Of a DNA stretch of 64,000 nucleotides, positions 1-64,000 are shown piece after piece (positions within the stretch are counted from its first letter, which is position 1; each line of letters opens with the position of its first letter). The notes under the pieces were generated by a model. It searched no databases, had not been told where the DNA came from, and saw only the letters and a program-made list of their open reading frames with translations. The translations under genes and the position numbers were made by a program. Source of the DNA: a virus; IMG/VR virus record IMGVR_UViG_3300034682_000176, positions 1 through 64,000 of that record, one strand, 5' to 3'.

Positions 1-116
1 GTTTTTCAACGTACAAGTAATCTTTTTTACCCCGGTGTGACCTTCCAAATCTAATGGCGGAAGGTTCCCGGTCCCCGTGAATTTTTCTCTCAACACTGTT
101 GTTTGTAGGAGCGCAC
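1..116. other. Intergenic leader before the giant fibre gene
   Basis: No gene seen. A short dyad (ACCTTCC near 41-47 with GGAAGGTT near 59-66) may be the terminator of a gene to the left of the window. GTAGGAG at 106-112 is the ribosome binding site of the next gene. Confidence 0.4.
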
Positions 117-3100
117 ATGAAACTGAATCTGTTTGGCAATATGCCAGTCATCCTGCCCCGCGACCCCCAGTCCGCGATGGAGGCAGCCACCAAGAACTAC
201 GTGGACCGCACCATGTCCACCCACGCGGAGAACGTTGCGCTGCACTTGACGACAGCGCAAAACGCGTGGCTGGATGCGATCACAGTGACCGCTGAAGAAG
301 TCAACGCGATCGCTGGTCTGTCCGGTAACGTGGTGGAACAACTGGCCCTGAAGCTGGACAAGGCCGGCGGTACCATGACCGGTGCTCTGCACCTGTCGGG
401 TGACCCGGTCGACCCCACGCAAGCAGCCACCAAGAACTACGTCGATACCAAAGACGCACTGAAGGTGAACAAGGCTGGCGACAGCATGACGGGGTTCCTG
501 ACCCTGCACGCCAACCCCGAAACCAACCTGCAGGCTGTCCCCAAGCAGTACGTGGATGCGACGGTGACCGCCCACACCAGCAACACCGACCTGCATGTGC
601 CTGCCAACCAGGTGGATTTCCTGAAGACCGTGACCATCACGGGTGCTGAAGCCAACAGCCTGCTGGGTGTCACTGGCAATGTCCAGACCCAACTGGGTAC
701 CAAGCTGGACAAGGCCGGCGGCACGCTGACTGGTCCTCTGGTGCTGCCTGGCGCTCCCACTGAGAACCTGCAAGCTGCAACCAAGCAGTACGTGGACCAA
801 GAAGCTGCCAAGAAGCTGAACCTGACTGGCGGTACGCTGACCGGCCCTCTGGTGCTGTCCGGCGCTCCCGTCGCTGATGGCCAAGCCGCCAACAAGCAGT
901 ATGTGGACAGCAGCCTGCAAACGCACGCTGCTGACGAAGCCCTGCACTTGACCGCTGCGCAAAACACGCTGCTCGATGGTCTGACCGTCACCCACACCGA
1001 CATCAACCGCCTGAGCGGTGTAACTGGTAACGTCCAAGCCCAGCTGGATACCAAGTTCGACAAGGCCGGTGGCGCCGTCAGTGGTGACATCACCTTGGCT
1101 GATGGCAAGGCTGTGTTCGTCAGCAAGGCACCTGCCACTGACAGCGAACTGGTCAACAAGGCCTACGTGGACTTCCTGATCCAAGGTCAGGAATGGCGCG
1201 ACCCTGTCACCGGCATCAACCTGGTGTCGACTACCACTTCTGCTCCTCCTGCCGAGCCTGTCGAGTCTGACATCTACATCGTGGGTGCCGCAGCGACCGG
1301 GGCTTGGGTTGGTAAGGAAGGCTACGCCGCTGCATTCGTCAATGGTGTCTGGGTGTTCCTGCAAGAGCGTGCTGTGCAAGTGGGTGACCGCTTCGGTGTG
1401 GCGCTGCGCTCCGAAACCGCTGTGACCGCTGAGCTGACCGCTCACGCCAAGACCTTGGTGACCGTGACCAACGCCACCGTGGGTGCCATGGCTTTCACCT
1501 CGGACCCCAACAGCGCTGGCTCCACCACCCTGGTGTTCGACGAAGACGCTCCCGACTTCGGCGTGAGCTACTCGTTCAACGACGCTGGCAACTGGGTCCC
1601 CACCAACACCTCGGTGAACCTGACCGCTGGCGACGGCTTGAAGCTGCGTGGCTCCATGCTGAACGTCAACGTTGGCAAGGGTCTGGGTCTCAACGGTGAC
1701 AACCAATTGTTCGTGGACGTTGTTCCTGACTTGGCACTGAAGACCCAAAACGAACTGCTGACGCTGATCACCGACAACACAACTTTGGTGCAGACTGGCG
1801 GTGTGCTGGCCATGAATCCTGGCGCTGTTGCCGCGATCAACAACGCTGTGACCAAGACCGGCACCAGCGACGTCACTGGCACCATCGCTGTTCAAGCCGG
1901 CGGCAAGGTGACTTTGGCTGACGCTCCTGTCAACCCAGCTGACGCTACCAACAAGCAGTACGTCGACGGCAAGGCAAGCGGTCTGCAAACTTCGGTGGAA
2001 GGTCTGGACGGTCGCCTGCAAGCGCTGGAAACCGATCCTGTCACCAAGCAGTACGTTGAGCAAGAAGACGCCAAGAAGTTGGACAAGGCCGGCGGCACGC
2101 TGACTGGTCCTCTGCAACTGTCTGGCGATCCTGCCAGCGCACTGCATGCAACACCCAAGCAGTACGTCGACGCTACGCTGAAGGCTCACGCTGACAGCAC
2201 CGAACTGCACCTGACTCCTGATCAGAACACGCTGCTCGACGGCCTGACCGTGTCTCACACGGAACTGAACCGCGTTGCCGGTGCTACCTCCAACATCCAA
2301 GACCAACTGAACGACCGTCTGCCTCTGGGCGGCGGTACCATGAGTGGTCCGATCACCCTGTCCGGCGCTCCTTTGGCTGCTGCCCACGCTGCCAACAAGG
2401 GTTACGTGGATGGCGAAGTGGGTCAGAAGGTTGCCAAGGCTGGCGACACCATGACCGGCTTCCTGGTTCTGCACGCCGATCCTTCGGCTGCTATGCATCC
2501 TGCTACCAAGCAGTATGCTGACTCGAACCTGGCTGCACACGTCAACAGCGATCTGGTCCACATGACCCCTGACCAAAACGCGTTCCTGGACGCTGTGACG
2601 GTCACCGCTGATGAAGTCAACCAACTGGCTGGTGTCACGGTCAACGTTCAAGACACCCTCAACGCCAAGCTGGACAAGGCCGGCGGCACCATGACTGGTG
2701 TTCTGACTCTGTCGGGTGCACCTGCTGCGGATCTGCACGCTGCCACCAAGCAGTACGTGGATTCCAACACCACCAACAAGCTGCCTCTGGCCGGTGGCAC
2801 TATGACGGGTTCTCTGATCCTGTCTGGCGCTCCTGTGACCGATGCGGAAGCTGCTACCAAGAAGTACGTCGATGACGCACTGAGCGGTGCCGGTGGCGAT
2901 CTGACGACCCAGATCAACAACCGCGTGGCCAAGGCTGGCGACACGATGACCGGGTTCCTGACCCTGCATTCGGCGCCTACCCAAGACCTGCATGCCGCGA
3001 CCAAGAAGTTCGTGGACGACTCGGTCAGCGCTCTGAGCGCTTCCGTGGATGCCGACCTGCAAGTGACCGACCAAAACGTCGCTGCCCTGCGCACCGATGT

Positions 3101-4466
3101 GGACGGCCTGCTGGCTGACCCTGTGACCAAGAACTACGTCGACACCCAAGACGCAGCTCGTGTGTCCAAGTCTGGTGCCACCATGACTGGTTTCCTGACC
3201 CTGCACAGCGACCCTCAGTCGCCAATGCACGCGGTGCCCAAGCAGTACGTCGACGCCGTGGCGCAAGGTCTGAAGACCAAGCCTGCTGTGCGTCTGGCTA
3301 CGACTGAAAACCTGGTCGGTACCTACAGCAACGGCACAGCCGGTGTGAACGCAACGCTGACCGCTTCGGTCAACGGCGCGCTGGTGGCTGACGGTGTGAC
3401 ACCCATGGTGGGTGACCGTGTGCTGCTGCGCATGCAGACCAACAAGCTGGAAAACGGTGACTACGTTGTTCAGCAAGTCGGTAACGCCGCCACCCCCTTC
3501 GTGCTCAAGCGCGTGGTCACAGCTGACGAATCGGCTGAAATCCCTGGTGCGTACTTCTACACCTACGACGGTGTGACCCTCAAGGGTACCGGGTGGGCGC
3601 TGGTGGTGGATAACCCAGTGACCTTCGGTATCGGTGTCGACGACATCATGGTCAACCAGTTCTCGGGCCAAGGCTCGCTGATCGCTGGTGACGGTATGAC
3701 GCTGACCGGCAACACGCTGGACATCATCGCTGCCGACCCCACCCGCATCACTGTCAATGCTGACAGCATCGACCTGACACCTACCGGTATCACTCCTGGT
3801 GCCTACACCAAGGTGACCGTGGACGGTTATGGCCGTGTGTTGACTGCGACCAACCCCACCACGCTGGCGGGCTACGGCATCAACGACGCTCAACCCAAGA
3901 GCACGCTGCTGACCAACCTGGCAGGTGTGTCCACCAAGGGCATTCTGGTGCTGGACGCTGGTGGCCAAGCCACGACCCGTCAGCTGGAAGTGCTCGGTAT
4001 CGGTCTGTCCGTGTCCAACAAGGACGGCGGCACCGGTGACATCACCATCACCTCCAACGCAACCGACGCTGCCACCGCTGGTACGGTGGTTGCCCGCGAC
4101 GCCAGCGGCAACTTCTCCGCCAACACCATCACCGCCGCTCTGAGCGGTAACGCTTCCAGCGCTACGGTGCTCAAGGACAGCCGCAACTTCTCCATCACTG
4201 GTGATGTGACTGCTGACCCTCAGGCATTCAACGGCGCCGGCAACGTGGTGCTGCCTACTCAGCTGACCGCCACTGGTGTGACTGCAGGTACCTACACCAA
4301 GGTGACTGTGGACGCCAAGGGCCGTGTGAGCCTGGGTGAGAACCCCACGACTGTGGCTGGCTACGGCATCATCGATGCGGCCACCATTGACTACGTGAAC
4401 TCCAAGATTGCGGACCTGGAAGCCCGTATGGATGCCCTGCATCTGTATGTGACCAGCCGCATGTAA
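117..4466 (+). CDS. Giant repetitive tail-fibre protein
   Basis: A 1449-residue protein, starting at the ATG that follows GTAGGAG. Most of it is a repeated fibre module: a link such as AATKQYVD or VPKQYVD, then KLDKAGGTMTGxLxLxGxP, with some units carrying a longer insert built on HLTxxQNxxLDxxTVT and GVTxNVQ. About a dozen QYVD/NYVD links are visible up to residue ~1050. The C-terminal third has two copies of a YTKVTVDxxGRV...NPTTxAGYGIxDA motif common in phage fibres, and the last 30 residues look like a short coiled coil. I infer an extended trimeric side or tail fibre. The same QYVD link and GYGI motif occur at the N-termini of the four kelch fibre proteins at 8-17 kb, so they probably share an attachment logic. 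No receptor domain was recognised. Confidence 0.85.
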   Translation: MKLNLFGNMPVILPRDPQSAMEAATKNYVDRTMSTHAENVALHLTTAQNAWLDAITVTAEEVNAIAGLSGNVVEQLALKLDKAGGTMTGALHLSGDPVDPTQAATKNYVDTKDALKVNKAGDSMTGFLTLHANPETNLQAVPKQYVDATVTAHTSNTDLHVPANQVDFLKTVTITGAEANSLLGVTGNVQTQLGTKLDKAGGTLTGPLVLPGAPTENLQAATKQYVDQEAAKKLNLTGGTLTGPLVLSGAPVADGQAANKQYVDSSLQTHAADEALHLTAAQNTLLDGLTVTHTDINRLSGVTGNVQAQLDTKFDKAGGAVSGDITLADGKAVFVSKAPATDSELVNKAYVDFLIQGQEWRDPVTGINLVSTTTSAPPAEPVESDIYIVGAAATGAWVGKEGYAAAFVNGVWVFLQERAVQVGDRFGVALRSETAVTAELTAHAKTLVTVTNATVGAMAFTSDPNSAGSTTLVFDEDAPDFGVSYSFNDAGNWVPTNTSVNLTAGDGLKLRGSMLNVNVGKGLGLNGDNQLFVDVVPDLALKTQNELLTLITDNTTLVQTGGVLAMNPGAVAAINNAVTKTGTSDVTGTIAVQAGGKVTLADAPVNPADATNKQYVDGKASGLQTSVEGLDGRLQALETDPVTKQYVEQEDAKKLDKAGGTLTGPLQLSGDPASALHATPKQYVDATLKAHADSTELHLTPDQNTLLDGLTVSHTELNRVAGATSNIQDQLNDRLPLGGGTMSGPITLSGAPLAAAHAANKGYVDGEVGQKVAKAGDTMTGFLVLHADPSAAMHPATKQYADSNLAAHVNSDLVHMTPDQNAFLDAVTVTADEVNQLAGVTVNVQDTLNAKLDKAGGTMTGVLTLSGAPAADLHAATKQYVDSNTTNKLPLAGGTMTGSLILSGAPVTDAEAATKKYVDDALSGAGGDLTTQINNRVAKAGDTMTGFLTLHSAPTQDLHAATKKFVDDSVSALSASVDADLQVTDQNVAALRTDVDGLLADPVTKNYVDTQDAARVSKSGATMTGFLTLHSDPQSPMHAVPKQYVDAVAQGLKTKPAVRLATTENLVGTYSNGTAGVNATLTASVNGALVADGVTPMVGDRVLLRMQTNKLENGDYVVQQVGNAATPFVLKRVVTADESAEIPGAYFYTYDGVTLKGTGWALVVDNPVTFGIGVDDIMVNQFSGQGSLIAGDGMTLTGNTLDIIAADPTRITVNADSIDLTPTGITPGAYTKVTVDGYGRVLTATNPTTLAGYGINDAQPKSTLLTNLAGVSTKGILVLDAGGQATTRQLEVLGIGLSVSNKDGGTGDITITSNATDAATAGTVVARDASGNFSANTITAALSGNASSATVLKDSRNFSITGDVTADPQAFNGAGNVVLPTQLTATGVTAGTYTKVTVDAKGRVSLGENPTTVAGYGIIDAATIDYVNSKIADLEARMDALHLYVTSRM
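130..3260 (+). repeat. Coding repeats of the fibre shaft
   Basis: Imperfect direct repeats inside the giant fibre gene. AAGCAGTACGTGGA/CGTCGA and AAGGCCGGCGGTACCATGAC-type segments recur roughly every 90-250 bases. They encode the QYVD and GGTMTG turns, so this is protein-level repetition that also offers a substrate for slippage or recombination. Confidence 0.7.
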
Positions 4467-4516
4467 CCATCGACGTTAGATCGATTCAACCATAGCACTT
4501 TTGCTACGATAGAGTA

Positions 4517-4558
4517 GACCTCTCCAGGACGCCCTAAAGCGTCCTGGAGAGGTCTTTT
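4517..4558 (+). terminator. Strong hairpin terminator after the giant fibre gene
   Basis: A perfect 16-bp stem beginning GACCTCTCCAGGACGC with a six-base loop is followed by TTTT. It lies between two converging genes and may stop transcription from both sides; only the plus direction has the T run. Confidence 0.8.
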
Positions 4559-4579
4559 ACAGTGTGTAGGGTCTTGGTA

Positions 4580-5425
4580 TCAACCGCGTGCAATCAGCGC
4601 TTCTGTGAGCTTTTTAAAGCTAGAGCACAGACCGAAGAACTCGGCGTACAAAGCAGTGTAGAACTCGACGGCACGGGCTGTTTGGTCGATGGCTTCCACC
4701 AATTCCTTCTTGGCGCCTTGGCTCTTGACCAGCACGCCAGTCTTCAGGTTTTGGTCCACCAGAGCATCGATCAGATCGATCGCATCGCGGCTCAACTTTT
4801 CCAAGGCATCAGCGTTGGGTTTGTTGAGAGTCACGGCACAAGTGTCGATCAGCGGATAGATCTTGGAGAAGTCCGACATGCTCTTGATGGTGTCTTGCAC
4901 TTCAGCAGTCGTCTTGTTGGCCGAAGCACGAAAATGCTTCTTGTTGATATCACGCTGGGCGTCGATCACTTTCTTTTCCGCGTCAAAGTAACGCGAACCG
5001 TACAGTGAATCGATCTGGCCTTCTTGGTGTTCGTTGATGAAAGCAGCCACGGACAGCTTCAAGGTGTCCAAGCTCTTCATGGCTGATTCGTGAGTACGCT
5101 GTGCGATGTTTGCCAGATCTTCCAGGTAGTCGACAAACAGCGAGGACAGACCTTCTGGACGAGTGACCAGATCACGACGGAAGTCGTTGTAGTTGATGTT
5201 GCGCGCCAGGTACAGCACTTCGTGTTTGTTGTTCAGGGTTTCCTGCACAAACTTGTCTTGGTCTGAAGTGACCGTACCTTTGATGCTTTCAAAGATGTCA
5301 CGGGTGCGTTGCAGGTACTGACCGATCGACTCCATCGACACCACCGAAGCGCCGCGGTAGTAAGCGGCAAACTGCTCGTAGCTGATGGTCGAATGGGTCA
5401 CGTCCGAAGAAGAGAAGACACGCAT
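4580..5425 (-). CDS. Helical protein of unknown function, probably virion-associated
   Basis: A 281-residue protein starting MRVFSSSD; GAGGT lies five bases before this ATG, so the start is preferred over upstream in-frame codons. The sequence is rich in Leu, Glu, Lys and Ala and reads as mostly helical, with no membrane segment or recognised motif. It is the last gene of a minus-strand run with the two genes at 5.6-7.2 kb, next to fibre genes, which suggests a structural or assembly role. That role is inferred from position only. Confidence 0.6.
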   Translation of the reverse strand: MRVFSSSDVTHSTISYEQFAAYYRGASVVSMESIGQYLQRTRDIFESIKGTVTSDQDKFVQETLNNKHEVLYLARNINYNDFRRDLVTRPEGLSSLFVDYLEDLANIAQRTHESAMKSLDTLKLSVAAFINEHQEGQIDSLYGSRYFDAEKKVIDAQRDINKKHFRASANKTTAEVQDTIKSMSDFSKIYPLIDTCAVTLNKPNADALEKLSRDAIDLIDALVDQNLKTGVLVKSQGAKKELVEAIDQTARAVEFYTALYAEFFGLCSSFKKLTEALIARG

Positions 5426-5509
5426 GAAATACCTCGTTGTGTGGAGTGAACAGATAGCAGGCAAGCTACCGGGTGGAACTGAGTCACAGCATGAAATACA
5501 CCCCACACC

Positions 5510-5544
5510 AACCGCCTTGGCACCGGGTAGGCACCAAAGCGGTT
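5510..5544 (-). terminator. Hairpin after the 363-residue minus-strand gene
   Basis: An 11-bp dyad (AACCGCCTTGG with CCAAAGCGGTT, one mismatch) sits just past the stop codon of the gene ending at 5560. There is no clear T run, so it may be an attenuating or processing hairpin. Confidence 0.4.
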
Positions 5545-5559
5545 AGTGGGAAGTATTGA

Positions 5560-6651
5560 TCACTTGTGGTGCAGCATGTAGTACACGCGACGCTCTTCAT
5601 CTTCGGCCATGCCGGCAATGAGGTTGTCGTAGTTCTCTTCACCGATGTTGGAGTACAGCATGTAGCCATAAGCCGTGTTGGTGGAGAAAGCTTCGCGGAT
5701 GGTGATGCGGTAAGTCACTGCCTTGTACTCTTCATCCAGGAGGTTTTCCTTGATGCCAATGTACAAGTTCTCGTTGGCTGAGTAGGACTCTGCTGGCACA
5801 TAGATGCGCAGCTCCATGATCGTGCCATCGGTGACAAAAGCACGGCTGCGGTTGTGGAACAGTGCCACCGGACCATCTGGCGAGTAGAACTCCCAGTACA
5901 GCGTAGTGCCGATGGGGTATCCAGATGTATCGACACGGATGATGCCTTCGCTGCCCTTGTGCCACTCACACTCTGTGGCTTCCACCCAGATGTTGCCCAA
6001 CAACTTGCGGCGAGAGAGGAAGAACAGCATTGCGTCATACCCCACCATCTTGGGCGATGGTAGGATCTTGGGCAACTCCTTGCACTTGAATTTACCCAGC
6101 AAGTTGTTGATGATGGCCAGTACCACTTCGGTCTGACCCAAGGTGATGGCACGCTTGATGCGTTCCAGGTAATCCACCACGGGCTCAAAACCATACACAT
6201 CGTCCAGCAGGTGCCGGTGAATGGTGGTGTTAAACTCCGAAGGTTTGTTGAAGATGTTGTTCCAGTCCACCTGACGGTTGTCTTGGAGCACCGACTGGTA
6301 CAGGTTGGAGATCGCTTTGTCGTTCTTGGCGTAGTGACCACCCAAAGCCTGGTAGTCGATGGTGACATCAGAAGGGATCTCCTGATTGAGCACCAGCACC
6401 ACCGAGCACAGCTCCTGACCAAACAGCAGCGTGGCTTCTTGGTGTAGTTCTACGATCTGGTAGTCGTAACCACGCTTGTTCCAGATCTTGGAGCCCGAGC
6501 GCAACACCAATGAATCGGCAAAGAACACGCCGTGATTCGGAGCAATGGAGCGGGTCGGGCGGTTCGACAGGGTGTGGGGTTCGTTGAGAACCAAATTGTC
6601 AGGATTGGTGCCGGTCTTATCCAGCTCCAACGGTCCTTTGTCATACGTCAT
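5560..6651 (-). CDS. Probable virion structural protein
   Basis: A 363-residue protein starting MTYDKGPLEL, with AAGGAAA eight bases before the ATG. An N-terminal stretch of short beta segments is followed by the motif VDWNNIFNKPSEF and H-x-H-LLDDVYGFEPVV near residues 130-165, a pattern I associate with structural proteins of large myophages. The C-terminal half (about 230-340) looks like a beta-sandwich. The gene overlaps the hydrolase gene upstream by 11 bases, so the two are co-translated. The exact virion location cannot be read from the sequence. Confidence 0.6.
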   Translation of the reverse strand: MTYDKGPLELDKTGTNPDNLVLNEPHTLSNRPTRSIAPNHGVFFADSLVLRSGSKIWNKRGYDYQIVELHQEATLLFGQELCSVVLVLNQEIPSDVTIDYQALGGHYAKNDKAISNLYQSVLQDNRQVDWNNIFNKPSEFNTTIHRHLLDDVYGFEPVVDYLERIKRAITLGQTEVVLAIINNLLGKFKCKELPKILPSPKMVGYDAMLFFLSRRKLLGNIWVEATECEWHKGSEGIIRVDTSGYPIGTTLYWEFYSPDGPVALFHNRSRAFVTDGTIMELRIYVPAESYSANENLYIGIKENLLDEEYKAVTYRITIREAFSTNTAYGYMLYSNIGEENYDNLIAGMAEDEERRVYYMLHHK

Positions 6652-7216
6652 GGAGATTTCCTTTGTCAATCCGTACAAACTCGACGAGGCCCTTGCTCTC
6701 AGCAAGTACCCGATCTACGATATCGTCCGGGGTGGGTATGCGGTCATCAAATTCATCGAACTGCTCCACGAAGTAGCCAATCTCTTCGTAGTACTGCAGC
6801 GCCAGCTCCGAGCAGTACAGCTCGGAGTCATCACCCTTGATCCCCAGCAGGTTTTTCACCAAGTCCAGCAGACTGTAGGGTTTGCCCAGATGCCGTGCCA
6901 AAATGCCGAAGTGTCGTCCGTTGTCTTCGACCCCTGCACGGATCAGGTAAAAATTTCCCAGCATCGACAGTGGAATGATACGTACCATGTTGGGTACAGC
7001 CTCCACTGCGAACAATCGGTTTCCCACCCGCACCGCGACTGCGACGTGGGAGAATTTGGCTTTGAAGAACTTCTGGTACAGAAGCAAAATAAAATCAAAG
7101 ATCGTGGTGGCGCGTGTGATGCGCCAAGCCAGCAAGTCACCTGTCTCGATCGAGTTGCGAATTTGTGAGTAGAGGTGGTGCTTGGAAGCCAACGAAAATG
7201 GGGATTGTTGTGCCAT
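6641..7216 (-). CDS. Permuted papain-like (YiiX/NlpC-P60 type) hydrolase
   Basis: A 191-residue protein with the arrangement of circularly permuted NlpC/P60 enzymes. The catalytic His is in FSHVAVAV (H57), followed by an acidic residue in FAVEA (E72), a Tyr after a Gly (GKPYSLLDL, Y114), and the nucleophile in LYCSEL (C135). Families of this fold cleave peptide or amide bonds, often in cell-wall peptides or lipid conjugates; the substrate here is unknown. AAGGACA precedes the ATG. The protein has no signal peptide, so it could be a virion-borne wall enzyme or act in the host cytoplasm. It heads a three-gene minus-strand unit and diverges from the transglycosylase gene at 7326. Confidence 0.6.
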   Translation of the reverse strand: MAQQSPFSLASKHHLYSQIRNSIETGDLLAWRITRATTIFDFILLLYQKFFKAKFSHVAVAVRVGNRLFAVEAVPNMVRIIPLSMLGNFYLIRAGVEDNGRHFGILARHLGKPYSLLDLVKNLLGIKGDDSELYCSELALQYYEEIGYFVEQFDEFDDRIPTPDDIVDRVLAESKGLVEFVRIDKGNLHDV

Positions 7217-7325
7217 GGAGTGTCCTTTATACCCACCCTACCTAGGGTGACGCCACACGATGAAACACGCCAACGGGGTGAATAAGATTTAATCCACTGA
7301 GTAGCTTTTTATAAGGAGGACAGCT

Positions 7326-8033
7326 ATGTACCGTTGGATACTGGCCATCGTGATGATGGTCTGCGCAGGCATTGCCGGTGCCCAGAGTGTGCGCACTTAC
7401 ATCCCACCTCAGGCTTTTGACCACAAAGCCACCATCGCCAAAGAGCTGGATCAACATTTCCCCCAGCTGCATGAGCGCAACTACGTGCCAGCATTGATCG
7501 AGCACGAAAGCTGCATCTCACTCAAACACAGCCGTTGCTGGAAAAGCACATCGCAGCTCAAGAGTGCGCGGGAGTTGGGTGTAGGACTTGGTCAAGTCAC
7601 CAAAGCCTACAATCCTGACGGTACGGTACGGTTTGATAGCCTGACCGAAATGCGCCGTCGCTACAAGCAAGAGTTGATTGAAGCCAGTTGGGACACCATC
7701 CACCAGCGACCTGATATTCAAATCCGATTGATCACACTGATGTTACGCGACAGTTGGGGGCGCTTATTCGATGTCAAGAATTTGGACAGCCGTATGGCGT
7801 TCATGGATGCTGCCTACAACGGTGGTCTGGGTGGGCTTAACAAAGAACGCCGTCAGTGTTCATTGACCAAGGGCTGCAACCATATGGAGTGGTTTGGTCA
7901 TGTGGAGAATGTTTGCTTAAAAAGCAAGAAGCCTTTGTATGGTGGACGCAGTGCCTGCGACATCAATCGTGACCACGTCAAGGATGTCTTGCAAACACGG
8001 CTACCCAAATACAAACGTCAGTACGGACTGTAA
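7326..8033 (+). CDS. Lytic transglycosylase-like endolysin with signal peptide
   Basis: A 235-residue protein with an N-terminal hydrophobic segment ending AGIAGAQ (about residues 1-20), which reads as a cleavable signal or signal-anchor. The SLT-type motifs follow in order: the catalytic Glu in ALIEHES (E61), GVGLGQ (about 86-91, equivalent to GLMQ), and AYNGG (about 161-165). Such enzymes cleave the glycan strands of peptidoglycan without water. phiKZ-like phages are known to use transglycosylase endolysins, and the signal peptide here suggests Sec export rather than release by a holin. AAGGAGG lies eight bases before the ATG. Four cysteines near the C-terminus may form disulfides in the periplasm. 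Confidence 0.8.
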   Translation: MYRWILAIVMMVCAGIAGAQSVRTYIPPQAFDHKATIAKELDQHFPQLHERNYVPALIEHESCISLKHSRCWKSTSQLKSARELGVGLGQVTKAYNPDGTVRFDSLTEMRRRYKQELIEASWDTIHQRPDIQIRLITLMLRDSWGRLFDVKNLDSRMAFMDAAYNGGLGGLNKERRQCSLTKGCNHMEWFGHVENVCLKSKKPLYGGRSACDINRDHVKDVLQTRLPKYKRQYGL

Positions 8034-8040
8034 ATAACTA

Positions 8041-8075
8041 CACCACCTAGGTAGCTTGTGGCTACCTAGGTGGTG
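8041..8075. terminator. Convergent-gene hairpin
   Basis: A perfect 15-bp stem (CACCACCTAGGTAGC, loop TTGTG) sits between the endolysin and the first kelch fibre gene, which converge here. The T run is weak on the plus side. Confidence 0.65.
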
Positions 8076-8082
8076 TCAGTGT

Positions 8083-9831
8083 TTAATACTTGATGTAGTA
8101 GTACAGACCGTCAGTTTCCTTAGCTGTCCAGTCGGGCAACTTGAACTGGGTGGTGTCGGCCACGTTGGCAGCAATCAGTGCCAAGTAGTCATTGGTCCCA
8201 CCAACAATGGCTGCGTAACGAGCGGTGTTGCGAGGGATAGCGGAATTGCCAGCAATGTAGATCCGGTGGCTGGTAGCAAAGAGCGAACCACCACCCACCC
8301 CGGTGTCCAGAGATGCGATGGCACCCCAAGCACCCAAGGTGCCGTCGGCATTGATCGGTGCCATATAGCAGGTGGAGTAGAACGCGGAGCCATTATGACC
8401 GCCAAAAATATAGGCCGCCGATTTGGTTGTGAACAGCTGCATGTGACCATTGATGGTAGGCAGCGATGTACCTGTAGCCCAACTACCCAGCGTGCCGTCG
8501 GCATTGATCGGTGCGGTGTACACGGTAGACACGTAGTTGTTGTAGTTGGCGTCTGCCCCACCCAACACGTACACACGGTTGCTGGTGGCAATGACACAAG
8601 TGCGGGCGCGTGCGGCTGGCAAGGGTGTTGCGGTAACCCACTCACCGATGGTGCCATCCGCATTGATCGGCGCGCTATAGACGAGGTTAGAAGTGGTCTG
8701 GACACCGCCGGAAGCGATGGAGGTGTAACCGCCAAAAATATACACTCGGTTTTTGATCACCGCCAAACTTGCGTGAGAGAGGTACGACGGCATTTGGATG
8801 GGAGATGTGGTCCAAGCATTCAAAGAACCGTCAGGGTTGATCGTCGCAGTGTAGATCGTGCGCAGTGTGGTCGAGCCGTTGTAACCACCCAGCAGATAGA
8901 CGCGGTTCTTGGTGATAAAGGCCAGCGCGTACGCAACCCCAGCCGGCAAAGAACCCGTTGTGGCCCAAGCGCCAACAACCCCATTCGCATCGATTGGTGC
9001 TGTGTACACCGTTGGCATCCCAACCACAGTTTCACTGTAGTAACCCAGCAAGTACACCCGGTTCTTGGTGACAATTGGCTGGCTCATAGCAGCCTCACCT
9101 GGCAGATTGTTGGAGTCCAGCACCCAGCCACTGATGGCTGTAGTTTGGGTGGAGTTGAAGACACCTTGTTGTGCCCAGGGTTGACCCATGTAACCATCGG
9201 CGTTGATGTTGTTGTAGATGTCACCGATGACCGCATACAGCGTTGGGTAGGTGGCTTTGCTGAGCACGCCGCCGTTGACCTTCAGGAAACCAGTTGGGGT
9301 GGTCTGGCTGGCGCCGCGAACGATGTCTCCGACACTGGCCGAAGTCAGAGGTAGGTTGTCGATCATCGTATCGACTTGGGATTTGCGCACGGCATGCAAG
9401 GTAGCAGTGGCGTCCACAGTCGAAGCTAGAGTGCCGTCCACTGTGCCACCCGTCTTGCTGACCACATCGGTGATGCTGTAGCCTGCCAGCGTGGTGGGTT
9501 TGCCGACCACCCACGTCCAACTGATCTCACGACCGTCGGTGTGGTGTTTCAAATCACCGCTGATCACGCGACCCTTGGAGTCCACGTCCACACGGAACTT
9601 GACGCCAGGAGAGACACCGCTGTCAGCCAGCAACAAGTTGTTGGTGCCTTCCACACTGCTGACATCCCCAACAAAGCCAGGCAACTTGGCCACAGCCAGC
9701 GTGCCGATTTGAAAACGAGCACCATCCACAGCACCGGCCTTGCCGTCGACGTACTGTTTGGGCACCGCATGCATAGGCTGGATGGGGTCACCGCTAAGTT
9801 TGAGATGGCTGTTGAATTGATAGAACGACAT
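8083..9831 (-). CDS. Kelch-propeller tail fibre, copy 1
   Basis: A 582-residue protein starting MSFYQFNSHL; CAGGAG precedes this ATG. The N-terminus has the fibre link GDPIQPMHAVPKQYVD and a short shaft ending GKPTTLAGYSITDV. From about residue 195 comes the first half of a phage tail-collar domain (TTPTGFLKVNGGVL...YPTLYAVIGD). Six kelch-like blades of 45-55 residues follow (pattern TKNRVYLLGGY...YTAPINADGTLGAW...LP). Only then does the collar domain finish with TTQFKLPDW and the C-terminal YYYIKY. I infer a receptor-binding fibre whose propeller is the variable binding head. It is the most divergent copy in its shaft region compared with copies 2-4. Confidence 0.85.
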   Translation of the reverse strand: MSFYQFNSHLKLSGDPIQPMHAVPKQYVDGKAGAVDGARFQIGTLAVAKLPGFVGDVSSVEGTNNLLLADSGVSPGVKFRVDVDSKGRVISGDLKHHTDGREISWTWVVGKPTTLAGYSITDVVSKTGGTVDGTLASTVDATATLHAVRKSQVDTMIDNLPLTSASVGDIVRGASQTTPTGFLKVNGGVLSKATYPTLYAVIGDIYNNINADGYMGQPWAQQGVFNSTQTTAISGWVLDSNNLPGEAAMSQPIVTKNRVYLLGYYSETVVGMPTVYTAPIDANGVVGAWATTGSLPAGVAYALAFITKNRVYLLGGYNGSTTLRTIYTATINPDGSLNAWTTSPIQMPSYLSHASLAVIKNRVYIFGGYTSIASGGVQTTSNLVYSAPINADGTIGEWVTATPLPAARARTCVIATSNRVYVLGGADANYNNYVSTVYTAPINADGTLGSWATGTSLPTINGHMQLFTTKSAAYIFGGHNGSAFYSTCYMAPINADGTLGAWGAIASLDTGVGGGSLFATSHRIYIAGNSAIPRNTARYAAIVGGTNDYLALIAANVADTTQFKLPDWTAKETDGLYYYIKY

Positions 9832-9938
9832 AAACACTCCTGTTGTAGACTTCAGATGGATTCGGACCCACACCTCCGAAGAGAAGGTACCCTATATAGG
9901 TCGGGTAATACACAGAATTGAACCTGACAAACGTGGTT

Positions 9939-9969
9939 TTGACCCATTACTTTCCCAACTGTTTATAAC
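9939..9969 (+). promoter_or_regulatory. Possible host sigma70-like promoter for the SbcD-like gene
   Basis: TTGACC at 9939 and TATAAC at 9964 are spaced about 19 bases apart, ~50 bases before the start codon at 10021. The spacing is slightly long, so this is a candidate only. Confidence 0.3.
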
Positions 9970-10020
9970 TCTTGTAGCGCAATGGCGTACAGTCATTTAC
10001 CTTTATCTTGACGGTTGGCT

Positions 10021-11133
10021 ATGAAATATATCGTAACGTCTGACATCCATCTCGGACATAAGAACACCCCAACAGAACACATCATCCGCTCGTTCAAGAC
10101 CCACATCCTCAACGATAAAAACAAAGACATCGACGTTCTGTTTATTGCAGGTGACCTGTTTGACCATCTGCTGTACCTCAATACCAAAGAAGCCCAGCAA
10201 TCGATCGCATTCATCCACTATCTGTTGGATTACTGCTGGGTCAACGACATAACGCTGTGTGTGCTCGAAGGCACTCCTTCCCACGACTGGCACCAGTCAG
10301 CCACCATCGTCAAGATCAACAACCTACGTGACAACAAGGTCAACCTTCACTACCAAAAGACCTTGTCGATCTCTTATCTGGAGCAGCTGCAAAAGTACGT
10401 GCTGTACATTCCAGATGAGTGGTGCAAGAATCAGCAAGAGTTGGAGACCCAAGTCAACGAACAGTTGGCATTGCTAGGTATTGAGAAAGTTGACATCGCC
10501 ATCTTGCACGGCCAGTTCCGCTACCAACTGCAAGGCCGCCCAACACACGCGTTTTGTTACGATGAAGCGTACTTCTTGGCGCTGGTGCGTGAACGCATCC
10601 ACATCGGACACTACCACATCTACTCCGAGTTTGACCGCATTACCGCCAACGGCTCTTTGGAGCGCTTGGCCCACGGCGAAGAAATGCCTAAAGGGTATCT
10701 GCGAGTGGACAACGGTGTAGCCATGTTCATTGAGAATCCTGATGCGTACACCTACATCACTATTGCGGTGAGTGACAAAACCACACAAGCCAAGCTGGAC
10801 AAACAGATCAAAGCTTTGCGACCGTACTCCCATGTGAGGTTGCGCATGAGTCGTGATTGCGCATACAATACGATCTTCCAAGAGCTCAAAGTGCGGTATG
10901 GAGATTACTACCTCAAGAAACTGATCGATGAAGATGCATCGGGTGCTTCTACCGCTACATATATAAATGAAGACAGCGACATTGACTTTGCCGACAACTT
11001 GTTCTTGGAGACCAACATCTACGAGGCCTTGATGATGGCAGTCAGTGCCAAACACGTGCTGACCGATCGTGAGATGACCAAACTCACCCAGTACGCAAAA
11101 GTGTTCATCCCTACCACCGAAGGAGTTGCGTGA
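10021..11133 (+). CDS. SbcD/Mre11/gp47-like nuclease subunit
   Basis: A 370-residue calcineurin-like phosphoesterase. Metal-binding motifs appear in order: SDIHLGH (D8, H10), AGDLFDH (D45), GTPSHD at 84-89 in the place of the usual GNHD, LHG (H163) and GHYH (196-199). This is the layout of SbcD/Mre11/T4 gp47, the nuclease that pairs with SbcC/gp46 to process DNA ends for recombination-dependent replication. The partner ATPase is at 50938-53355, 40 kb away. The replacement of GNHD by GTPSHD keeps His and Asp but loses the conserved Asn, which is unusual. The ATG at 10021 was chosen over a TTG six bases earlier. The gene overlaps the next one by one base (TGATG). Confidence 0.85.
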   Translation: MKYIVTSDIHLGHKNTPTEHIIRSFKTHILNDKNKDIDVLFIAGDLFDHLLYLNTKEAQQSIAFIHYLLDYCWVNDITLCVLEGTPSHDWHQSATIVKINNLRDNKVNLHYQKTLSISYLEQLQKYVLYIPDEWCKNQQELETQVNEQLALLGIEKVDIAILHGQFRYQLQGRPTHAFCYDEAYFLALVRERIHIGHYHIYSEFDRITANGSLERLAHGEEMPKGYLRVDNGVAMFIENPDAYTYITIAVSDKTTQAKLDKQIKALRPYSHVRLRMSRDCAYNTIFQELKVRYGDYYLKKLIDEDASGASTATYINEDSDIDFADNLFLETNIYEALMMAVSAKHVLTDREMTKLTQYAKVFIPTTEGVA

Positions 11134-11936
11134 TGCATCCCGTTCTCACCTCTCGCCCTATGTCGGGCTTTCCTGTCTCGATCGCCACTTCGCTGGCGTT
11201 GGAGACATTGTTCAACCCTACGATGCAAGTGGCGGATGAAAGCCGTATCGTTCCACAAAAGGTTGACCCTACGACGTACGACCTGTACATGATCAATGTC
11301 TCGACCCTGGCTCGCAACTTGTTGCAGTCAGTGCCGTGGCGCGACATCGCCACAGTTCCCAAGAACCAGGTGGTGGATGCGCTGCTGGAGGAAATCGAGT
11401 TCTTGACCGGTTTCTTCCAAGCGGCCAATCTGTCCTTGAAGTTCTACTGGAACAGCTACAGCTTTGCACTCAAGACCTACGACAGCAAAAAGATCCGCCA
11501 ACCCACCACACCACAGCAACAAGCTTTTCAGCAGCTGATGGACTACTGCACGGCCCCTATCCGCAAGCAAGATGAAGTGTTGACTTTCAGCAAGGACATC
11601 AGCGTCGATCGTGGTGCCAAGTGCTTGTTGATGAGTCACGTGCCGTGGGACTTGTTGTCGTGGGGTAACTTCCACAAGTTGGACCTGTTGGAGAGTCACA
11701 CCGGCAAGGTCAAAAGCCGTAAAGACTGGAACACCAAGTACTACCCCATCAAGGACAAAGACTTCAGCTTCTTGCCGTTCATGGAGTACTTGCTCACCAC
11801 GTTCGGTGACAACGTCATGTTCACACCAGCACCACTCAAGGAACGCTTGGAGTTGTACGACGTGCTCGTGAAAAAGCGTGTCCACCCGCTGATGAGCGAG
11901 CTGAGCGTGGGTTTCATTCTCGGCGGCAACCACTGA
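11133..11936 (+). CDS. Unknown protein coupled to the SbcD-like gene
   Basis: A 267-residue protein starting MHPVLTSRPM; AGGAG lies just inside the preceding gene and the ATG overlaps that gene's stop, so translation is coupled. No recognised domain. It has aromatic-rich helices (ETLFNPTM, FYWNSYSFAL) and a conserved-looking segment VPWDLLSWGNF near 170-180. Coupling to the nuclease suggests an early role in DNA metabolism, but that is positional inference. Confidence 0.6.
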   Translation: MHPVLTSRPMSGFPVSIATSLALETLFNPTMQVADESRIVPQKVDPTTYDLYMINVSTLARNLLQSVPWRDIATVPKNQVVDALLEEIEFLTGFFQAANLSLKFYWNSYSFALKTYDSKKIRQPTTPQQQAFQQLMDYCTAPIRKQDEVLTFSKDISVDRGAKCLLMSHVPWDLLSWGNFHKLDLLESHTGKVKSRKDWNTKYYPIKDKDFSFLPFMEYLLTTFGDNVMFTPAPLKERLELYDVLVKKRVHPLMSELSVGFILGGNH

Positions 11937-11941
11937 TCGAT

Positions 11942-11980
11942 CTACCACACCCAGATGCTTAATGCATCTGGGTGTGGTAG
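11942..11980 (+). terminator. Convergent-gene hairpin terminator
   Basis: A perfect 17-bp stem beginning CTACCACACCCAGATGC, loop TTAAT, followed by TCTTTCT. It separates the plus-strand nuclease unit from minus-strand fibre copy 2. Confidence 0.75.
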
Positions 11981-11998
11981 TCTTTCTACGTCGTGTGT

Positions 11999-13699
11999 TT
12001 AATACTTGATGTAGTAGTACAGACCGTTCGACTCTTTGGTCGAATAGTCAGGCAGCTTGAACTGTGTGGTGTTGTTCAAGGTGTTGTCAGAGATCAGTGC
12101 CATGTAATCGTTGGTCACACCTGGGAACTGGGTGTAATACACTTTGGTACCTCCCACCAGATACAAACGTGTCTTGGTGGCAAAAACCTGTAGTTTTTGC
12201 ATAGCGGTTGGAATTGGAGATTTGGTTTCCCAAGTACCCAAACTACCGTCTGGATTGATTGCTGCACTGTAAACTTTGTTCGACAGTGCGCCATTAATCA
12301 TACCAGACAGCAAGAAGGCACGATTTTTGACCGTCACTACGCCAGCCACTGTGAACGACTCAGGCATGGACGTTGCAGTTGTCCAACCGCTGAGGCTGCC
12401 GTCGGCATTGATGGTGGCGTAGTACACGGAGCGGTAGTACGTGCCATCTGCTGTGCCTGACGCTACATAAATACGGTTGTTGGTCACAATGACGTTGGCG
12501 TGGAAAAGAGGATCTGGAGTTTTAGCCAAAGCCACTGACCAAGCGCCCAGCGTGCCGTCGGCGTTGATCGGTGCGCCATAGATATAACGGTTGGCATCAC
12601 CACCCATCACAAACGCACGATCTTTGGTCACTGCCGACCAAGCACTGTAGCTGAGAACCGGAAAACCAGGCGCAACTTCCCAAGTACCAATCGTGCCGTC
12701 AGGGTTGATTGTAGTTGTCAGGCACCCTGATCCATAAACACCGTTGCGATAGCCCGCAACCAAATACATACGACTCTTGGTTACGATCAGTTGGGAGGAA
12801 GCAATGGTGTACGGCAAAGGTGTCCCGGCGGTCCAAGCGCCAACCACACCGTTTTCGTCGATTGGTGCGGTCCACACTTCTGCAGTATCACCGGAAGCCG
12901 TATACCCACCAATGATGTATACCCGGTTTTTGGTCACAGCCACAGCGTGGTCAGAGATGTTAGTTGGAAAGTTAGGTGCTTCACCCCAACCCACCAGGTC
13001 GTTGACGACTTGGTCATTGAACGAAGCTTGTTGACTCCAAGGCCGACCCATGACCGTCAGTTTGTTGGCTTGGGCGTAGTAGGTATCTCCTACTACAGCG
13101 TACAGTGCGGTATAGTCGGCTTTGTTGAGCACCGCACCGTTGGCGCGGAAGAAGCCGGCAGGAGATGTAGGGCTGGGGTAACGAATGACTTCACCCGTCT
13201 TGACGGTGTTCAAGTCGACCTGTGCCATCATGCTGTCCACAGCACTGCGTGTGACGATGGTGGTGCCATCAGCAGCCAAAGTACCCGTCATGTTTACACT
13301 GGCCACCGTCCCGCCCAGCGCACGACTGAGAACGTCAGTGATGCCGTACCCGCCCAACGTGGTCGGAGGGTTTTGCACGATGGTCCAGCTCAAGTCGCTG
13401 GTGTTGGGTGGTGTGAAAGTGCCATTGGTCACCCGACCTTTACCATCCACCGTGACATTGTTGTAGACACCGGCAGTCACTCCAGAGGAGCTCAGATTGA
13501 CGACGTTGGTACCCACAACCGAAGATACGTCTCCAGACAACGCTGGGAGTTTTTCTACACCGATGATGCCAGTCACAAAACGAGAACCATCGACGTTCTG
13601 CACTTTGTTATCGACATACTGCTTGGTGGCAGGGTGCATGGGGTGGACGGGGTCTGCATTCGCTGTCAAATGCGTGGCCATTTGATAAAAAGAACTCAT
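11999..13699 (-). CDS. Kelch-propeller tail fibre, copy 2
   Basis: A 566-residue paralogue of the other kelch fibres, starting MSSFYQMATHL with CTAGGAG upstream. The order is: link NADPVHPMHPATKQYVD, shaft with LSWTIVQNPPTTLGGYGITDV, first half of a collar domain (SPAGFFRANGAVL...YTALYAVVGD), six kelch blades (for example TKNRVYIIGGY, TKSRMYLVAGY, TNNRIYVASG), then the closing collar segment TTQFKLPDYSTKE and YYYIKY. The shaft-coding DNA is nearly the same as in copy 3 (13.38-13.46 kb against 15.24-15.32 kb), whereas the blades differ strongly. This points to duplication followed by diversification of the head. Confidence 0.85.
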   Translation of the reverse strand: MSSFYQMATHLTANADPVHPMHPATKQYVDNKVQNVDGSRFVTGIIGVEKLPALSGDVSSVVGTNVVNLSSSGVTAGVYNNVTVDGKGRVTNGTFTPPNTSDLSWTIVQNPPTTLGGYGITDVLSRALGGTVASVNMTGTLAADGTTIVTRSAVDSMMAQVDLNTVKTGEVIRYPSPTSPAGFFRANGAVLNKADYTALYAVVGDTYYAQANKLTVMGRPWSQQASFNDQVVNDLVGWGEAPNFPTNISDHAVAVTKNRVYIIGGYTASGDTAEVWTAPIDENGVVGAWTAGTPLPYTIASSQLIVTKSRMYLVAGYRNGVYGSGCLTTTINPDGTIGTWEVAPGFPVLSYSAWSAVTKDRAFVMGGDANRYIYGAPINADGTLGAWSVALAKTPDPLFHANVIVTNNRIYVASGTADGTYYRSVYYATINADGSLSGWTTATSMPESFTVAGVVTVKNRAFLLSGMINGALSNKVYSAAINPDGSLGTWETKSPIPTAMQKLQVFATKTRLYLVGGTKVYYTQFPGVTNDYMALISDNTLNNTTQFKLPDYSTKESNGLYYYIKY

Positions 13700-13758
13700 G
13701 TAACTCTCCTAGGGATTTGACACATTCGTGAAGGGTTGTCTACATTGCCGCTCAGCAA

Positions 13759-13779
13759 GGTCTAAAGCATTTTTTTAAT
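13759..13779 (-). promoter_or_regulatory. Shared AT-rich element upstream of fibre copy 2
   Basis: On the minus strand this reads ATTAAAAAAATGCTTTAGACC and lies ~60 bases before the start codon of copy 2, just after the terminator of copy 3. Very similar words precede copy 3 and the first base of copy 4, so it is probably a promoter. Confidence 0.5.
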
Positions 13780-13820
13780 CATAGTCCCCACACCCCCGTT
13801 GCCGTGGTGTAGGGACTATG
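13780..13820 (-). terminator. Hairpin after fibre copy 3
   Basis: A 15-bp near-perfect stem (CATAGTCCCTACACC on the minus strand) begins three bases past the stop of copy 3. There is no T run on the minus strand. Confidence 0.6.
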
Positions 13821-13822
13821 GC

Positions 13823-15559
13823 TTAGTACTTGATGTAGTGGTACAGACCGTCGGATTCCTTCTCCGAGTAGTCTGGCAAACGGAACTGTGTCGAGGTATT
13901 GACAGTGTTGAGGTCGATTAGGGCCATGTAATCGTTGGAACCTCCGTTGAATGCCGCGGTATAGATCGTGGTTGAAATGTAGCCAGAAACCGCACTGCCA
14001 ATCAAATAAAGACGGGACGATGTGATTACTGTGGCAGCTCCGTGAACAACAGCTGGAAGTGATGTAGCTGCACTCCAGGTTCCCAGCGTGCCATCGGCAT
14101 TGATCGGTGCAGTGTAGACTGCAGAACTGACGGCAGGACCCGCAGTAATACCACCGAACATGTAAATACGGTTACGGGTGACCGCCGCCGTTGAAGCATA
14201 AAGGGGTGCTGGTATTGCTCCAGCAGAGCTCCATTCCCCAATCGTTCCGTCTGAATGGATGGGTGCCCAATGAATCAAGTTGGTGGGCGAAGAGTTATTC
14301 TTCCCACTGATCAGATACACCCGATTCAGGATGTTCACTACCTGACTGCCCACAGCCACACGAGGCAAGCTTTTATCCACCACCCAAGCGCCCAGCGTGC
14401 CGTCCATATTGATCGGTGCGTAGAAAGTTGGAGACTGGGTCATGGTTCCATCCGTACCACCAAACACATAAACACGGCTGTGTGTGACTAAGCATTGATC
14501 ACCAACGAAACTGGTAGGAAGGTTATTTCCGGTATTCTCCCAAGCACCCAGCGTGCCATCGGCATTGACTACCGCACTGTAAGTTGTTTTAAGACCAACA
14601 CCGCCAGTGGTGGCTCCACAAACTACGAAGAATCGGTTTTTGGTGATGAAGAAGATTTGGCTCGAAATAGGGATTGGGAAATTCCCAGCAGCAACCCAAC
14701 TACTCAGTGTCCCGTCTGGGTTGATGGCAGCTGTGTAGATGCTAGAAGAAAATGTAGATTCGTTGATATAACCACCAATGGCATACACGCGGTTTTTCAG
14801 AGCAACGACAGGGGTATGGGCAATCGCGATAGGGTATGTAGGCCCTGTTGTCCAGTTTAAAGTAGTTGTGTTGGTCCCGGTGTTAAAGAAGGACTGTTGA
14901 GACCAGGGTTTACCAGCAAAACCTAAGGTACCTTTGAAGAATGCATCGCCGATGATTGCGTACAGTACGGAGTAAGCAGTTTTGTCCAGAATACCGCCGT
15001 TGGCGCGCAAGAAACCACCAGGAGTGAGTGTTGTTGGGTAACGCACCACTTCACCAGTCTTGACGGCGCTCAAGTCCAACTCACTCATCAAGGCATCGAT
15101 CGAACCCTTGGTTACTGCAGCTTTCAGGTCTTCAGACTGTGTTGCCGACATTGCCATGCTGGCGACTGTGTCACCCGCCGACAAAGACACCACGTCGCTG
15201 ATGCCGTAGCCACCCAGTGTGGTGGGTTTGTTCTGGACGATGGTCCAGCTCAAGTCGCTGGTGTTGGGTGGTGTGAAGGTGCCGTTGGTCACACGGCCTT
15301 TACCATCCACAGTCACGCTGTTGAACACCCCAGGCACCACACCACTGTTGTTCAGTGTCAGAACGTTGCTGCCTACTGCGCTAGTGACATCACCCACCAT
15401 GCCAGGTAACTTATCCACATCGATGGTGCCGCTGACAAAACGCGCACCGTCGACGTTTGTGACCTTACCGTCCACATACCGTTTGTTGGCCGGGTGCATG
15501 GGGCTGATAGGGTTGGCATTGGTGGTCAGGTGGGTTTCCATCTGATAGAAAGAGGACAT
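13823..15559 (-). CDS. Kelch-propeller tail fibre, copy 3
   Basis: A 578-residue paralogue starting MSSFYQMETHL with AGGAG before the ATG. The architecture matches copy 2: link ANPISPMHPANKRYVD, shaft with LSWTIVQNKPTTLGGYGISDV, opening collar half (TPGGFLRANGGIL...YSVLYAIIGD), six kelch blades, closing STQFRLPDYSEKE and YHYIKY. Blade motifs include LKNRVYAIGGY, THSRVYVFGG and TRNRIYMFGG. The high identity to copy 2 in the shaft and at the very C-terminus, with low identity between, is what exchange of heads between conserved flanks would give. Confidence 0.85.
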   Translation of the reverse strand: MSSFYQMETHLTTNANPISPMHPANKRYVDGKVTNVDGARFVSGTIDVDKLPGMVGDVTSAVGSNVLTLNNSGVVPGVFNSVTVDGKGRVTNGTFTPPNTSDLSWTIVQNKPTTLGGYGISDVVSLSAGDTVASMAMSATQSEDLKAAVTKGSIDALMSELDLSAVKTGEVVRYPTTLTPGGFLRANGGILDKTAYSVLYAIIGDAFFKGTLGFAGKPWSQQSFFNTGTNTTTLNWTTGPTYPIAIAHTPVVALKNRVYAIGGYINESTFSSSIYTAAINPDGTLSSWVAAGNFPIPISSQIFFITKNRFFVVCGATTGGVGLKTTYSAVVNADGTLGAWENTGNNLPTSFVGDQCLVTHSRVYVFGGTDGTMTQSPTFYAPINMDGTLGAWVVDKSLPRVAVGSQVVNILNRVYLISGKNNSSPTNLIHWAPIHSDGTIGEWSSAGAIPAPLYASTAAVTRNRIYMFGGITAGPAVSSAVYTAPINADGTLGTWSAATSLPAVVHGAATVITSSRLYLIGSAVSGYISTTIYTAAFNGGSNDYMALIDLNTVNTSTQFRLPDYSEKESDGLYHYIKY

Positions 15560-15626
15560 GGAATACTCCTAAATGAGCCTGTTTTATCAGGCAATAAACA
15601 TACCTTACTCAGCACTATTGCCAGTA

Positions 15627-15647
15627 GGTCTAAAGCATTTTTTAATT
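15627..15647 (-). promoter_or_regulatory. Shared AT-rich element upstream of fibre copy 3
   Basis: Minus strand AATTAAAAAATGCTTTAGACC, ~68 bases before the start of copy 3. It matches the element before copy 2 almost base for base. Confidence 0.5.
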
Positions 15648-15650
15648 ACT

Positions 15651-15686
15651 CCACCCACACCTTGGTTTGTGCCAAGGTGTGGGTGG
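15651..15686 (-). terminator. Hairpin after fibre copy 4
   Basis: A perfect 15-bp stem CCACCCACACCTTGG with a six-base loop, directly after the stop of copy 4. Confidence 0.65.
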
Positions 15687-15692
15687 TAGTCA

Positions 15693-17438
15693 TCAAGACT
15701 TGACGTAGTAGTACAGCTTGTCGGTTTCTTTGGACGTGTAGTCAGGCAAATAGAAGCTATTTGGGTCGACTCCACCAGAAGCTGCCAAAGTTAGATAGTC
15801 ATTGAACCCGCCAGCAAAGCTTGCGGACTGAACATTTGCAGAAACTGAAGACGCACCAACAACCCCACCAGCCAAATAAATACGGCTGCTAGTAATGAAG
15901 GCCGATCCCATTGCGCAACCATATAGCAATGAGCCAGCAGTAGCCCACGCGCCCAACGTACCGTCCGTATTGATCGGGGCGGTGTAGACGGTTTTATTGA
16001 TTGATGAAGCGGTATAACCGCCCAACAACCAAACTCGTGTTGAATTAGATACCACAGTACCTAGTCTGAAGTTTGTAGGCAGTGCGGTCCCAGCAACCCA
16101 ACTTCCCAGTGTGCCGTCGGCGTTGATCGGTGCCGATTGGGTAGGTGTAGTTGCAGTGCCGTCAGATGCCACACTCCCAAGCAGATACACACGTTTGGGT
16201 GTGACCACAACTTGGTTGGTTAAGAATGAGTTCAGCATACTTCCGGCTGTAGTCCAGGTACCGATAGTTCCGTCTTCGTTGATCGGAGCCGTGTAGATGG
16301 TCTTATGGTAGTTGGTGTTAGTCATAAAAACACCGGTATCCCCACCGACCACATAGACACGGTTCTTTGTCACAAATGCAGAATGACCGAATACGTCCGT
16401 TGGAAAATTTGTAGCCGTGGTCCACGTGCCCAGCGTACCATCCGCATTGATAGGCGCGGTGTACACCGTTTTTGTGTTTGTGAAGCCATTCATCCCACCA
16501 ATCACGTACACACGGTTTTTGGTGGCAAAACTTGCACTGTATTGAAGTTGTGCCGGGAATGTGTTTGTAGTAACAACCCATGCACCCAAGGTGCCGTCTG
16601 TATTGATCGGAGCTGTGTAAGTTCGGCGTACTGTATCTGCACCAAGACCAGAGAACAGGTAAACACGGTTTTTGGTGACAACAGACTGGTAGGAATACGT
16701 GCCGGCCGACAATGCTGTTTCTGCACTCCAAGTCAGGGTGGACGAAGTGTTTGATGTGTTGAATAACGACTGTTGCTGCCAAGGATAACCAATATATCCA
16801 AAAGTGTCCACAGTCGACTTTTTGTACACTTCTCCAAGAATAGCGTACAACGCTGCATAGGCTGTCTTATCAACCAAACCCCCATTGGCACGCAAGTAGC
16901 CAGCTGGCGTGGTCGGTGTAGGTAGTCGCACCACCTCACCAGTCTGTACCTGGGCAAACTGCACCTGCCCCACCGCCGTGTCCACGGTAGATTTGGTGAT
17001 AGTGGCCTTGGAATCACTGGACTGGGTGTCCGAAGTCTGGATTGCAGCCACCGTGTCTCCACCGGTCTTGACCACATCGGTGATATCAAAACCGGCCAGA
17101 GTCGTAGACTTGTCCTTGACGATGGTCCAGCTAAGATTGTTGGTGTCCGTATCGATATAGCTGGCACCTACCACCCGACCACGGTTGTTGATATTGAACG
17201 AATTGTAGACACCAGGGGTGACCACATCACCCAAAGTCAATACGTTACCACCTGCTTGTGTGGTGACTTGACCACTGAAAGCTGGCAACTTGGACACAGC
17301 AATGGTGCCGCTAGTAAAACGCGCGCCGTCAACATTCAGTGCCTTGTTGTCGATGTACTGCTTAGTGGCAGGGTGCATAGCAGTGACTGGGTCAGCGTTA
17401 GCCTTCAAGTGGTCTTTCATGACGTAGTAAGTTTCCAT
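15693..17438 (-). CDS. Kelch-propeller tail fibre, copy 4
   Basis: A 581-residue paralogue starting METYYVMKDHL with TTAGGAG upstream. The link NADPVTAMHPATKQYID is followed by a shaft with LSWTIVKDKSTTLAGFDITDV, an opening collar half (TPAGYLRANGGLV...YAALYAILGE), six kelch blades (TKNRVYLFSG, TKNRVYVIGG, TKNRVYVVGG, TPKRVYLLGS, NSTRVWLLGGY, TSSRIYLAGG), then NSFYLPDYTSKE and YYYVKS. The final IKY is changed to VKS, unlike copies 1-3. It is the first fibre of the minus-strand series after the assembly gene at 17542. Confidence 0.85.
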   Translation of the reverse strand: METYYVMKDHLKANADPVTAMHPATKQYIDNKALNVDGARFTSGTIAVSKLPAFSGQVTTQAGGNVLTLGDVVTPGVYNSFNINNRGRVVGASYIDTDTNNLSWTIVKDKSTTLAGFDITDVVKTGGDTVAAIQTSDTQSSDSKATITKSTVDTAVGQVQFAQVQTGEVVRLPTPTTPAGYLRANGGLVDKTAYAALYAILGEVYKKSTVDTFGYIGYPWQQQSLFNTSNTSSTLTWSAETALSAGTYSYQSVVTKNRVYLFSGLGADTVRRTYTAPINTDGTLGAWVVTTNTFPAQLQYSASFATKNRVYVIGGMNGFTNTKTVYTAPINADGTLGTWTTATNFPTDVFGHSAFVTKNRVYVVGGDTGVFMTNTNYHKTIYTAPINEDGTIGTWTTAGSMLNSFLTNQVVVTPKRVYLLGSVASDGTATTPTQSAPINADGTLGSWVAGTALPTNFRLGTVVSNSTRVWLLGGYTASSINKTVYTAPINTDGTLGAWATAGSLLYGCAMGSAFITSSRIYLAGGVVGASSVSANVQSASFAGGFNDYLTLAASGGVDPNSFYLPDYTSKETDKLYYYVKS

Positions 17439-17463
17439 AACTCAACTCCTAAGGGGTAATCAA

Positions 17464-17484
17464 GGGCTATAGCATTTTTTAAAT
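17464..17484 (-). promoter_or_regulatory. Shared AT-rich element upstream of fibre copy 4
   Basis: Minus strand ATTTAAAAAATGCTATAGCCC, ~26 bases before the start of copy 4. Two bases in the core differ from the other two copies. Confidence 0.45.
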
Positions 17485-17491
17485 AAACATA

Positions 17492-17524
17492 CCACACACC
17501 CTGGAGGTTATCCAGGGTGTGTGG
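17492..17524 (-). terminator. Hairpin after the fibre-assembly gene
   Basis: A perfect 14-bp stem CCACACACCCTGGA with a five-base loop, between the stop of the 182-residue gene and the element before fibre copy 4. Confidence 0.65.
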
Positions 17525-17541
17525 CTATGCCGTCAGATCAA

Positions 17542-18090
17542 TCAGATCAGGCCTGGAATGGCGGGAACAACGACTGCCTCCAGTGCAGTTTCGTCTTCAG
17601 CAGCCAGTGCAGCAGCGCGCAACGTGTTGCACTCGTAGAAGCGTTGGCTGAACGCCTGGGCCACCTTGCCGGCGATGTTGCGCAAAGCGGCGTCGTCAGC
17701 CAGAGGCACTTCCGTGTTGTCGTGGGTCACCCAGGTTGGTGGCAGGAAGTTGATTTCGCGGAACATCACCAGCGCTTGTGTCAGGCGATCGCGCGCATCC
17801 TTGTCGCCGTCGAACAGCACACCGTCCACGTCCACGGGTTGGCCCAGCAACCACTCGCGGTAGTTGGCAATACGGGCGAGGACACCAGCCTTCTTGGAAT
17901 CGAAGCTCTCGGTTTGCACCGGGATCTCGATCTGCACCCAGGCCTTGCCGACCACGGTCACGTAGTGACCAGGCAGCGCCTCGGGACGTTCGTCCACTGT
18001 GGTGTCGGGAGGCAGGATGGGTTGGTTGTCGGGACCAACGTCCACTTGGATTTCACGCACGACACCAGCGATATTGCGATAAGCTTTCAT
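17542..18090 (-). CDS. DUF4376-like fibre-associated protein, possible fibre chaperone
   Basis: A 182-residue protein starting MKAYRNIAGVV with GAAAGGAG upstream. Residues ~85-170 have the DUF4376 pattern: a helix (KKAGVLARIANYREWLL), PVDVDGVLFDGDKDARDRLTQA, a Trp in PPTWVTHDN, and a closing helix. Proteins with this domain are commonly encoded beside phage tail fibres and are thought to help fibre folding or attachment. Its position directly ahead of the four fibre genes fits. The N-terminal 80 residues are of unknown type. Confidence 0.6.
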   Translation of the reverse strand: MKAYRNIAGVVREIQVDVGPDNQPILPPDTTVDERPEALPGHYVTVVGKAWVQIEIPVQTESFDSKKAGVLARIANYREWLLGQPVDVDGVLFDGDKDARDRLTQALVMFREINFLPPTWVTHDNTEVPLADDAALRNIAGKVAQAFSQRFYECNTLRAAALAAEDETALEAVVVPAIPGLI

Positions 18091-18208
18091 GAAAGGAGAC
18101 TCCTATTAAGGGTTACGGACCACACACGATTAAAAAATAGAGTTAGAGCGCTATGCTCTGATAATTCACCAGCACATACCTACCTTTCCTAGGAAAAAGG
18201 AGAAACAC

Positions 18209-18871
18209 ATGTCTCATTTGCTCAAAACGTTCTTCGACGCACCCCTGCTGGTGTTGTGGGGCGACAAGACTTCCGACGACTCCAAGAGCCCTCGTCTGAC
18301 CTTTGGCTTCCGTGACGGTCGCCCTCGCATCACTGTCAACACCGGCGTGCAAGGCCGTGAAGGCATGATCATCTTTGCAGCAGACGTGGCCAACATGACT
18401 GCCATGATGCTGTATCTGCACGATGTGGCACTTGGTCCTGCTGACCAGCAAATCGTCAACGATTCGTTGTCCCCAGTTTATGTGGACAACAAACCTACAT
18501 CCGAAAAGAAGGTCAAGGGCTCGCTGATCGTGGGCAAGACCAAAGACGGCGTGGTCTACATCACAGTGATTGCCGAAGGCTTCCCCAAACTGGTGTTCCC
18601 GTTCAAGCCTTCGCAGTGGCATATCTTCCGTGATGCCAGCCGTGCGGTCATCCCTCCGGCCGATCTGTCGGTCAAGATGGCCATCGGCTACTCCGAGCAG
18701 GTGCGCAACCTGATCACCACAGCGATCTACAACCACGCTTGTGAAGAGTACGACAGCGGCGCTCGCAAGCTCGGCAACATCAATGGCAATGAACAAGAAG
18801 GCTCCGGCGGTGGCAAACCCAACAAAGACGGCGGTACCCGTTTTGAAGATCTCGGCGACTTAGTGCTGTAA
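18209..18871 (+). CDS. Unknown protein with Gly-rich linker and acidic C-terminal tip
   Basis: A 220-residue protein; AAAAGGAG precedes the ATG. Residues 1-175 look like a mixed beta/alpha domain (PRLTFGFRDGRPRITVNTG, a helix ADVANMTAMMLYLHD, and VVYITVIAEGFPKLVFPF). The end is a Gly/Asn-rich linker (GSGGGKPNKDGG) and an acidic tip FEDLGDLVL. A compact domain with a flexible linker and an acidic hydrophobic tip is the layout of single-strand DNA-binding proteins, but no SSB signature is visible, so this is only a suggestion. It forms a single-gene unit closed by a terminator. Confidence 0.55.
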   Translation: MSHLLKTFFDAPLLVLWGDKTSDDSKSPRLTFGFRDGRPRITVNTGVQGREGMIIFAADVANMTAMMLYLHDVALGPADQQIVNDSLSPVYVDNKPTSEKKVKGSLIVGKTKDGVVYITVIAEGFPKLVFPFKPSQWHIFRDASRAVIPPADLSVKMAIGYSEQVRNLITTAIYNHACEEYDSGARKLGNINGNEQEGSGGGKPNKDGGTRFEDLGDLVL

Positions 18872-18893
18872 CGCACCACTGAAATATATCCAT

Positions 18894-18931
18894 GACTCTT
18901 TCTGGCCAACCGGCAGAAAGAGTCCTTTATT
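18894..18931 (+). terminator. Hairpin terminator
   Basis: An 11-bp stem (GACTCTTTCTG with CAGAAAGAGTC) followed by CTTTATT. Confidence 0.75.
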
Positions 18932-18960
18932 CAACCTACGTATCTGAAGTCTGTGTGGCT

Positions 18961-18969
18961 ACATATATA
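18961..18969 (+). promoter_or_regulatory. ACATATATA candidate phage promoter
   Basis: ACATATATA, 38 bases before the start codon at 19007 and directly after a terminator. One of five intergenic copies of this word, all on the plus strand and each ahead of a gene. Confidence 0.5.
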
Positions 18970-19006
18970 AAAGTAGAACAAGTCTTCTGTTTCTAAAAGG
19001 AGTTAT

Positions 19007-19495
19007 ATGGGACTCGACATTCGAGCTTATGCTGGCTTGGTTCCCAGTGATCGCGGTGTGTACCAAGACGGTGACATTGTCTCTCCTGAGACCGGCCAGT
19101 TTGTTCCAGATCTGACCAGTTTCTATCAACACCCAGTCTACAAGGCCTGGAACCAAACCGTCCAACATCAACAGGCATACAGCTATTTCGACAAGCTTGC
19201 TTTTTGGGCAGGTAGCTATACTGGATATTCAGGGTTTCGCAACTGGCTTGAGGGTTTGGCAATGGGACCCGGCGAGAATTGCGAACCTGGAGATCCGTTC
19301 TATGAGCTGGTGATATTCTCAGACTGTGAAGGAACCATTGACAACATCGTTGCCCAAAAGCTTCACCGGGATTTTGTGCTGCATGATCACAAAGCCCGCA
19401 CATCCAAGTTTGCTGATTGGTACTATCCCACCTACTGCAATTTCACCAACGCGTTCCGCATTGCTTCAGTCAGCGGCGCTGTGAGATTCTGTTAA
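19007..19495 (+). CDS. MGLDI-type small protein of unknown function
   Basis: A 162-residue protein beginning MGLDIRAYAGL, an opening typical of a widespread family of uncharacterised phage and bacterial proteins. AAAAGGAG precedes the ATG. It is rich in aromatic residues and has YELVIFSDCEGTID near residues 97-110. No catalytic motif is evident. It has its own ACATATATA element, which suggests expression separate from late structural genes. Confidence 0.55.
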   Translation: MGLDIRAYAGLVPSDRGVYQDGDIVSPETGQFVPDLTSFYQHPVYKAWNQTVQHQQAYSYFDKLAFWAGSYTGYSGFRNWLEGLAMGPGENCEPGDPFYELVIFSDCEGTIDNIVAQKLHRDFVLHDHKARTSKFADWYYPTYCNFTNAFRIASVSGAVRFC

Positions 19496-19519
19496 TTTAT
19501 TTCCAAAAGGAGTTTCAAG

Positions 19520-21016
19520 ATGAGTTTGTCTTACGCTGTTGTCCCATCGGACTTTGGTCTCAATGCCCTGTCGGTCCGCTGTGACACTGAACAGCTGGAG
19601 TTTGATCTGACCGAGTTGTACAAGGACCAGTCCAACCTGGGTACCCTGTATGACAAGATCAACGAGTACGTGGCGACACTGCCGCTCGATCGCCAAAAGC
19701 AGGTCTTCGAGGTGTTTGCTTCGTTCACCCACTCCAACCTGAAGGGCAACTTCGACAACCCACAAATCGTCCAGCAACTGGAAGAGAAGATCGCGCACGC
19801 GGCCAAGGTGCTCGGCTACTACGAGTTCATCGAATGGAACCGTACCCAGTCGTCCAAGATCATCTACCCCGACAACATCGGGGAGGACTATGTCAACGAC
19901 CCGGACCTGAACACACCGCCCGAGAAGACGTACCGCCGCATCGACTATACCGACTTGATCGGTATGATCGTGTTCATCCGTGCACTGTCGCCGTTGTACA
20001 TCGACTACTACAACTACATCAAGGAAGTGGCCACGTCCTACTATTACAAGATCTTCATGCTCTTGGTGCAGTCGGACGTGTACACCTCACCCCAAGCGGA
20101 AAAGCTGCGCACCTACGTGGAAGCCAACCGCGCAACGTTCATGGGTGGTCAGGTCAAGAACGAAAACCTGGTGCTGGATGTGGGTCTGTCGGACGACGAC
20201 GTGCTTGATGCCTTGTTGGCGGAGATCATCTTCAACAAGCTGTTGACCATCGACTTCTTCAACAAGAAGTGCAACATCATCAGCTTCATCTTCCAGACCA
20301 TCAAATATAAAGGCTCATACGCTCCGACGGATGGCTTGAACATCCGCAACAAGAACAAGCCGACCGAAACAGGCAAGGATGAAATCTCGTACTTCGAGGA
20401 CTATCGCAAGACGTCCAACGTGGTGCTGGGCACATCCGTGGAAATCCAACACGCGCTGTCGCAGTTGAACTACCTGTTGATCGGTTTGGGGCGTGAGAAT
20501 TTCAACTACGAGGCCTATGAATATGAGCTCAAGCACCACCTGCCCAAGCTCTTGGACCATCGACCCGACAACACCCAGATCTACATGCTGGGTTGGTTCC
20601 TGGACAAGATCATCAACCCCCGCGCACTGCACTACATCGAGCCGCGCAAGCTGGTCGAGCTGATGCTGTTTGCCAAGGTGATCTTCCTGGAAGACGGTCA
20701 CCATTTCATGGGTATGTTCATGAGTTCCATCCGCACCGATGTGCAGAACTTCTTCAACGTCCAAATCCGTGGTGTCATGAATAAGCAAGCGGTCAAACGC
20801 CTGCAACCTTCGTACCACTTCGTGATGGAAGATGAAAAGGTCTCGACAGTGGAGAAAACCATCTCGGAGATCTGCAAAGAAATCACAGCAACCTTGTGGA
20901 CCCCTGTGGCCACAGCCGAGCAGATTGCCCTGGTGGGTGAAGATGCCGGCTCGTTGGTGCTGCCACACAACCTCAACGAGTTGGTCTACAATTACGTCGA
21001 GTACATCAACACCTGA
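19520..21016 (+). CDS. Large conserved protein of unknown function
   Basis: A 498-residue, mostly helical protein starting MSLSYAVVPS with AAAAGGAG upstream. It has a Tyr-rich central region (IDYYNYIKEVATSYYYKIF), an acidic turn GLSDDDVLDALL, and no recognised domain. It lies only 24 bases after the preceding gene and is read in the same direction as the two similarly sized genes that follow (501 and 482 residues). It could be structural or part of an intracellular assembly; nothing in the sequence decides between these. Confidence 0.55.
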   Translation: MSLSYAVVPSDFGLNALSVRCDTEQLEFDLTELYKDQSNLGTLYDKINEYVATLPLDRQKQVFEVFASFTHSNLKGNFDNPQIVQQLEEKIAHAAKVLGYYEFIEWNRTQSSKIIYPDNIGEDYVNDPDLNTPPEKTYRRIDYTDLIGMIVFIRALSPLYIDYYNYIKEVATSYYYKIFMLLVQSDVYTSPQAEKLRTYVEANRATFMGGQVKNENLVLDVGLSDDDVLDALLAEIIFNKLLTIDFFNKKCNIISFIFQTIKYKGSYAPTDGLNIRNKNKPTETGKDEISYFEDYRKTSNVVLGTSVEIQHALSQLNYLLIGLGRENFNYEAYEYELKHHLPKLLDHRPDNTQIYMLGWFLDKIINPRALHYIEPRKLVELMLFAKVIFLEDGHHFMGMFMSSIRTDVQNFFNVQIRGVMNKQAVKRLQPSYHFVMEDEKVSTVEKTISEICKEITATLWTPVATAEQIALVGEDAGSLVLPHNLNELVYNYVEYINT

Positions 21017-21029
21017 ACGCGATTAGGCT

Positions 21030-21038
21030 ACATATATA
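21030..21038 (+). promoter_or_regulatory. ACATATATA candidate phage promoter
   Basis: ACATATATA in the gap 68 bases before the start codon at 21106. Confidence 0.5.
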
Positions 21039-21105
21039 GTCATTGTACCGGAGGGCGCTTAATCTCAAGCCCCTCCATTCTTGTACCCCCAAAGGAGAAA
21101 CATAC

Positions 21106-22611
21106 ATGTTCCCACAAGCACATCCCGGTATGGCTCAATTGACCGGCGAGCAGTTCTACATCGAAAAGCTGGAGTACATGCCTGCTGGTTTTTACAACCC
21201 CATGCCTGTGCGTCCCTACACGTTCTCTCCCACCAATGAAGCGCTGAACACCATCCAAGATCGCATGGCCCAGTACAAGACGGGCAAGGTGTCGACCGGC
21301 GTGTTGACCGGTGTGACTTCCGGCATCCTGGCGCCTTCGGCCGTGGCCTTCGACTCGGCCATCAACCAGCAGTGGGTCCAAGTGCCGCGCTTTGCCTTCT
21401 TCATGAAGGTGCGTCGCATCGACGCCATGGGACTGGAAGAGTGTCACTACATCTTCGGCTACACCGACCACGAAGGTGTAAACATGGCCACTGGGCAAAC
21501 CGACCCAGAAATGATCTTCTACGTCAACAACGTGATCACGACCGGTGCCTACACACTGCAAACCCCCATGGGTCTGCAGCGTCAGGAAAAGTTGTTGAGT
21601 CACTACAACACCATCCACGCCATGAGCGGTCCAAACCTGTACACACAGCGCCCTCTGGACATCTTCGAGACGCTGAGCGTCAAGCAAACGGCACAGTGGA
21701 TGGGTCAAGGCATCAGCGCTCAATCCGCAACGGGTCAAGTGGGTCCGTACACCAACAACACGGTGTCTTCGACAGTGGAAAACGCCATCCCTTCGGAGTA
21801 CCTGTCTAAGATCTTGACCAGCGGTATGCAGGTCAACTCGATGAAAGAGATTCACATGAACTCTTACAACATCGAGACTGATGATCGTACCAACCGCTAC
21901 TTTGCCGAAGAGTCGATGATGACCAACGCGTTCATCCGCTTGGTCAACCGCCTGGCCGGTTACATGGAGCCCCGCCCCATGTTTGCTTTCAAGGATTTGC
22001 TGCGTGTGGACGCCACGGTGGTGCAGCGTGACCGTGTGTGGGCGCTGGAGGAGGCTTACAAAAACCCGATCTACCAAAACACACCCGACGTCGGCGAGCA
22101 CTGGCATGGCCAAGACCCTGATACGGTCAAGGCACACCCGATCATCGAAGCATCGGTGGCGCTGGCCAACAAGCTGGGTTTCACCAAGATCTCGTTCAAG
22201 GCCACCAACAAGACGACAACGTCCGAGATCATGGTCGGTATCCTGAACTGGACCAGCTTCTTGGAAATCGATGAGCAAAGCTTTTACGTGCTGTGCGAGC
22301 ACTTTAAGCAGCAGTTCATCGATCAGATCTTCCTGAATGAAACAGCCATGGGTCGCCAGCCCCTGTTTGTGGAAGTGCACATCGACATGATCCGTGCCAG
22401 CAAGATCTACATCGAGTACTACAACTCGTACGGCACCTGGTATACGCTGCCCACGTTCGCTAACAGCGCGTTCACCAGCATCTTGACCAACGACGCCAAC
22501 ATGGTGGCCGATGCAGCGATTCAGCTGAACAACGTGATCGACCAAATCACCCCCAAGTCGTCGATTCACAGCGGCAACTTCACGACCTATCACCCTGGCT
22601 TCCCCGGCTGA
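21106..22611 (+). CDS. Probable abundant structural or assembly protein
   Basis: A 501-residue protein starting MFPQAHPGMAQL; AAAGGAGAAA precedes this ATG and rules out upstream in-frame codons. The codon choice is strongly biased to C- and G-ending codons, as in the sheath gene, which suggests high expression. The segment YIFGYTDHEGVNMATG near residues 115-130 resembles a motif I associate with structural proteins of large phages (GYTDxxGV...DPxM...N). No membrane or catalytic motif. Its own ACATATATA element, shared with non-structural genes, leaves open an abundant non-virion role. Confidence 0.55.
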   Translation: MFPQAHPGMAQLTGEQFYIEKLEYMPAGFYNPMPVRPYTFSPTNEALNTIQDRMAQYKTGKVSTGVLTGVTSGILAPSAVAFDSAINQQWVQVPRFAFFMKVRRIDAMGLEECHYIFGYTDHEGVNMATGQTDPEMIFYVNNVITTGAYTLQTPMGLQRQEKLLSHYNTIHAMSGPNLYTQRPLDIFETLSVKQTAQWMGQGISAQSATGQVGPYTNNTVSSTVENAIPSEYLSKILTSGMQVNSMKEIHMNSYNIETDDRTNRYFAEESMMTNAFIRLVNRLAGYMEPRPMFAFKDLLRVDATVVQRDRVWALEEAYKNPIYQNTPDVGEHWHGQDPDTVKAHPIIEASVALANKLGFTKISFKATNKTTTSEIMVGILNWTSFLEIDEQSFYVLCEHFKQQFIDQIFLNETAMGRQPLFVEVHIDMIRASKIYIEYYNSYGTWYTLPTFANSAFTSILTNDANMVADAAIQLNNVIDQITPKSSIHSGNFTTYHPGFPG

Positions 22612-22649
22612 GCGGTGACGGATTTTTCAGATTGAAGGAGTAAGAATTC

Positions 22650-24098
22650 ATGAGCCTCTTTATGGACCCCACCATGGAGGCCTTCTATACGTCGTTGCTG
22701 GCGTATGCAGGCCTGTCTCAAGCAGAAAACGGCGACATCATCAACGCCGACCCCAATTTCGGGGACTTCACGATCGATGGCGCGCACATCCGCCTGCCCT
22801 ACCGTGAATACCTGAAGAACCCTGATGGTCGCTCGTTCTTCCACCTGCTCAACGAGTCGTACACCTCGCCTGAGACGGCGCTGTTCTCGCTGTACAAGCG
22901 CCGCCTGGTGTGCGAGCTCAACATCCGTCTGACCGAGCTGATCATGAAGCTGATCCGTGTGGCCTCCGAGCCGGTGCTGCAGCAGCGCATCCGCTCCAGC
23001 GCCACGATCGAGCTGATCACCCAACTGGGTGAAGTCGAGATGGACCAAATCGAGTCGGTGACCAAGCTGATGAAAGCATCGCGCAAGGTCAACGATGAAG
23101 GTTTCATGTTCGACATCTTCCTCAAGAAGAACGGTCAGATCAACGACACGTCCTATGCGGCCATTGGCAAGGTCAACTTCCATGCCTACAAGGAAATCCA
23201 AAACTCCTTGCAGCTCAAGGACTCGGACTACAAGACGTTCGGCACCAAGATCGGTAAGAAGAACCTGCTGGTTCTGGAGACCATCTTCCAGACCATCTTC
23301 CCGGACATCGACACACCCGAAGCCTTCTACACCGGCACGGACTTCAAGGGCTTCCGCTACTTGAACGCCTTGCTCAAGACCAGCTACCAAATCAGCCACC
23401 GCATCAACGAAATCGTTGAACAGCTCGAAGAAATCAAGGAACCTTCCTTGGAGTTGGAGAGCGCTCGCTGTGACCTGAACTGGGCTACCGTGTTGGAAGA
23501 TCTGTACGGCATGATGGACAAGATCCGCATGATCCCCAACCAAAACAACCCCAAGGCCGACGCACACCACCGCCTGAACGTGACTGAACCCCAAGTGGAA
23601 GCAGCTACGCCAGCGCCTGCCCGTCCTGACTACCAAGCACCCCAACCTTACACCCCTACCCCACAACCAGCGCCCCAACCTACCCCCTACCAACCCCAAC
23701 CCGCACCGCAACCCGCACCACAGCCCATGCCGCAGCAGCCGCAGCAACCAGCGGTCCTGTCGCCTGAAGACATCGTGCGCCGTGGTATGCAGCAATACCC
23801 GATGCAAGGCGGCTACCCACAACAGCCTGGCATGCCTGGTGGCTATCCCCAGCAACCCATGCCTGCTGGCTTCTACCAACCTCAGCCGGGCTACCCTGCC
23901 CAGCCTGTGTCCCCATACCAACAGCCACAACCCATGCCTGCCATGGGCACGGTGACTACTGGCAACGACGGCCGCCAGTGGCAACTCACACCGCAAGGTT
24001 GGGTGCCATTTAACCAGTATCAAGCTGCACCTGGTTACCCACAAGCCTCGCGTCCTCTCGATCCATTCCTGATGGCGCGCTCGGCAGCACCTATGTAA
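22650..24098 (+). CDS. Protein with long Pro/Gln-rich disordered tail
   Basis: A 482-residue protein with GAAGGAG upstream. Residues 1-305 form a helical, charged domain with no recognised family. Residues ~320-450 are a low-complexity run of Pro, Gln, Tyr, Met and Gly (repeats such as QPAPQP, GGYPQQP, YQPQPGYP). The last 45 residues regain order (NDGRQWQLTPQGWVPFNQY). A tail of this composition is disordered and can drive multivalent binding or phase separation; it is uncommon in phage proteins. It is the last gene of its unit, before a terminator. Function unknown. Confidence 0.6.
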   Translation: MSLFMDPTMEAFYTSLLAYAGLSQAENGDIINADPNFGDFTIDGAHIRLPYREYLKNPDGRSFFHLLNESYTSPETALFSLYKRRLVCELNIRLTELIMKLIRVASEPVLQQRIRSSATIELITQLGEVEMDQIESVTKLMKASRKVNDEGFMFDIFLKKNGQINDTSYAAIGKVNFHAYKEIQNSLQLKDSDYKTFGTKIGKKNLLVLETIFQTIFPDIDTPEAFYTGTDFKGFRYLNALLKTSYQISHRINEIVEQLEEIKEPSLELESARCDLNWATVLEDLYGMMDKIRMIPNQNNPKADAHHRLNVTEPQVEAATPAPARPDYQAPQPYTPTPQPAPQPTPYQPQPAPQPAPQPMPQQPQQPAVLSPEDIVRRGMQQYPMQGGYPQQPGMPGGYPQQPMPAGFYQPQPGYPAQPVSPYQQPQPMPAMGTVTTGNDGRQWQLTPQGWVPFNQYQAAPGYPQASRPLDPFLMARSAAPM

Positions 24099-24110
24099 GA
24101 CTTCCCCCAT

Positions 24111-24157
24111 TCAGTGACCCACCTTAACCGGCGGGTCACTGAGGAGGGTTTTCTTTT
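24111..24157 (+). terminator. Hairpin terminator with T run
   Basis: Stem TCAGTGACCC with GGGTCACTGA, followed about a dozen bases later by TTTTCTTTTTT. Confidence 0.75.
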
Positions 24158-24180
24158 TTCTTTAACAACAAGGTGCGGAC

Positions 24181-24390
24181 ATGGATAACGCGGATCGGTC
24201 GTTCCATCAGGAACAAGCCCATATTGACGACATCATCACAATGGCACGTACCCCAGCAGCTTCTCGTTACAAGCCTGTGGGGTATTGCCTGACCTGCTAC
24301 AAAGACCTGGCCGAGCAGAAGCTGTTTTGCAACAACATCTGTGCGGACGGTCACGAGCGGATGCGACGGCTTGGCCTCCTTGAAGACTGA
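24181..24390 (+). CDS. Small putative zinc-binding protein
   Basis: A 69-residue protein. Cysteines in YCLTCYKD and LFCNNIC (C35, C38, C49, C53) form a likely C2-C2 zinc site, followed by HERMRRLG. This resembles small phage or TraR/DksA-like zinc-finger proteins but lacks their full helix. The ribosome site is weak (AACAAGGTG). Confidence 0.5.
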   Translation: MDNADRSFHQEQAHIDDIITMARTPAASRYKPVGYCLTCYKDLAEQKLFCNNICADGHERMRRLGLLED

Positions 24391-24409
24391 TCAGCCTTGA
24401 TCAATCGAG

Positions 24410-24447
24410 CAGACACTCCTGGATGCTACGGCATCCAGGAGTGTCTG
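24410..24447. terminator. Convergent-gene hairpin
   Basis: A perfect 17-bp stem CAGACACTCCTGGATGC with loop TACG, between converging genes. No strong T run. Confidence 0.65.
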
Positions 24448-24451
24448 TATC

Positions 24452-24805
24452 TCAGTCTTGCGGGATTGGTGGCATCTTGGGGATCTTGAACGTCATGAGT
24501 GTGCCGTCATACGACGATGGGTTGGTAAAACCGTTCAAGTACAAGGCCAATGGGAACAGGTTCTCAGGAATTCCCAAGTGGGAGAACAAGCCGTACAGAT
24601 TGCCTTGGAAGCGGTAACAATCCAGCGGCGCCACAGTCACCTCTTCGTAGGTGTAGTTGCGCTGGATGTAATCCATGTACGTCATCCGGTCGTTGAAGAA
24701 CCGGTAATCAGGCATTCGGTAGCGTGCCGACGTCATCAAGTTTTCAAGCATAGGCAGCTTTCTCAAGAAAAGTGGTCCAGTCAAGTGGTCACTGTATACC
24801 GGCAA
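24452..24805 (-). CDS. Small protein, possibly baseplate wedge (gp53-like)
   Basis: Up to 117 residues. The start is uncertain: TTG at 24805 opens the frame, and ATG at 24751 (MLENLMTSARY, 99 residues) is equally plausible, neither with a good ribosome site. The C-terminal part (VTVAPLDCYRFQGNLYGLF...LYLNGFTNPSS...FKIP) resembles the compact LysM-like pattern of T4 gp53-type baseplate wedge proteins. That reading is tentative. It is a lone minus-strand gene between two plus-strand units. Confidence 0.4.
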   Translation of the reverse strand: MPVYSDHLTGPLFLRKLPMLENLMTSARYRMPDYRFFNDRMTYMDYIQRNYTYEEVTVAPLDCYRFQGNLYGLFSHLGIPENLFPLALYLNGFTNPSSYDGTLMTFKIPKMPPIPQD

Positions 24806-24889
24806 CCAGTCCGAATAAGAATTATACCCAGTGAGTCATCTTTGTGGCGTTAAAGGTAAATAGTGTTTGCAGTAGAAAATTATCCAGAT

Positions 24890-24898
24890 ACATATATA
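24890..24898 (+). promoter_or_regulatory. ACATATATA candidate phage promoter for the RNA polymerase unit
   Basis: ACATATATA 33 bases before the start at 24931, in front of the endonuclease-beta-beta' gene series. Confidence 0.5.
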
Positions 24899-24930
24899 AG
24901 ACGTAGTAACACTCTTTGCTGGATTTGGCT

Positions 24931-26415
24931 ATGAACACTAAAACCTTCTCTAAGAAGACTCCATACATCGTGGAACGTCTGACAGCAGGCTTCATTGCTA
25001 GAAGCAAAAAGAAACACGGCAACAAGTTTGACTATGCCCACACCGTCTTCTTGGGTCGCAACAAAGGCCTTATCACCGTAGGGTGTCCTGAACACGGTCT
25101 TGTAACGATGTCCGAGCGCGGGCACTTCGCTGGACCGGGATGTCCCCAGTGCGGTGAGACGATGCGACGTAATAAACTCAGCCTTGGTGGCGAGACCTTT
25201 ATTGCCCGTGCGCTGGAAACCCACAAAGGTTTCTACGACTACAGCCGTGTAAAGTACGTGAGCGCACACACTAAAGTTGAGATTGTCTGCCCGCTTCATG
25301 GAGCATTTCTACAATCCCCAGACAAGCATGCCAGAGGCTCTGTTTGCCCAAAGTGCGCACACTTGTTTACTCGGGCTAGGATGGTGCAGACTAAACCAGA
25401 AGTCTCTCCAACCACAGGTCGATTCGTTAAGAAAAACCACGCAGATGAAACTTTCGAGCAAAAGGCCAGAAAGACACACGGCGATAAATATCGCTACGAC
25501 AAAGTCCAGCTGGGTTCAAACGTCGATGTAAAGGTCACGATCACGTGTCCTGAACATGGAGATTTTGAACAAATACCAAGATTTCATTTAAAAGGGCAGG
25601 GATGTCCTCAATGCCGGATAATAAAAGTAGGTGATGATAAAAGAGGTACCAAGGAATCTTTCATCAGCAATGCTATCCGGGTTCATGGTCACACGTTTGA
25701 CTACGCTCGGGTTGCATATATAAACGATAAGACTCCAGTGTTGATTGGGTGTAAGGTCCATGGTTTCTTCTCACAAAAACCTAACACACATCTAAATGGC
25801 GCTGGATGTCGGATCTGCTCTGAAGAGCGTTCGCGTATTGAGCGCACACGTACAACGGAGCAATACATCGCTGCGGCAAAGGAAGTACATGGAGAGCACA
25901 CCTACGACTACTCTCAAACCGAGTACAAAGGCTGTGAGCACAAAGTCAAGATCATCTGTCCCAAACATGGAGTGTTCAAACAAAACGCTGCGGTCCATCT
26001 GAATAGTCGCGGTTGCCCAGTATGTCGATCCTCCCAAGGCGAAAAGCGTCTGAGACAAATCTTCACACAGCACGACATCAAGTTCATCCAGCAGTTTAGG
26101 CTGCCAGATATCAACCTGCTGTATCGCTATGACTTCTACCTTTATGAACTCAACATCTTGGTAGAGTTTCACGGCATCCAGCACTATGAGTCAGTGGGTG
26201 TGTTTGGTGGGGATGAAAGGTTTGCTCTGCAACAAAAGAGGGATGCGATGAAAAAGTCACTGGCGTGGGATCGCCGTATCCCATTGCTGGAATTCGATTA
26301 TAGACAGCTCAAGTGGTCCAAGGATCGCTTTGAGCAGTTTGTGATGCAGTCGGTCATGGCGCTGAGTGATCAGTCAACCAAGCCGACATTTTTAAAAGGA
26401 GAAATAGGTGAGTAA
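24931..26415 (+). CDS. Zinc-ribbon-repeat homing-type endonuclease
   Basis: A 494-residue protein. About five repeats of ~65 residues have the pattern F...A...HG..YDYS.V.Y......V.I.C..HG.F.Q.P..H..G.GCP.C (DUF723-like), each with paired Cys/His likely to bind zinc and DNA. The C-terminal ~120 residues hold a Vsr/EDxHD-like nuclease core: EKRLRQIF, LPDINLLYRYDFYL, ILVEFHGIQHYE and a late Lys-rich helix. Such proteins are usually free-standing homing endonucleases. The gene lies directly in front of RNA polymerase beta and overlaps its start by eight bases, so it may have invaded this operon and now share its transcript. A TTG 15 bases upstream is a less likely start. Confidence 0.75.
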   Translation: MNTKTFSKKTPYIVERLTAGFIARSKKKHGNKFDYAHTVFLGRNKGLITVGCPEHGLVTMSERGHFAGPGCPQCGETMRRNKLSLGGETFIARALETHKGFYDYSRVKYVSAHTKVEIVCPLHGAFLQSPDKHARGSVCPKCAHLFTRARMVQTKPEVSPTTGRFVKKNHADETFEQKARKTHGDKYRYDKVQLGSNVDVKVTITCPEHGDFEQIPRFHLKGQGCPQCRIIKVGDDKRGTKESFISNAIRVHGHTFDYARVAYINDKTPVLIGCKVHGFFSQKPNTHLNGAGCRICSEERSRIERTRTTEQYIAAAKEVHGEHTYDYSQTEYKGCEHKVKIICPKHGVFKQNAAVHLNSRGCPVCRSSQGEKRLRQIFTQHDIKFIQQFRLPDINLLYRYDFYLYELNILVEFHGIQHYESVGVFGGDERFALQQKRDAMKKSLAWDRRIPLLEFDYRQLKWSKDRFEQFVMQSVMALSDQSTKPTFLKGEIGE

Positions 26416-28489
26416 ACGAACAGAGTTGAAGACGGAGTTCTTCGGAATCTCGGCGATTAATTCATTAATTGCGAACGTATCATCGCCTCGCGCGGTAATG
26501 GATGTATCGCATTTTAGTGGTCGGCCTGCCCTGCTGACCCCGGACGAACCCTTCATGAAGTCGGGCATCGAATACGAGCTGGGTAAGACCATCAACCACC
26601 CCACGGTGCCACAAGACTGCACTGTCAAGGCCATTATCCCACGCTATCGTGAATACGGATTTGCTCCACCTGAAGTCACATTGCTGGTGGAATTCGAGCG
26701 TGCAGGCAACCTGTACATCGACGTCATCCACGTACCCGCATACAACTCCACCCACAATGTCTTCGGCTATCGCCTGCATTACACGGATGAGCTGCAAAAC
26801 CTGCAATTCAACAGCCCTTTGGCCAAGGATACGGTTTTGGCCGCTGCTGACAGCTACGGCCCTGAAGGCTGCTACATGTACGGCCTTAACGCCAACACGG
26901 TGTTCATGAGCCATCCTTCGGTGTCTGACGACGGTTACGTGATCAGCGAAAGCTTTGCCAAGCGTGCGGCGATGTTTGGTGTGACCAAGCGTGTGATCAA
27001 CATCACCAAGAACACCATCCCAGTCAACGTCAACGGCGACATGGACCACTTCAAGTTCATCCCTGAGCCTGGTGACTATGTGCGTCCTGACGGCCTGCTG
27101 TGCGCCACCCGTGAACGCAACGATTGGTTCTCGGTCTCGGACCTGAACTCCCGCAACCTGTGCCAGGTCGACATGACGTTCGACACCCTCACCTACGTGC
27201 CGCCGGGTTCTTATGTGCTGGATGTCAAGGTGATCCGCGGCAACTACCACAAGAGCGAGTTCAGCCCGAAGATGACTGAGCAGATGGACCAACACGCTGC
27301 CATGTACATCAACTACTGCAAGAACGTCTACCAGAAGTACGAGCAGCTGATCAACGAGAAGAAGTCGATCTATGGCAGCCTGGACAAGATCCGTACCACG
27401 GGTCCATGCCACCGCCATGTGACCGACTGCGGTATCTTGGTGCGCCATTCTGAAAGTGGTCGCAACAAGCTGTCGTACCGCAAGCTGCCGATCGACCAGT
27501 ACCGCATCGAAGTGACACTGGGCACTGTGCTGGTGCCGGGTATGGGTTCCAAGCTGACCGACAAGTCGGCAGCCAAGGGCGTCTCGTGCTTGATCCTGCC
27601 GGACGAGCACATGCCCGTGGACAAGTACGGCAACCGTGCTGATGTGATCTCGGACCCCAACTCGACCATCTCGCGCATGAACAACGCTCGGGCTGATGAG
27701 TTGTACCTGGGTGCGGCTTGCCGGGACAACTGGATGCGGTTGGTACAGACTTACACCCAGCGCTACGGCCCACACTTCATCGAGAACATGCCCGATGAAG
27801 CGGTCGAAGAAGTGAAGATGTTTCTGGTGGGTTTCTACAAACTGATCAACAGTGAGTCGGAAAACCACATGCTCAGTCTGAACCATGAAGAAGTGCGCCA
27901 ACACCTGCACAAGTTCAACAGGCTGACGATGTTGGAGATCTTCTACCCCACCGACAATGAACACAACATCGTCGATGTGGTTGACCGCATTGAAGAATCG
28001 GTCTATGCGCCGCTGTGTGACAAAGTGACGTACGTCAACGGTAAAGGAGAAACAAAGACCACTGTCGAAGATGTGCGTATTGGTCGCTCGTACATCATGT
28101 TCTTGGAGAAGATCGCCAACACTTACAGTGCGGTGTCGTCTTCCAAGGTCAACAACTTTGGTTTCCCAGTCAAGGGTACCAACGTAGACAAGCACCGCTA
28201 CCCACACAGCTTGACTCCCACCAAGCTGCCTGGCGAAACCGAGAAGCGCATCTTTGCCTCTTTCTTGGAACCCGAAGGTCCTGCTGAAATCCAGGACTTG
28301 GCCATGAGTCCAAACTCGCACAAGACGCTGTACCGCCACGCCTTGGAAAGCGATAAGGCTTTTGACACCGAGTTCAACATCAACCGCAGTGAGATTGACT
28401 ACGGACAGACCACCAGTCTGCAACTGCTGCACCACGTCTTTGTCGGTGCAGGCTTTGACTTTGAACACCGTAAAGGTAATGACCAATGA
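26408..28489 (+). CDS. RNA polymerase beta subunit, C-terminal part
   Basis: A 693-residue protein starting at GTG, preceded by AAAAGGAG. It aligns by motif with the C-terminal half of bacterial beta: the fork region (VSSPRAVMDVSHFSGRPAL, residues 24-42, and SGIEYELGK), DDGYVISESF (174-183), and the block GSKLTDKSAAKGVSCLILP...ISRMNNAR (about 378-425), which corresponds to the catalytic-site Lys region and the GNKGV...PSRMN motif. The N-terminal half of beta is absent, as in phiKZ-like phages where each large subunit is split over separate genes. The role is transcription of phage genes independent of the host enzyme. It overlaps the beta' gene by four bases. Confidence 0.85.
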   Translation: MSKRTELKTEFFGISAINSLIANVSSPRAVMDVSHFSGRPALLTPDEPFMKSGIEYELGKTINHPTVPQDCTVKAIIPRYREYGFAPPEVTLLVEFERAGNLYIDVIHVPAYNSTHNVFGYRLHYTDELQNLQFNSPLAKDTVLAAADSYGPEGCYMYGLNANTVFMSHPSVSDDGYVISESFAKRAAMFGVTKRVINITKNTIPVNVNGDMDHFKFIPEPGDYVRPDGLLCATRERNDWFSVSDLNSRNLCQVDMTFDTLTYVPPGSYVLDVKVIRGNYHKSEFSPKMTEQMDQHAAMYINYCKNVYQKYEQLINEKKSIYGSLDKIRTTGPCHRHVTDCGILVRHSESGRNKLSYRKLPIDQYRIEVTLGTVLVPGMGSKLTDKSAAKGVSCLILPDEHMPVDKYGNRADVISDPNSTISRMNNARADELYLGAACRDNWMRLVQTYTQRYGPHFIENMPDEAVEEVKMFLVGFYKLINSESENHMLSLNHEEVRQHLHKFNRLTMLEIFYPTDNEHNIVDVVDRIEESVYAPLCDKVTYVNGKGETKTTVEDVRIGRSYIMFLEKIANTYSAVSSSKVNNFGFPVKGTNVDKHRYPHSLTPTKLPGETEKRIFASFLEPEGPAEIQDLAMSPNSHKTLYRHALESDKAFDTEFNINRSEIDYGQTTSLQLLHHVFVGAGFDFEHRKGNDQ

Positions 28490-30417
28490 GCGTGATCTCT
28501 GCACGTGATGTGTTGAACACCCCCCGCGATGCTGTGTGGGGGCTTAACCAACCTGTCTATCAAGTCAAGTTTGACGACGGGGTAACTGCTGCGGTCAAGC
28601 GCAACCACCTTGTGCTTGACCGTTACTTTTGGGAGCTGTTCTTGCTGTTCCCATCCACACCCATCACGCATGCATGTGATGTGGGGTTCTTGCTCAAGGG
28701 TGAAAGCTACGATGCCGACACCCACAAGCAGATGCTCGAACGTGTGTACCGACACATCGTCCGTTACAACCAGTTGGAAACATTTGCAGCCAAGGAGGGT
28801 TTACTCAAGCGGGTGTATGAAATCATCGACATGATCCACAATGAGATTGTCGAGAACATCTCTACTCACGTGGCAACACTGGACGCCGTGGACTTCAACA
28901 AGGTCATCAACGATCCTGCGATTGTCGCTGCCCACGAGAACATGCGACCCACGCCGGAAGGTGTGGACCGTGTGTACAAGCAGATCAAATCCTACATCCA
29001 GACGGCACCACTGAGCAACCGTTTTGTGGCGGCTTACCGCAACAAGTCCGCCAACGAAAATCAGGCCAACCAGTTGATCGGGCCTCGCGGCTTTATCTCT
29101 GGGCGTGATCTGACGGTGTACCTGCAGCCAGTGCAGTCCGGCTTCATCCGCGGCATGAGCACGCTGTACGAAGTGCTGGTAGAATCGTTGACCGCTGCCA
29201 AATCCCTGGCTGCCAACGAAACCAACATCAAGAAGTCAGAGTACACCTCACGGCGTATTCAGTTGCTGGCCATGTCTGTCAAGGGTGTGGTCGTCGGTGA
29301 TTGTGGCTCGACTGAGTACATGCCCATCCTGGTCACACAGGGTATGCTGGACTCCCTCAAAGGCAAGTACTACCTCAAGAGCGATAACACCATCGGTGTG
29401 ATTGAAGGCGATGAAGCACACCTGGTTGACAAAAGTGTGCAGTTCCGCACAAGCTTGGGTTGCAAGCACCACGACTCGGCCTACATCTGCTCGACGTGTT
29501 TGGGCAAGATGGCACACAACTTCCCCATCAACTCCAATCTGGGGTACATGATGGCGGCGTACCTGATGGAGAAGATCACACAGGCGATTCTCTCCACCAA
29601 GCACTTGACCCACTCGGTCAAGAAGAGCTTGATCCAGCTGTTTGGCATTGCGGTGAAATACTTCCATGCCAATGAAGACGGGGATTTGTTCTTCCACCAG
29701 GATATCGACCTCAAGGGGTTGCAGATCGTGCTGCCTAACAGCAAGCTGAGCAAACTGGTGGATGTGTTGAACCTGTCGCACACCAACATCAACTTCAACA
29801 AGATCGGTGAACTCGATGAAGTGGTGATCCGTGACACCAAGCAAAAGACGCCCACTATGGAGCGCCTGCACTTGGCGTACAAGGACCGCAACTGCATCAT
29901 CACCAAGCAGTTCCTGGAATACATGAAGCAGGTGAAGCTGGAGACTGACTCCCGCACCAACTTCATCATTCCGCTGGACGGCTGGGACAAGAGCCAACCC
30001 ATCTTGAACTCCCCGCTCAAGGAGGCCAACATCCTGAACTTCGTCAATCAAATCTCGAACATCATTGAGAAGAAAGGCGGTAAGATCGTCGATCCCTACG
30101 AGAAGCTTCACCGGCTGTTCACGTTGGTGCTCGAAAAGTTCAAGATCAACTTGTCGGTGGTCGAGGTGTTGATCTACGCCACAACGACGTACAACGCGCC
30201 AGGCGGCAACTACAAGCTTGGACGCAACAGCCAGTACCCCTACTCGGAAGAAGACCTCACGTTGTTCACCAACCGTGACTTCGCTGGGTTTGCGGCGTAC
30301 GAGCGGCAGATGAAGCCATTGATCGAAAACCCGATGACGGTCTTCGGTGAACAGCCTCGTCAGCCACACCCCATGGCACTGTACTTCACACCGCAAGACT
30401 TGGCACCCAAGACGTAA
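28486..30417 (+). CDS. RNA polymerase beta' subunit, C-terminal part (long form)
   Basis: A 643-residue protein. Motifs in order are ANQLIGPRGFISGRDL (about 196-211), SGFIRGMSTLYEVLVES..KS, SEYTSRRIQLL, VVGDCGST, and CKHHDSAYICSTC, then a bridge-helix/trigger-loop-like stretch (AAYLMEKITQAILSTKHLTHS). The four cysteines C273, C326, C335 and C338 match the second zinc site of bacterial beta'. The catalytic NADFDGD motif belongs to the N-terminal part of beta' and is not in this protein or elsewhere in the window, so that piece must be encoded outside. Another 250 residues continue to the C-terminus. The gene is co-translated with beta. Confidence 0.85.
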   Translation: MSVISARDVLNTPRDAVWGLNQPVYQVKFDDGVTAAVKRNHLVLDRYFWELFLLFPSTPITHACDVGFLLKGESYDADTHKQMLERVYRHIVRYNQLETFAAKEGLLKRVYEIIDMIHNEIVENISTHVATLDAVDFNKVINDPAIVAAHENMRPTPEGVDRVYKQIKSYIQTAPLSNRFVAAYRNKSANENQANQLIGPRGFISGRDLTVYLQPVQSGFIRGMSTLYEVLVESLTAAKSLAANETNIKKSEYTSRRIQLLAMSVKGVVVGDCGSTEYMPILVTQGMLDSLKGKYYLKSDNTIGVIEGDEAHLVDKSVQFRTSLGCKHHDSAYICSTCLGKMAHNFPINSNLGYMMAAYLMEKITQAILSTKHLTHSVKKSLIQLFGIAVKYFHANEDGDLFFHQDIDLKGLQIVLPNSKLSKLVDVLNLSHTNINFNKIGELDEVVIRDTKQKTPTMERLHLAYKDRNCIITKQFLEYMKQVKLETDSRTNFIIPLDGWDKSQPILNSPLKEANILNFVNQISNIIEKKGGKIVDPYEKLHRLFTLVLEKFKINLSVVEVLIYATTTYNAPGGNYKLGRNSQYPYSEEDLTLFTNRDFAGFAAYERQMKPLIENPMTVFGEQPRQPHPMALYFTPQDLAPKT

Positions 30418-30423
30418 CCATAG

Positions 30424-30466
30424 CCACACCACCTGACTTCGGTCAGGTGGTGTGGTTGTGTTTCTT
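30424..30466 (+). terminator. Strong hairpin terminator after the RNA polymerase genes
   Basis: A perfect 14-bp stem CCACACCACCTGAC with a TTCG tetraloop, followed by TTGTGTTTCTT. Confidence 0.8.
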
Positions 30467-30543
30467 ATCTATGTGGAGGTGTAAATTTCTTAGTTAGCTT
30501 GAATACAATAGGGCGTTTTGCCGCCACATACAAGGATATGCCC

Positions 30544-32076
30544 ATGATAAGGATCACGGTTTACCACTTAGCTGTGAAGATTGAGTTGGAAACCACCCAC
30601 CTCAAATCACGCATCGACCGCTTCATCCAGAAGTACTACACCAGCAAGGGTCTGGCGGTCAATGCAAACACTCCTGGTGTAGACAAGGAGTTTGTCTCTC
30701 GGGTTGGGAACAACGCCTATGTGATGCACACCAACCAGTTCATCCACTTCTTGCACTATCTGAAAGAGATGGGTGAGACTTTGGGTGAAGTGCAGCGTAT
30801 CGACGCAACCCAATACAACATCGTGCGCGAGAACTATGAAGTTCGTGACGAGTGGACGCTGCGCGACTACCAAGAACCCATCTGCAAATTCTTGATTGAG
30901 AACCCCGTCAAGAGCAAGATGGTGATCCTGCAGACCGGCAAAGGCAAGTCGCTGGTCTCCATGTATGCCCTGGCCAAGATCGGTATGCGTATCGGTGTCT
31001 GTGTGCTGCCGATGTACATGGAAGACTGGCTCAAGCATGCGGTCAAGATCCACAAGGCCAAGACCCACGAGGTGATGATGGTCTCGGGCTCCAAAGCGGT
31101 GCGGGCTTTGATTGCGATGGCGCGAGACAATGAGCTGACCGCCAGGTACTATATCTTCAGCAAGGACACCATCCAAGACTTCATCACAGCCTACGAACAA
31201 AACCCGGAGCATTGCGTACTCATGTACGGCGCCGCTCCCTTCGAGATGTTTCAGCTGGTGGGGATTGGGTCATTGGTGATCGATGAAACCCACCAACACT
31301 TCCACGCGATCTTCAAGATCATCCTGTACTCCAACATACAGTTCCAGCTGGGGTTGTCTGCGACACTGATCTCCGACGACCCGGTAGTCTCTCGGGTGCA
31401 CAAGATCGTGTACACGGAAAAGCAGACCTACGAGCTGGAAGAGCTGGACAAGTACATCGATGTGTATGCCTTAGCATATTACATCCCTGACTCGATGATC
31501 AAGAAGGTCAAAACGACCAACTTTGGCTCAAACCACTACTCCCATTCGGCGTTTGAAAAGAGCATGGTCAAGAATCGGCCACACCTGCCGTTCTACGTGA
31601 ATCTGATCACCGCCAACTTGGAGGCGCTGTACATCGACCGCTACGAGACCGACGACAAATGTCTGATCTTCGTAGGTACTGTGGCATTTGCCACCATGCT
31701 GACCGAGCTCTACAAGAAACTGTTCCCCCATTTGAAGGTCAGTCGCTACTGCGAAAAAGACCCGGATGAAAACCTGCACGGACCCGACATCGTGGTCTCG
31801 ACGGTGATCTCTTCGGGCACTGCCGTAGACGTCAAGAACTTGCGGGTGGTGTTGCAGACAGTGTCAATCTCATCAGCTTCGCAGAACATCCAAAACTTGG
31901 GTCGACTGCGTCCGCTCGCTGGTGGTAAGGATACGCGGTTTGGTTATCTGTACGCAGAAAACATCCGCAAACAAGTGCAGTACCACCACCGGCGTGAAGA
32001 TCTCTTTGCCCCGCGGTGTGCCTCGCACAGGACTTTCAAGGCAAAGATGCAGTCGACGTTGAAATTACCGATATAA
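30544..32076 (+). CDS. UvsW-like superfamily 2 helicase
   Basis: A 510-residue protein. Walker A is LQTGKGKS (about 129-136), motif II is DETH (about 246), motif III is LSAT (about 268), and motif VI is NLGRLRPL (about 451). An N-terminal segment rich in charged residues precedes the core (WTLRDYQEPICKFL is the Q-like motif). T4 UvsW-type helicases unwind recombination and R-loop intermediates and help shift origin use. ATG at 30544 is chosen because AAGGA lies seven bases before it; an ATG two codons upstream and a TTG farther upstream are alternatives. It follows a terminator and starts a new unit. Confidence 0.8.
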   Translation: MIRITVYHLAVKIELETTHLKSRIDRFIQKYYTSKGLAVNANTPGVDKEFVSRVGNNAYVMHTNQFIHFLHYLKEMGETLGEVQRIDATQYNIVRENYEVRDEWTLRDYQEPICKFLIENPVKSKMVILQTGKGKSLVSMYALAKIGMRIGVCVLPMYMEDWLKHAVKIHKAKTHEVMMVSGSKAVRALIAMARDNELTARYYIFSKDTIQDFITAYEQNPEHCVLMYGAAPFEMFQLVGIGSLVIDETHQHFHAIFKIILYSNIQFQLGLSATLISDDPVVSRVHKIVYTEKQTYELEELDKYIDVYALAYYIPDSMIKKVKTTNFGSNHYSHSAFEKSMVKNRPHLPFYVNLITANLEALYIDRYETDDKCLIFVGTVAFATMLTELYKKLFPHLKVSRYCEKDPDENLHGPDIVVSTVISSGTAVDVKNLRVVLQTVSISSASQNIQNLGRLRPLAGGKDTRFGYLYAENIRKQVQYHHRREDLFAPRCASHRTFKAKMQSTLKLPI

Positions 32077-32099
32077 CGTAACAAAGAAGGGGAGGGTTT

Positions 32100-32267
32100 A
32101 TGAAACACATCTTTCAGGTCTTGGCTTGCTGGCTTGTTGCCGGCTTGTTGGCAATCGGTATTTGGCTGCTGCACGCTGGTTTCAGTGAGTGTGGTGAGCT
32201 GAAGGTAAAGACACAGATGGTGCCTGGCGTTCTGTTTGACAAGAAGCCTGCACCCCACTGTCGGTAG
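32100..32267 (+). CDS. Small single-pass membrane protein
   Basis: A 55-residue protein with AAGGGGAGG before the ATG. The first 25 residues are a hydrophobic helix (QVLACWLVAGLLAIGIWLL) followed by a short polar tail with two cysteines. It could be inserted in the inner membrane with the tail outside. No homologue recognised. Confidence 0.5.
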   Translation: MKHIFQVLACWLVAGLLAIGIWLLHAGFSECGELKVKTQMVPGVLFDKKPAPHCR

Positions 32268-32299
32268 TGTGAACGTTCTGTTAGAAAGCTTGTGTTATC

Positions 32300-32938
32300 A
32301 TGTACCCTACTCCTGCTGCAACCGCTGTTCGTATCGTGACCATTGACCGTGCTGATGGTATCACTTCGGGTGATATGTTGCACTACGACCAGCGCTTTCG
32401 CCAAACCCCGTTGCGGGCTGTGGTGAACCACCAAGAAGTGCTCAAGTACTTCGAGCTGCACCACCCTGAGATCAAGAAAGACTGGTTGTTCAACCAGTTC
32501 GATCGCCGGGTCTGGGCAGATGCTATCCCTGCGAGTCAAGCGTGGCGTCTGCACAATATCATCTTAGACGGATACCTGGGTGTGATGGGAAGCCTGCGTG
32601 CATTCTTGCTCGCAGACACCGCCCGCAGCATCTGGATCACCAACTCCTACATCCAAGAGTTCACCCACCATGCCAGCTTGGACCGCAATCTGACCTTGCA
32701 ACAACGCGCTGAGTTGTTGCAGCGTTACCGGGTTGGTCACCAAGCCATCTTCAAGAAAGCCCGCAGCCTGCGTATCCATCTGCGTGGTCCCAACATCCCG
32801 ACCACTCCAACCGGTGTGCGGGGTGTCAAACATGACAACTTGGAGCAAGTGCGTGTGAGCGATCTGTACACGCATAATGAATCCATCAAAGATTCGATCC
32901 ACTGGATCAATCATATCTTCACCAAGTACGACCTCTGA
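32300..32938 (+). CDS. Unknown protein
   Basis: A 212-residue protein starting MYPTPAATAV with a weak ribosome site. It is largely helical with many His and Arg residues (FQFDRRVWADAIP-like and RSLRIHLRGPNIP segments). No domain recognised. It lies 20 bases before the next gene in what looks like an early-gene string. Confidence 0.5.
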   Translation: MYPTPAATAVRIVTIDRADGITSGDMLHYDQRFRQTPLRAVVNHQEVLKYFELHHPEIKKDWLFNQFDRRVWADAIPASQAWRLHNIILDGYLGVMGSLRAFLLADTARSIWITNSYIQEFTHHASLDRNLTLQQRAELLQRYRVGHQAIFKKARSLRIHLRGPNIPTTPTGVRGVKHDNLEQVRVSDLYTHNESIKDSIHWINHIFTKYDL

Positions 32939-32958
32939 GACGTAAAAGGAGTTTCACC

Positions 32959-33594
32959 ATGCCTCGTTTGTTTCCAAAAGCTCGTCTGAGCATCATCCAT
33001 GATCATCCCGGCCGCAACAATCCTATCAAGTGCAACTTGACTGAACGCATGATCTCTGGACTGGGGTTGACGGGTCGTGTCGTAGTACACGACTTTCACC
33101 GCTTCCTGGATCACCTCAACGCCATCATCTCCAAGCACGCTGATATGGTCGCGTTTGTCGAACACCGCAGTGGGTGCTTTCCAAGCGTCGCTCTGACGGA
33201 TGAGCAACAGTCTTTGCTGCTGAAAACGTACTGTGCTTACTTCACAGACCTCAAGATCTGGTTGGATGAAAATCCCAAAGGCATCATTGTGGTGCGTGGA
33301 TGTAGCTTCCTGGAAGAGACGGTATACCGGTCGACCAACCCCAACAACCCTTCGACCACGGCAGACCAACAGCTGCAGGTGTTTTTGACACATTTCCGCA
33401 AGCTGTTTGCAGACATTCCTACCCTGAGCATCCTGGTGGACGACATCTCCAACATCTCAAAAGACGATGTCCGGCTGAAGGCTTACCAAGACGCCGTCAC
33501 GTATTGGTCGGTGGTCAACAACACCGATGACGACTACTTCCAACTCGCTGTCAAATACGATTTGTTTGATCTCGGTCAACACAACTCTGTCTAG
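32959..33594 (+). CDS. Unknown protein
   Basis: A 211-residue protein with AAAAGGAG before the ATG. Two hydrophobic strands ending in polar loops (GRVVVHDFHRFLDHL and KGIIVVRGCSFLEET) and LSILVDDISN suggest an alpha/beta fold of nucleotide-binding type, but no P-loop is present. Function unknown. Confidence 0.5.
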   Translation: MPRLFPKARLSIIHDHPGRNNPIKCNLTERMISGLGLTGRVVVHDFHRFLDHLNAIISKHADMVAFVEHRSGCFPSVALTDEQQSLLLKTYCAYFTDLKIWLDENPKGIIVVRGCSFLEETVYRSTNPNNPSTTADQQLQVFLTHFRKLFADIPTLSILVDDISNISKDDVRLKAYQDAVTYWSVVNNTDDDYFQLAVKYDLFDLGQHNSV

Positions 33595-33672
33595 TAAAAA
33601 TGGGTTTCACAACACCCATCCCAATTTACAACCTATTCAACCACGGCGGCGCTGTCGCCTGCTAAGACACCT

Positions 33673-34077
33673 ATGAAAACCTTTGTCCGAGTTCAAAAAC
33701 ACAACGGCCTGGCTTTTTGGATGCAGAAAACCAACAGCCTTGTGGGTGATCCCATTAATCAAGCTGTCAACCGCATACTTACCACGTCCAGTTCTGGTAT
33801 TGGACGCCGTCGCCGGTTGCATATCCATCCTGATTACCTGATGGATTTGTGTGATTTTGTCGGCGTTCCGATGGACCCTCGCTATTACAAAAACGCAGTG
33901 ACTACAGCCAACATCCAACGCGATCGGTACACAGTCGCTGAGTTTGATACTGAGGATGACTTGGTCAACACCAGGGATCTTAACGATCTCGAACTCTTCA
34001 AGCGTGCCGGGAAAATCTCTCTCGGATATAAAGACACGTTCAAAGCCACCAAGGCCTTCTGGGACAAACTCCAATGA
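33673..34077 (+). CDS. Unknown small basic protein
   Basis: A 134-residue protein. A basic patch SSGIGRRRRLHIHP (about 40-53) may contact nucleic acid. Its stop overlaps the nucleotidyltransferase start by four bases (ATGA), so the two are coupled. No domain recognised. Confidence 0.5.
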   Translation: MKTFVRVQKHNGLAFWMQKTNSLVGDPINQAVNRILTTSSSGIGRRRRLHIHPDYLMDLCDFVGVPMDPRYYKNAVTTANIQRDRYTVAEFDTEDDLVNTRDLNDLELFKRAGKISLGYKDTFKATKAFWDKLQ

Positions 34078-34898
34078 CCACCGTGACCAAGAAACAACAA
34101 ATCTTCCAACGCCTGACCGAACAAGCCAATGAAGCCATCCGCTTCCTAGACGAGCAAGGCCTGAAGTTGAACGTCGACTACCACTACGAAGGCATCTACT
34201 TGCAAGGTAGCCAAAACTACCGCACCGACCATGCTGGCTCGGACGTGGACTCCAAATTTATCTTGATCCCGACGTTCCGCGGTATGCTGGAACGCAAGAA
34301 GATGGTCTACGACATCACCACCCAGGCCGGTGAAAAGGTGTCGATCAAACCTCTGGGTGACTATCTGGATTTGTTCTGGAAAGGAAACATCAACAACCTG
34401 GAAATCCTGACTACAGACCACTACGAAACTTCTGGTTTTATTGAAGTGCTGAAGGCGGAAAACTTTGCCGACACGGTGGCCAAGTTGGTGGAAGGCACGC
34501 TCTGGGCAGCTTCGATCGGCATGATGCACCAAAAGCGCAAGTCGGTGGAAAAAGGTACTGAGACCACCAAGGCGTTTGTGGAGCGCAATGGGTACGACCC
34601 CAAAGATGCTGGACACCTTATCCGTATCAATGCGCTGTTGGAGCGGTTGGCTGTGGGTGTGCCTTTCACCGAGGCCTTGGACTTCAGCACCCACCCCAAC
34701 TTTCAACTCTACCAGGCATTGCGTCAAGACGGTTTGAACACCAAAGAACCTGTTTTGGAGCGTCTGGATTTCTATCTGAGAAAAAGTTCGGAACTGCGCG
34801 AAAGCGTGCGACCCACTGACAACCCTAAAGTGGCGCAGCTGAAAGAAGCTCTGTACCAGCGCTACGTCAACTACGTCATCGCCAACCAAAACAACTAG
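34074..34898 (+). CDS. Predicted nucleotidyltransferase
   Basis: A 274-residue protein of the pol-beta/MNT fold type: YLQGSQNYRTDHAGSDVDSKF (residues 42-62) gives the GS motif (G45-S46) and the metal-binding D57 and D59. A helical region follows (LEILTTDHYETSGF, KRKSVEKGTETTKAFVER). Such phage proteins are predicted to transfer a nucleotide to a protein, RNA or small molecule; the substrate is unknown. It is followed after five bases by a P-loop kinase and then a ParB-like protein, a cluster that may act on nucleotides or DNA. Confidence 0.75.
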   Translation: MTTVTKKQQIFQRLTEQANEAIRFLDEQGLKLNVDYHYEGIYLQGSQNYRTDHAGSDVDSKFILIPTFRGMLERKKMVYDITTQAGEKVSIKPLGDYLDLFWKGNINNLEILTTDHYETSGFIEVLKAENFADTVAKLVEGTLWAASIGMMHQKRKSVEKGTETTKAFVERNGYDPKDAGHLIRINALLERLAVGVPFTEALDFSTHPNFQLYQALRQDGLNTKEPVLERLDFYLRKSSELRESVRPTDNPKVAQLKEALYQRYVNYVIANQNN

Positions 34899-34903
34899 CA
34901 TCT

Positions 34904-35575
34904 ATGTCTGTTCAGAAAACTCCACGCATCATCTTCGTCGACGGTTTCAACACGGTGGGTAAAGACCACTTCATCGCCGAGCTCAACAAGCGCCTACCCA
35001 AACCGGTCATCAACAGTGACCCACGGGTCTGGTTCCCAGTGTTCCAAAAGAGCCGGCGGTACTGGGATTTTATCTTCCGTAACCTGGACCAAAACGACAG
35101 CATCTTCAACGCCCACTTGCACCAGCTGCGCAGCATTGAAGAAAAGCTCAACGATGGATTCACCTCGGACATGGTGGTCGTCTCCAACCGCTCCTTTGTC
35201 AGCTCTTTGAACTACAATTTCATCCCTGAGTGGTTCTTGGAGCGCAGAATCGGTGGTTGTGACGACACGCGGGCTTCTTACCTTCAGACCTACAAAGAGC
35301 TGATCAAGAAGGTCTTCAAGGACGTGCCAATCCTGATGGTGAATCTGGATCGTTTCCACGGTGACAAGGCTGATTTGACACTGACCCAATGTGTCCACGA
35401 GCTGCGTGCCCGCATGCATGCTCGCCAGCCTGATCTGCTGATGAACGACTTCTACCTGGAGTACCTGATTCAGTCGTACAAGCTTCCTTCGCAAGAAATC
35501 AAGGACATCTACACCTACTGGGAAGACGCTACTTCGGATGACGCCCAGCTGATCGTCGACAAGTACTTCAACTAG
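34904..35575 (+). CDS. P-loop deoxynucleotide kinase-like protein with altered Walker A
   Basis: A 223-residue protein. The N-terminus IIFVDGFNTVGKDHF resembles thymidylate and deoxynucleoside kinases, but the P-loop reads GFNTVGKD: the Ser/Thr after Lys (residue 21) is Asp. VVVSNRSFVSSLNYN (about 89-103) matches the DRY/SS motif region of such kinases. LMVNLDRF is the following beta-strand. It may phosphorylate dNMPs or a modified base; loss of the Mg-binding Ser/Thr makes normal kinase chemistry uncertain. Weak ribosome site; probably translated through from the upstream gene. Confidence 0.65.
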   Translation: MSVQKTPRIIFVDGFNTVGKDHFIAELNKRLPKPVINSDPRVWFPVFQKSRRYWDFIFRNLDQNDSIFNAHLHQLRSIEEKLNDGFTSDMVVVSNRSFVSSLNYNFIPEWFLERRIGGCDDTRASYLQTYKELIKKVFKDVPILMVNLDRFHGDKADLTLTQCVHELRARMHARQPDLLMNDFYLEYLIQSYKLPSQEIKDIYTYWEDATSDDAQLIVDKYFN

Positions 35576-35577
35576 CC

Positions 35578-35967
35578 ATGACCACCGAAAGCAATCTGAC
35601 TTCCCCACCAGTTGTCCCCATTGCTAACCACAAGCCGATGTTGGACTATTTCCACGACGGCTGTGGTAACTACTGGGGTGTTGCCAGACTGCAAGAGCTG
35701 GCCAAAGATCTTCCAGTGTTTGACTTACCTCTGGCGGCGCTGGAACTCAATGGCCGTATCTGGGCAGACAACAACATCATCGAGTTGGCACACCACTGCA
35801 AACGCGTGATGGATGCCGACCTCAACGTACCAATCTTGATTGATTGGACCGGCGGTATTGCTGACGGGCGCCACCGGGTGATCCGGGCTTTGATCGAAGG
35901 CAAGGCCACAGTGAAAGCACGTCGCTTGATCGAGCGCCCTGCTCCTTGTCAGGCCAAAGCAAACTGA
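35578..35967 (+). CDS. ParB/sulfiredoxin-fold protein
   Basis: A 129-residue protein, two bases after the kinase gene. The core is LAALELNGRIWADNNIIELAHHCKRVMDADLNVPILID followed by GIADGRHRVIRALIEGKATV (about 92-111), the DGRHR box of ParB-like domains. Free-standing ParB folds in phages act as nucleases, CTP/ATP-binding switches or partners in base modification. It lacks the helix-turn-helix of plasmid ParB, so partitioning is unlikely. A strong terminator follows and closes this unit. Confidence 0.65.
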   Translation: MTTESNLTSPPVVPIANHKPMLDYFHDGCGNYWGVARLQELAKDLPVFDLPLAALELNGRIWADNNIIELAHHCKRVMDADLNVPILIDWTGGIADGRHRVIRALIEGKATVKARRLIERPAPCQAKAN

Positions 35968-35973
35968 CCCAGA

Positions 35974-36019
35974 TCCACTACCTACCTTTGACGGGTAGGT
36001 AGTGGACTTTTTCTTTTTT
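35974..36019 (+). terminator. Strong intrinsic terminator
   Basis: A perfect 13-bp stem TCCACTACCTACC / GGTAGGTAGTGGA followed by CTTTTTCTTTTTT. Confidence 0.9.
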
Positions 36020-36055
36020 GCCTACTGATGTGATTTGACCTCTGGATACGATAAC

Positions 36056-36619
36056 ATGACTGCACGATGGGAAACGCACCCGAAGACGCGAGACGCGTTA
36101 AAGCGATTGGTGCGGCATGACGCCGTGCCGTGGGGTTGTCTGAAAGACCTGACCACTGTAGACCAAGTGCTAGAGCGCTTAGCGCAGTGTCCACCTGTAC
36201 TGATCAAGGACTTGAGTAGCCCAATGATTCACGTCTACCACAGCGCCGATCTGGGTGTGGGTTGCGTGGCACGGATTGACACTTCTGTTCTTGAGAACGC
36301 GATGCTGATGGGTCAGATGGACCCGGAAACCCCTATCACGCTTCGTTACCGGTTGGGCAATTTGTTTTGCCTGATCAAGCCCGAAGAATTACCAGCCATG
36401 GTGAGTCTGAGCCAAGACGTGTACTTCCTGGTTAACACCGAGACCAACGCCTTGATCTCGACCCACATTGGCAAGTACCACTGGCACCATGCCATGTACC
36501 GGTACTACCACCTTGACAAGAAGGTGACTACACTCAAAAAGCTGCTGGACACCAAGCGTTTTACCAGTGTGTGTATTGACTTGGGTGGTGACGACTATTT
36601 GCTAGATATACCATACTAA
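36056..36619 (+). CDS. Unknown protein
   Basis: A 187-residue protein starting MTARWETHPKT; no convincing ribosome site is seen. Mixed alpha/beta, no recognised motif. It stands alone between a terminator and the helicase gene and ends in an AT-rich stretch that may hold the helicase promoter. Confidence 0.5.
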   Translation: MTARWETHPKTRDALKRLVRHDAVPWGCLKDLTTVDQVLERLAQCPPVLIKDLSSPMIHVYHSADLGVGCVARIDTSVLENAMLMGQMDPETPITLRYRLGNLFCLIKPEELPAMVSLSQDVYFLVNTETNALISTHIGKYHWHHAMYRYYHLDKKVTTLKKLLDTKRFTSVCIDLGGDDYLLDIPY

Positions 36620-36702
36620 AATGGTGGTTTGCTTAAAACTCTATAACCGTCGCATGGTATGGTCAAAATTAGACCGACAGAATAAACAACAAGGGAAAGA
36701 TC

Positions 36703-38238
36703 ATGGACTTGCGCGTCGTTCTTAGCAAGATCGTCACTCTCATCTATCGCTCTCGGCTGATTGATAATCTCGACAACGACGACCTCGTGCGCACCATCTT
36801 GAACACCATTCGTTCGGATGCACCCGAGGTGATGTTGGGTGGAAGCGTGCTGAAAAAGCTCAAAGAGCTGTGCATAGAGCTGCTGGATGAAAAAGAGCTG
36901 ATCGCCAAAGAGGTTTTGTTGCCCCGCGTGCATTTGATCTTGGACACCGATCAAAAGCTGTACAACGTCATCAAAGAGTCGATTGACCCTGAGTACGAAG
37001 ACACCACCAATAAACGGGTGTGTACGTCTCTGATCAAGACACTCAACACCTACTACCGGGAACATCTGGCTACCGAGATGTTGAACAAGGCCGCTTACGA
37101 CCTGAAGTTCAACCGCGGTAAGATCGCTAACTTCACAGATTACCTCAAGGGTATCTATGAGCAGATCGAGCCACTGACTACCCACTCCAACATCGCCAAA
37201 GACCCAGCCATCCTCAACGAGATCAGCTTCCAAAGTTCTGAAGACATGGAGCGCACGTTCGAGGAGATGCGGGTTTCCAACTCCGACACCGGCATCTACA
37301 AGTTTGGATGGCAAGACTTCAACATCATGACCCAAGGCGGCATTCGTCGCGGTGAGAACATGACGATTGGGGCCTTGCAGCACAAATACAAGTCTGGCTT
37401 CCTGCGGTCGCTGTTTACCCAAATTGCGTGCCATAACACCCCGATCGTGTACGAAGGCGAAGAAGGCAAGAAGCCGCTGCTGCTGTACATCTCCTTCGAG
37501 GACCCTACCCACACCAACGTCCAGTTCATCTACCAGTACCTGAAGATGAACGAGGGCATCAAGATCACCAAACGCGAACTGCAAGAAATCCCTATCAAGG
37601 AAGCCGCAGCGTACGTGACAGAGTACATGACCCGCACGGGGTTCCACATCGACATGATGCGTGTGGACCCTACGCGTTGGGACTACCGTTCGGTGATGAA
37701 CAAGGTCATCGAGTACGAAGCCAAAGGCTATGTCGTTCACGGCTTGCTGTTGGACTACATCACCATGCTACCAACCACAGGTTGCCAAGTCGGTGCCATT
37801 GGTCAAGACCGCAAAGAACTGCTGCGTCGCATCAAGAACTTCTGTCTGTCACGCAAAGCGTTTTTCATCACGCCCTTGCAGTTGTCGGCCGAAGCCAAGC
37901 AAAAGCTGCGCAACGGCACTCCTCACCACCAACTGGTGCAAGAAATTGCCGAGCTGGGTTTCTACGACGGCATCAAATCCATCGACCAAGAAATCGACTT
38001 GGAGGTCCTCATCCACATGTACACCGTCAAGGGCAAGAAGTTCCTGACCGTGCAGCGTGGTAAGCACCGTGGTTTGCCAGACATTCCGTCCGAGCAGAAG
38101 TATTTCATCTTGCCATTCCAAGAATTGACGACCCCCATCGTTGAAGACTTGAACCGTGACAAGATCAGTATGCGTTCGATGCCGCGCCACATTGGCGGTG
38201 GTGAGAGCAACGACATGATCAATGAGATCTTTGGATAA
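36703..38238 (+). CDS. DnaB-like replicative helicase with degenerate P-loop
   Basis: A 511-residue protein with AAGGGAAAG before the ATG. The N-terminal ~190 residues are helical. The RecA-like core begins at TQGGIRRGENMTIGALQHKYKSGF (210-233), where the Walker A position reads ALQHKYKS, with Tyr in place of the invariant Gly. Then come LLLYISFEDP (259-268), the Walker B strand HGLLLDYITMLP (346-357) and a sensor-like FFITPLQLS. The general order is that of DnaB/T4 gp41-type helicases. It probably unwinds the fork for the phage DNA polymerase at 54606. A retained Lys-Ser suggests ATPase function is kept. Confidence 0.75.
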   Translation: MDLRVVLSKIVTLIYRSRLIDNLDNDDLVRTILNTIRSDAPEVMLGGSVLKKLKELCIELLDEKELIAKEVLLPRVHLILDTDQKLYNVIKESIDPEYEDTTNKRVCTSLIKTLNTYYREHLATEMLNKAAYDLKFNRGKIANFTDYLKGIYEQIEPLTTHSNIAKDPAILNEISFQSSEDMERTFEEMRVSNSDTGIYKFGWQDFNIMTQGGIRRGENMTIGALQHKYKSGFLRSLFTQIACHNTPIVYEGEEGKKPLLLYISFEDPTHTNVQFIYQYLKMNEGIKITKRELQEIPIKEAAAYVTEYMTRTGFHIDMMRVDPTRWDYRSVMNKVIEYEAKGYVVHGLLLDYITMLPTTGCQVGAIGQDRKELLRRIKNFCLSRKAFFITPLQLSAEAKQKLRNGTPHHQLVQEIAELGFYDGIKSIDQEIDLEVLIHMYTVKGKKFLTVQRGKHRGLPDIPSEQKYFILPFQELTTPIVEDLNRDKISMRSMPRHIGGGESNDMINEIFG

Positions 38239-38240
38239 CC

Positions 38241-38510
38241 ATGGCCCAATTTGAATTTAAAGGGTTCTCTATCGATACAGCCGAATGGGTGTCTAAGAAA
38301 GCCTACCGTCGAGGACCCCAATTCGTCTACGTCGAGCATCCAAACTTCAGTCTTTCTAATTTACAGAACGACTGGGTGCGGATGCTCATTGACGAGCAAT
38401 CTCCACCTTCCGGTCATTTTCCCCGATTCCGCCAAACCCTTGCCAGTCGTTTGGTGGACGCTTACCTGGCTCAATTTCCTTCCACCCCTCAACTGCTGTC
38501 CTATGTCTAA
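38241..38510 (+). CDS. Small unknown protein between helicase and thymidylate synthase
   Basis: An 89-residue protein starting two bases after the helicase stop and overlapping the thymidylate synthase start by eight bases. It has no recognised motif. The tight packing suggests translational coupling in one unit. Confidence 0.5.
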   Translation: MAQFEFKGFSIDTAEWVSKKAYRRGPQFVYVEHPNFSLSNLQNDWVRMLIDEQSPPSGHFPRFRQTLASRLVDAYLAQFPSTPQLLSYV

Positions 38511-39408
38511 CTTCGACCAAGCTTACCTCAATCTCCTGCACCAAATCAACAATGAAGGTGTGTGGGCTGTCAATCGCACGGGTATTGACACCAAGTTCAT
38601 TCCCGCGGCCATGATCCAGACCGACCTGCGTGGTGGTGATGCGTTTCCTCTGTTGAGTCTGCGCGATATTCCTAAACCCAAGGCCGGTATTGCAGAAGCC
38701 ATTGGTTTCTTGCGTGGCTATGACAATGCCGCCCAGTTTGAAGCGCTGGGCTGCGGCTTCTGGCGCCAAAATGCGGATGAGACTCCAGACTGGTTGGCTT
38801 CGGAATACCGCAGCGGTCCTGGGGACTTGGGTCGTATCTACGGTGTGCAGTGGCGCAACTTCCCGGCTTACGGCGGCACTGGCAGCATCGACCAGATCTA
38901 CGAACTGGTCAAGGGGATTGTGAACAACCCTGCGTCGCGTCGCCATGTGGTCACTGCGTGGCACCCGCATGTGGTGCGTGACCACATGGCTGCACTGCCT
39001 CCTTGCCATGACAGCTTCACGGTGACGATCGATAGCCACTATCGCCGTATGCACCTGAGCTGGCGCCAGCGTTCGACCGATGTCATCCTGGGGACACCGC
39101 ACAACGTCACCTGCTATGCATTCATCCTGATGCTGCTGGCACGTTTGACTGGTTACAAGCCTGGTATTCTGACCGGGCATCTGGACAACGTCCACTTCTA
39201 CGAAAACCACTTGGGTGGTGTTTCCAAGTTGCTGGACCGCGTGCCTGTGGGTCCTGTCCCGCGTCTGCACTTTGCCGACAACATCCAAGCCAACCCCGAA
39301 TCGGTCGAGGAGATCATGTTCATGATCAACAACATCACCCCGAACGACGTTCTGATCGAAGACTACGTCCCCTTGGAAGCCATCCAAGGTCTGAAGATGG
39401 CTGTGTAA
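38503..39408 (+). CDS. thyA: Thymidylate synthase (ThyA family)
   Basis: A 301-residue ThyA-family protein. The catalytic Cys is in ALPPCHD (C168). RRHVVTAWHP (147-156), WRQRSTDVILGTPHN (187-201) and LTGHLDNVHFYENH (223-236) are the dUMP- and folate-binding blocks. The Asn that selects uracil is kept (N201). Several usually fixed residues differ: the Trp of HELLWFL is Gly (AEAIGFL, 64-70), IWDEW reads FWRQN (86-90), PFN reads PHN, and an eight-residue insert follows. It probably makes dTMP; a hydroxymethylase variant cannot be excluded. It ends the helicase unit, before a terminator. Confidence 0.85.
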   Translation: MSNFDQAYLNLLHQINNEGVWAVNRTGIDTKFIPAAMIQTDLRGGDAFPLLSLRDIPKPKAGIAEAIGFLRGYDNAAQFEALGCGFWRQNADETPDWLASEYRSGPGDLGRIYGVQWRNFPAYGGTGSIDQIYELVKGIVNNPASRRHVVTAWHPHVVRDHMAALPPCHDSFTVTIDSHYRRMHLSWRQRSTDVILGTPHNVTCYAFILMLLARLTGYKPGILTGHLDNVHFYENHLGGVSKLLDRVPVGPVPRLHFADNIQANPESVEEIMFMINNITPNDVLIEDYVPLEAIQGLKMAV

Positions 39409-39458
39409 CGCTTCTGTCCCTTTTTCCTGCGGTAAGTCCCTCCCCTCTCAGCGGCTCT

Positions 39459-39488
39459 AACCCGCTGCGGGGCTTCCGCAGGGTTTTT
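39459..39488 (+). terminator. Intrinsic terminator
   Basis: Stem AACCC-TGCGG with CCGCA-GGGTT (two-base bulge), followed by TTTTT. Confidence 0.8.
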
Positions 39489-39513
39489 ATTTCTTTTGTT
39501 TAGAAAGACTGGC

Positions 39514-39720
39514 ATGACTGTCAAGCCTTTGCAGCCTTATCAGCAACGTGTTGTTCTTGAGCGCGATGCTCTCGGTGAGCGCACCCAGAAGCTGGAAGCC
39601 GAGATTCACAGCGAAGCATTTGCCAAAATCAACCCAGACGAGCAGATCCGTATGCACCGTCAGTTGTCGCTGCAACACCAACTGATCGCCACCCTCAATG
39701 AGCGCATCGCCGCCTTTTAA
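39514..39720 (+). CDS. Small crAss001_48-like phage protein
   Basis: A 68-residue helical protein (PYQQRVVLERDALGERTQKLEAE ... LSLQHQLIATLNERI, shown in two separate parts). The QRVV..E...L..R..KL opening and the closing Q...M/L...L.ERI helix match a small, widespread phage family of unknown role, named after a crAss-like phage member. ATG at 39514 preferred over a TTG 18 bases earlier. Confidence 0.6.
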   Translation: MTVKPLQPYQQRVVLERDALGERTQKLEAEIHSEAFAKINPDEQIRMHRQLSLQHQLIATLNERIAAF

Positions 39721-39958
39721 ATCTAACCCACCTGTCCCAGGGTTTCTTTGCCGACTCTTTGGGTGCAAGGAAGTTACGACCGCCGAAGGATATCCAGCTT
39801 ACAAACGTGTCTGGCATATCTATTCAACCTGTGTTCGATGCGGCACCAAGTACGTGACCACCGATGACCTATTCATCGGTTTGCGTCCTGACCACTACCC
39901 CATCGAACAGACTTTCATGTCTTACCAAAATGCACCACCCTTTGCTTGTCGTCGCTAG
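39698..39958 (+). CDS. Small protein with paired cysteines
   Basis: An 86-residue protein whose start lies inside the previous gene (23-base overlap). Cysteines in FLCRLFGC and CVRCGTKY form a likely zinc knuckle; the RLFGC...CxRCG layout recurs in small phage and prophage proteins of unknown role. Confidence 0.5.
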   Translation: MSASPPFKSNPPVPGFLCRLFGCKEVTTAEGYPAYKRVWHIYSTCVRCGTKYVTTDDLFIGLRPDHYPIEQTFMSYQNAPPFACRR

Positions 39959-40094
39959 GCACTTGTGTGACCAACCCAATACACCACCCAGCGTTTTGAA
40001 TGCAACGCTGCAATTGATCGCTGAAGCAAAAAAGGCCGGGTATAACTCCCAGCTGGAATTTGCGTATTCGATCGTCAGTAAGAAGTTGAAGTAG
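39930..40094 (+). CDS. Possible small protein in an overlapping frame
   Basis: A 54-residue frame from ATG 39930 (MHHPLLVVARHL) to TAG 40094, overlapping the previous gene by 29 bases. The helix-rich sequence (LNATLQLIAEAKKAGYNSQL) reads like a protein, but there is no ribosome site, so expression would depend on coupling. Confidence 0.35.
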   Translation: MHHPLLVVARHLCDQPNTPPSVLNATLQLIAEAKKAGYNSQLEFAYSIVSKKLK

Positions 40095-40143
40095 GTCCAA
40101 GACCAATTCAGTGATCGTTCACTTTTATAAGGGAGTATTTCTC

Positions 40144-40461
40144 ATGCGTTTCCGTGACATTTTCCTGGGTATCGGTTCGGCTTTGGTGCTGGTGCTGTTG
40201 CTGCTGAGTGACCCGCAGTCGGGCATCATCTCGCAGCTGCCTTTCGGCGCAGCCACCCTGGGTCTGATCCTGAACTTGGTGATCGCCATCTTCTTCGTGG
40301 GCTTTCTGCACTTCTCACGCAAAGCCCTGCTCGACTACATCGACCTGGAGTTGTTCTTTAAGAAGGCGATGGAGCAACCGACAGGTGCTGGGCTGGCGCT
40401 GGTGGCGGTCGGTTTGATCATGGTCTCGATTGCCCTTGTGGTACTGGCGGCTGTGAAATGA
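40144..40461 (+). CDS. Three-helix membrane protein, possible holin
   Basis: A 105-residue protein starting MRFRDIFLGI; AAGGGAG precedes this ATG. Three hydrophobic helices are visible (about 7-23, 34-54 and 80-104) with charged loops. Small three-helix membrane proteins of this size are often holins, but the gene lies far from the endolysin at 7.3 kb and in an early-looking unit, so the role is open. Its stop overlaps the next start (ATGA). Confidence 0.55.
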   Translation: MRFRDIFLGIGSALVLVLLLLSDPQSGIISQLPFGAATLGLILNLVIAIFFVGFLHFSRKALLDYIDLELFFKKAMEQPTGAGLALVAVGLIMVSIALVVLAAVK

Positions 40462-40799
40462 CTGCCACCGCCAGCTGTCCAAATCCTATCGTAGTGGAGA
40501 TGACCATCTCGGACAACTTCCTCTACTCGGAGACCCAAATTGAATCGCTGGCGATGCAGCTGCACGATAACCCGTTTGTTGGTGCGGTAAGTTTCCGGGT
40601 GCTACACATGGCCGGCATGCTTTTACCCAACCAACACACGGACATTGATCCGCGTTACGACTTACCGGCAACGGTGATTTGTATCGATGTTCCGACTGTC
40701 CATGATGTTGGGCTTTACTACTACAACAACATAGCTGTCAAGATGCTGTGTCAGTTGTCGGAAAAGATGAAAGACAGCAAGGCTTACCACCTGCACTGA
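40458..40799 (+). CDS. Unknown protein coupled to the membrane protein
   Basis: A 113-residue protein overlapping the previous gene by four bases. Soluble, mixed fold, no recognised motif (contains DPRYDLPATVICIDVP). It is the last gene before a convergent terminator. Confidence 0.5.
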   Translation: MTATASCPNPIVVEMTISDNFLYSETQIESLAMQLHDNPFVGAVSFRVLHMAGMLLPNQHTDIDPRYDLPATVICIDVPTVHDVGLYYYNNIAVKMLCQLSEKMKDSKAYHLH

Positions 40800-40806
40800 A
40801 GACAGA

Positions 40807-40844
40807 CCTCACCCACCTGGACTTGAGTGTCCAGGTGGGTGAGG
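40807..40844. terminator. Convergent-gene hairpin
   Basis: A perfect 16-bp stem CCTCACCCACCTGGAC with loop TTGAGT, between converging units. Confidence 0.65.
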
Positions 40845-40849
40845 ATCTA

Positions 40850-43435
40850 TCACACGACCAAACTCAGGTATCCCGAGATATTGATCTTTTCAGGTTTGCC
40901 GCCAGTGACCACACGGATCACGTTTTGCACAAACCGGTACTGGAGCAAGTCCAGCTCGATCGTTGCATTGCCCAGGTGAGGGTGGATTTCCACGATCAGA
41001 TCTGGCAAGTTGGCGCGGATGGGGTCCAACAAGTACAAGTTCTTGTAGCTTTGGTCGATCAACTGCAAAATTGCAGTGTCGTCGTAAGGGTTGGTGTACA
41101 CGCTCGCTGGAAGCACCCCTTGCTTGAGGTGCACCAAGATCGTCGAGATCAGCGGAGAGTACAGCACGTGGCGCGCAGCAATCGCATTGAACTCATCAAT
41201 CGGGGGTTCAGGGAACACCAGGTCGTACAAGTCTGAGATGCGTTGGTTGGTTTGGATGTTCTTGCAGTAGATGGGGTAGCTGTCCACGCCTGTCAGTTGC
41301 TTGATGGCGATGAACGACTCCCGCAACACGTAAGACTGTCCATTCTTGGGGTTGGTGATGCGTGTGGTATTGTCATTTTCCGAATACCGCACCGTGTTGC
41401 GGTCACGCAGCTTGCCGTCGACAAAGACACTCATGACCTTGTCGTCACGGATGTCGTAGTGCTTGTTGCGGGTGAGGGTGCCGTTGTTGACAAACCCACG
41501 CAGCTCCAGCTGGTTGATCTTGCTCACGTCCAGGGTGAACCCAGACATACGGATATGCAGGTGTTGCGTTTCTTTGGAGTAGTCCAAATAGCGCTTGGTG
41601 CAGATCGACACGCTGGGGAACTTCATGAACACATCCAGCCCTTCAGTCAGGCGGTTGCCATTCATAAAGAACTCGATGGTTTCGTAAGGCACATCCAAGG
41701 TGGTATTGACCACGCCGTTGCCCCGGTCTTCAGGTTGGGTCAGCACAAACTCCAGGTTCCCCGAAGTCAGTGGCAGCTCCAGGTCATAGACCCGTGGGTG
41801 GTGCAAGCAGACCATCTTGATCTTCTTGCCTTCGTTTTCCGTGATCACAAACGTGCTGTCGGTGCGCTGGCATTTGTCAGGCGTGTTGGTGATATCCACC
41901 CACTGTGAAGTGCGTACAGCACCATCGAAGTACGCCGACAAGATCCGGCACTCCAAACCGTCGGTTGGGATGACTGCGTCATGGGTATACAGCGCACCGT
42001 AGTTCAATGGGATCGATCCTGCCATGAACTCCACAAATGCCACACTGGCATCGGTGCAGGTGTACAGCGGGCCGTTGGACGCCAGCATGCGCAGGTACTT
42101 ACCATTAGCGTCATACTCAAACGCCAACGAGTCTTCCTGGTACAGCTCGGGCACTTCTACAGTCAACGCCCCGTTGGTGGTTACGGGAGAGTTGGCGTAG
42201 TAGTACGTCATGCCGTTGTAGCCGATGGCGTCGATCGCCAGCTGTGGGGTGATCTTACCGATCCCAGGTGCCGAAGCACACTGGAAGTAAGCACTGTTCT
42301 CCAACTGTTCTGCACGAAAGAAGTCCACCGTGTAGTTCATATTAGAGATGACGTTCTTTTGCACGTCAAATGGCAGTTTGTACAGCTCATGCAGCTTCAT
42401 GCCGTTGTACACCAACTGGCGCTCACGCCCGGACTTTCGGACGTACAACACCACGGTTTTGTCGGCCTGGGCACCACCGACTTTGTGTGACAAAGTCTGT
42501 GCGGTGTTGTTGACGAAGATGGAGTTCAGACTGAAGTCTTTGTCCGTGACGTTGCGCATCACGTAGTCTTGGTGGCGGTACAGCAGCAGTCCGCGGTTCA
42601 AGCCCGTGTTCTTTTGCGCCACGTAGACCTCTGCATCGTCTTGGTACTCGATGGTGTCGCGTTCCTTGGGTCGGTACAGCAAGTACTTCACGTGGTTGTC
42701 TTTGATCGACGCAAAGGTTCGCAGACCTTGCAGATCAAACACATCGCGTTTGATCACCGATTGGTCGTACACCACTTCCACGAAACTTTGGTCTGGGATG
42801 TTGAGTGTGACCTTGTCGACAAAGTAGCCGTCCGCATACACGAACACATCCCCGCCGTTGGCGACCAGGTTGTTGATGCGTGTTTGCAGCTGAGCCTTTT
42901 CCAAGTTGTTACCCACCATGAGTCCAAAGCACTCAATGCCTTTGCGCACAGGCAGGTTGTTGAACTCCGAAGACTGGAAGTACGCGTTGCTGTAGACGTT
43001 CAGGTACTGGAAGCTGGCCACGTCAAAGTGCTGCTGCAAGTAGCTGGTAACTTCAATGGCCACCAACAACGAACTCTCGTCCGTGTAGCTGTAGTAGACG
43101 TTCTGGCGTGGGAACACCACCCCGTCGTCGTTGTAGATCTTGGCGATGAACTTGCGCTGGTTCATGTCATCGCTCATCTTCACCCACTGGTCTCGCAGCC
43201 ATTGTTTCTTTTGCCCTTGCAGGTTCAGAAACTCAGGGAACATGTTCCCCATGGTGAAGACGTGAAAGTAACTGGTGGTGTTGGGTAGTTTCTTGGACAC
43301 CCCATACACCGTGATTTCTCGGATGGCCGGGAACGTCTTTTTATTCACGCGTGCCATTCGGAAGCTGTACTGGCGATCCTGGGCAGGCGCGCAGTAGATG
43401 TGTTCCAAGGCAAAGCGTTGGGATTGAAGCAGCAT
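40850..43435 (-). CDS. Large probable virion structural protein
   Basis: An 861-residue protein; AAGGACG lies before the ATG at 43435. It is rich in beta-forming and aromatic residues with many short repeats of strand-turn type and no catalytic or membrane motif. The size, composition and position beside the tail sheath suggest a baseplate or tail component. It is the second gene of a two-gene minus-strand unit with the 310-residue gene upstream (13 bases apart). Assignment to a particular virion part is not possible from sequence. Confidence 0.6.
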   Translation of the reverse strand: MLLQSQRFALEHIYCAPAQDRQYSFRMARVNKKTFPAIREITVYGVSKKLPNTTSYFHVFTMGNMFPEFLNLQGQKKQWLRDQWVKMSDDMNQRKFIAKIYNDDGVVFPRQNVYYSYTDESSLLVAIEVTSYLQQHFDVASFQYLNVYSNAYFQSSEFNNLPVRKGIECFGLMVGNNLEKAQLQTRINNLVANGGDVFVYADGYFVDKVTLNIPDQSFVEVVYDQSVIKRDVFDLQGLRTFASIKDNHVKYLLYRPKERDTIEYQDDAEVYVAQKNTGLNRGLLLYRHQDYVMRNVTDKDFSLNSIFVNNTAQTLSHKVGGAQADKTVVLYVRKSGRERQLVYNGMKLHELYKLPFDVQKNVISNMNYTVDFFRAEQLENSAYFQCASAPGIGKITPQLAIDAIGYNGMTYYYANSPVTTNGALTVEVPELYQEDSLAFEYDANGKYLRMLASNGPLYTCTDASVAFVEFMAGSIPLNYGALYTHDAVIPTDGLECRILSAYFDGAVRTSQWVDITNTPDKCQRTDSTFVITENEGKKIKMVCLHHPRVYDLELPLTSGNLEFVLTQPEDRGNGVVNTTLDVPYETIEFFMNGNRLTEGLDVFMKFPSVSICTKRYLDYSKETQHLHIRMSGFTLDVSKINQLELRGFVNNGTLTRNKHYDIRDDKVMSVFVDGKLRDRNTVRYSENDNTTRITNPKNGQSYVLRESFIAIKQLTGVDSYPIYCKNIQTNQRISDLYDLVFPEPPIDEFNAIAARHVLYSPLISTILVHLKQGVLPASVYTNPYDDTAILQLIDQSYKNLYLLDPIRANLPDLIVEIHPHLGNATIELDLLQYRFVQNVIRVVTGGKPEKINISGYLSLVV

Positions 43436-43448
43436 GGCCAGCGTCCTT

Positions 43449-44381
43449 TCAGTCGGCTTTGTAGGTCTTGGTGTGGTAGACCAATTCGTTCAAGAAGTCC
43501 TTGCCAGCATCCTTCTTGTCACGCTTTTCCACGATCTTGGCCAGACCTGCATTGCGGAAGCTGCGTTGGGTCAAGCAGGCATACACCAAAGCGCACCAGG
43601 TGGGTGGGTGTTGCAGCGCCAGCAGAACCATCTCCTTGGCGTTCAGACCAAACCAAGTGTTGGCAAACACCGTGACCAAGACGTTGTAGTCCAGGTTCTT
43701 CAGACGGATGTTACCTGTGGCACGGTAGCAAGCTTCACCAAAGTCGTCCAGATTCCCCATCAAGTCCCACAGCGTAAACACTTCGTCCAAGATGTCTTCA
43801 ACCAACACTTCGGACTTCAGACGCACGCGCAGCTTGTCCAGGTCTTCATCGGTCAGCTGCTCGACAAACTGGGATGCGTAGTACATCTCAGCCAGCACCT
43901 TCAGACGGATCTGGTCACCGGCGTGCAAACCAAACTTGTTGGTCAGGCTGGTAGAGACAAAATCACCGTACACAAAGTGCGGGAACTTGAAAGCGTAAAC
44001 GGCCGATTGCTTGCCGGTTACCCACATGCCGGAGAGGATAAAGCGTTGCACCAGCATCTGGTACTCTGCTTCATTGCGCACCCGCAGCTCACCCGTTTCC
44101 TTTTCCAGGGTCAGGCACTGGCGCAGATCCAAAGCCATCCAGTTGTTCTTTTCATTGAGCAACGGATGGTTGAAAATCGGCACGTCTTTTTCTGTGTCCG
44201 TCAAGCCGTATAAAATCACCGGCTTGATTTGCCCATCCCCTTCAAAGGGACGCAGATGCAAAAACTGGTCTGCACCAGAGTAGGCGTAATCGCTGACAAT
44301 GTAGCGATTGATAGCGTTCACCGTCTCTTTGGTATCGATCCATTGCAGGGAGCGAAAGTCGTACGGTTGTTTGATAATCAT
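43449..44381 (-). CDS. Probable virion or assembly protein
   Basis: A 310-residue protein starting MIIKQPYDFRSLQW with AAAGGGG upstream. Mostly helical, with an acidic segment TDEDLDKLRVRLKSEVLVEDILDEV (in parts) near 175-200. No recognised domain. It diverges from the tail sheath gene, with 86 bases between the two start codons that must hold both promoters. Confidence 0.55.
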   Translation of the reverse strand: MIIKQPYDFRSLQWIDTKETVNAINRYIVSDYAYSGADQFLHLRPFEGDGQIKPVILYGLTDTEKDVPIFNHPLLNEKNNWMALDLRQCLTLEKETGELRVRNEAEYQMLVQRFILSGMWVTGKQSAVYAFKFPHFVYGDFVSTSLTNKFGLHAGDQIRLKVLAEMYYASQFVEQLTDEDLDKLRVRLKSEVLVEDILDEVFTLWDLMGNLDDFGEACYRATGNIRLKNLDYNVLVTVFANTWFGLNAKEMVLLALQHPPTWCALVYACLTQRSFRNAGLAKIVEKRDKKDAGKDFLNELVYHTKTYKAD

Positions 44382-44467
44382 GGCCAATACCCCTTTAAGT
44401 ATTCTATGAATTGATTCAAAGCATACCTTTTGCTCAATCTTTTTTCCTCTACCTAGGAGTGCCCGCC

Positions 44468-46585
44468 ATGAATTTGGATATCGACAGCGCAGCCCCAATG
44501 GTCAACGATCTCGGTACCCGAGATGTGTCTGGCCGGACTGTCACTCAACCCGTGCTGATGTTTCCTCAGCACTTGCCGAAGTTTTACATCTTCGGTGAAA
44601 CAGGCCCCATGGGTCCGCAATACGTCGATCTGGCGCGCACAACGCTGACCGAACTGTACGGCGACAAGACCTTTGACGTGAAGTCCAAGTACTTCACCCA
44701 CCAAACGCCCTACCTGCAAGCGGCTGCCCGTGCTGGCAACAACTGCGTGGTGCACCGCCTGCCTGGCCGCAACGCCAAGGACAAGGCCAACGTCGGTTTC
44801 TACCTGGACATCCTGCCCACAATCGTGACGCTGTATGCCAAGAACGCCGATGGTTCGCTGCAGTTCGACGAGCAAAACAACCCCAAACCTCTGCTGGACA
44901 ACAACGACCAGCCTGTGACCATGGCCGGCTATAAGGTCTGCTATGTGCTCGACCACGTCTCCGTGCCGCTGGGTGAATACCAGCCTGGCCTGCTGACCCA
45001 GCGCGCTGGCATCCAGGTCAACGGTCAGACCCAGTCGACCCAGTACCCCCTGTTTGAAATGTCGGCAGCCTACGCTGGCGAATTCGCCAAGTCGCTGGGC
45101 TCGCGCATGTACGCTGCGCTCAAGACCGACATCGTGCCCTTCCCCGACAACTTCTTGGCCGACGCCAAGATGTTCCCCTACTACTTCCAGCTGATGAAGC
45201 TGTCGCCTTCGGTGGCCGGCAAGATCGATCCCGTGCTCAACGGCTTCGGTGCCCAGTACAGCCGCTTCGTGCTGCAAGAAGAAGGCCGCGATCCGGGCTC
45301 TGACGCCGTGGTCGATCTGACCACTGTGCTGCAAGACCAATACATCGATCCTGCCTCGGGTGCCAAGACTGGCCTGGGCAACGTGAAGATGTACGCCGAC
45401 AACATCGCCCTCGTGAGCAAGATGCTCTACGAAGCCGAAATGGTGGTGGCTGACCAACACCGTGACAGCGAAATCAACAACGCCGAGCAGAACTACTTCG
45501 CGTTGAACATCCTGGGCTTCACCAGCTCCAACGGTTCTCCCTACCAAGCCATCAAGGTGGTGGACGTGGTCGGCAGCACTCGCCTGACCAAGAACTCCAC
45601 GCACTTCATGGACGGCGCCAGCGATGGTGAGATCGATGCAGACCTGTTGGACCAGCTGTTCATCGACGACATGGAGAACTACCAGAACACGCTGACCGAG
45701 TACCACGACCTGGTCAAGCACCCCGAATCGATCATCTACGACTCGGGCTTTGGTCTGGCTGCCAAGCGCGCAGCTCCCAAGTTCATCTCCAAGCGCAAAG
45801 ACACGTTCGTCGTGCTCTCTACGTTTGCTCACAACGCACCGGCCGGCACCTTGGCTGACCAAACCTCGGTCGGCATCGCCCTGAAGACCATGCTGGAGCT
45901 GTACAGCGAATCGGCATACTTCGGCACCAAGACCATGCGTGGTCTGGTCATGGGTGGCTCGGGTGAGCTGACCAACTCCCTGTACAAGGGTCGTGTCTCC
46001 ACAGCCTACGAAGTGCTGTGTATGGCTGCCGACTACATGGGTGCCGCCAACGGCGCCTGGAAGAACGGCAAGTGCTTCGACAAGGCTCCCAACAACATCC
46101 TCAAGTACCTCAAGAACCTGGACGTCGTCTGGGTGCCCGCTTCGGTGCGCAAGGTCCTGTGGGGTGTCGGCGTCAACTTCGCGTTGCGCTACTCCACAGC
46201 AGGTGGTCCTGGCAACGGTGGCCAGAACTTCTTCCCTGCGCTGCAAACCGTCTACGACGATGACACTTCGGTGCTCAACAACTTCTTCAACGCCATGGGT
46301 ATCTGCTACCTGAACAAGGTGGCACATGCGGCCTGGCGTGAATTCAGCGGCGACATCGAGTTCAGCGCAGCCCAGCTGGAAGAGCGTGTCAACACGTTCG
46401 TCACTGAAAATACCAAGGACAAGTTCGACGGCAAACTGGTGGTGGTACCAGCCTGCACGGTCACCAGCTTCGACGCCCAACGTGGCTACAGCTGGACCCT
46501 GCCGACCAAGCTGTACGGCCGCACCAGCCGCACCGTCATGAACACCTACGCCGAGGCACATCAACTTTCCGAACTGGATGCTTAA
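44468..46585 (+). CDS. Contractile tail sheath protein
   Basis: A 705-residue protein starting MNLDIDSAAP; CTAGGAG precedes the ATG. phiKZ-type sheaths are close to this length. The N-terminal region (about 1-130) carries LPKFYIFGETGPMGPQYVDLA and a strand/helix order typical of sheath domain I. The C-terminal part (VSTAYEVLCMAADYMG ... VKVLWGVGVNFALRYS ... KVAHAAWREFSGD) matches the conserved sheath core that packs on the tube. Codon use is strongly biased, as expected for an abundant protein. A tube gene lies downstream at 47910, separated by an unrelated gene. Confidence 0.8.
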   Translation: MNLDIDSAAPMVNDLGTRDVSGRTVTQPVLMFPQHLPKFYIFGETGPMGPQYVDLARTTLTELYGDKTFDVKSKYFTHQTPYLQAAARAGNNCVVHRLPGRNAKDKANVGFYLDILPTIVTLYAKNADGSLQFDEQNNPKPLLDNNDQPVTMAGYKVCYVLDHVSVPLGEYQPGLLTQRAGIQVNGQTQSTQYPLFEMSAAYAGEFAKSLGSRMYAALKTDIVPFPDNFLADAKMFPYYFQLMKLSPSVAGKIDPVLNGFGAQYSRFVLQEEGRDPGSDAVVDLTTVLQDQYIDPASGAKTGLGNVKMYADNIALVSKMLYEAEMVVADQHRDSEINNAEQNYFALNILGFTSSNGSPYQAIKVVDVVGSTRLTKNSTHFMDGASDGEIDADLLDQLFIDDMENYQNTLTEYHDLVKHPESIIYDSGFGLAAKRAAPKFISKRKDTFVVLSTFAHNAPAGTLADQTSVGIALKTMLELYSESAYFGTKTMRGLVMGGSGELTNSLYKGRVSTAYEVLCMAADYMGAANGAWKNGKCFDKAPNNILKYLKNLDVVWVPASVRKVLWGVGVNFALRYSTAGGPGNGGQNFFPALQTVYDDDTSVLNNFFNAMGICYLNKVAHAAWREFSGDIEFSAAQLEERVNTFVTENTKDKFDGKLVVVPACTVTSFDAQRGYSWTLPTKLYGRTSRTVMNTYAEAHQLSELDA

Positions 46586-46606
46586 CCGCCTGACTGTATA
46601 AGTCTT

Positions 46607-46640
46607 GACCTACACCGCCTAGCAATAGGCGGTGTAGGTC
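46607..46640 (+). terminator. Hairpin after the sheath gene
   Basis: A perfect 15-bp stem GACCTACACCGCCTA with loop GCAA. No T run follows, so it may be a phage-polymerase terminator or an RNA-processing site. Confidence 0.65.
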
Positions 46641-46666
46641 GTACAACATTGGATTTGAAGTCGATT

Positions 46667-46675
46667 ACATATATA
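46667..46675 (+). promoter_or_regulatory. ACATATATA candidate phage promoter
   Basis: ACATATATA 43 bases before the start at 46718, between the sheath terminator and the inserted gene. Confidence 0.5.
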
Positions 46676-46717
46676 CTGTTTGTTAACATCTGTTCCATTT
46701 TTTCAAAGGAGTATCAC

Positions 46718-47752
46718 ATGCGCAACTTTCATCCAAGCATCAACTACAGCCAACCACGCCCTCAAAAACTGCTGGCCCTGCTCAACGGCAGTCTGATTGA
46801 CCCTCTGCGTCACATGGAGCTGGCGGCGATTGCCCTCAACCGTATCGTGAAACAACTGGATCATCGTTTCCACTTTAGCGAAGATATTGAAACAGCAACT
46901 TTTACTGATATGCGTGCTGTAGCCAAGGTCTGTGATAATGAAGCAGTTCTCGTAATTGAGAACATGCTGGTCGCCTCTTTGGTTAAAATGAACTTGCTTG
47001 ATATCGACCGAAAGGTCATGCGGTATGGCGCTGGCAATGTGGTCAAGTTTGGTAAAAACCAACACAAACTGCTTGCTGATCCAGAAAGTATCGATCAGTT
47101 CTTTCAAGACGCAATTTTGGAGTACCAGACCAGCTGTTTTGACGCAAGACAATTGCAAGATAAGCTGCTCAAAGAGTCGAGCAAAGACTTTGCAAAGTTT
47201 GCTTATCAAGAAGTGAGTCAAAAAGACTTTTTGATCTACCGCAATCTCAACATCCCCCTTTGCAAGTTGGAGTGGTTCGACAAATTCAAAGAAAGGTTGG
47301 AAGATCTCCTGGTTATCCAGTCCGAGCTATTGAAGGTAACTCGAAAGGATGAAAGCAGTTCAACTAAAGCTAGTTGGGCACGTTCTCCTATCTCTGTCCA
47401 ACAATTCAGTCATTGGAAAGAGACACTACAGGCCAGAGTCGTCTTTGTTGAGAACGGCAAAAAAGATCCAAAGTCGTATGAAAACGAAGATGACTTGATG
47501 CAGGCATTGAAAGAAGTTTTCCAACAAGAATTGGGGAAGTTTGTTGAAAACATCAAAGGCACTGAAGTCGAGAAGATTTTCAAAATCGACACTACGCAGC
47601 CTGAGATTCCTTCGGTGGAATTCAACCAATCGTTCACCATCAACATCCCGCTGACACAATTACACCATGAGTCACTCCCGCCGGTGACACAGCTGGTGTT
47701 TGATCGTGGTGATGCTTCTAGCTACGATTTTATGCACGTGATGTTCTCGTAG
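46718..47752 (+). CDS. Unknown protein inserted between sheath and tube genes
   Basis: A 344-residue protein starting MRNFHPSINY, with AAAGGAG before the ATG. It is helical and charged, with no recognised domain. Its base composition is more A/T-rich and its codon use less biased than the flanking sheath and tube genes. It carries its own ACATATATA element and its own T-tailed terminator, so it is a self-contained cassette. It is probably not a tail component. It could be an early host-takeover or accessory gene, but no function can be read. Confidence 0.6.
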   Translation: MRNFHPSINYSQPRPQKLLALLNGSLIDPLRHMELAAIALNRIVKQLDHRFHFSEDIETATFTDMRAVAKVCDNEAVLVIENMLVASLVKMNLLDIDRKVMRYGAGNVVKFGKNQHKLLADPESIDQFFQDAILEYQTSCFDARQLQDKLLKESSKDFAKFAYQEVSQKDFLIYRNLNIPLCKLEWFDKFKERLEDLLVIQSELLKVTRKDESSSTKASWARSPISVQQFSHWKETLQARVVFVENGKKDPKSYENEDDLMQALKEVFQQELGKFVENIKGTEVEKIFKIDTTQPEIPSVEFNQSFTINIPLTQLHHESLPPVTQLVFDRGDASSYDFMHVMFS

Positions 47753-47762
47753 CAACCGCATG

Positions 47763-47793
47763 AAAAAAGCCGACCATTTAGGCCGGCTTTTTT
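47763..47793 (+). terminator. Intrinsic terminator of the inserted gene
   Basis: Stem AAAAAAGCCG / CGGCTTTTTT followed by CTTTTTC. Confidence 0.85.
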
Positions 47794-47909
47794 CTTTTTC
47801 TTGGAAAGCGTCCAGTTGAGTAAAAATATAATCAAGTGAGTTGTGCGATACACCTTACGCTTGGACGTGGGTCAACCGGCATGTACCCTTTCTTTCATGG
47901 AGAATCTCA

Positions 47910-48776
47910 ATGAGTCGCCTTTCTAATGCAATTATGACGAATGCCTTCGCCCGTGAAGTCGCTCGTCCAATGTCCAACCTGGAGCTCGGTGGCCAAGGTG
48001 GCTGGGCACCCAACCTGACCGAGTGGGTCAACAACCAGGCCTACGTCTCGCGTCCGCTGATCTGCATCATGCTGGAAGCACCCAAGATGTTCTCGGTGAT
48101 GCCCGACTCCTACAAGTGGATCGCATCGCTCAAGGCCCTGTTCGAGCTGCACGCCAAGACCATCGAAGGCATGAACGCCAGCCTCAAGCCCGAGTTCGAT
48201 ACCCATGACGTCGGCGGCGCCGGTGAAAAGCAGCACGAAATCGTCGACATGAAGCGCGAGGCTTCGGTGCCCAAGTTCACCTTCATCGAGAAGTACGGCC
48301 GCCCCATCCAGACGCTGCTGAACTACTGGATGCGCTACGGCATGATGGATGCCGAAACCAAGTACGCGCTGCTGGGCACGCTGGGTAACCCCAACGTCAA
48401 GGACCTGCTGGCCGACTGGTACTCCGCCACCTGCCTGTTCATCGTTCCTGACCCACTGCACAAGTCTGTGGACAAGGCCTGGATCACCACCAACATGATG
48501 CCCCAGGGCGAAGGCGACGTGACTGCCAAGCGTGACCTGTCGACAGGTCAGGAAATCCTGACGCTGGACATCGAGTTCACTGGCATGAGCCAGTACGGCC
48601 TGGGTGTGAACAAGTTTGCCCAGACCATCCTGGACCAGATCTCCACCACCAACGCCGACCCTTCGATGCGCGCTTCGTTCATCGACCGTGTCTCGGCCGA
48701 CGTGGCTGCCGCCAACGGCTACCGCAACGAGCTGCAAAAGGTCGGTACCCAAGCGGTCACCCGCATGGGCGCATAA
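47910..48776 (+). CDS. Probable tail tube protein
   Basis: A 288-residue protein starting MSRLSNAIMT with ATGGAGAA before the ATG. The size, strong codon bias and position next to the sheath fit the tube of a phiKZ-like contractile tail. The middle has KFTFIEKYGRPIQTLLNYWMRYG (in parts, about 120-142) and TLDIEFTGMSQYGLGVNKFAQ, consistent with beta-barrel strands of tube subunits. No independent motif proves it. Confidence 0.65.
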   Translation: MSRLSNAIMTNAFAREVARPMSNLELGGQGGWAPNLTEWVNNQAYVSRPLICIMLEAPKMFSVMPDSYKWIASLKALFELHAKTIEGMNASLKPEFDTHDVGGAGEKQHEIVDMKREASVPKFTFIEKYGRPIQTLLNYWMRYGMMDAETKYALLGTLGNPNVKDLLADWYSATCLFIVPDPLHKSVDKAWITTNMMPQGEGDVTAKRDLSTGQEILTLDIEFTGMSQYGLGVNKFAQTILDQISTTNADPSMRASFIDRVSADVAAANGYRNELQKVGTQAVTRMGA

Positions 48777-48798
48777 CCCGTCACGACTGCGTGAACCA

Positions 48799-48837
48799 CA
48801 TCACCTACCAGTCTTCGGGCTGGTGGGTGATGTTTTT
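48799..48837 (+). terminator. Intrinsic terminator after the tube gene
   Basis: A 13-bp stem CATCACCTACCAG / CTGGTGGGTGATG (one wobble) followed by TTTTT. Confidence 0.85.
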
Positions 48838-48886
48838 ACTTTTGGTGTTGATGATTTGTAACATCTTCTACCTCTTGGAGCTATAA

Positions 48887-50008
48887 ATGAAAAAGGTCTA
48901 CCAGTCTCTGTTGGCGGCAACTTGCAAGTTCTTTGGTTTGCCTGCACCGCGTGGTAACGAGCCAGTGTGCGTTGACCAAAAACGTGACCCCCAGAACGGA
49001 CCTTTCACCACCACAAACCCACCTGTAGAGCCTGACAGCGAGTCTCAAAAGGCTGAGAAAAAGCCTTGGCTGATCAAGCTGCCTATTGGAGCGGCTATCA
49101 AAGACTCTCCCAAAGACCGAGCCTGGATGCAAGGGCAAGAGCTTTTGCCCGATGAGATCACCGATCTGATGTTCAACGATCTGGACAAGCTCAAGGAAGT
49201 GCCTTTGGTGGCATGCCTGCCGTCTAGCCTCAAACTCCCGCAACTGAACGGCACGTTGCCTTATGCCGATCTGGAGCTGCGGCTGGACGGCAAGATCAAG
49301 TGTCCGACCGAAGGCAAGGAGTATGAGATCTACACCTTGCTGATGGTCATTGATCCCAACTGCTCGGAATACCCCAGCAACATCAGCTGTCTCTTTTTCT
49401 ATGACCTTGGCACCAGTGTCAAGTTCTGCCCATCGACATATGTCAGCGGTGGTATCATGACTCCCATGCACTTTTGTTTGGGTTTGGATGAAGACCACCG
49501 CAGCTATCGGACCAAGACAATCCAGCACCCCATGGAAGAAGACACGTACCATGTGGTGCTGAGTGTGTTGGACCACGCCCCAACGTGGTACGACAAGGAG
49601 TCGTTTGTTCGTTACCTGAATGAAGACAACAGCTTCACCAAACGCCTTCGTGAAGGCACGTTGTTTGGTGAAGCAAGCCAACCTTCCTTGAAAAACTACC
49701 CGAACCCTTGTGACCGGGAGGCACGGATCTTTGAAGTAGATCCTTCAAACGTCGGGTTTGTGGTAAAAGACATCTGGACCATCGAAGACACACCCATTGG
49801 TTATGCCGGAAATGTTCACCCATCTGTGACTATGGTCATGGGTAAAATCAAACCCACGGGACCCATGGCTGATGTGGTGCGTGCGCATCTGGAGAACCCA
49901 GCTCCACGCACCCATTTCGGTATGCGAGGCTTTATCACCCCGGGCGACAAACGCCGTAACATCGGCAACAAGATCTACACCATCGTGACGTTTGACCTGA
50001 TGCATTGA
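48887..50008 (+). CDS. Catalytically dead paralogue of the prohead protease
   Basis: A 373-residue protein, GGAGC before the ATG. Its C-terminal ~125 residues align with the protease encoded just downstream, including MGKIKPTGP (318-326) against MGKVKPTGP. Each predicted catalytic position is changed: GEASQP has Gln265 for the His of GELGHP-type motifs, VGFVVKDIW has Val292 for the second His, and HFGMRGF has Gly345 for the nucleophilic Ser. The N-terminal 250 residues are extra. I infer a structural, scaffolding or regulatory partner of the active protease. Confidence 0.65.
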   Translation: MKKVYQSLLAATCKFFGLPAPRGNEPVCVDQKRDPQNGPFTTTNPPVEPDSESQKAEKKPWLIKLPIGAAIKDSPKDRAWMQGQELLPDEITDLMFNDLDKLKEVPLVACLPSSLKLPQLNGTLPYADLELRLDGKIKCPTEGKEYEIYTLLMVIDPNCSEYPSNISCLFFYDLGTSVKFCPSTYVSGGIMTPMHFCLGLDEDHRSYRTKTIQHPMEEDTYHVVLSVLDHAPTWYDKESFVRYLNEDNSFTKRLREGTLFGEASQPSLKNYPNPCDREARIFEVDPSNVGFVVKDIWTIEDTPIGYAGNVHPSVTMVMGKIKPTGPMADVVRAHLENPAPRTHFGMRGFITPGDKRRNIGNKIYTIVTFDLMH

Positions 50009-50020
50009 TCACTACCCTTG

Positions 50021-50058
50021 TACCCTACCCTTTCGCCACTGTGCGGGAGGGTAGGGTA
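50021..50058 (+). terminator. Hairpin after the protease paralogue
   Basis: Stem TACCCTACCC / GGGTAGGGTA with an 18-base loop; no T run. Confidence 0.5.
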
Positions 50059-50106
50059 TAAATATCCTGTGATCTTTGTTACATCTACCTAGTTTGGGAG
50101 TCGGTC

Positions 50107-50883
50107 ATGGACGTTGTGAAGTTTACAGAAACCATTTTCAGCAACAAAAACAAAAAGGGTGTTCTCCAAGCCGATGGCGACGGTTACTTCACCTTTGTGA
50201 TGGGTGGGCTCAACACCTACAACAGCGCCGGTGAGTACTATGTCGCTGAAGGTGTGGTGCCGATGTTTGAAGCGTCGACGCACTTCATGCGCCGCATCCG
50301 CAACGGTGCGCTGTACGCAGAGCTGGGTCACCCCAAGCGCCAGCCAGGCATGGGTCTGGAAGACTTCTACCGCCGCATCGTCACCATCGACGAAAACAAC
50401 ATCTGTGCGCACATCTCCGAGCTGTGGCTGGACTTTGACTTCGGCAAGAACAATCCCGATCTGGGTAATCCTGACTTCGTGGCCATCATGGGTAAGGTCA
50501 AGCCCACCGGTCCCAAGGCAGCCAGTCTGGAGCAGTCGCTCAGCAACCCCAAGCAAAACACCGCGTTCTCCATCCGTGGTCTGACCGAGAACAACGAGCG
50601 CAACGGCCGCACCGAGCGTCGTCTGACCGAGATCATCACGTTTGACAACGTGCCCGAGCCCGGCATCGCTGCGGCTTGCAAAGCCTACAACCCAGGCCTG
50701 GAAGGTTTCCAGATCGTGGAGTCGTTGGACGCTTACGTCGACAAGGACATCCTGCGTCAGACCATCAGCTCCTTGCAAAAGGAAAGCGGTGCCATGGCCA
50801 CCGAATCCAACCGTGCCCTGTACAACCAGATCCTGGCCTCTCTGAAGCCTAACCAAGCCACACAGCGCGCTCGTAGCTGGTAA
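50107..50883 (+). CDS. Prohead protease (T4 gp21-like)
   Basis: A 258-residue protein. The motifs of the herpes-assemblin/gp21 serine protease fold are present: GALYAELGHP (His75), NICAHISELWLDFDF (His102) and TAFSIRGLT (Ser155), separated by MGKVKPTGP (128-136). Such enzymes mature the capsid by cutting scaffold and head proteins inside the prohead. TTGGGAG precedes the ATG. The last ~60 residues are a flexible helical tail that may be removed on activation. The upstream gene is an inactive relative. The gene is monocistronic and closed by a hairpin. Confidence 0.75.
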   Translation: MDVVKFTETIFSNKNKKGVLQADGDGYFTFVMGGLNTYNSAGEYYVAEGVVPMFEASTHFMRRIRNGALYAELGHPKRQPGMGLEDFYRRIVTIDENNICAHISELWLDFDFGKNNPDLGNPDFVAIMGKVKPTGPKAASLEQSLSNPKQNTAFSIRGLTENNERNGRTERRLTEIITFDNVPEPGIAAACKAYNPGLEGFQIVESLDAYVDKDILRQTISSLQKESGAMATESNRALYNQILASLKPNQATQRARSW

Positions 50884-50891
50884 GCACACCT

Positions 50892-50932
50892 ACACACTAC
50901 CTCTGAGCTTAAACGGCTCAGAGGTAGTGTGT
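50892..50932. terminator. Convergent-gene hairpin
   Basis: A perfect 17-bp stem ACACACTACCTCTGAGC with loop TTAAACG, between the protease and the converging SbcC-like gene. Confidence 0.7.
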
Positions 50933-50937
50933 ATGGC

Positions 50938-53355
50938 TCATGGGGTCAAATCAATGACTTCGGTGTCTTTGAAATCGGCGTAGGCCAAGTCCAAGTGGGT
51001 GATCAAGAAGATCTGGCTGTAGGTCTCAGAGCCTACCATCTTGAAGATAGTGTCGGCAATCCGGGTGCGGTGGGTCGCGTCCAATCGTACTCCGAACTCA
51101 TCCAAGTACATGGGGTAGTTTTCCAGACGCAGCAGTTTGAACAAGGTCTTCTTCATGCCAAGGTTGATGATCTCCTTCATACCGGAGCTGACCTTGCTGA
51201 CATCTTCAATTTCCAGGCGGTCTTCAACGACCACCTTGAACTTGTAGTTCAGCGCATCTTCCTCGACATTGATGACCTTCAGGACCATTTTGTAATCCCA
51301 GATCTTGGCAATCTCCGCATTGATGGAACCAATGATGGTGTTCAAGAACCCGGAGATACTCTTGGCAATGAACCCATTCTTGGGAGAGAGTTCATCGGTC
51401 AGGATGGTGAGGACTTTGACGTCCTCTTGGATATGGGCGATCTGCTCTTCGTAGGTAGCGACCATCCGTTCGATCGATTGGTGACTGATCAACTCTTTGT
51501 CGATCTCGATCATCTGGACTTTGAGCTTGGACAATTCATCATCAGTCTCTTGCACTAACGCAGCGACTGTGAAGTGCAGGTGTTCGGTGTAGACCGCATC
51601 CTTAGCCCTTTGCAACAGTTGGGACAGGTGACCTAACCGTTCGTAGTAGTGGCGCGCATTGTCGTAATCCGTGAGGTTACGCTCTTGCAGCTCGATATGG
51701 GTGTGGTGGTGGTCGATGGCTTCTTCTTGGCTGGTGCGCTGCGCTTGCAGGTCTTGCAGGGATTGCTCACCAATGTCTTTCAACAAGGCCAGCTTATCCC
51801 CTACTTCCTTCAACTCTTGCTCGATGGCTACCAAGCGGGTGCAGTGATTGGTGTCTTGCAGTAGTTGGCGCAGCATGCGAGAGATGCCGTGGGGGTCGGT
51901 ATACACCAGTTCACTGTCCAGCACCTGAGACCAGAACCGACTGAGCGCGGTCTTGGTAGTGTTGAAGATGTTGACAAACTGGCTGTAGATTTCGAGGTAC
52001 GCCTCTTGGTCTTCGATGGGTTTGTTCAAAGACTGGGCTTGGACTTGCAGCTGGGCTTTGCGCTCTTTGATATCGACCAAAGAGGCTTCGACCCGTTGCA
52101 ATTTGGATTGGACTTCTTCTGGCAGCCACGTGTGGCTACAGTTGGGACAGTTGTAGTTGGCGTGTTCTAAGAGTTCTTGACGCATGCGGGTGTCGCTGAT
52201 CTCTTGCTGTAGCAGCTTGTTGAGCTCATCTACCAAACCAGCCCGCTGTGCCACCAGTTCTTGGTACTGGGCACGACCCAACTTCTTGTCGGGGTTGGCA
52301 GGCAACTGGTGAATAATGTCAGGCAGAGAGTGCTCCAGCACCAACACCTGACTCAGCGTTTGTTCGCTATAGTCTTCAGGCGTCAGGTATTTCAGTGATG
52401 CTTGCGTGTTGGTACGCTCTTGCTGCAGTTGGTCAAACCGGTTTTGCAAGGTCTGGCTGTCTTGCAGGTGAAGCAGTCGAACTGTGTCGATCTGTTGGTC
52501 CAGCTGTTCAATACGACTGTAGATCGATTGCAGTTGGGTCTTGGACTGGCTGATCGCCGCCACAGCAGTTTCACGTAACGCTGGCAGCTGTTCGTAGGCG
52601 TAAGCGGTCAAGTACATGTACCCCGCTTGATAAACGCTGTCCCAGTGGCGCTTGCAGTCGTTAAAGGCACGCTGCGTAGCACCCAAGTCACCGGTGCGCG
52701 AGTACTGATACAGCTCAGTGCGGAACTTCAGCAACGTATCTAGCATCTGGCGACACTGACTCTTTTGCCGGTTGAGCGATTCGATGCGGCTGACGTCCGA
52801 GAGCTTTTGCTTTTCCGTCATCAGCAAGGATGTGGTGTTCTTGAGCAGGAATTCTTGGTTCTTGAGCTTTTCCTTCAAGCCGTTGTAGTTCTCTAGTACC
52901 GACTCAATGTTCAAGTTGGTGATCGCGTTGATCATCTTCTTGCGGCTGAGCAGACTCATCTCTGTCAAAGACTCAGCACCGGTCATCAAGTCTTGCACCA
53001 CAGGCAGCAGTCCAAAATGCTGGTACGCCAACTCACGCTGTGTAGAGACGTTGGTTGAGCCATTGAGGTTCTCTTCGTCCTTGTAGAAGTAGAACTTGGG
53101 TGAGTTGCCTGTGAAGTCGCTGAGCAGCTTATAAGAGCTGCCGCGGTGTTCCATGTGCACTTCCAGATATCCACCCGCATAAAAGTCATCTTTGTCTGGC
53201 GGCAAGGGTGTCAGCAGTCCGATCAACGAACTCTTACCAGCTCCGTTGGGTCCCACCAACATCGTGAGCTTCTTGGTGAAATGGTGTTCAAACACGTTGT
53301 TGTGGCTGAGCGGAAAACGCTTGTATTTGTGCGCTTTGATGTAGGTAACTCGCAT
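50938..53355 (-). CDS. SbcC/Rad50/gp46-like recombination ATPase
   Basis: An 805-residue SMC-like ATPase. Walker A is VGPNGAGKSS (34-43). Long coiled coils flank a Rad50-type zinc hook NCPNCSHTW (near residue 400). The C-terminal lobe has the signature KVSSGMKEI, Walker B YPMYLDEFG and the H-loop LITHLD. With the SbcD-like nuclease at 10021 it should form the SbcCD/gp46-47 complex that resects DNA ends in recombination-dependent replication. ATG at 53355 (MRVTYIKAHKYKRF) is chosen as it sits directly before the conserved N-terminal strand; the ribosome site is weak (AAAGATGG). Confidence 0.9.
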   Translation of the reverse strand: MRVTYIKAHKYKRFPLSHNNVFEHHFTKKLTMLVGPNGAGKSSLIGLLTPLPPDKDDFYAGGYLEVHMEHRGSSYKLLSDFTGNSPKFYFYKDEENLNGSTNVSTQRELAYQHFGLLPVVQDLMTGAESLTEMSLLSRKKMINAITNLNIESVLENYNGLKEKLKNQEFLLKNTTSLLMTEKQKLSDVSRIESLNRQKSQCRQMLDTLLKFRTELYQYSRTGDLGATQRAFNDCKRHWDSVYQAGYMYLTAYAYEQLPALRETAVAAISQSKTQLQSIYSRIEQLDQQIDTVRLLHLQDSQTLQNRFDQLQQERTNTQASLKYLTPEDYSEQTLSQVLVLEHSLPDIIHQLPANPDKKLGRAQYQELVAQRAGLVDELNKLLQQEISDTRMRQELLEHANYNCPNCSHTWLPEEVQSKLQRVEASLVDIKERKAQLQVQAQSLNKPIEDQEAYLEIYSQFVNIFNTTKTALSRFWSQVLDSELVYTDPHGISRMLRQLLQDTNHCTRLVAIEQELKEVGDKLALLKDIGEQSLQDLQAQRTSQEEAIDHHHTHIELQERNLTDYDNARHYYERLGHLSQLLQRAKDAVYTEHLHFTVAALVQETDDELSKLKVQMIEIDKELISHQSIERMVATYEEQIAHIQEDVKVLTILTDELSPKNGFIAKSISGFLNTIIGSINAEIAKIWDYKMVLKVINVEEDALNYKFKVVVEDRLEIEDVSKVSSGMKEIINLGMKKTLFKLLRLENYPMYLDEFGVRLDATHRTRIADTIFKMVGSETYSQIFLITHLDLAYADFKDTEVIDLTP

Positions 53356-53797
53356 ACCATCTTTCTTATCCTGACAACTACAGCATAACGTGCCAACTGG
53401 AAAAAGACAAAGGGGATCACTCGCACCTGGCAACAATAGCCAGGTGCGAGTGATACGGGCTCGAAGATGTGGAACTGTCCGCACGTCCAACAAAGTCACA
53501 AGTCAATTGCTGTAGACTGTAAGTGTCGTTTGCTAGAAGCAGGGTGGTGGTCGCGTAGGGAGTTCTGCGTCCGGGAATACATCAAGGGGCAGGTAGGGTT
53601 GTGGGTTTGTGTCTGACCACACAACAAAGCGCTTCACAGCGCGGCCTTATCTGCAGCATAATCCACCACGAAACCGCCTGAAGACCCGGCAAATATTCAC
53701 GCAGGGAGTCTGGCAGTCAACCAACAGGTGTAAGTGAAGGTCATGAGGAGTTCCACAAGATACAGGTTGTTACATTTTACTGTCTCAACCCTATATC
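53356..53797. other. 442-base noncoding gap upstream of the SbcC-like gene
   Basis: Only very short frames without ribosome sites are present on either strand, and no tRNA-like cloverleaf was recognised. It contains a strong minus-strand terminator at 53398-53454, so the ~340 bases before it would be transcribed from the polymerase unit as an untranslated 3' end. The remaining ~40 bases hold the leader of the SbcC-like gene. This is the only gene-free stretch over 300 bases. Confidence 0.55.
53398..53454 (-). terminator. Strong minus-strand terminator
   Basis: A perfect 16-bp stem ATCACTCGCACCTGGC with loop TATTGTT on the minus strand, followed by CCCCTTTGTCTTTTTCC. Confidence 0.8.
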
Positions 53798-54109
53798 TTA
53801 TTTGCGGAACATGTGCTGTTGCCAGCTGACGGTGAAGCCTCCAATCAGCGGCAGCAAGATACTGCGGCTGCCGGTGGTGTAGCGACGCCCTTTTTCTGGC
53901 CAAGCGCTGGTCTTCAGTTTCCACCAGCAGTGTTTGTTAGGTTTGATCCATTGCAAAGACCAACGCCAGGTGATAGAGTTGGGGTGGTGGTAGCCGGCCA
54001 AGACGGCAGCGGTTTTGCTGGAGTGACCATTTCCGTGCATCCAGTTAAAACCAATGTGAAAGCCGTTTTTAAAATGCAGCGAGCGTCCCAAAAAGCGATT
54101 GACATACAT
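53798..54109 (-). CDS. Small Trp/His-rich protein of unknown function
   Basis: A 103-residue protein starting MYVNRFLGRSL with AAGGA eleven bases upstream. It is rich in Trp, His and aromatic residues (FNWMHGNGHSSK, NSITWRWSLQW). No recognised domain. It lies five bases after the 159-residue gene in the polymerase unit. Confidence 0.5.
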   Translation of the reverse strand: MYVNRFLGRSLHFKNGFHIGFNWMHGNGHSSKTAAVLAGYHHPNSITWRWSLQWIKPNKHCWWKLKTSAWPEKGRRYTTGSRSILLPLIGGFTVSWQQHMFRK

Positions 54110-54114
54110 ACGGA

Positions 54115-54594
54115 CTATCCTTCATGTTTCCAAGAACGGTTGATACACAGCGCCGCCACTTCCGAGATGACTTTGCGCAATGCAACTTTGTAGGCGCCGG
54201 GAGTGTGGTCCCAGACCGTGTGACCCATGGACCAACTTTCGTCGTAGTCCAGGGGTTTGTCCAGCGCTGGCACGTAGACACTGACTGTGCGCTCGGACAC
54301 CACAGTCTTGATCTCCATGTACAGCGCTGCTTGCAGCTCCATCGCCTGTGCGTTGTCAACCCGAGGGTTCCACAGCACCTTATGCTTGTCCGGCAAATGG
54401 ACCATCAGGTAAGGATCACCTTCACACCCAACCGTGTATCCAGAGATAACTCCGGTCGGATGCACGATCTGGTAGTTGGCAACCAACTCCTCGATGTAGA
54501 CTTGACCGAACTTGCAGACCATCTGGGTGTAATCCACAAGCACAAAGACAGTCTGGCGCGACACAGTACCACTGCGACAGAGACAGTTGTTCAT
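54115..54594 (-). CDS. Unknown protein in the DNA polymerase unit
   Basis: A 159-residue protein; GAGGAAACC precedes the ATG. It begins MNNCLCRSGTVSRQ and has a beta-rich middle (TVFVLVDYTQMV, VHPTGVISGYTV). No recognised domain. It is separated from the polymerase stop by 11 bases, so it is probably co-transcribed. Confidence 0.5.
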   Translation of the reverse strand: MNNCLCRSGTVSRQTVFVLVDYTQMVCKFGQVYIEELVANYQIVHPTGVISGYTVGCEGDPYLMVHLPDKHKVLWNPRVDNAQAMELQAALYMEIKTVVSERTVSVYVPALDKPLDYDESWSMGHTVWDHTPGAYKVALRKVISEVAALCINRSWKHEG

Positions 54595-54605
54595 GGTTTC
54601 CTCAC

Positions 54606-56750
54606 TTAGGCGTACATCGCCGGGTTGAATTGATCCTTCACCAGTTTTTCCTTGTAGAGCATGGGACCCAGGGTTTCCAGCACCAGCCGATGTTGCAGTG
54701 TCACATCCAGCACAATGCGTTCAATGTCCACCACTTGCAGCAAGATGTCAGGGATACCATAGCCGGCCACGTAGTCTGCGTTCAGGTACAGGGTCGGTAG
54801 GTTCTTTTTGTTGTTGCGCAGACACCAAGCTTTCATGCGCTCCCGCATGGCGGGGTCAGGGAAGCTTTCCACCCAGTTGACCAAAGCGGTCTTGGACGTG
54901 ACCTTGGTAGGCAGCTTGAGCACTCCATAGGGAGGCTCAGGGAACTCACCGTAGTTAGGACCAAACACTTCGTTCCAGAACAAGTGGCGTCCATACGGAG
55001 AGCGTGCCGCTTCCTGGGAGTACGCCGACTCGTTGTTGATCTTAGAACGCTTCAAGAACACTGGCTCGCCCTTAGAGATCGAACCGATGATCTTGTGCTC
55101 CAGATCAGTGACGCGTTTGAGGAACTTGGTGAACACCAGCTTCTTATTGCCAGCGACGGTCTCCAAGACTTCTTGCATCATCTCGTTGCCGTCGTCAATA
55201 ACGAACTTGGGAACTGTCGAGTTCTTCAGGTGCACACCCTTGCGCTCGATTTCTTCCTTGGTGAGGACCGTGCCTTCTTGCAGCACCGTGTACGCATAGT
55301 AGTGCTTACTGACTTCAGCCGGGGAGTGCGCGAGCCACAGGTACTCGTTTTTCATCCCCATCTTATCCAGCAGCTCTTCATCGATGTTCAGGTTGCGCGA
55401 AAGAATCCGCAGCAAGTGCACGATGGCTTGCGATGCAAAGAAACTGATCAACCCACCCAAAGCAATGGTCTTAGCGTCGATGCGGAATTCACCCCCGCAG
55501 TACCACTTGACCCATTCGTCCATGGTAAAGCAGGTAGAATCGGTGTCCGAGAGCACCACCACACGCCGGCGCATGTTGCGTAGGCGGAAGCTGTTGACCG
55601 GCATGATCGGTGTCATGAAAAAGCAGTTGAAGAACTCCTTGGCTTCCAACAAAGCTTTCTCGGTCTTGAGTGCGGTCAGGTAGATGGATTCGGGAATCAA
55701 CGTGTCCTTCAAGACGGGTTCGTTGTAGTCCTTGCCCTTGCCCTTGAGCTCGTAGAAGAAGATGTGGTGGATGTAGTACAAGAAGTTCTCATCCAGCGCA
55801 TACAGCTTGCTGGCCACGTCATCGATGTGTTCAGTGGCTTCGACCTTCGAGATCAGACCATCCATCAGCTTGCGCATGAACTCAGGGTTGAACTGACGCA
55901 GGTGGTACAAGTCACCGGTGTAGCAGATGGCGGCGCGCTGGGCTGGGCTCAGGCGCTGCAGGTAAGGGATGATGAACTTGTCATAGTACGCGTTGTCATG
56001 GAAGTACAGGTCCGAGGAGTACTTGAGGACTTTGACGGTTTCTTCTACGGTTGGCAGATGCAAACCAAACTTGGCGCAGACACGCTCGATCTCATGGGGG
56101 TTGGTGTAGGTGGTGATGTAGACCAAGTTGTTGAGCACGTCTTGGCCACGGGGGTAGTAACGATTGCCTGCAACGATGCGTTCGTTGTTGGCATTGGACA
56201 TGGAGGTCATCGTCCGGGTCAGGGACGTGAGGGTGGAGTGGTTCGATGGGTTGTGCAGGATACAAGCTGCCAGACCAAACGCCCCAGACAACGAGTTGGC
56301 GTAGATCTTGAGCAAGTTCTGCTCGTTGTTCTTGTGGTCAGCCAGCAAGATGTTGCCAGCTGCTTTGGCTTTTTGGCCTTCCTTTTTGGCCACCTTGCGC
56401 TTGGTCACGGCCATGAACACGAACTCAGAGAGCATCGATTTGTCTTGTGCCCGCGACGCATAGGTCGTGAAGGTAGGTGTCAGGATGTTGCCTTGCTTCA
56501 GATTGGTATTGATGTAGTTGTACACTGTCGTGTCCTTGACAGTGCGGTCACCATTTTCAATCCGCTCAAAGCACTTCATTGTGCGGTCTTTGAAGTGGGT
56601 CTTGAGCAGTTCCTTGACCTTCTCATCAGCCACTTCCTTAGAGACACCCTTGCGTGCTTGGAAGTACTGACTCAGTTGTTCGGCATATGCACGCACTGGG
56701 TTCAGTGGTGTCTTATAGTGAGTCTTGTCTTTGAAGAAGACTTCTTGCAT
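54606..56750 (-). CDS. Family B DNA polymerase, C-terminal part
   Basis: A 714-residue protein starting MQEVFFKDKT with AAAAAGGAG upstream. Motif B (LLKIYANSLSGAFG, 146-159) and motif C (VVLSDTDSTCF, 398-408) of family B polymerases are clear. Motif A (DxxSLYP) and the 3'-5' exonuclease motifs are not visible, so the N-terminal half is probably encoded elsewhere. The gap between B and C is ~240 residues, several times the usual length. The rest forms a long thumb-like region. It is expected to replicate the phage genome with the DnaB-like helicase. It diverges from the gene at 56859. Confidence 0.8.
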   Translation of the reverse strand: MQEVFFKDKTHYKTPLNPVRAYAEQLSQYFQARKGVSKEVADEKVKELLKTHFKDRTMKCFERIENGDRTVKDTTVYNYINTNLKQGNILTPTFTTYASRAQDKSMLSEFVFMAVTKRKVAKKEGQKAKAAGNILLADHKNNEQNLLKIYANSLSGAFGLAACILHNPSNHSTLTSLTRTMTSMSNANNERIVAGNRYYPRGQDVLNNLVYITTYTNPHEIERVCAKFGLHLPTVEETVKVLKYSSDLYFHDNAYYDKFIIPYLQRLSPAQRAAICYTGDLYHLRQFNPEFMRKLMDGLISKVEATEHIDDVASKLYALDENFLYYIHHIFFYELKGKGKDYNEPVLKDTLIPESIYLTALKTEKALLEAKEFFNCFFMTPIMPVNSFRLRNMRRRVVVLSDTDSTCFTMDEWVKWYCGGEFRIDAKTIALGGLISFFASQAIVHLLRILSRNLNIDEELLDKMGMKNEYLWLAHSPAEVSKHYYAYTVLQEGTVLTKEEIERKGVHLKNSTVPKFVIDDGNEMMQEVLETVAGNKKLVFTKFLKRVTDLEHKIIGSISKGEPVFLKRSKINNESAYSQEAARSPYGRHLFWNEVFGPNYGEFPEPPYGVLKLPTKVTSKTALVNWVESFPDPAMRERMKAWCLRNNKKNLPTLYLNADYVAGYGIPDILLQVVDIERIVLDVTLQHRLVLETLGPMLYKEKLVKDQFNPAMYA

Positions 56751-56858
56751 TTTGGCACTCCTTTTTTGCACTGGTCTCGCACTGTATGAAGCGACAGACA
56801 CGAAAAATACTCTGATCTCTTTATATCCCTTTGTTTCCCTAGCTAAGGAGCACACGCC

Positions 56859-57077
56859 GTGTCCGACATGAACCTCCCTGAAGTGCAAAATCAACAACTG
56901 GCAACTGCTGTCACCGACAACGCCATCGTGCTGTCCAACATCGTGGAGCTGGCAACATCGACCGTGCGCCAGATTGCCCGCAAGAACCTGGCCGATGCCC
57001 TGGGTGACCAAAGCCAAGCCCGCGAGGTGGTCTCCAACGCTGTGGCCAACCGCATCAAGGAAAAGCTGGGTCTGTAA
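56859..57077 (+). CDS. Small helical protein of unknown function
   Basis: A 72-residue protein starting at GTG, eight bases after AAGGAG. Two amphipathic helices (DNAIVLSNIVELATSTVRQIA and a C-terminal helix ending RIKEKLGL, given in part). It is followed after 36 bases by a structural-type gene, so it may be a small virion or scaffold component. Confidence 0.55.
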   Translation: MSDMNLPEVQNQQLATAVTDNAIVLSNIVELATSTVRQIARKNLADALGDQSQAREVVSNAVANRIKEKLGL

Positions 57078-57113
57078 GACCTGCCACTGTCTGATTTAAG
57101 GAAAAGAATCACC

Positions 57114-58577
57114 ATGCTCAACCATACCTCTGCCAATATCGGTATCAACCTGGCGTTGATGGCCAACGACCGCAAGATCGAACTGACACCCATGGCCGGA
57201 AGCCTGATGGAAGCCCTGAGCCAATCCATCAAGCACCGCACCGACCTGACGGTGGGAGCCGACCTTGAAAGCCTGCCGTTTGCCATTACCGGCGCTTCCA
57301 CAGGTGACCGCTCGGAGATGGACTCCAACAACTACAACGCCAGCACGCACGACACCTTGATGGACAGCTTCCAGGTGGAACTGGCCCAAGTCGTCGCCCA
57401 ACAGGTGGTCTATGCCCGTTCGGTGGTGCACACCAAGATCAAGCATCTGGAAGATGCAGTGCGCGGCGCCTTCAGCCAGTACGGCATCAAGGAAGCTGAA
57501 GACTTCTTTGTGGTCAACTTCCACAAGCTGCACGACCTGTTCAAGACCGACTTGATCGACCAAGAAGTCAAGACCGGCGGCGGCTGGCCTTTGACCTCCG
57601 ATGTCATGAACTTCGGGGAAATCTTCACACCAGAATTCGACGTGGTGGGGTACTTCGCCACCGGCGACGATGAGATCGACCAGCTGATCAAAGACTGGGT
57701 GAACTCCGTGGGCAAGGACGTCATTCTGTCGTACCTGGCTCCCAAGTCCGCCAACTTCGAGACCAGCCTGTACGGTCCTGCTGCGCTGGACTACTACATG
57801 GCCAACTTCTTGCTGTACCGTCAGCTGACCATCAAGCAAGACCTGAACGTGGGTCTGGGTACGGTGCAACTGCTCGCTTCTAGCACAGCCAACCGCGAAT
57901 ACCACGCCGGCCAGCTGTCGCTGCATCTGGGCAACTACGAAAGCCGTGTGCGTCAAGGTCAGCTGCTGTCGCCAGACAGTCAGACCAAGTTCAGCTACAT
58001 GTCCAACACCAAGTTCAACATCACGGTCTACGAAGAGAGCTTCGCTCAACTGACCGATGAAGACTCGGCCTTGGAGAAGATCTTCGGCGCAATTGCCCGC
58101 AACGGTGTGGTCGATCTGTCGGTCGAGATGATCAAGCAAGAAGGCGAGCAGATGCTGCGCCACTGGAAGACGGTGCGTGGTCTGTATACCTCGTACTTGG
58201 TGTCCAACCGCTCGCAAACGCTCAAGAGCCTGTTGCGTGTGATGCTGGAAGCCAGCATTGACCTGGACTGCGGTGAAGAAAAGGACTCACCCCTGTTCGA
58301 TCCTGCCTACCGTGCCAAGTCCATGGATCTGGCCTACGAGTACATCGACACCCTGCAATCGTCCGATGCCAATGACTTGTACAAGGTGTGTATGGAACTG
58401 ATGGGTCGCATCATCTACCGTTTCTCGAACGCGTACTTCTTCATTCGTGAGATGTACGAGATCTTGAAGCAAGACGATGACATCGAACCCCAAGAAGCCA
58501 GCCATGCCGCCATGGTCCGTTACATCACGGACTTCTTGCTGGAGCAAGTGAGTGTGAGCAAGCGCACTGCTGTGTAA
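57114..58577 (+). CDS. Probable structural protein
   Basis: A 487-residue protein with AAGGAAAAG before the ATG and strongly biased codons. It is mixed alpha/beta with no catalytic motif; TGDDEIDQLIKDWVNSVGKD and SRVRQGQLLSPDSQTKF lie in the middle. Its expression signs (codon bias, late-type context, own terminator) suggest an abundant virion protein. No family recognised. Confidence 0.55.
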   Translation: MLNHTSANIGINLALMANDRKIELTPMAGSLMEALSQSIKHRTDLTVGADLESLPFAITGASTGDRSEMDSNNYNASTHDTLMDSFQVELAQVVAQQVVYARSVVHTKIKHLEDAVRGAFSQYGIKEAEDFFVVNFHKLHDLFKTDLIDQEVKTGGGWPLTSDVMNFGEIFTPEFDVVGYFATGDDEIDQLIKDWVNSVGKDVILSYLAPKSANFETSLYGPAALDYYMANFLLYRQLTIKQDLNVGLGTVQLLASSTANREYHAGQLSLHLGNYESRVRQGQLLSPDSQTKFSYMSNTKFNITVYEESFAQLTDEDSALEKIFGAIARNGVVDLSVEMIKQEGEQMLRHWKTVRGLYTSYLVSNRSQTLKSLLRVMLEASIDLDCGEEKDSPLFDPAYRAKSMDLAYEYIDTLQSSDANDLYKVCMELMGRIIYRFSNAYFFIREMYEILKQDDDIEPQEASHAAMVRYITDFLLEQVSVSKRTAV

Positions 58578-58583
58578 GCCCTG

Positions 58584-58628
58584 ATCCCTCTAGCCTACCT
58601 GTAAAATAGGTAGGCTAGAGGGATTCTT
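58584..58628 (+). terminator. Hairpin terminator
   Basis: A perfect 17-bp stem ATCCCTCTAGCCTACCT / AGGTAGGCTAGAGGGAT followed by TCTTT. Confidence 0.75.
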
Positions 58629-58665
58629 TGGTCTATTTTAACACCTCATAACTAGAGCTCTTGAT

Positions 58666-59571
58666 ATGCAAATCCGTTTCCTCGATCAAAGCGTCTACAC
58701 CTACATCGACAACAACTTGCCGATGGGTATCGGTTACCAGTGCTACTCCGTGTTCCACCTGGCTGAACAGCTGGGTCTGAAGGAGTACGACAAAACGTTT
58801 GTCGATCTGATTTTTCTGCCAGACCTCGTAGAGCCCGATGAGGTGCGAGATCTGTTTATTGAGAAGGTGCAGCGCTTGGCAGCGGAGTGCATCGAGCGCC
58901 ACCACATCAAGCTTGATGAAGACGCCACAGCTACGCTCGATGAACTCAAGGAGATCTTGCACTTTTTGGTGCTGGTGCAAAACCTGGAAGACCCTGAAGT
59001 CATCAGCGCTCGTTTGCATGGCTTGGGTACTCCCCGTGCGATCTTCCTGGACGTGTTGTGTCAAATGACGCATTTGGAGAAGTGGCGTGCCATGGAGCTG
59101 ATCGAAGATGTGAAAGAGCAGTTGATCCTCGCCATGCAACAACTGCTGCAAGACACGGCAGCCGAAACCAAAGAAGCTCCAGACCAAGCGTATAACCTCT
59201 CGGTCGTGGCACTCAAGGAGTTCATGGCAGACGGTCAGTGTTTGGGCTTGACCATGTTTGAGGCAGGCTTTCAACGCTTACAGTGGCAAACACTGACCAA
59301 GCTGATCCCTTTGGATTTGAACAAACACTTCGAGGAGCTTGCCAAGACATCGATCGCCCAGTGTGCCATTGACTTCGTCAGTCTGGCGCTGGTGTGTAAG
59401 GACTCTTACCAGACGCCTTCTTTGTATCTGCAAAAGGTCATGCCGCAGTACATCGACAGCACCGAGACGATCACCCAAATTCACACGGCCGTGATGTCGA
59501 TCTTGGCGGACTATCAAACCACCAAGGAAGTCATGGTCCAGCAACAAAAGGTTCAGGAGCAAAGCTTGTGA
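58666..59571 (+). CDS. Unknown protein coupled to the second beta' fragment
   Basis: A 301-residue helical protein starting MQIRFLDQSV; the ribosome site is weak (AGAGCTC). Two Glu/Leu-rich helical blocks (DLVEPDEVRDLFIEKVQRL, AMELIEDVKEQLILAMQQLL, each given in part) and a Gln-rich C-terminus. Its stop overlaps the start of the beta' fragment by four bases, so it may be a companion subunit of that polymerase; no polymerase motif is visible in it. Confidence 0.5.
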   Translation: MQIRFLDQSVYTYIDNNLPMGIGYQCYSVFHLAEQLGLKEYDKTFVDLIFLPDLVEPDEVRDLFIEKVQRLAAECIERHHIKLDEDATATLDELKEILHFLVLVQNLEDPEVISARLHGLGTPRAIFLDVLCQMTHLEKWRAMELIEDVKEQLILAMQQLLQDTAAETKEAPDQAYNLSVVALKEFMADGQCLGLTMFEAGFQRLQWQTLTKLIPLDLNKHFEELAKTSIAQCAIDFVSLALVCKDSYQTPSLYLQKVMPQYIDSTETITQIHTAVMSILADYQTTKEVMVQQQKVQEQSL

Positions 59572-60884
59572 CGAAAACAGAATACCTCAAGCGCTGTGTG
59601 TTGGCGCTCACCCCCTTGGAGTACCCTTCCTGGTATGTGTACATGCTGGGCATTGCTTTGCCTGCTAAACACAACTGGGAAGAACTCGAACCTCTGTGTC
59701 CTTACCCCCAAGAAGACGGCATGTATTTTGTCGACTTGGAAGGCGAAGAACAAAAGAAGGTCTTGACCAAGATCACCGACACCAAGCCCGGTCAAGCGGT
59801 GTTCAACATCAAGGACATGATCGATGTCGACCATTCGTGGTTGCCAACCATCTCCGGTAACTTCCAGACCAAGCTGGGCAACTTGCTGCTCAACGCGGTA
59901 GCCCTGTACCCTTCGGTCAAAGCCAAGCTGCCGTATGAGAACGGCGCTATCAAGGTCAAGGATCTGGAAGCCAAAATCGCCAAGCTCTTGGAGAGTGACG
60001 ACAAGGCCACCGAACACCAGATCTCGACCTCCGAACAAGAAGCGTGCTTTGACCGACTGTGGTTCTTTACCACCATCTCCAAGCTGATCAACATTGCTGC
60101 CACACCCAAACTGGTGACGCGCGCACCGGGCACCAAAGAGCTGCGCAAGAAGCTGTTGGCCGAGCACAAAGACCAGCTGTCTGATCCCGCCGTGGTGGCA
60201 TCGATCGTTGCCAAACTCGATGAGCATGACAAAGAGTACCTCAAGGATGACCCGGTTGTTGCCATGGGTCTGTCCAAAAAGGAAAACACCGCTCGTAAGA
60301 AATTGCACCAGATGTACGGTGAGACCAACGACTTTGATGCCAAGCTGGGTTCCGACCCTATTCTTGGTAGCATGGACGAAGGTCTGAACACCGACCCGCG
60401 CGATCTGTCCAAGTACATCAACGACTTGCGTTACGCGTCCTACTCCCGTGGTCACTCCACCCAGCTGGCGGGTTACACGTACAAGATCTTGCAGCGTTCG
60501 CTCTCCGGTATGGACATCGTCGATGCCGACTGCAATACGCTCAAGGGCTATGCCCGCTTGATCACCAAACGCAATGTCAACAAGTTGGTGGGTCGCTACG
60601 TCAAACCCAAACCCACTGACAAACAGTGGACCTTGGTGGAAAGCGAAGACCAAGCCGGCAGCTACATGGGTCAAAACCTGACCATGCGCTCGGCCATGTA
60701 CTGCCAGTCGCCCAACAACACGTTGTGCTACCGGTGTCTGGGCGAGACGTTCAAAGGCTCAACCTCAGCCATGACCAACCTGGCAGCTTCCATGTCTGCC
60801 GAGTTCATGACCTTGTTCTTGAAGCGCATGCACACCTCAGGCTTTACCCTGACCACGATCGAGAAGAAAGACCTCATCACCTAA
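59568..60884 (+). CDS. RNA polymerase beta' fragment (short form)
   Basis: A 438-residue protein starting at GTG after CAGGAG. The C-terminal third carries beta' motifs: SYSRGHSTQLAGYTYKIL (the TADSGYLTRRL region), GMDIVDADCNTLKG (the DDCGT region) and MYCQSPNNTLCYRCLG. The four cysteines C322, C379, C387 and C390 match the second zinc site of beta'. It stops just after the start of the bridge/trigger region (LFLKRMHTSGFTLTTI), unlike the longer paralogue at 28486. The N-terminal 280 residues are unrecognised. Two beta' C-terminal pieces imply two polymerases, as in phiKZ-like phages with virion and non-virion enzymes; which one this belongs to is not decided here. Confidence 0.75.
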   Translation: MTKTEYLKRCVLALTPLEYPSWYVYMLGIALPAKHNWEELEPLCPYPQEDGMYFVDLEGEEQKKVLTKITDTKPGQAVFNIKDMIDVDHSWLPTISGNFQTKLGNLLLNAVALYPSVKAKLPYENGAIKVKDLEAKIAKLLESDDKATEHQISTSEQEACFDRLWFFTTISKLINIAATPKLVTRAPGTKELRKKLLAEHKDQLSDPAVVASIVAKLDEHDKEYLKDDPVVAMGLSKKENTARKKLHQMYGETNDFDAKLGSDPILGSMDEGLNTDPRDLSKYINDLRYASYSRGHSTQLAGYTYKILQRSLSGMDIVDADCNTLKGYARLITKRNVNKLVGRYVKPKPTDKQWTLVESEDQAGSYMGQNLTMRSAMYCQSPNNTLCYRCLGETFKGSTSAMTNLAASMSAEFMTLFLKRMHTSGFTLTTIEKKDLIT

Positions 60885-60892
60885 GCACTCAA

Positions 60893-60922
60893 ACACACCA
60901 GAGCCGCAAAGCTCTGGTGTGT
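60893..60922 (+). terminator. Hairpin terminator
   Basis: A perfect 12-bp stem ACACACCAGAGC / GCTCTGGTGTGT followed by CTGATTTATTTT. Confidence 0.75.
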
Positions 60923-60939
60923 CTGATTTATTTTCAATA

Positions 60940-60949
60940 CCATATATAA
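60940..60949 (+). promoter_or_regulatory. CCATATATAA candidate phage promoter
   Basis: CCATATATAA 42 bases before the start at 60991; one base different from the ACATATATA element at four other sites. Confidence 0.45.
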
Positions 60950-60990
60950 CCTATGTGAAATATCGCATTCGCATTACAAAGGAGTTTCAG

Positions 60991-61578
60991 ATGAGCGCTT
61001 ACTTCGTACATTCCATTCAGGCGGTTAACGATTTGTTGACCGGCAAAATCAAAGCACTGCCTGTGGTTGTTTTTGAGTCGTCCGACAAAGCAGCCCAATT
61101 TCCAACCTTGATCAGTCTGCACAACACCAAGTGTTTTGGCATTTACCAACACAATACAGAGTCGGTTCCAATGTTCTTTGCTGGTGACCGAGAGTTCTTG
61201 TTTGGAAACGAACAAAAACCTAAGGTGATGCGTGACGCATTCCTCTTTCCAGAGTTGGTAGGAGAGCGTGAAGTTGCGGTTGTTCGACCTGACGGCAACA
61301 AAGAGGGCGTAAACTTTGTCAATGAAACCATTAGCGTCATGGAGTTTTTTCAGTATCTGTACAAGCTCTATCAGCAAACTCTGCTGGACGCAATGAACAT
61401 CGACTTGACTGGGGTGGTGATTGACGTCGAGTCTGAAAGTCAAATCGAAGAAAACGCACGAACAGCAATCGTGCAGCTGAAAACCGATCGTGAGCACTTT
61501 GAAAAACTCTTCGCAAATACTCCACGCGTTGAAGAAGCGCTGTTTCTGACATCGATTCCCACCTACCTCAACGCTTGA
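60991..61578 (+). CDS. Unknown protein
   Basis: A 195-residue protein starting MSAYFVHSIQ with AAAGGAG upstream. A beta-rich N-terminus (ALPVVVFESSD, CFGIYQHNTE) and an acidic C-terminal helix. More A/T-rich codons than the structural genes. It heads a string of four small genes (to 63.5 kb) under one CCATATATA element, and the arrangement suggests early expression. No domain recognised. Confidence 0.5.
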   Translation: MSAYFVHSIQAVNDLLTGKIKALPVVVFESSDKAAQFPTLISLHNTKCFGIYQHNTESVPMFFAGDREFLFGNEQKPKVMRDAFLFPELVGEREVAVVRPDGNKEGVNFVNETISVMEFFQYLYKLYQQTLLDAMNIDLTGVVIDVESESQIEENARTAIVQLKTDREHFEKLFANTPRVEEALFLTSIPTYLNA

Positions 61579-61606
61579 GGTTGTTTCCCACATTCATCGA
61601 GGCTGT

Positions 61607-62164
61607 ATGATCACACGTTACCTTGCTCAAGACACGAAGTTCATTGAAGAGCTGGTGCTGGGCGTTCGACAAGAAGCACCAATCATTGTCACCACCGCAG
61701 AGCGTATGCACAAGTACCCTGGCAAAAAAGCCTTGCTGGGGTTGTATGACATTGTGGTGTTTCAGCAAGACCGCAGCAGCCCTATGCTGTTTTGCTTGCG
61801 CAAAGCAACCGAAGAGCCAGCGCGCAACATGATCGACCATACCGATCTTGCGGCCAGTGTGCCTGTATCTCCAGGCTCGGTGGTTGCTGGCGAGATCGAC
61901 GAGTTCATCTCCATCGATCTTTGGCAGCTGTGCACCCACTACTTCACCCACCTTCTGATCTCTCTGGAAGCTGAGATCGGGGTGAGTATGACCGTGGACG
62001 ACATCGTTAAGATTGACCGGTTTGTGAATGGATACCCGGTCTTCAAGAGCACCGTCACACCCCATAAAACTTGGGATGCCGTTCAGTGGACACCGTTCTT
62101 TAAGAATGGCCACTTTGCATTTCAGGTTTGTTTCAATTCACCATCCCCTAACCCAGTGGGTTAA
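61607..62164 (+). CDS. Unknown protein
   Basis: A 185-residue protein starting MITRYLAQDT with GAGGC before the ATG. Contains IIVTTAERMHKYPGKKALLGLYDIVVF (in part) near 25-52 and a His-containing helix LCTHYFTHLL. No recognised domain. Confidence 0.5.
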   Translation: MITRYLAQDTKFIEELVLGVRQEAPIIVTTAERMHKYPGKKALLGLYDIVVFQQDRSSPMLFCLRKATEEPARNMIDHTDLAASVPVSPGSVVAGEIDEFISIDLWQLCTHYFTHLLISLEAEIGVSMTVDDIVKIDRFVNGYPVFKSTVTPHKTWDAVQWTPFFKNGHFAFQVCFNSPSPNPVG

Positions 62165-62184
62165 GCACAAAAAGGAGTTTCACC

Positions 62185-62709
62185 ATGAAGAAGTTTGATT
62201 CGGAGCACGCCAGCAAAATCAAGAGCTTTGTCGTCAACGGTGTTGGTTACACGCACATGATCGACCTGACCAACGACTCGGTCTATCTGATCGACGAAGA
62301 GATGAACATCTTGCTGGAGTTCACCAGTAACAGTGTCATTTTGGATCTGACCGCAGAGCCACAGCGTACGCTGGGGCGCTTTCAGCTTCGCCAAAACAAC
62401 TGGTGGTTGATTGATGACATCCAGGGCACCGAAACCATGGGTACATCGTTCAACGATCCCGACGGCCTGCTCAAGGACGAAGTGGCGTTCAGCAAACAGT
62501 GGCTTGCCAACAAAGACAAGTATGCTGCCCAAGTCCAACGAGACAAAATCAGTGCGGAACGTCGCCGATCGCCAGTCCTCGCCTTTGAGGAACCTCTGGT
62601 GCGTATCAAAACAGCGCAAGACGAAGAACGTCTGCGTCTGGCACAGCAAAAGCGTGACCGCAAGGCCGCCAAGCGTGTCACCCCACAACCCCAACTCCCC
62701 AATTCCTAA
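62185..62709 (+). CDS. Unknown protein with basic C-terminal tail
   Basis: A 174-residue protein with AAAAGGAG before the ATG. The first ~110 residues are mixed alpha/beta; the last ~35 are a Lys/Arg/Gln-rich helix (RLAQQKRDRKAAKRV) that may bind nucleic acid. No recognised domain. Confidence 0.5.
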   Translation: MKKFDSEHASKIKSFVVNGVGYTHMIDLTNDSVYLIDEEMNILLEFTSNSVILDLTAEPQRTLGRFQLRQNNWWLIDDIQGTETMGTSFNDPDGLLKDEVAFSKQWLANKDKYAAQVQRDKISAERRRSPVLAFEEPLVRIKTAQDEERLRLAQQKRDRKAAKRVTPQPQLPNS

Positions 62710-62717
62710 GGACCTCT

Positions 62718-63518
62718 GTGGAAAACATCCTGTTCCAAGAAAATCTGCGCAAGGCCTTGACCGCAGAAACCGAAAACCGTGTCACGACCGTGCGCGGTTA
62801 CGGCTCGTACCTGTACAACTTGTTGAAGGTCAGTGTCAACAAGTCGGTCAATCCTGCTCAAGGACACTACGGTCCCACCCGTAATGAGATCGAGGGCAAA
62901 CTGCCCAGCATCCTCATGGTGCTGTACAACAGTCTGGACACAGCGCTGGGTATACCTTCCTACATGGTCGATGATCCAGTTTTTGCCACTGTCATCGACA
63001 ACAGCGACCTGTCCATCGTCTTGAAAACCACTGGTAACCATTACCTGAAGTACCAGCCAGGTACTTTCCAGCTGACCATTGACGGTGAAGCGTTTACAGT
63101 CTGTAGCCACATCAAGACTGTCATCTTGCTGCGTGAACTCTACGAGCTGGGCCGTAAGATCCTGACCAACGAAACCAACGCTGACAAGTTGAATTTGCAC
63201 CGGCTGCGCATGAACCCCGTCACGGTGGGTGGGAAAACCTACTACCATGTCCTTGATGCTGTCACGCACCATTTGCAAATACATGACAGCGCAGGCCAGG
63301 TGGTGATGGTGTCCAACAACCTGATGGAAGTCTATCGAGTTGAAGGCAAAACCAACACCCTAATCGGTGTGTGGAAGATTGAAGACACCAAATGGGTTTT
63401 CCAGTTCCGCGATACCTTGGATGTGTTTGAAGGCTTGCCTGTCACACAAATCGACTCTCGGGTCTTGTCGGAGTTCAATTTGACCCCAATGCTGATCCAT
63501 CGCAAATTGATCGGCTAA
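62718..63518 (+). CDS. Unknown protein
   Basis: A 266-residue protein starting at GTG, seven bases after AAGGAC. Mixed fold, with SVVDDPVFATVIDNSDLSIVLK-like strands in the middle and no catalytic motif. It ends the four-gene string and is followed by a hairpin. Confidence 0.5.
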   Translation: MENILFQENLRKALTAETENRVTTVRGYGSYLYNLLKVSVNKSVNPAQGHYGPTRNEIEGKLPSILMVLYNSLDTALGIPSYMVDDPVFATVIDNSDLSIVLKTTGNHYLKYQPGTFQLTIDGEAFTVCSHIKTVILLRELYELGRKILTNETNADKLNLHRLRMNPVTVGGKTYYHVLDAVTHHLQIHDSAGQVVMVSNNLMEVYRVEGKTNTLIGVWKIEDTKWVFQFRDTLDVFEGLPVTQIDSRVLSEFNLTPMLIHRKLIG

Positions 63519-63524
63519 TTCCCA

Positions 63525-63548
63525 TGGAAGACCGTTGTGGGTCTTCCA
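63525..63548 (+). terminator. Possible weak terminator
   Basis: A 9-bp stem TGGAAGACC / GGTCTTCCA with a six-base loop, followed by GCTTTGCCTTTG. Confidence 0.45.
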
Positions 63549-63650
63549 GCTTTGCCTTTGTTGTAACGTAGTACCCGTAAGAAGGACCGTAATAAACGCT
63601 GGACCATCCCAGCATTTTGCATCACTTTAATCAAGAAAGAGGTTTACCCC

Positions 63651-64000
63651 ATGCGTGATTTTGTAGTAGTAATGAAGACCGCCGAAGACGTTTTGTCTGC
63701 ACAGAGCACCCCTGTTGCAGGTATCCTTTTACAGCTGCACCACGCCGTACAAGGAAGCCTCGATGAGCAGTTAGCGATCGAGCGCTGCGTCACGGGTGTT
63801 GTGACTTGGGCGCGTCAGATGTCGGTGGCCCAGCAAGTGCGTGGCTTGCTAAAGCAATGGTTGGCATTGCCCGTTGAACAAATCGAACAGTTTCGCCGCA
63901 CCAGCACAGGTCACTCTGTGCTGGCTGCGGATTTCAGTCCGATCATTCTCACCCACTTGGTACTGGAGCATCTGGGCAGTGAAGTCTTTGCCCGCACCTT
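63651..64000 (+). CDS. Unknown protein, cut by the window edge
   Basis: An open frame of at least 116 residues starting MRDFVVVMKTAED, with AAAGAGG before the ATG and no stop before base 64000. The visible part is helical (GILLQLHHAVQGSLDEQ, MSVAQQVRGLLKQWL). No domain recognised. Confidence 0.5.
   Translation, partial: MRDFVVVMKTAEDVLSAQSTPVAGILLQLHHAVQGSLDEQLAIERCVTGVVTWARQMSVAQQVRGLLKQWLALPVEQIEQFRRTSTGHSVLAADFSPIILTHLVLEHLGSEVFART

Follow-up and report, generated by a model that had tools for sequence, protein, structure and literature searches.

A probable two-chain family B DNA polymerase in a distant, uncultivated phiKZ-type jumbo phage

The window gene and its surroundings

The window, that is the whole stretch of 64,000 nucleotides analysed here, is part of a viral record of 224,810 bases and encodes on its minus strand a real open reading frame of 714 aa that starts with an ATG at 56750 (Table 1). 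The family PF20286 ('Divergent Family B DNA polymerase') covers this frame entirely, aligning residues 8-702 with positions 2-696 of a 705-position model (E 1.7e-188; 628.6 bits at a cut-off of 25.7), and a match to phrog_2927 ('DNA polymerase') likewise spans its full length (E 6.9e-194, 647 bits). The fingers were additionally detected by PF00136 in a Pfam scan (8.3e-7). When the protein was used as a tblastn query, 284 phage records matched, 264 at a coverage of at least 80% and every one at less than 60% identity; these relatives come from phiKZ-type jumbo phages whose hosts include Pseudomonas, Erwinia, Salmonella, Vibrio, Serratia, Aeromonas and Klebsiella. A phmmer search of the PDB with the same protein returned no credible relative.

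Table 1. Positions of the polymerase genes, their motifs and two context genes (window numbering unless a record handle is given)
Feature	Position	Strand	Basis
C-terminal subunit (fingers, motif B, motif C, thumb) of a split phiKZ-type family B DNA polymerase, 714 aa	54606..56750	-	PF20286, phrog_2927, AlphaFold2 model against RB69 gp43
Putative ribosome-binding site AAGGAG	56758..56763	-	7 nt ahead of the ATG; likely, from sequence reading
Fingers R118 and K122	56385..56399	-	Invariant, 17/17 phage and 53/53 IMG/VR rows
Motif B, K148-x3-N152-x3-G156	56283..56309	-	Invariant in both alignments; 78/78 by pattern
Mostly helical insert between motifs B and C, residues ~170-392	55575..56243	-	Model helices H170-194 through H387-392
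Motif C, D402-T403-D404	55539..55547	-	Invariant in both alignments; model strand-turn-strand E398-401/E406-408
K482-x-Y484, counterpart of the PolB KKRY motif	55299..55307	-	Invariant; hhalign to the T4 K702-KRY-705 region, weak score
K504-G505 in the 'EIKGV' segment ahead of the thumb	55236..55241	-	Invariant in both alignments
phiKZ-type tail sheath	44411-46582		PHROG/Pfam match
Multisubunit RNAP beta piece	59568-60881		PHROG/Pfam match
N-terminal half, 584 aa, GTG start	G000:101533-103287 (= L001:949-2703)	+	phrog_262 and phrog_3011 matches

In addition to the tail sheath and the RNAP beta piece, the window encodes an SbcC-like protein and prohead proteases, and the genome is therefore that of a phiKZ-like phage. 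A small SH3-fold neighbour has been proposed as a possible extra polymerase subunit (PMC7824862); in the present record, the SH3-fold protein (phrog_3235) is found at 134493-134864, 80 kb away and not adjoining the polymerase.

Three further observations concern the surroundings. Two adjacent window genes, 48887-50005 (+) and 50107-50880 (+), both match the prohead protease family phrog_3014, the first in the C-terminal part only, and the pair is possibly a duplicated protease together with its remnant. A frame of 649 aa (G000:C1:88445-88597, L258:1051-3000) bears a weak likeness to the nuclear shell protein of OBP (E 0.03) and matched no PHROG or Pfam family. At window positions 90-4466, very long overlapping frames are open on both strands (1450 aa on the minus and 1455 aa on the plus strand), with a GC content of about 60% as compared to about 52% elsewhere.

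Motifs and fold of the window protein

Residue conservation in the window protein, hereafter the C-half, was scored in two alignments, one comprising 17 phage homologues and the other 53 metagenome (IMG/VR) rows. Motif B and a motif C with DTD, the pair taken to mark a family B DNA polymerase, are both present, and their invariant residues bear out an earlier note on this DNA, which had called the two motifs clear. We take K148, N152 and G156 of motif B to correspond to K560, N564 and G568 of RB69 gp43, D402 and D404 of motif C to correspond to D621 and D623, and the spacing of R118 and K122 to be that of RB69 R482 and K486. The distance between motifs B and C, put at about 240 residues in the same note, amounts to 254 residues here and to 245-275 in 77 relatives, owing to a mostly helical insert between the two motifs. 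A helical insert at this place has been reported before (PMC7824862).

Motif A (DxxSLYP) is absent from the polypeptide that carries motifs B and C; the pattern D-x4-Y-P occurs ahead of motif B in 0 of 78 C-halves. The window protein also shows no exonuclease motifs, in agreement with the earlier reading that it lacks both parts. None of the acidic columns ahead of motif B is invariant in the C-half alignments. The best-conserved acid in this region, D68, is flanked as GDR, and 3 of 53 IMG/VR and 3 of 17 phage relatives lack it.

Modelled alone with AlphaFold2, the window protein reached a mean pLDDT of 91.5 and a pTM of 0.86. By sequence, the C-half aligns weakly with T4 in hhalign (Prob 6.5, E 0.0056). 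At the level of the model, residues 80-711 superimpose on RB69 gp43 447-896 (Z 12.4, 380 residues, 5.2 A), with no match to the RB69 polymerase ahead of about 434-447, so that the alignment begins only after motif A. A diverged motif A concealed within the window protein, the finding that would have spoken against a split polymerase, was thus sought in the predicted structure, and none was found.

The partner gene and its distribution

Besides the window gene, a search of the record for the T4-type polymerase family phrog_262 returned G000:102085-102684(+), which falls within a gene for an N-terminal half located outside the window, 44.8 kb from the C-half gene (Table 1). This N-half matches phrog_3011 ('DNA polymerase') both as a frame (E 5.6e-148) and in a search of the record (E 5.4e-124), hence a separate N-terminal subunit of this family is present in the same genome. 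Its PolB exonuclease domain match lies below the cut-off in a Pfam scan, and PF03104, the exonuclease domain, when searched alone in the phage's own genome, gave 0 matches and missed the N-half. The ExoI (D145/E147), ExoII (W234-N235...D239) and ExoIII (Y368..D372) motifs are invariant across 18 phage and 39 metagenome homologues (N235 nearly so), and they occur on this partner chain only.

The N-half further carries a motif A, ADLDATSAYPT (D511, Y516, P517), about 75 residues ahead of its C terminus, as part of an invariant block consisting of D509, D511, Y516, P517 and T529 in MVADLDATSAYPTATLVANVSKRT. The earlier note had held that the motif A aspartate must come from another polypeptide and had suggested looking through the remaining genome for a B-family N-terminal half with DxxSLYP; this gene encodes such a half, with a motif of that kind. 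Compared with T4 gp43 by hhalign, the N-halves align over T4 105-432 (Prob 98.7, E 4.5e-16), with D511-LDATSAYP laid on T4 D408-LTSLYP, equating D511 with Asp408. All 62 intact IMG/VR N-halves hold the pattern D-x-D-x4-Y-P, 69-148 residues ahead of the C terminus, and the motif is near-canonical in Bacillus phage PBS1 (DLSSLYPS) and Yersinia phage phiR1-37 (DLSSMYPS). The 18 aligned N-halves proved too diverse for patterns, which were obtained from narrower or different alignments. A single-protein pattern search of viral_contigs yielded 4 loci for the N-half and nothing for the C-half, and a phmmer search of the PDB with the N-half gave only weak matches to the RB69 exonuclease.

These N-half motifs bear directly on the possibility that the C-half is a complete polymerase, with a diverged motif A or an acid of its own such as D68, and that the N-half is nothing but a separate exonuclease subunit. 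Such an arrangement would accord with the conservation of D68 in 50 of 53 IMG/VR and 14 of 17 phage relatives and with section 3.4.1 of a jumbo-phage review (PMC7824862), which names the exonuclease alone as the separate part. D68 is, however, neither universal nor set in a motif A context, the RB69 alignment of the C-half model starts past motif A, and the invariant N-half pattern aligns with T4 motif A and approaches the canonical form in PBS1 and phiR1-37. We therefore rejected this reading as highly improbable and place motif A on the N-half.

Two features of the N-half genes are recorded here in their own right. The N-half of this record (L001:949-2700) contains, at residues ~435-465, a strongly acidic insert (DEMLEDGETDDEEEEESDNPDD) that separates the exonuclease domain from motif A and is absent from the aligned phage homologues. 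In addition, three genomes have an interruption within the motif A codons of this gene, at one shared place around phrog_3011 position 494: a group I intron in IMG/VR record G007 (L152 2930-3243; RF00028, 65.9 bits), a segment containing an HNH endonuclease in Escherichia phage Goslar (L038/L042), and a stretch of about 430 bases in record G032 (L154/L162).

More globally, both halves were recovered from 17 of 17 phage genomes searched (phiKZ, OBP, SPN3US, PBS1, phiR1-37 and others), and among 29 large IMG/VR records that contain a C-half, 25 also have the N-half, the other four being of 141-166 kb and probably fragments. The halves are never fused, and their genes are usually separated by 27-48 kb, with PBS1 (15 kb) and phiR1-37 (1.7 kb) as the extremes. 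Pairwise phage-to-phage distances of the two halves are strongly correlated (r=0.97, Mantel 0/5000), as would also be expected from vertical descent alone.

The conserved boundaries, together with the N-half in all 17 genomes, refute the notion that the window gene is a truncated or decayed polymerase, be it a pseudogene or the product of an assembly break, whose N-terminal half has been lost. The absence of motif A and exonuclease, which an ordinary PolB has on one chain, is what such a loss would leave behind; yet homologues of equal length and boundaries exist in the 264 high-coverage phage records, the catalytic residues of the C-half are invariant, a ribosome-binding site precedes its start and the N-half is intact in its own record. 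We assign this explanation virtually no probability.

In Yersinia phage phiR1-37 (NC_016163, 109897-115622; L023, L046, L049, L050), the C-subunit is split again near PF20286 positions 463-465, so that its polymerase appears to be made of three chains. In this phage, the N-subunit gene is directly followed by a gene for a homing endonuclease.

Assembly of the two chains and known split polymerases

The models place the seam between the halves around motif A. The N-half model (pLDDT 82) superimposes through residues 8-430 on RB69 1-386 (Z 27.0, 357 residues, 3.4 A), leaving RB69 387-446, including motif A, as the piece that neither chain folds alone in the models. In the same line, residues 431-484 and 507-535 of the isolated N-half model have a pLDDT below 50, even though motif A is invariant; the low values at the motif A segment are consistent with, and no proof of, folding upon assembly. 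The seam can also be traced in family models: in the Pfam DNA_pol_B model, the PBS1 N-half occupies positions 45-91 and the C-half those from 103 on, while on phrog_262 the N-half covers 18-449 and the best stretch of the C-half 565-839.

Taken together, the window gene very probably encodes the C-terminal subunit of a phiKZ-type jumbo phage replicative DNA polymerase, a split and divergent member of family B, whose N-subunit is encoded 44.8 kb away and whose two chains most likely associate non-covalently into one site. Gene presence, motif distribution, co-occurrence and fold tiling come from the data, and from these we infer physical assembly and activity. The N-subunit would supply the N-terminal domain, the 3'-5' exonuclease and the initial strand of the palm, on which motif A lies; the C-subunit would add the fingers and motif B, the hairpin of motif C that bears two aspartates, the phiKZ-specific helical insert, the remaining palm and the thumb. 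Most likely binding non-covalently and without splicing, the chains would bring the motif A strand of the N-chain to dock and pair with the motif C hairpin of the C-chain, completing the two-metal polymerase site; the C-chain would bind the incoming nucleotide through its fingers and motif B, and the exonuclease, in cis with the N-subunit, would perform proofreading. A more speculative and rather doubtful extension, drawn from the model, is that the replicase site is deliberately incomplete before assembly: the segment around the motif A aspartate (507-535) would be disordered in the lone N-subunit and fold only on the C-subunit, switching replication on only where the subunits meet, for example inside a phage nucleus.

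Joining of the halves could alternatively be covalent, through split-intein trans-splicing. Split PolBs with inteins are known: the halves of the Nanoarchaeum equitans enzyme are rejoined in this way (PMC4104785), and a split-intein polymerase has been proposed for another jumbo phage, MIJ3 (PMC6892783). In the present case, the splicing domain PF14890 is absent from the whole record, which is possibly incomplete, at E<=10, with control genomes positive; Pfam scans of both halves revealed no intein domain, and the roughly 70 N-half residues past motif A show homology throughout the family rather than forming an intein. With no splicing domain in the record or in either half, we rejected trans-splicing as extremely unlikely and retain the non-covalent association of the two subunits.

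The split arrangement itself has been known for phiKZ-like phages since 2012, and the window case is a further, divergent member. A split-subunit DNA polymerase has been attributed to OBP (Cornelissen et al. 2012, as cited in PMC5694885 and PMC5105663); PMC5694885 reports it for phiKZ-like phages and PMC5105663 likewise for phiKZ, while the split polymerase of SPN3US consists of gp18 and gp44. We recovered the two SPN3US halves as SPN3US_0018 and a match at 41251-42999. PhiKZ has been listed as a divergent PolB cluster (PMC7544198). OBP, SPN3US and phiKZ (PHIKZ050 plus an N-half at 77975-79867) resemble the present phage in having two subunits with an equal division of motifs and both genes in each genome at the typical spacing. 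The difference from phiKZ and SPN3US is one of sequence divergence, with identities of 30-32% for the C-half and 31-33% for the N-half, and the N-half described here differs from phiKZ-like N-halves by the acidic insert, which is about 35 residues long.

Bacillus phage PBS1/AR9 and Yersinia phage phiR1-37 share the split point and the presence of both halves, but differ in their near-canonical N-half motif A (DLSSLYP and DLSSMYP, respectively), in the distances between the genes (15 kb in PBS1, 1.7 kb between the nearest phiR1-37 pieces) and in the additional break of the phiR1-37 C-half. T4 and RB69 gp43 match the two halves taken together in fold and catalytic residues, but are single chains (about 900 aa) whose B-C spacing is short and which lack the helical insert. 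Family B polymerases made of two polypeptides are also found in Methanothermobacter (Kelman 1999) and Nanoarchaeum equitans (Choi 2006), as summarized in PMC4104785; these are archaeal, are credited there with an intein origin and are not close relatives.

The published picture is sharpened by the finding that the separate protein carries motif A besides the exonuclease, as seen in all intact N-halves, whereas PMC7824862 notes the exonuclease only. By sequence search, no phiKZ-type polymerase was found among solved structures, so that a structure of the pair, or an assay, would still add information. Together, this distant, uncultivated member indicates that phiKZ-type phages encode one polymerase active site on two separate chains.
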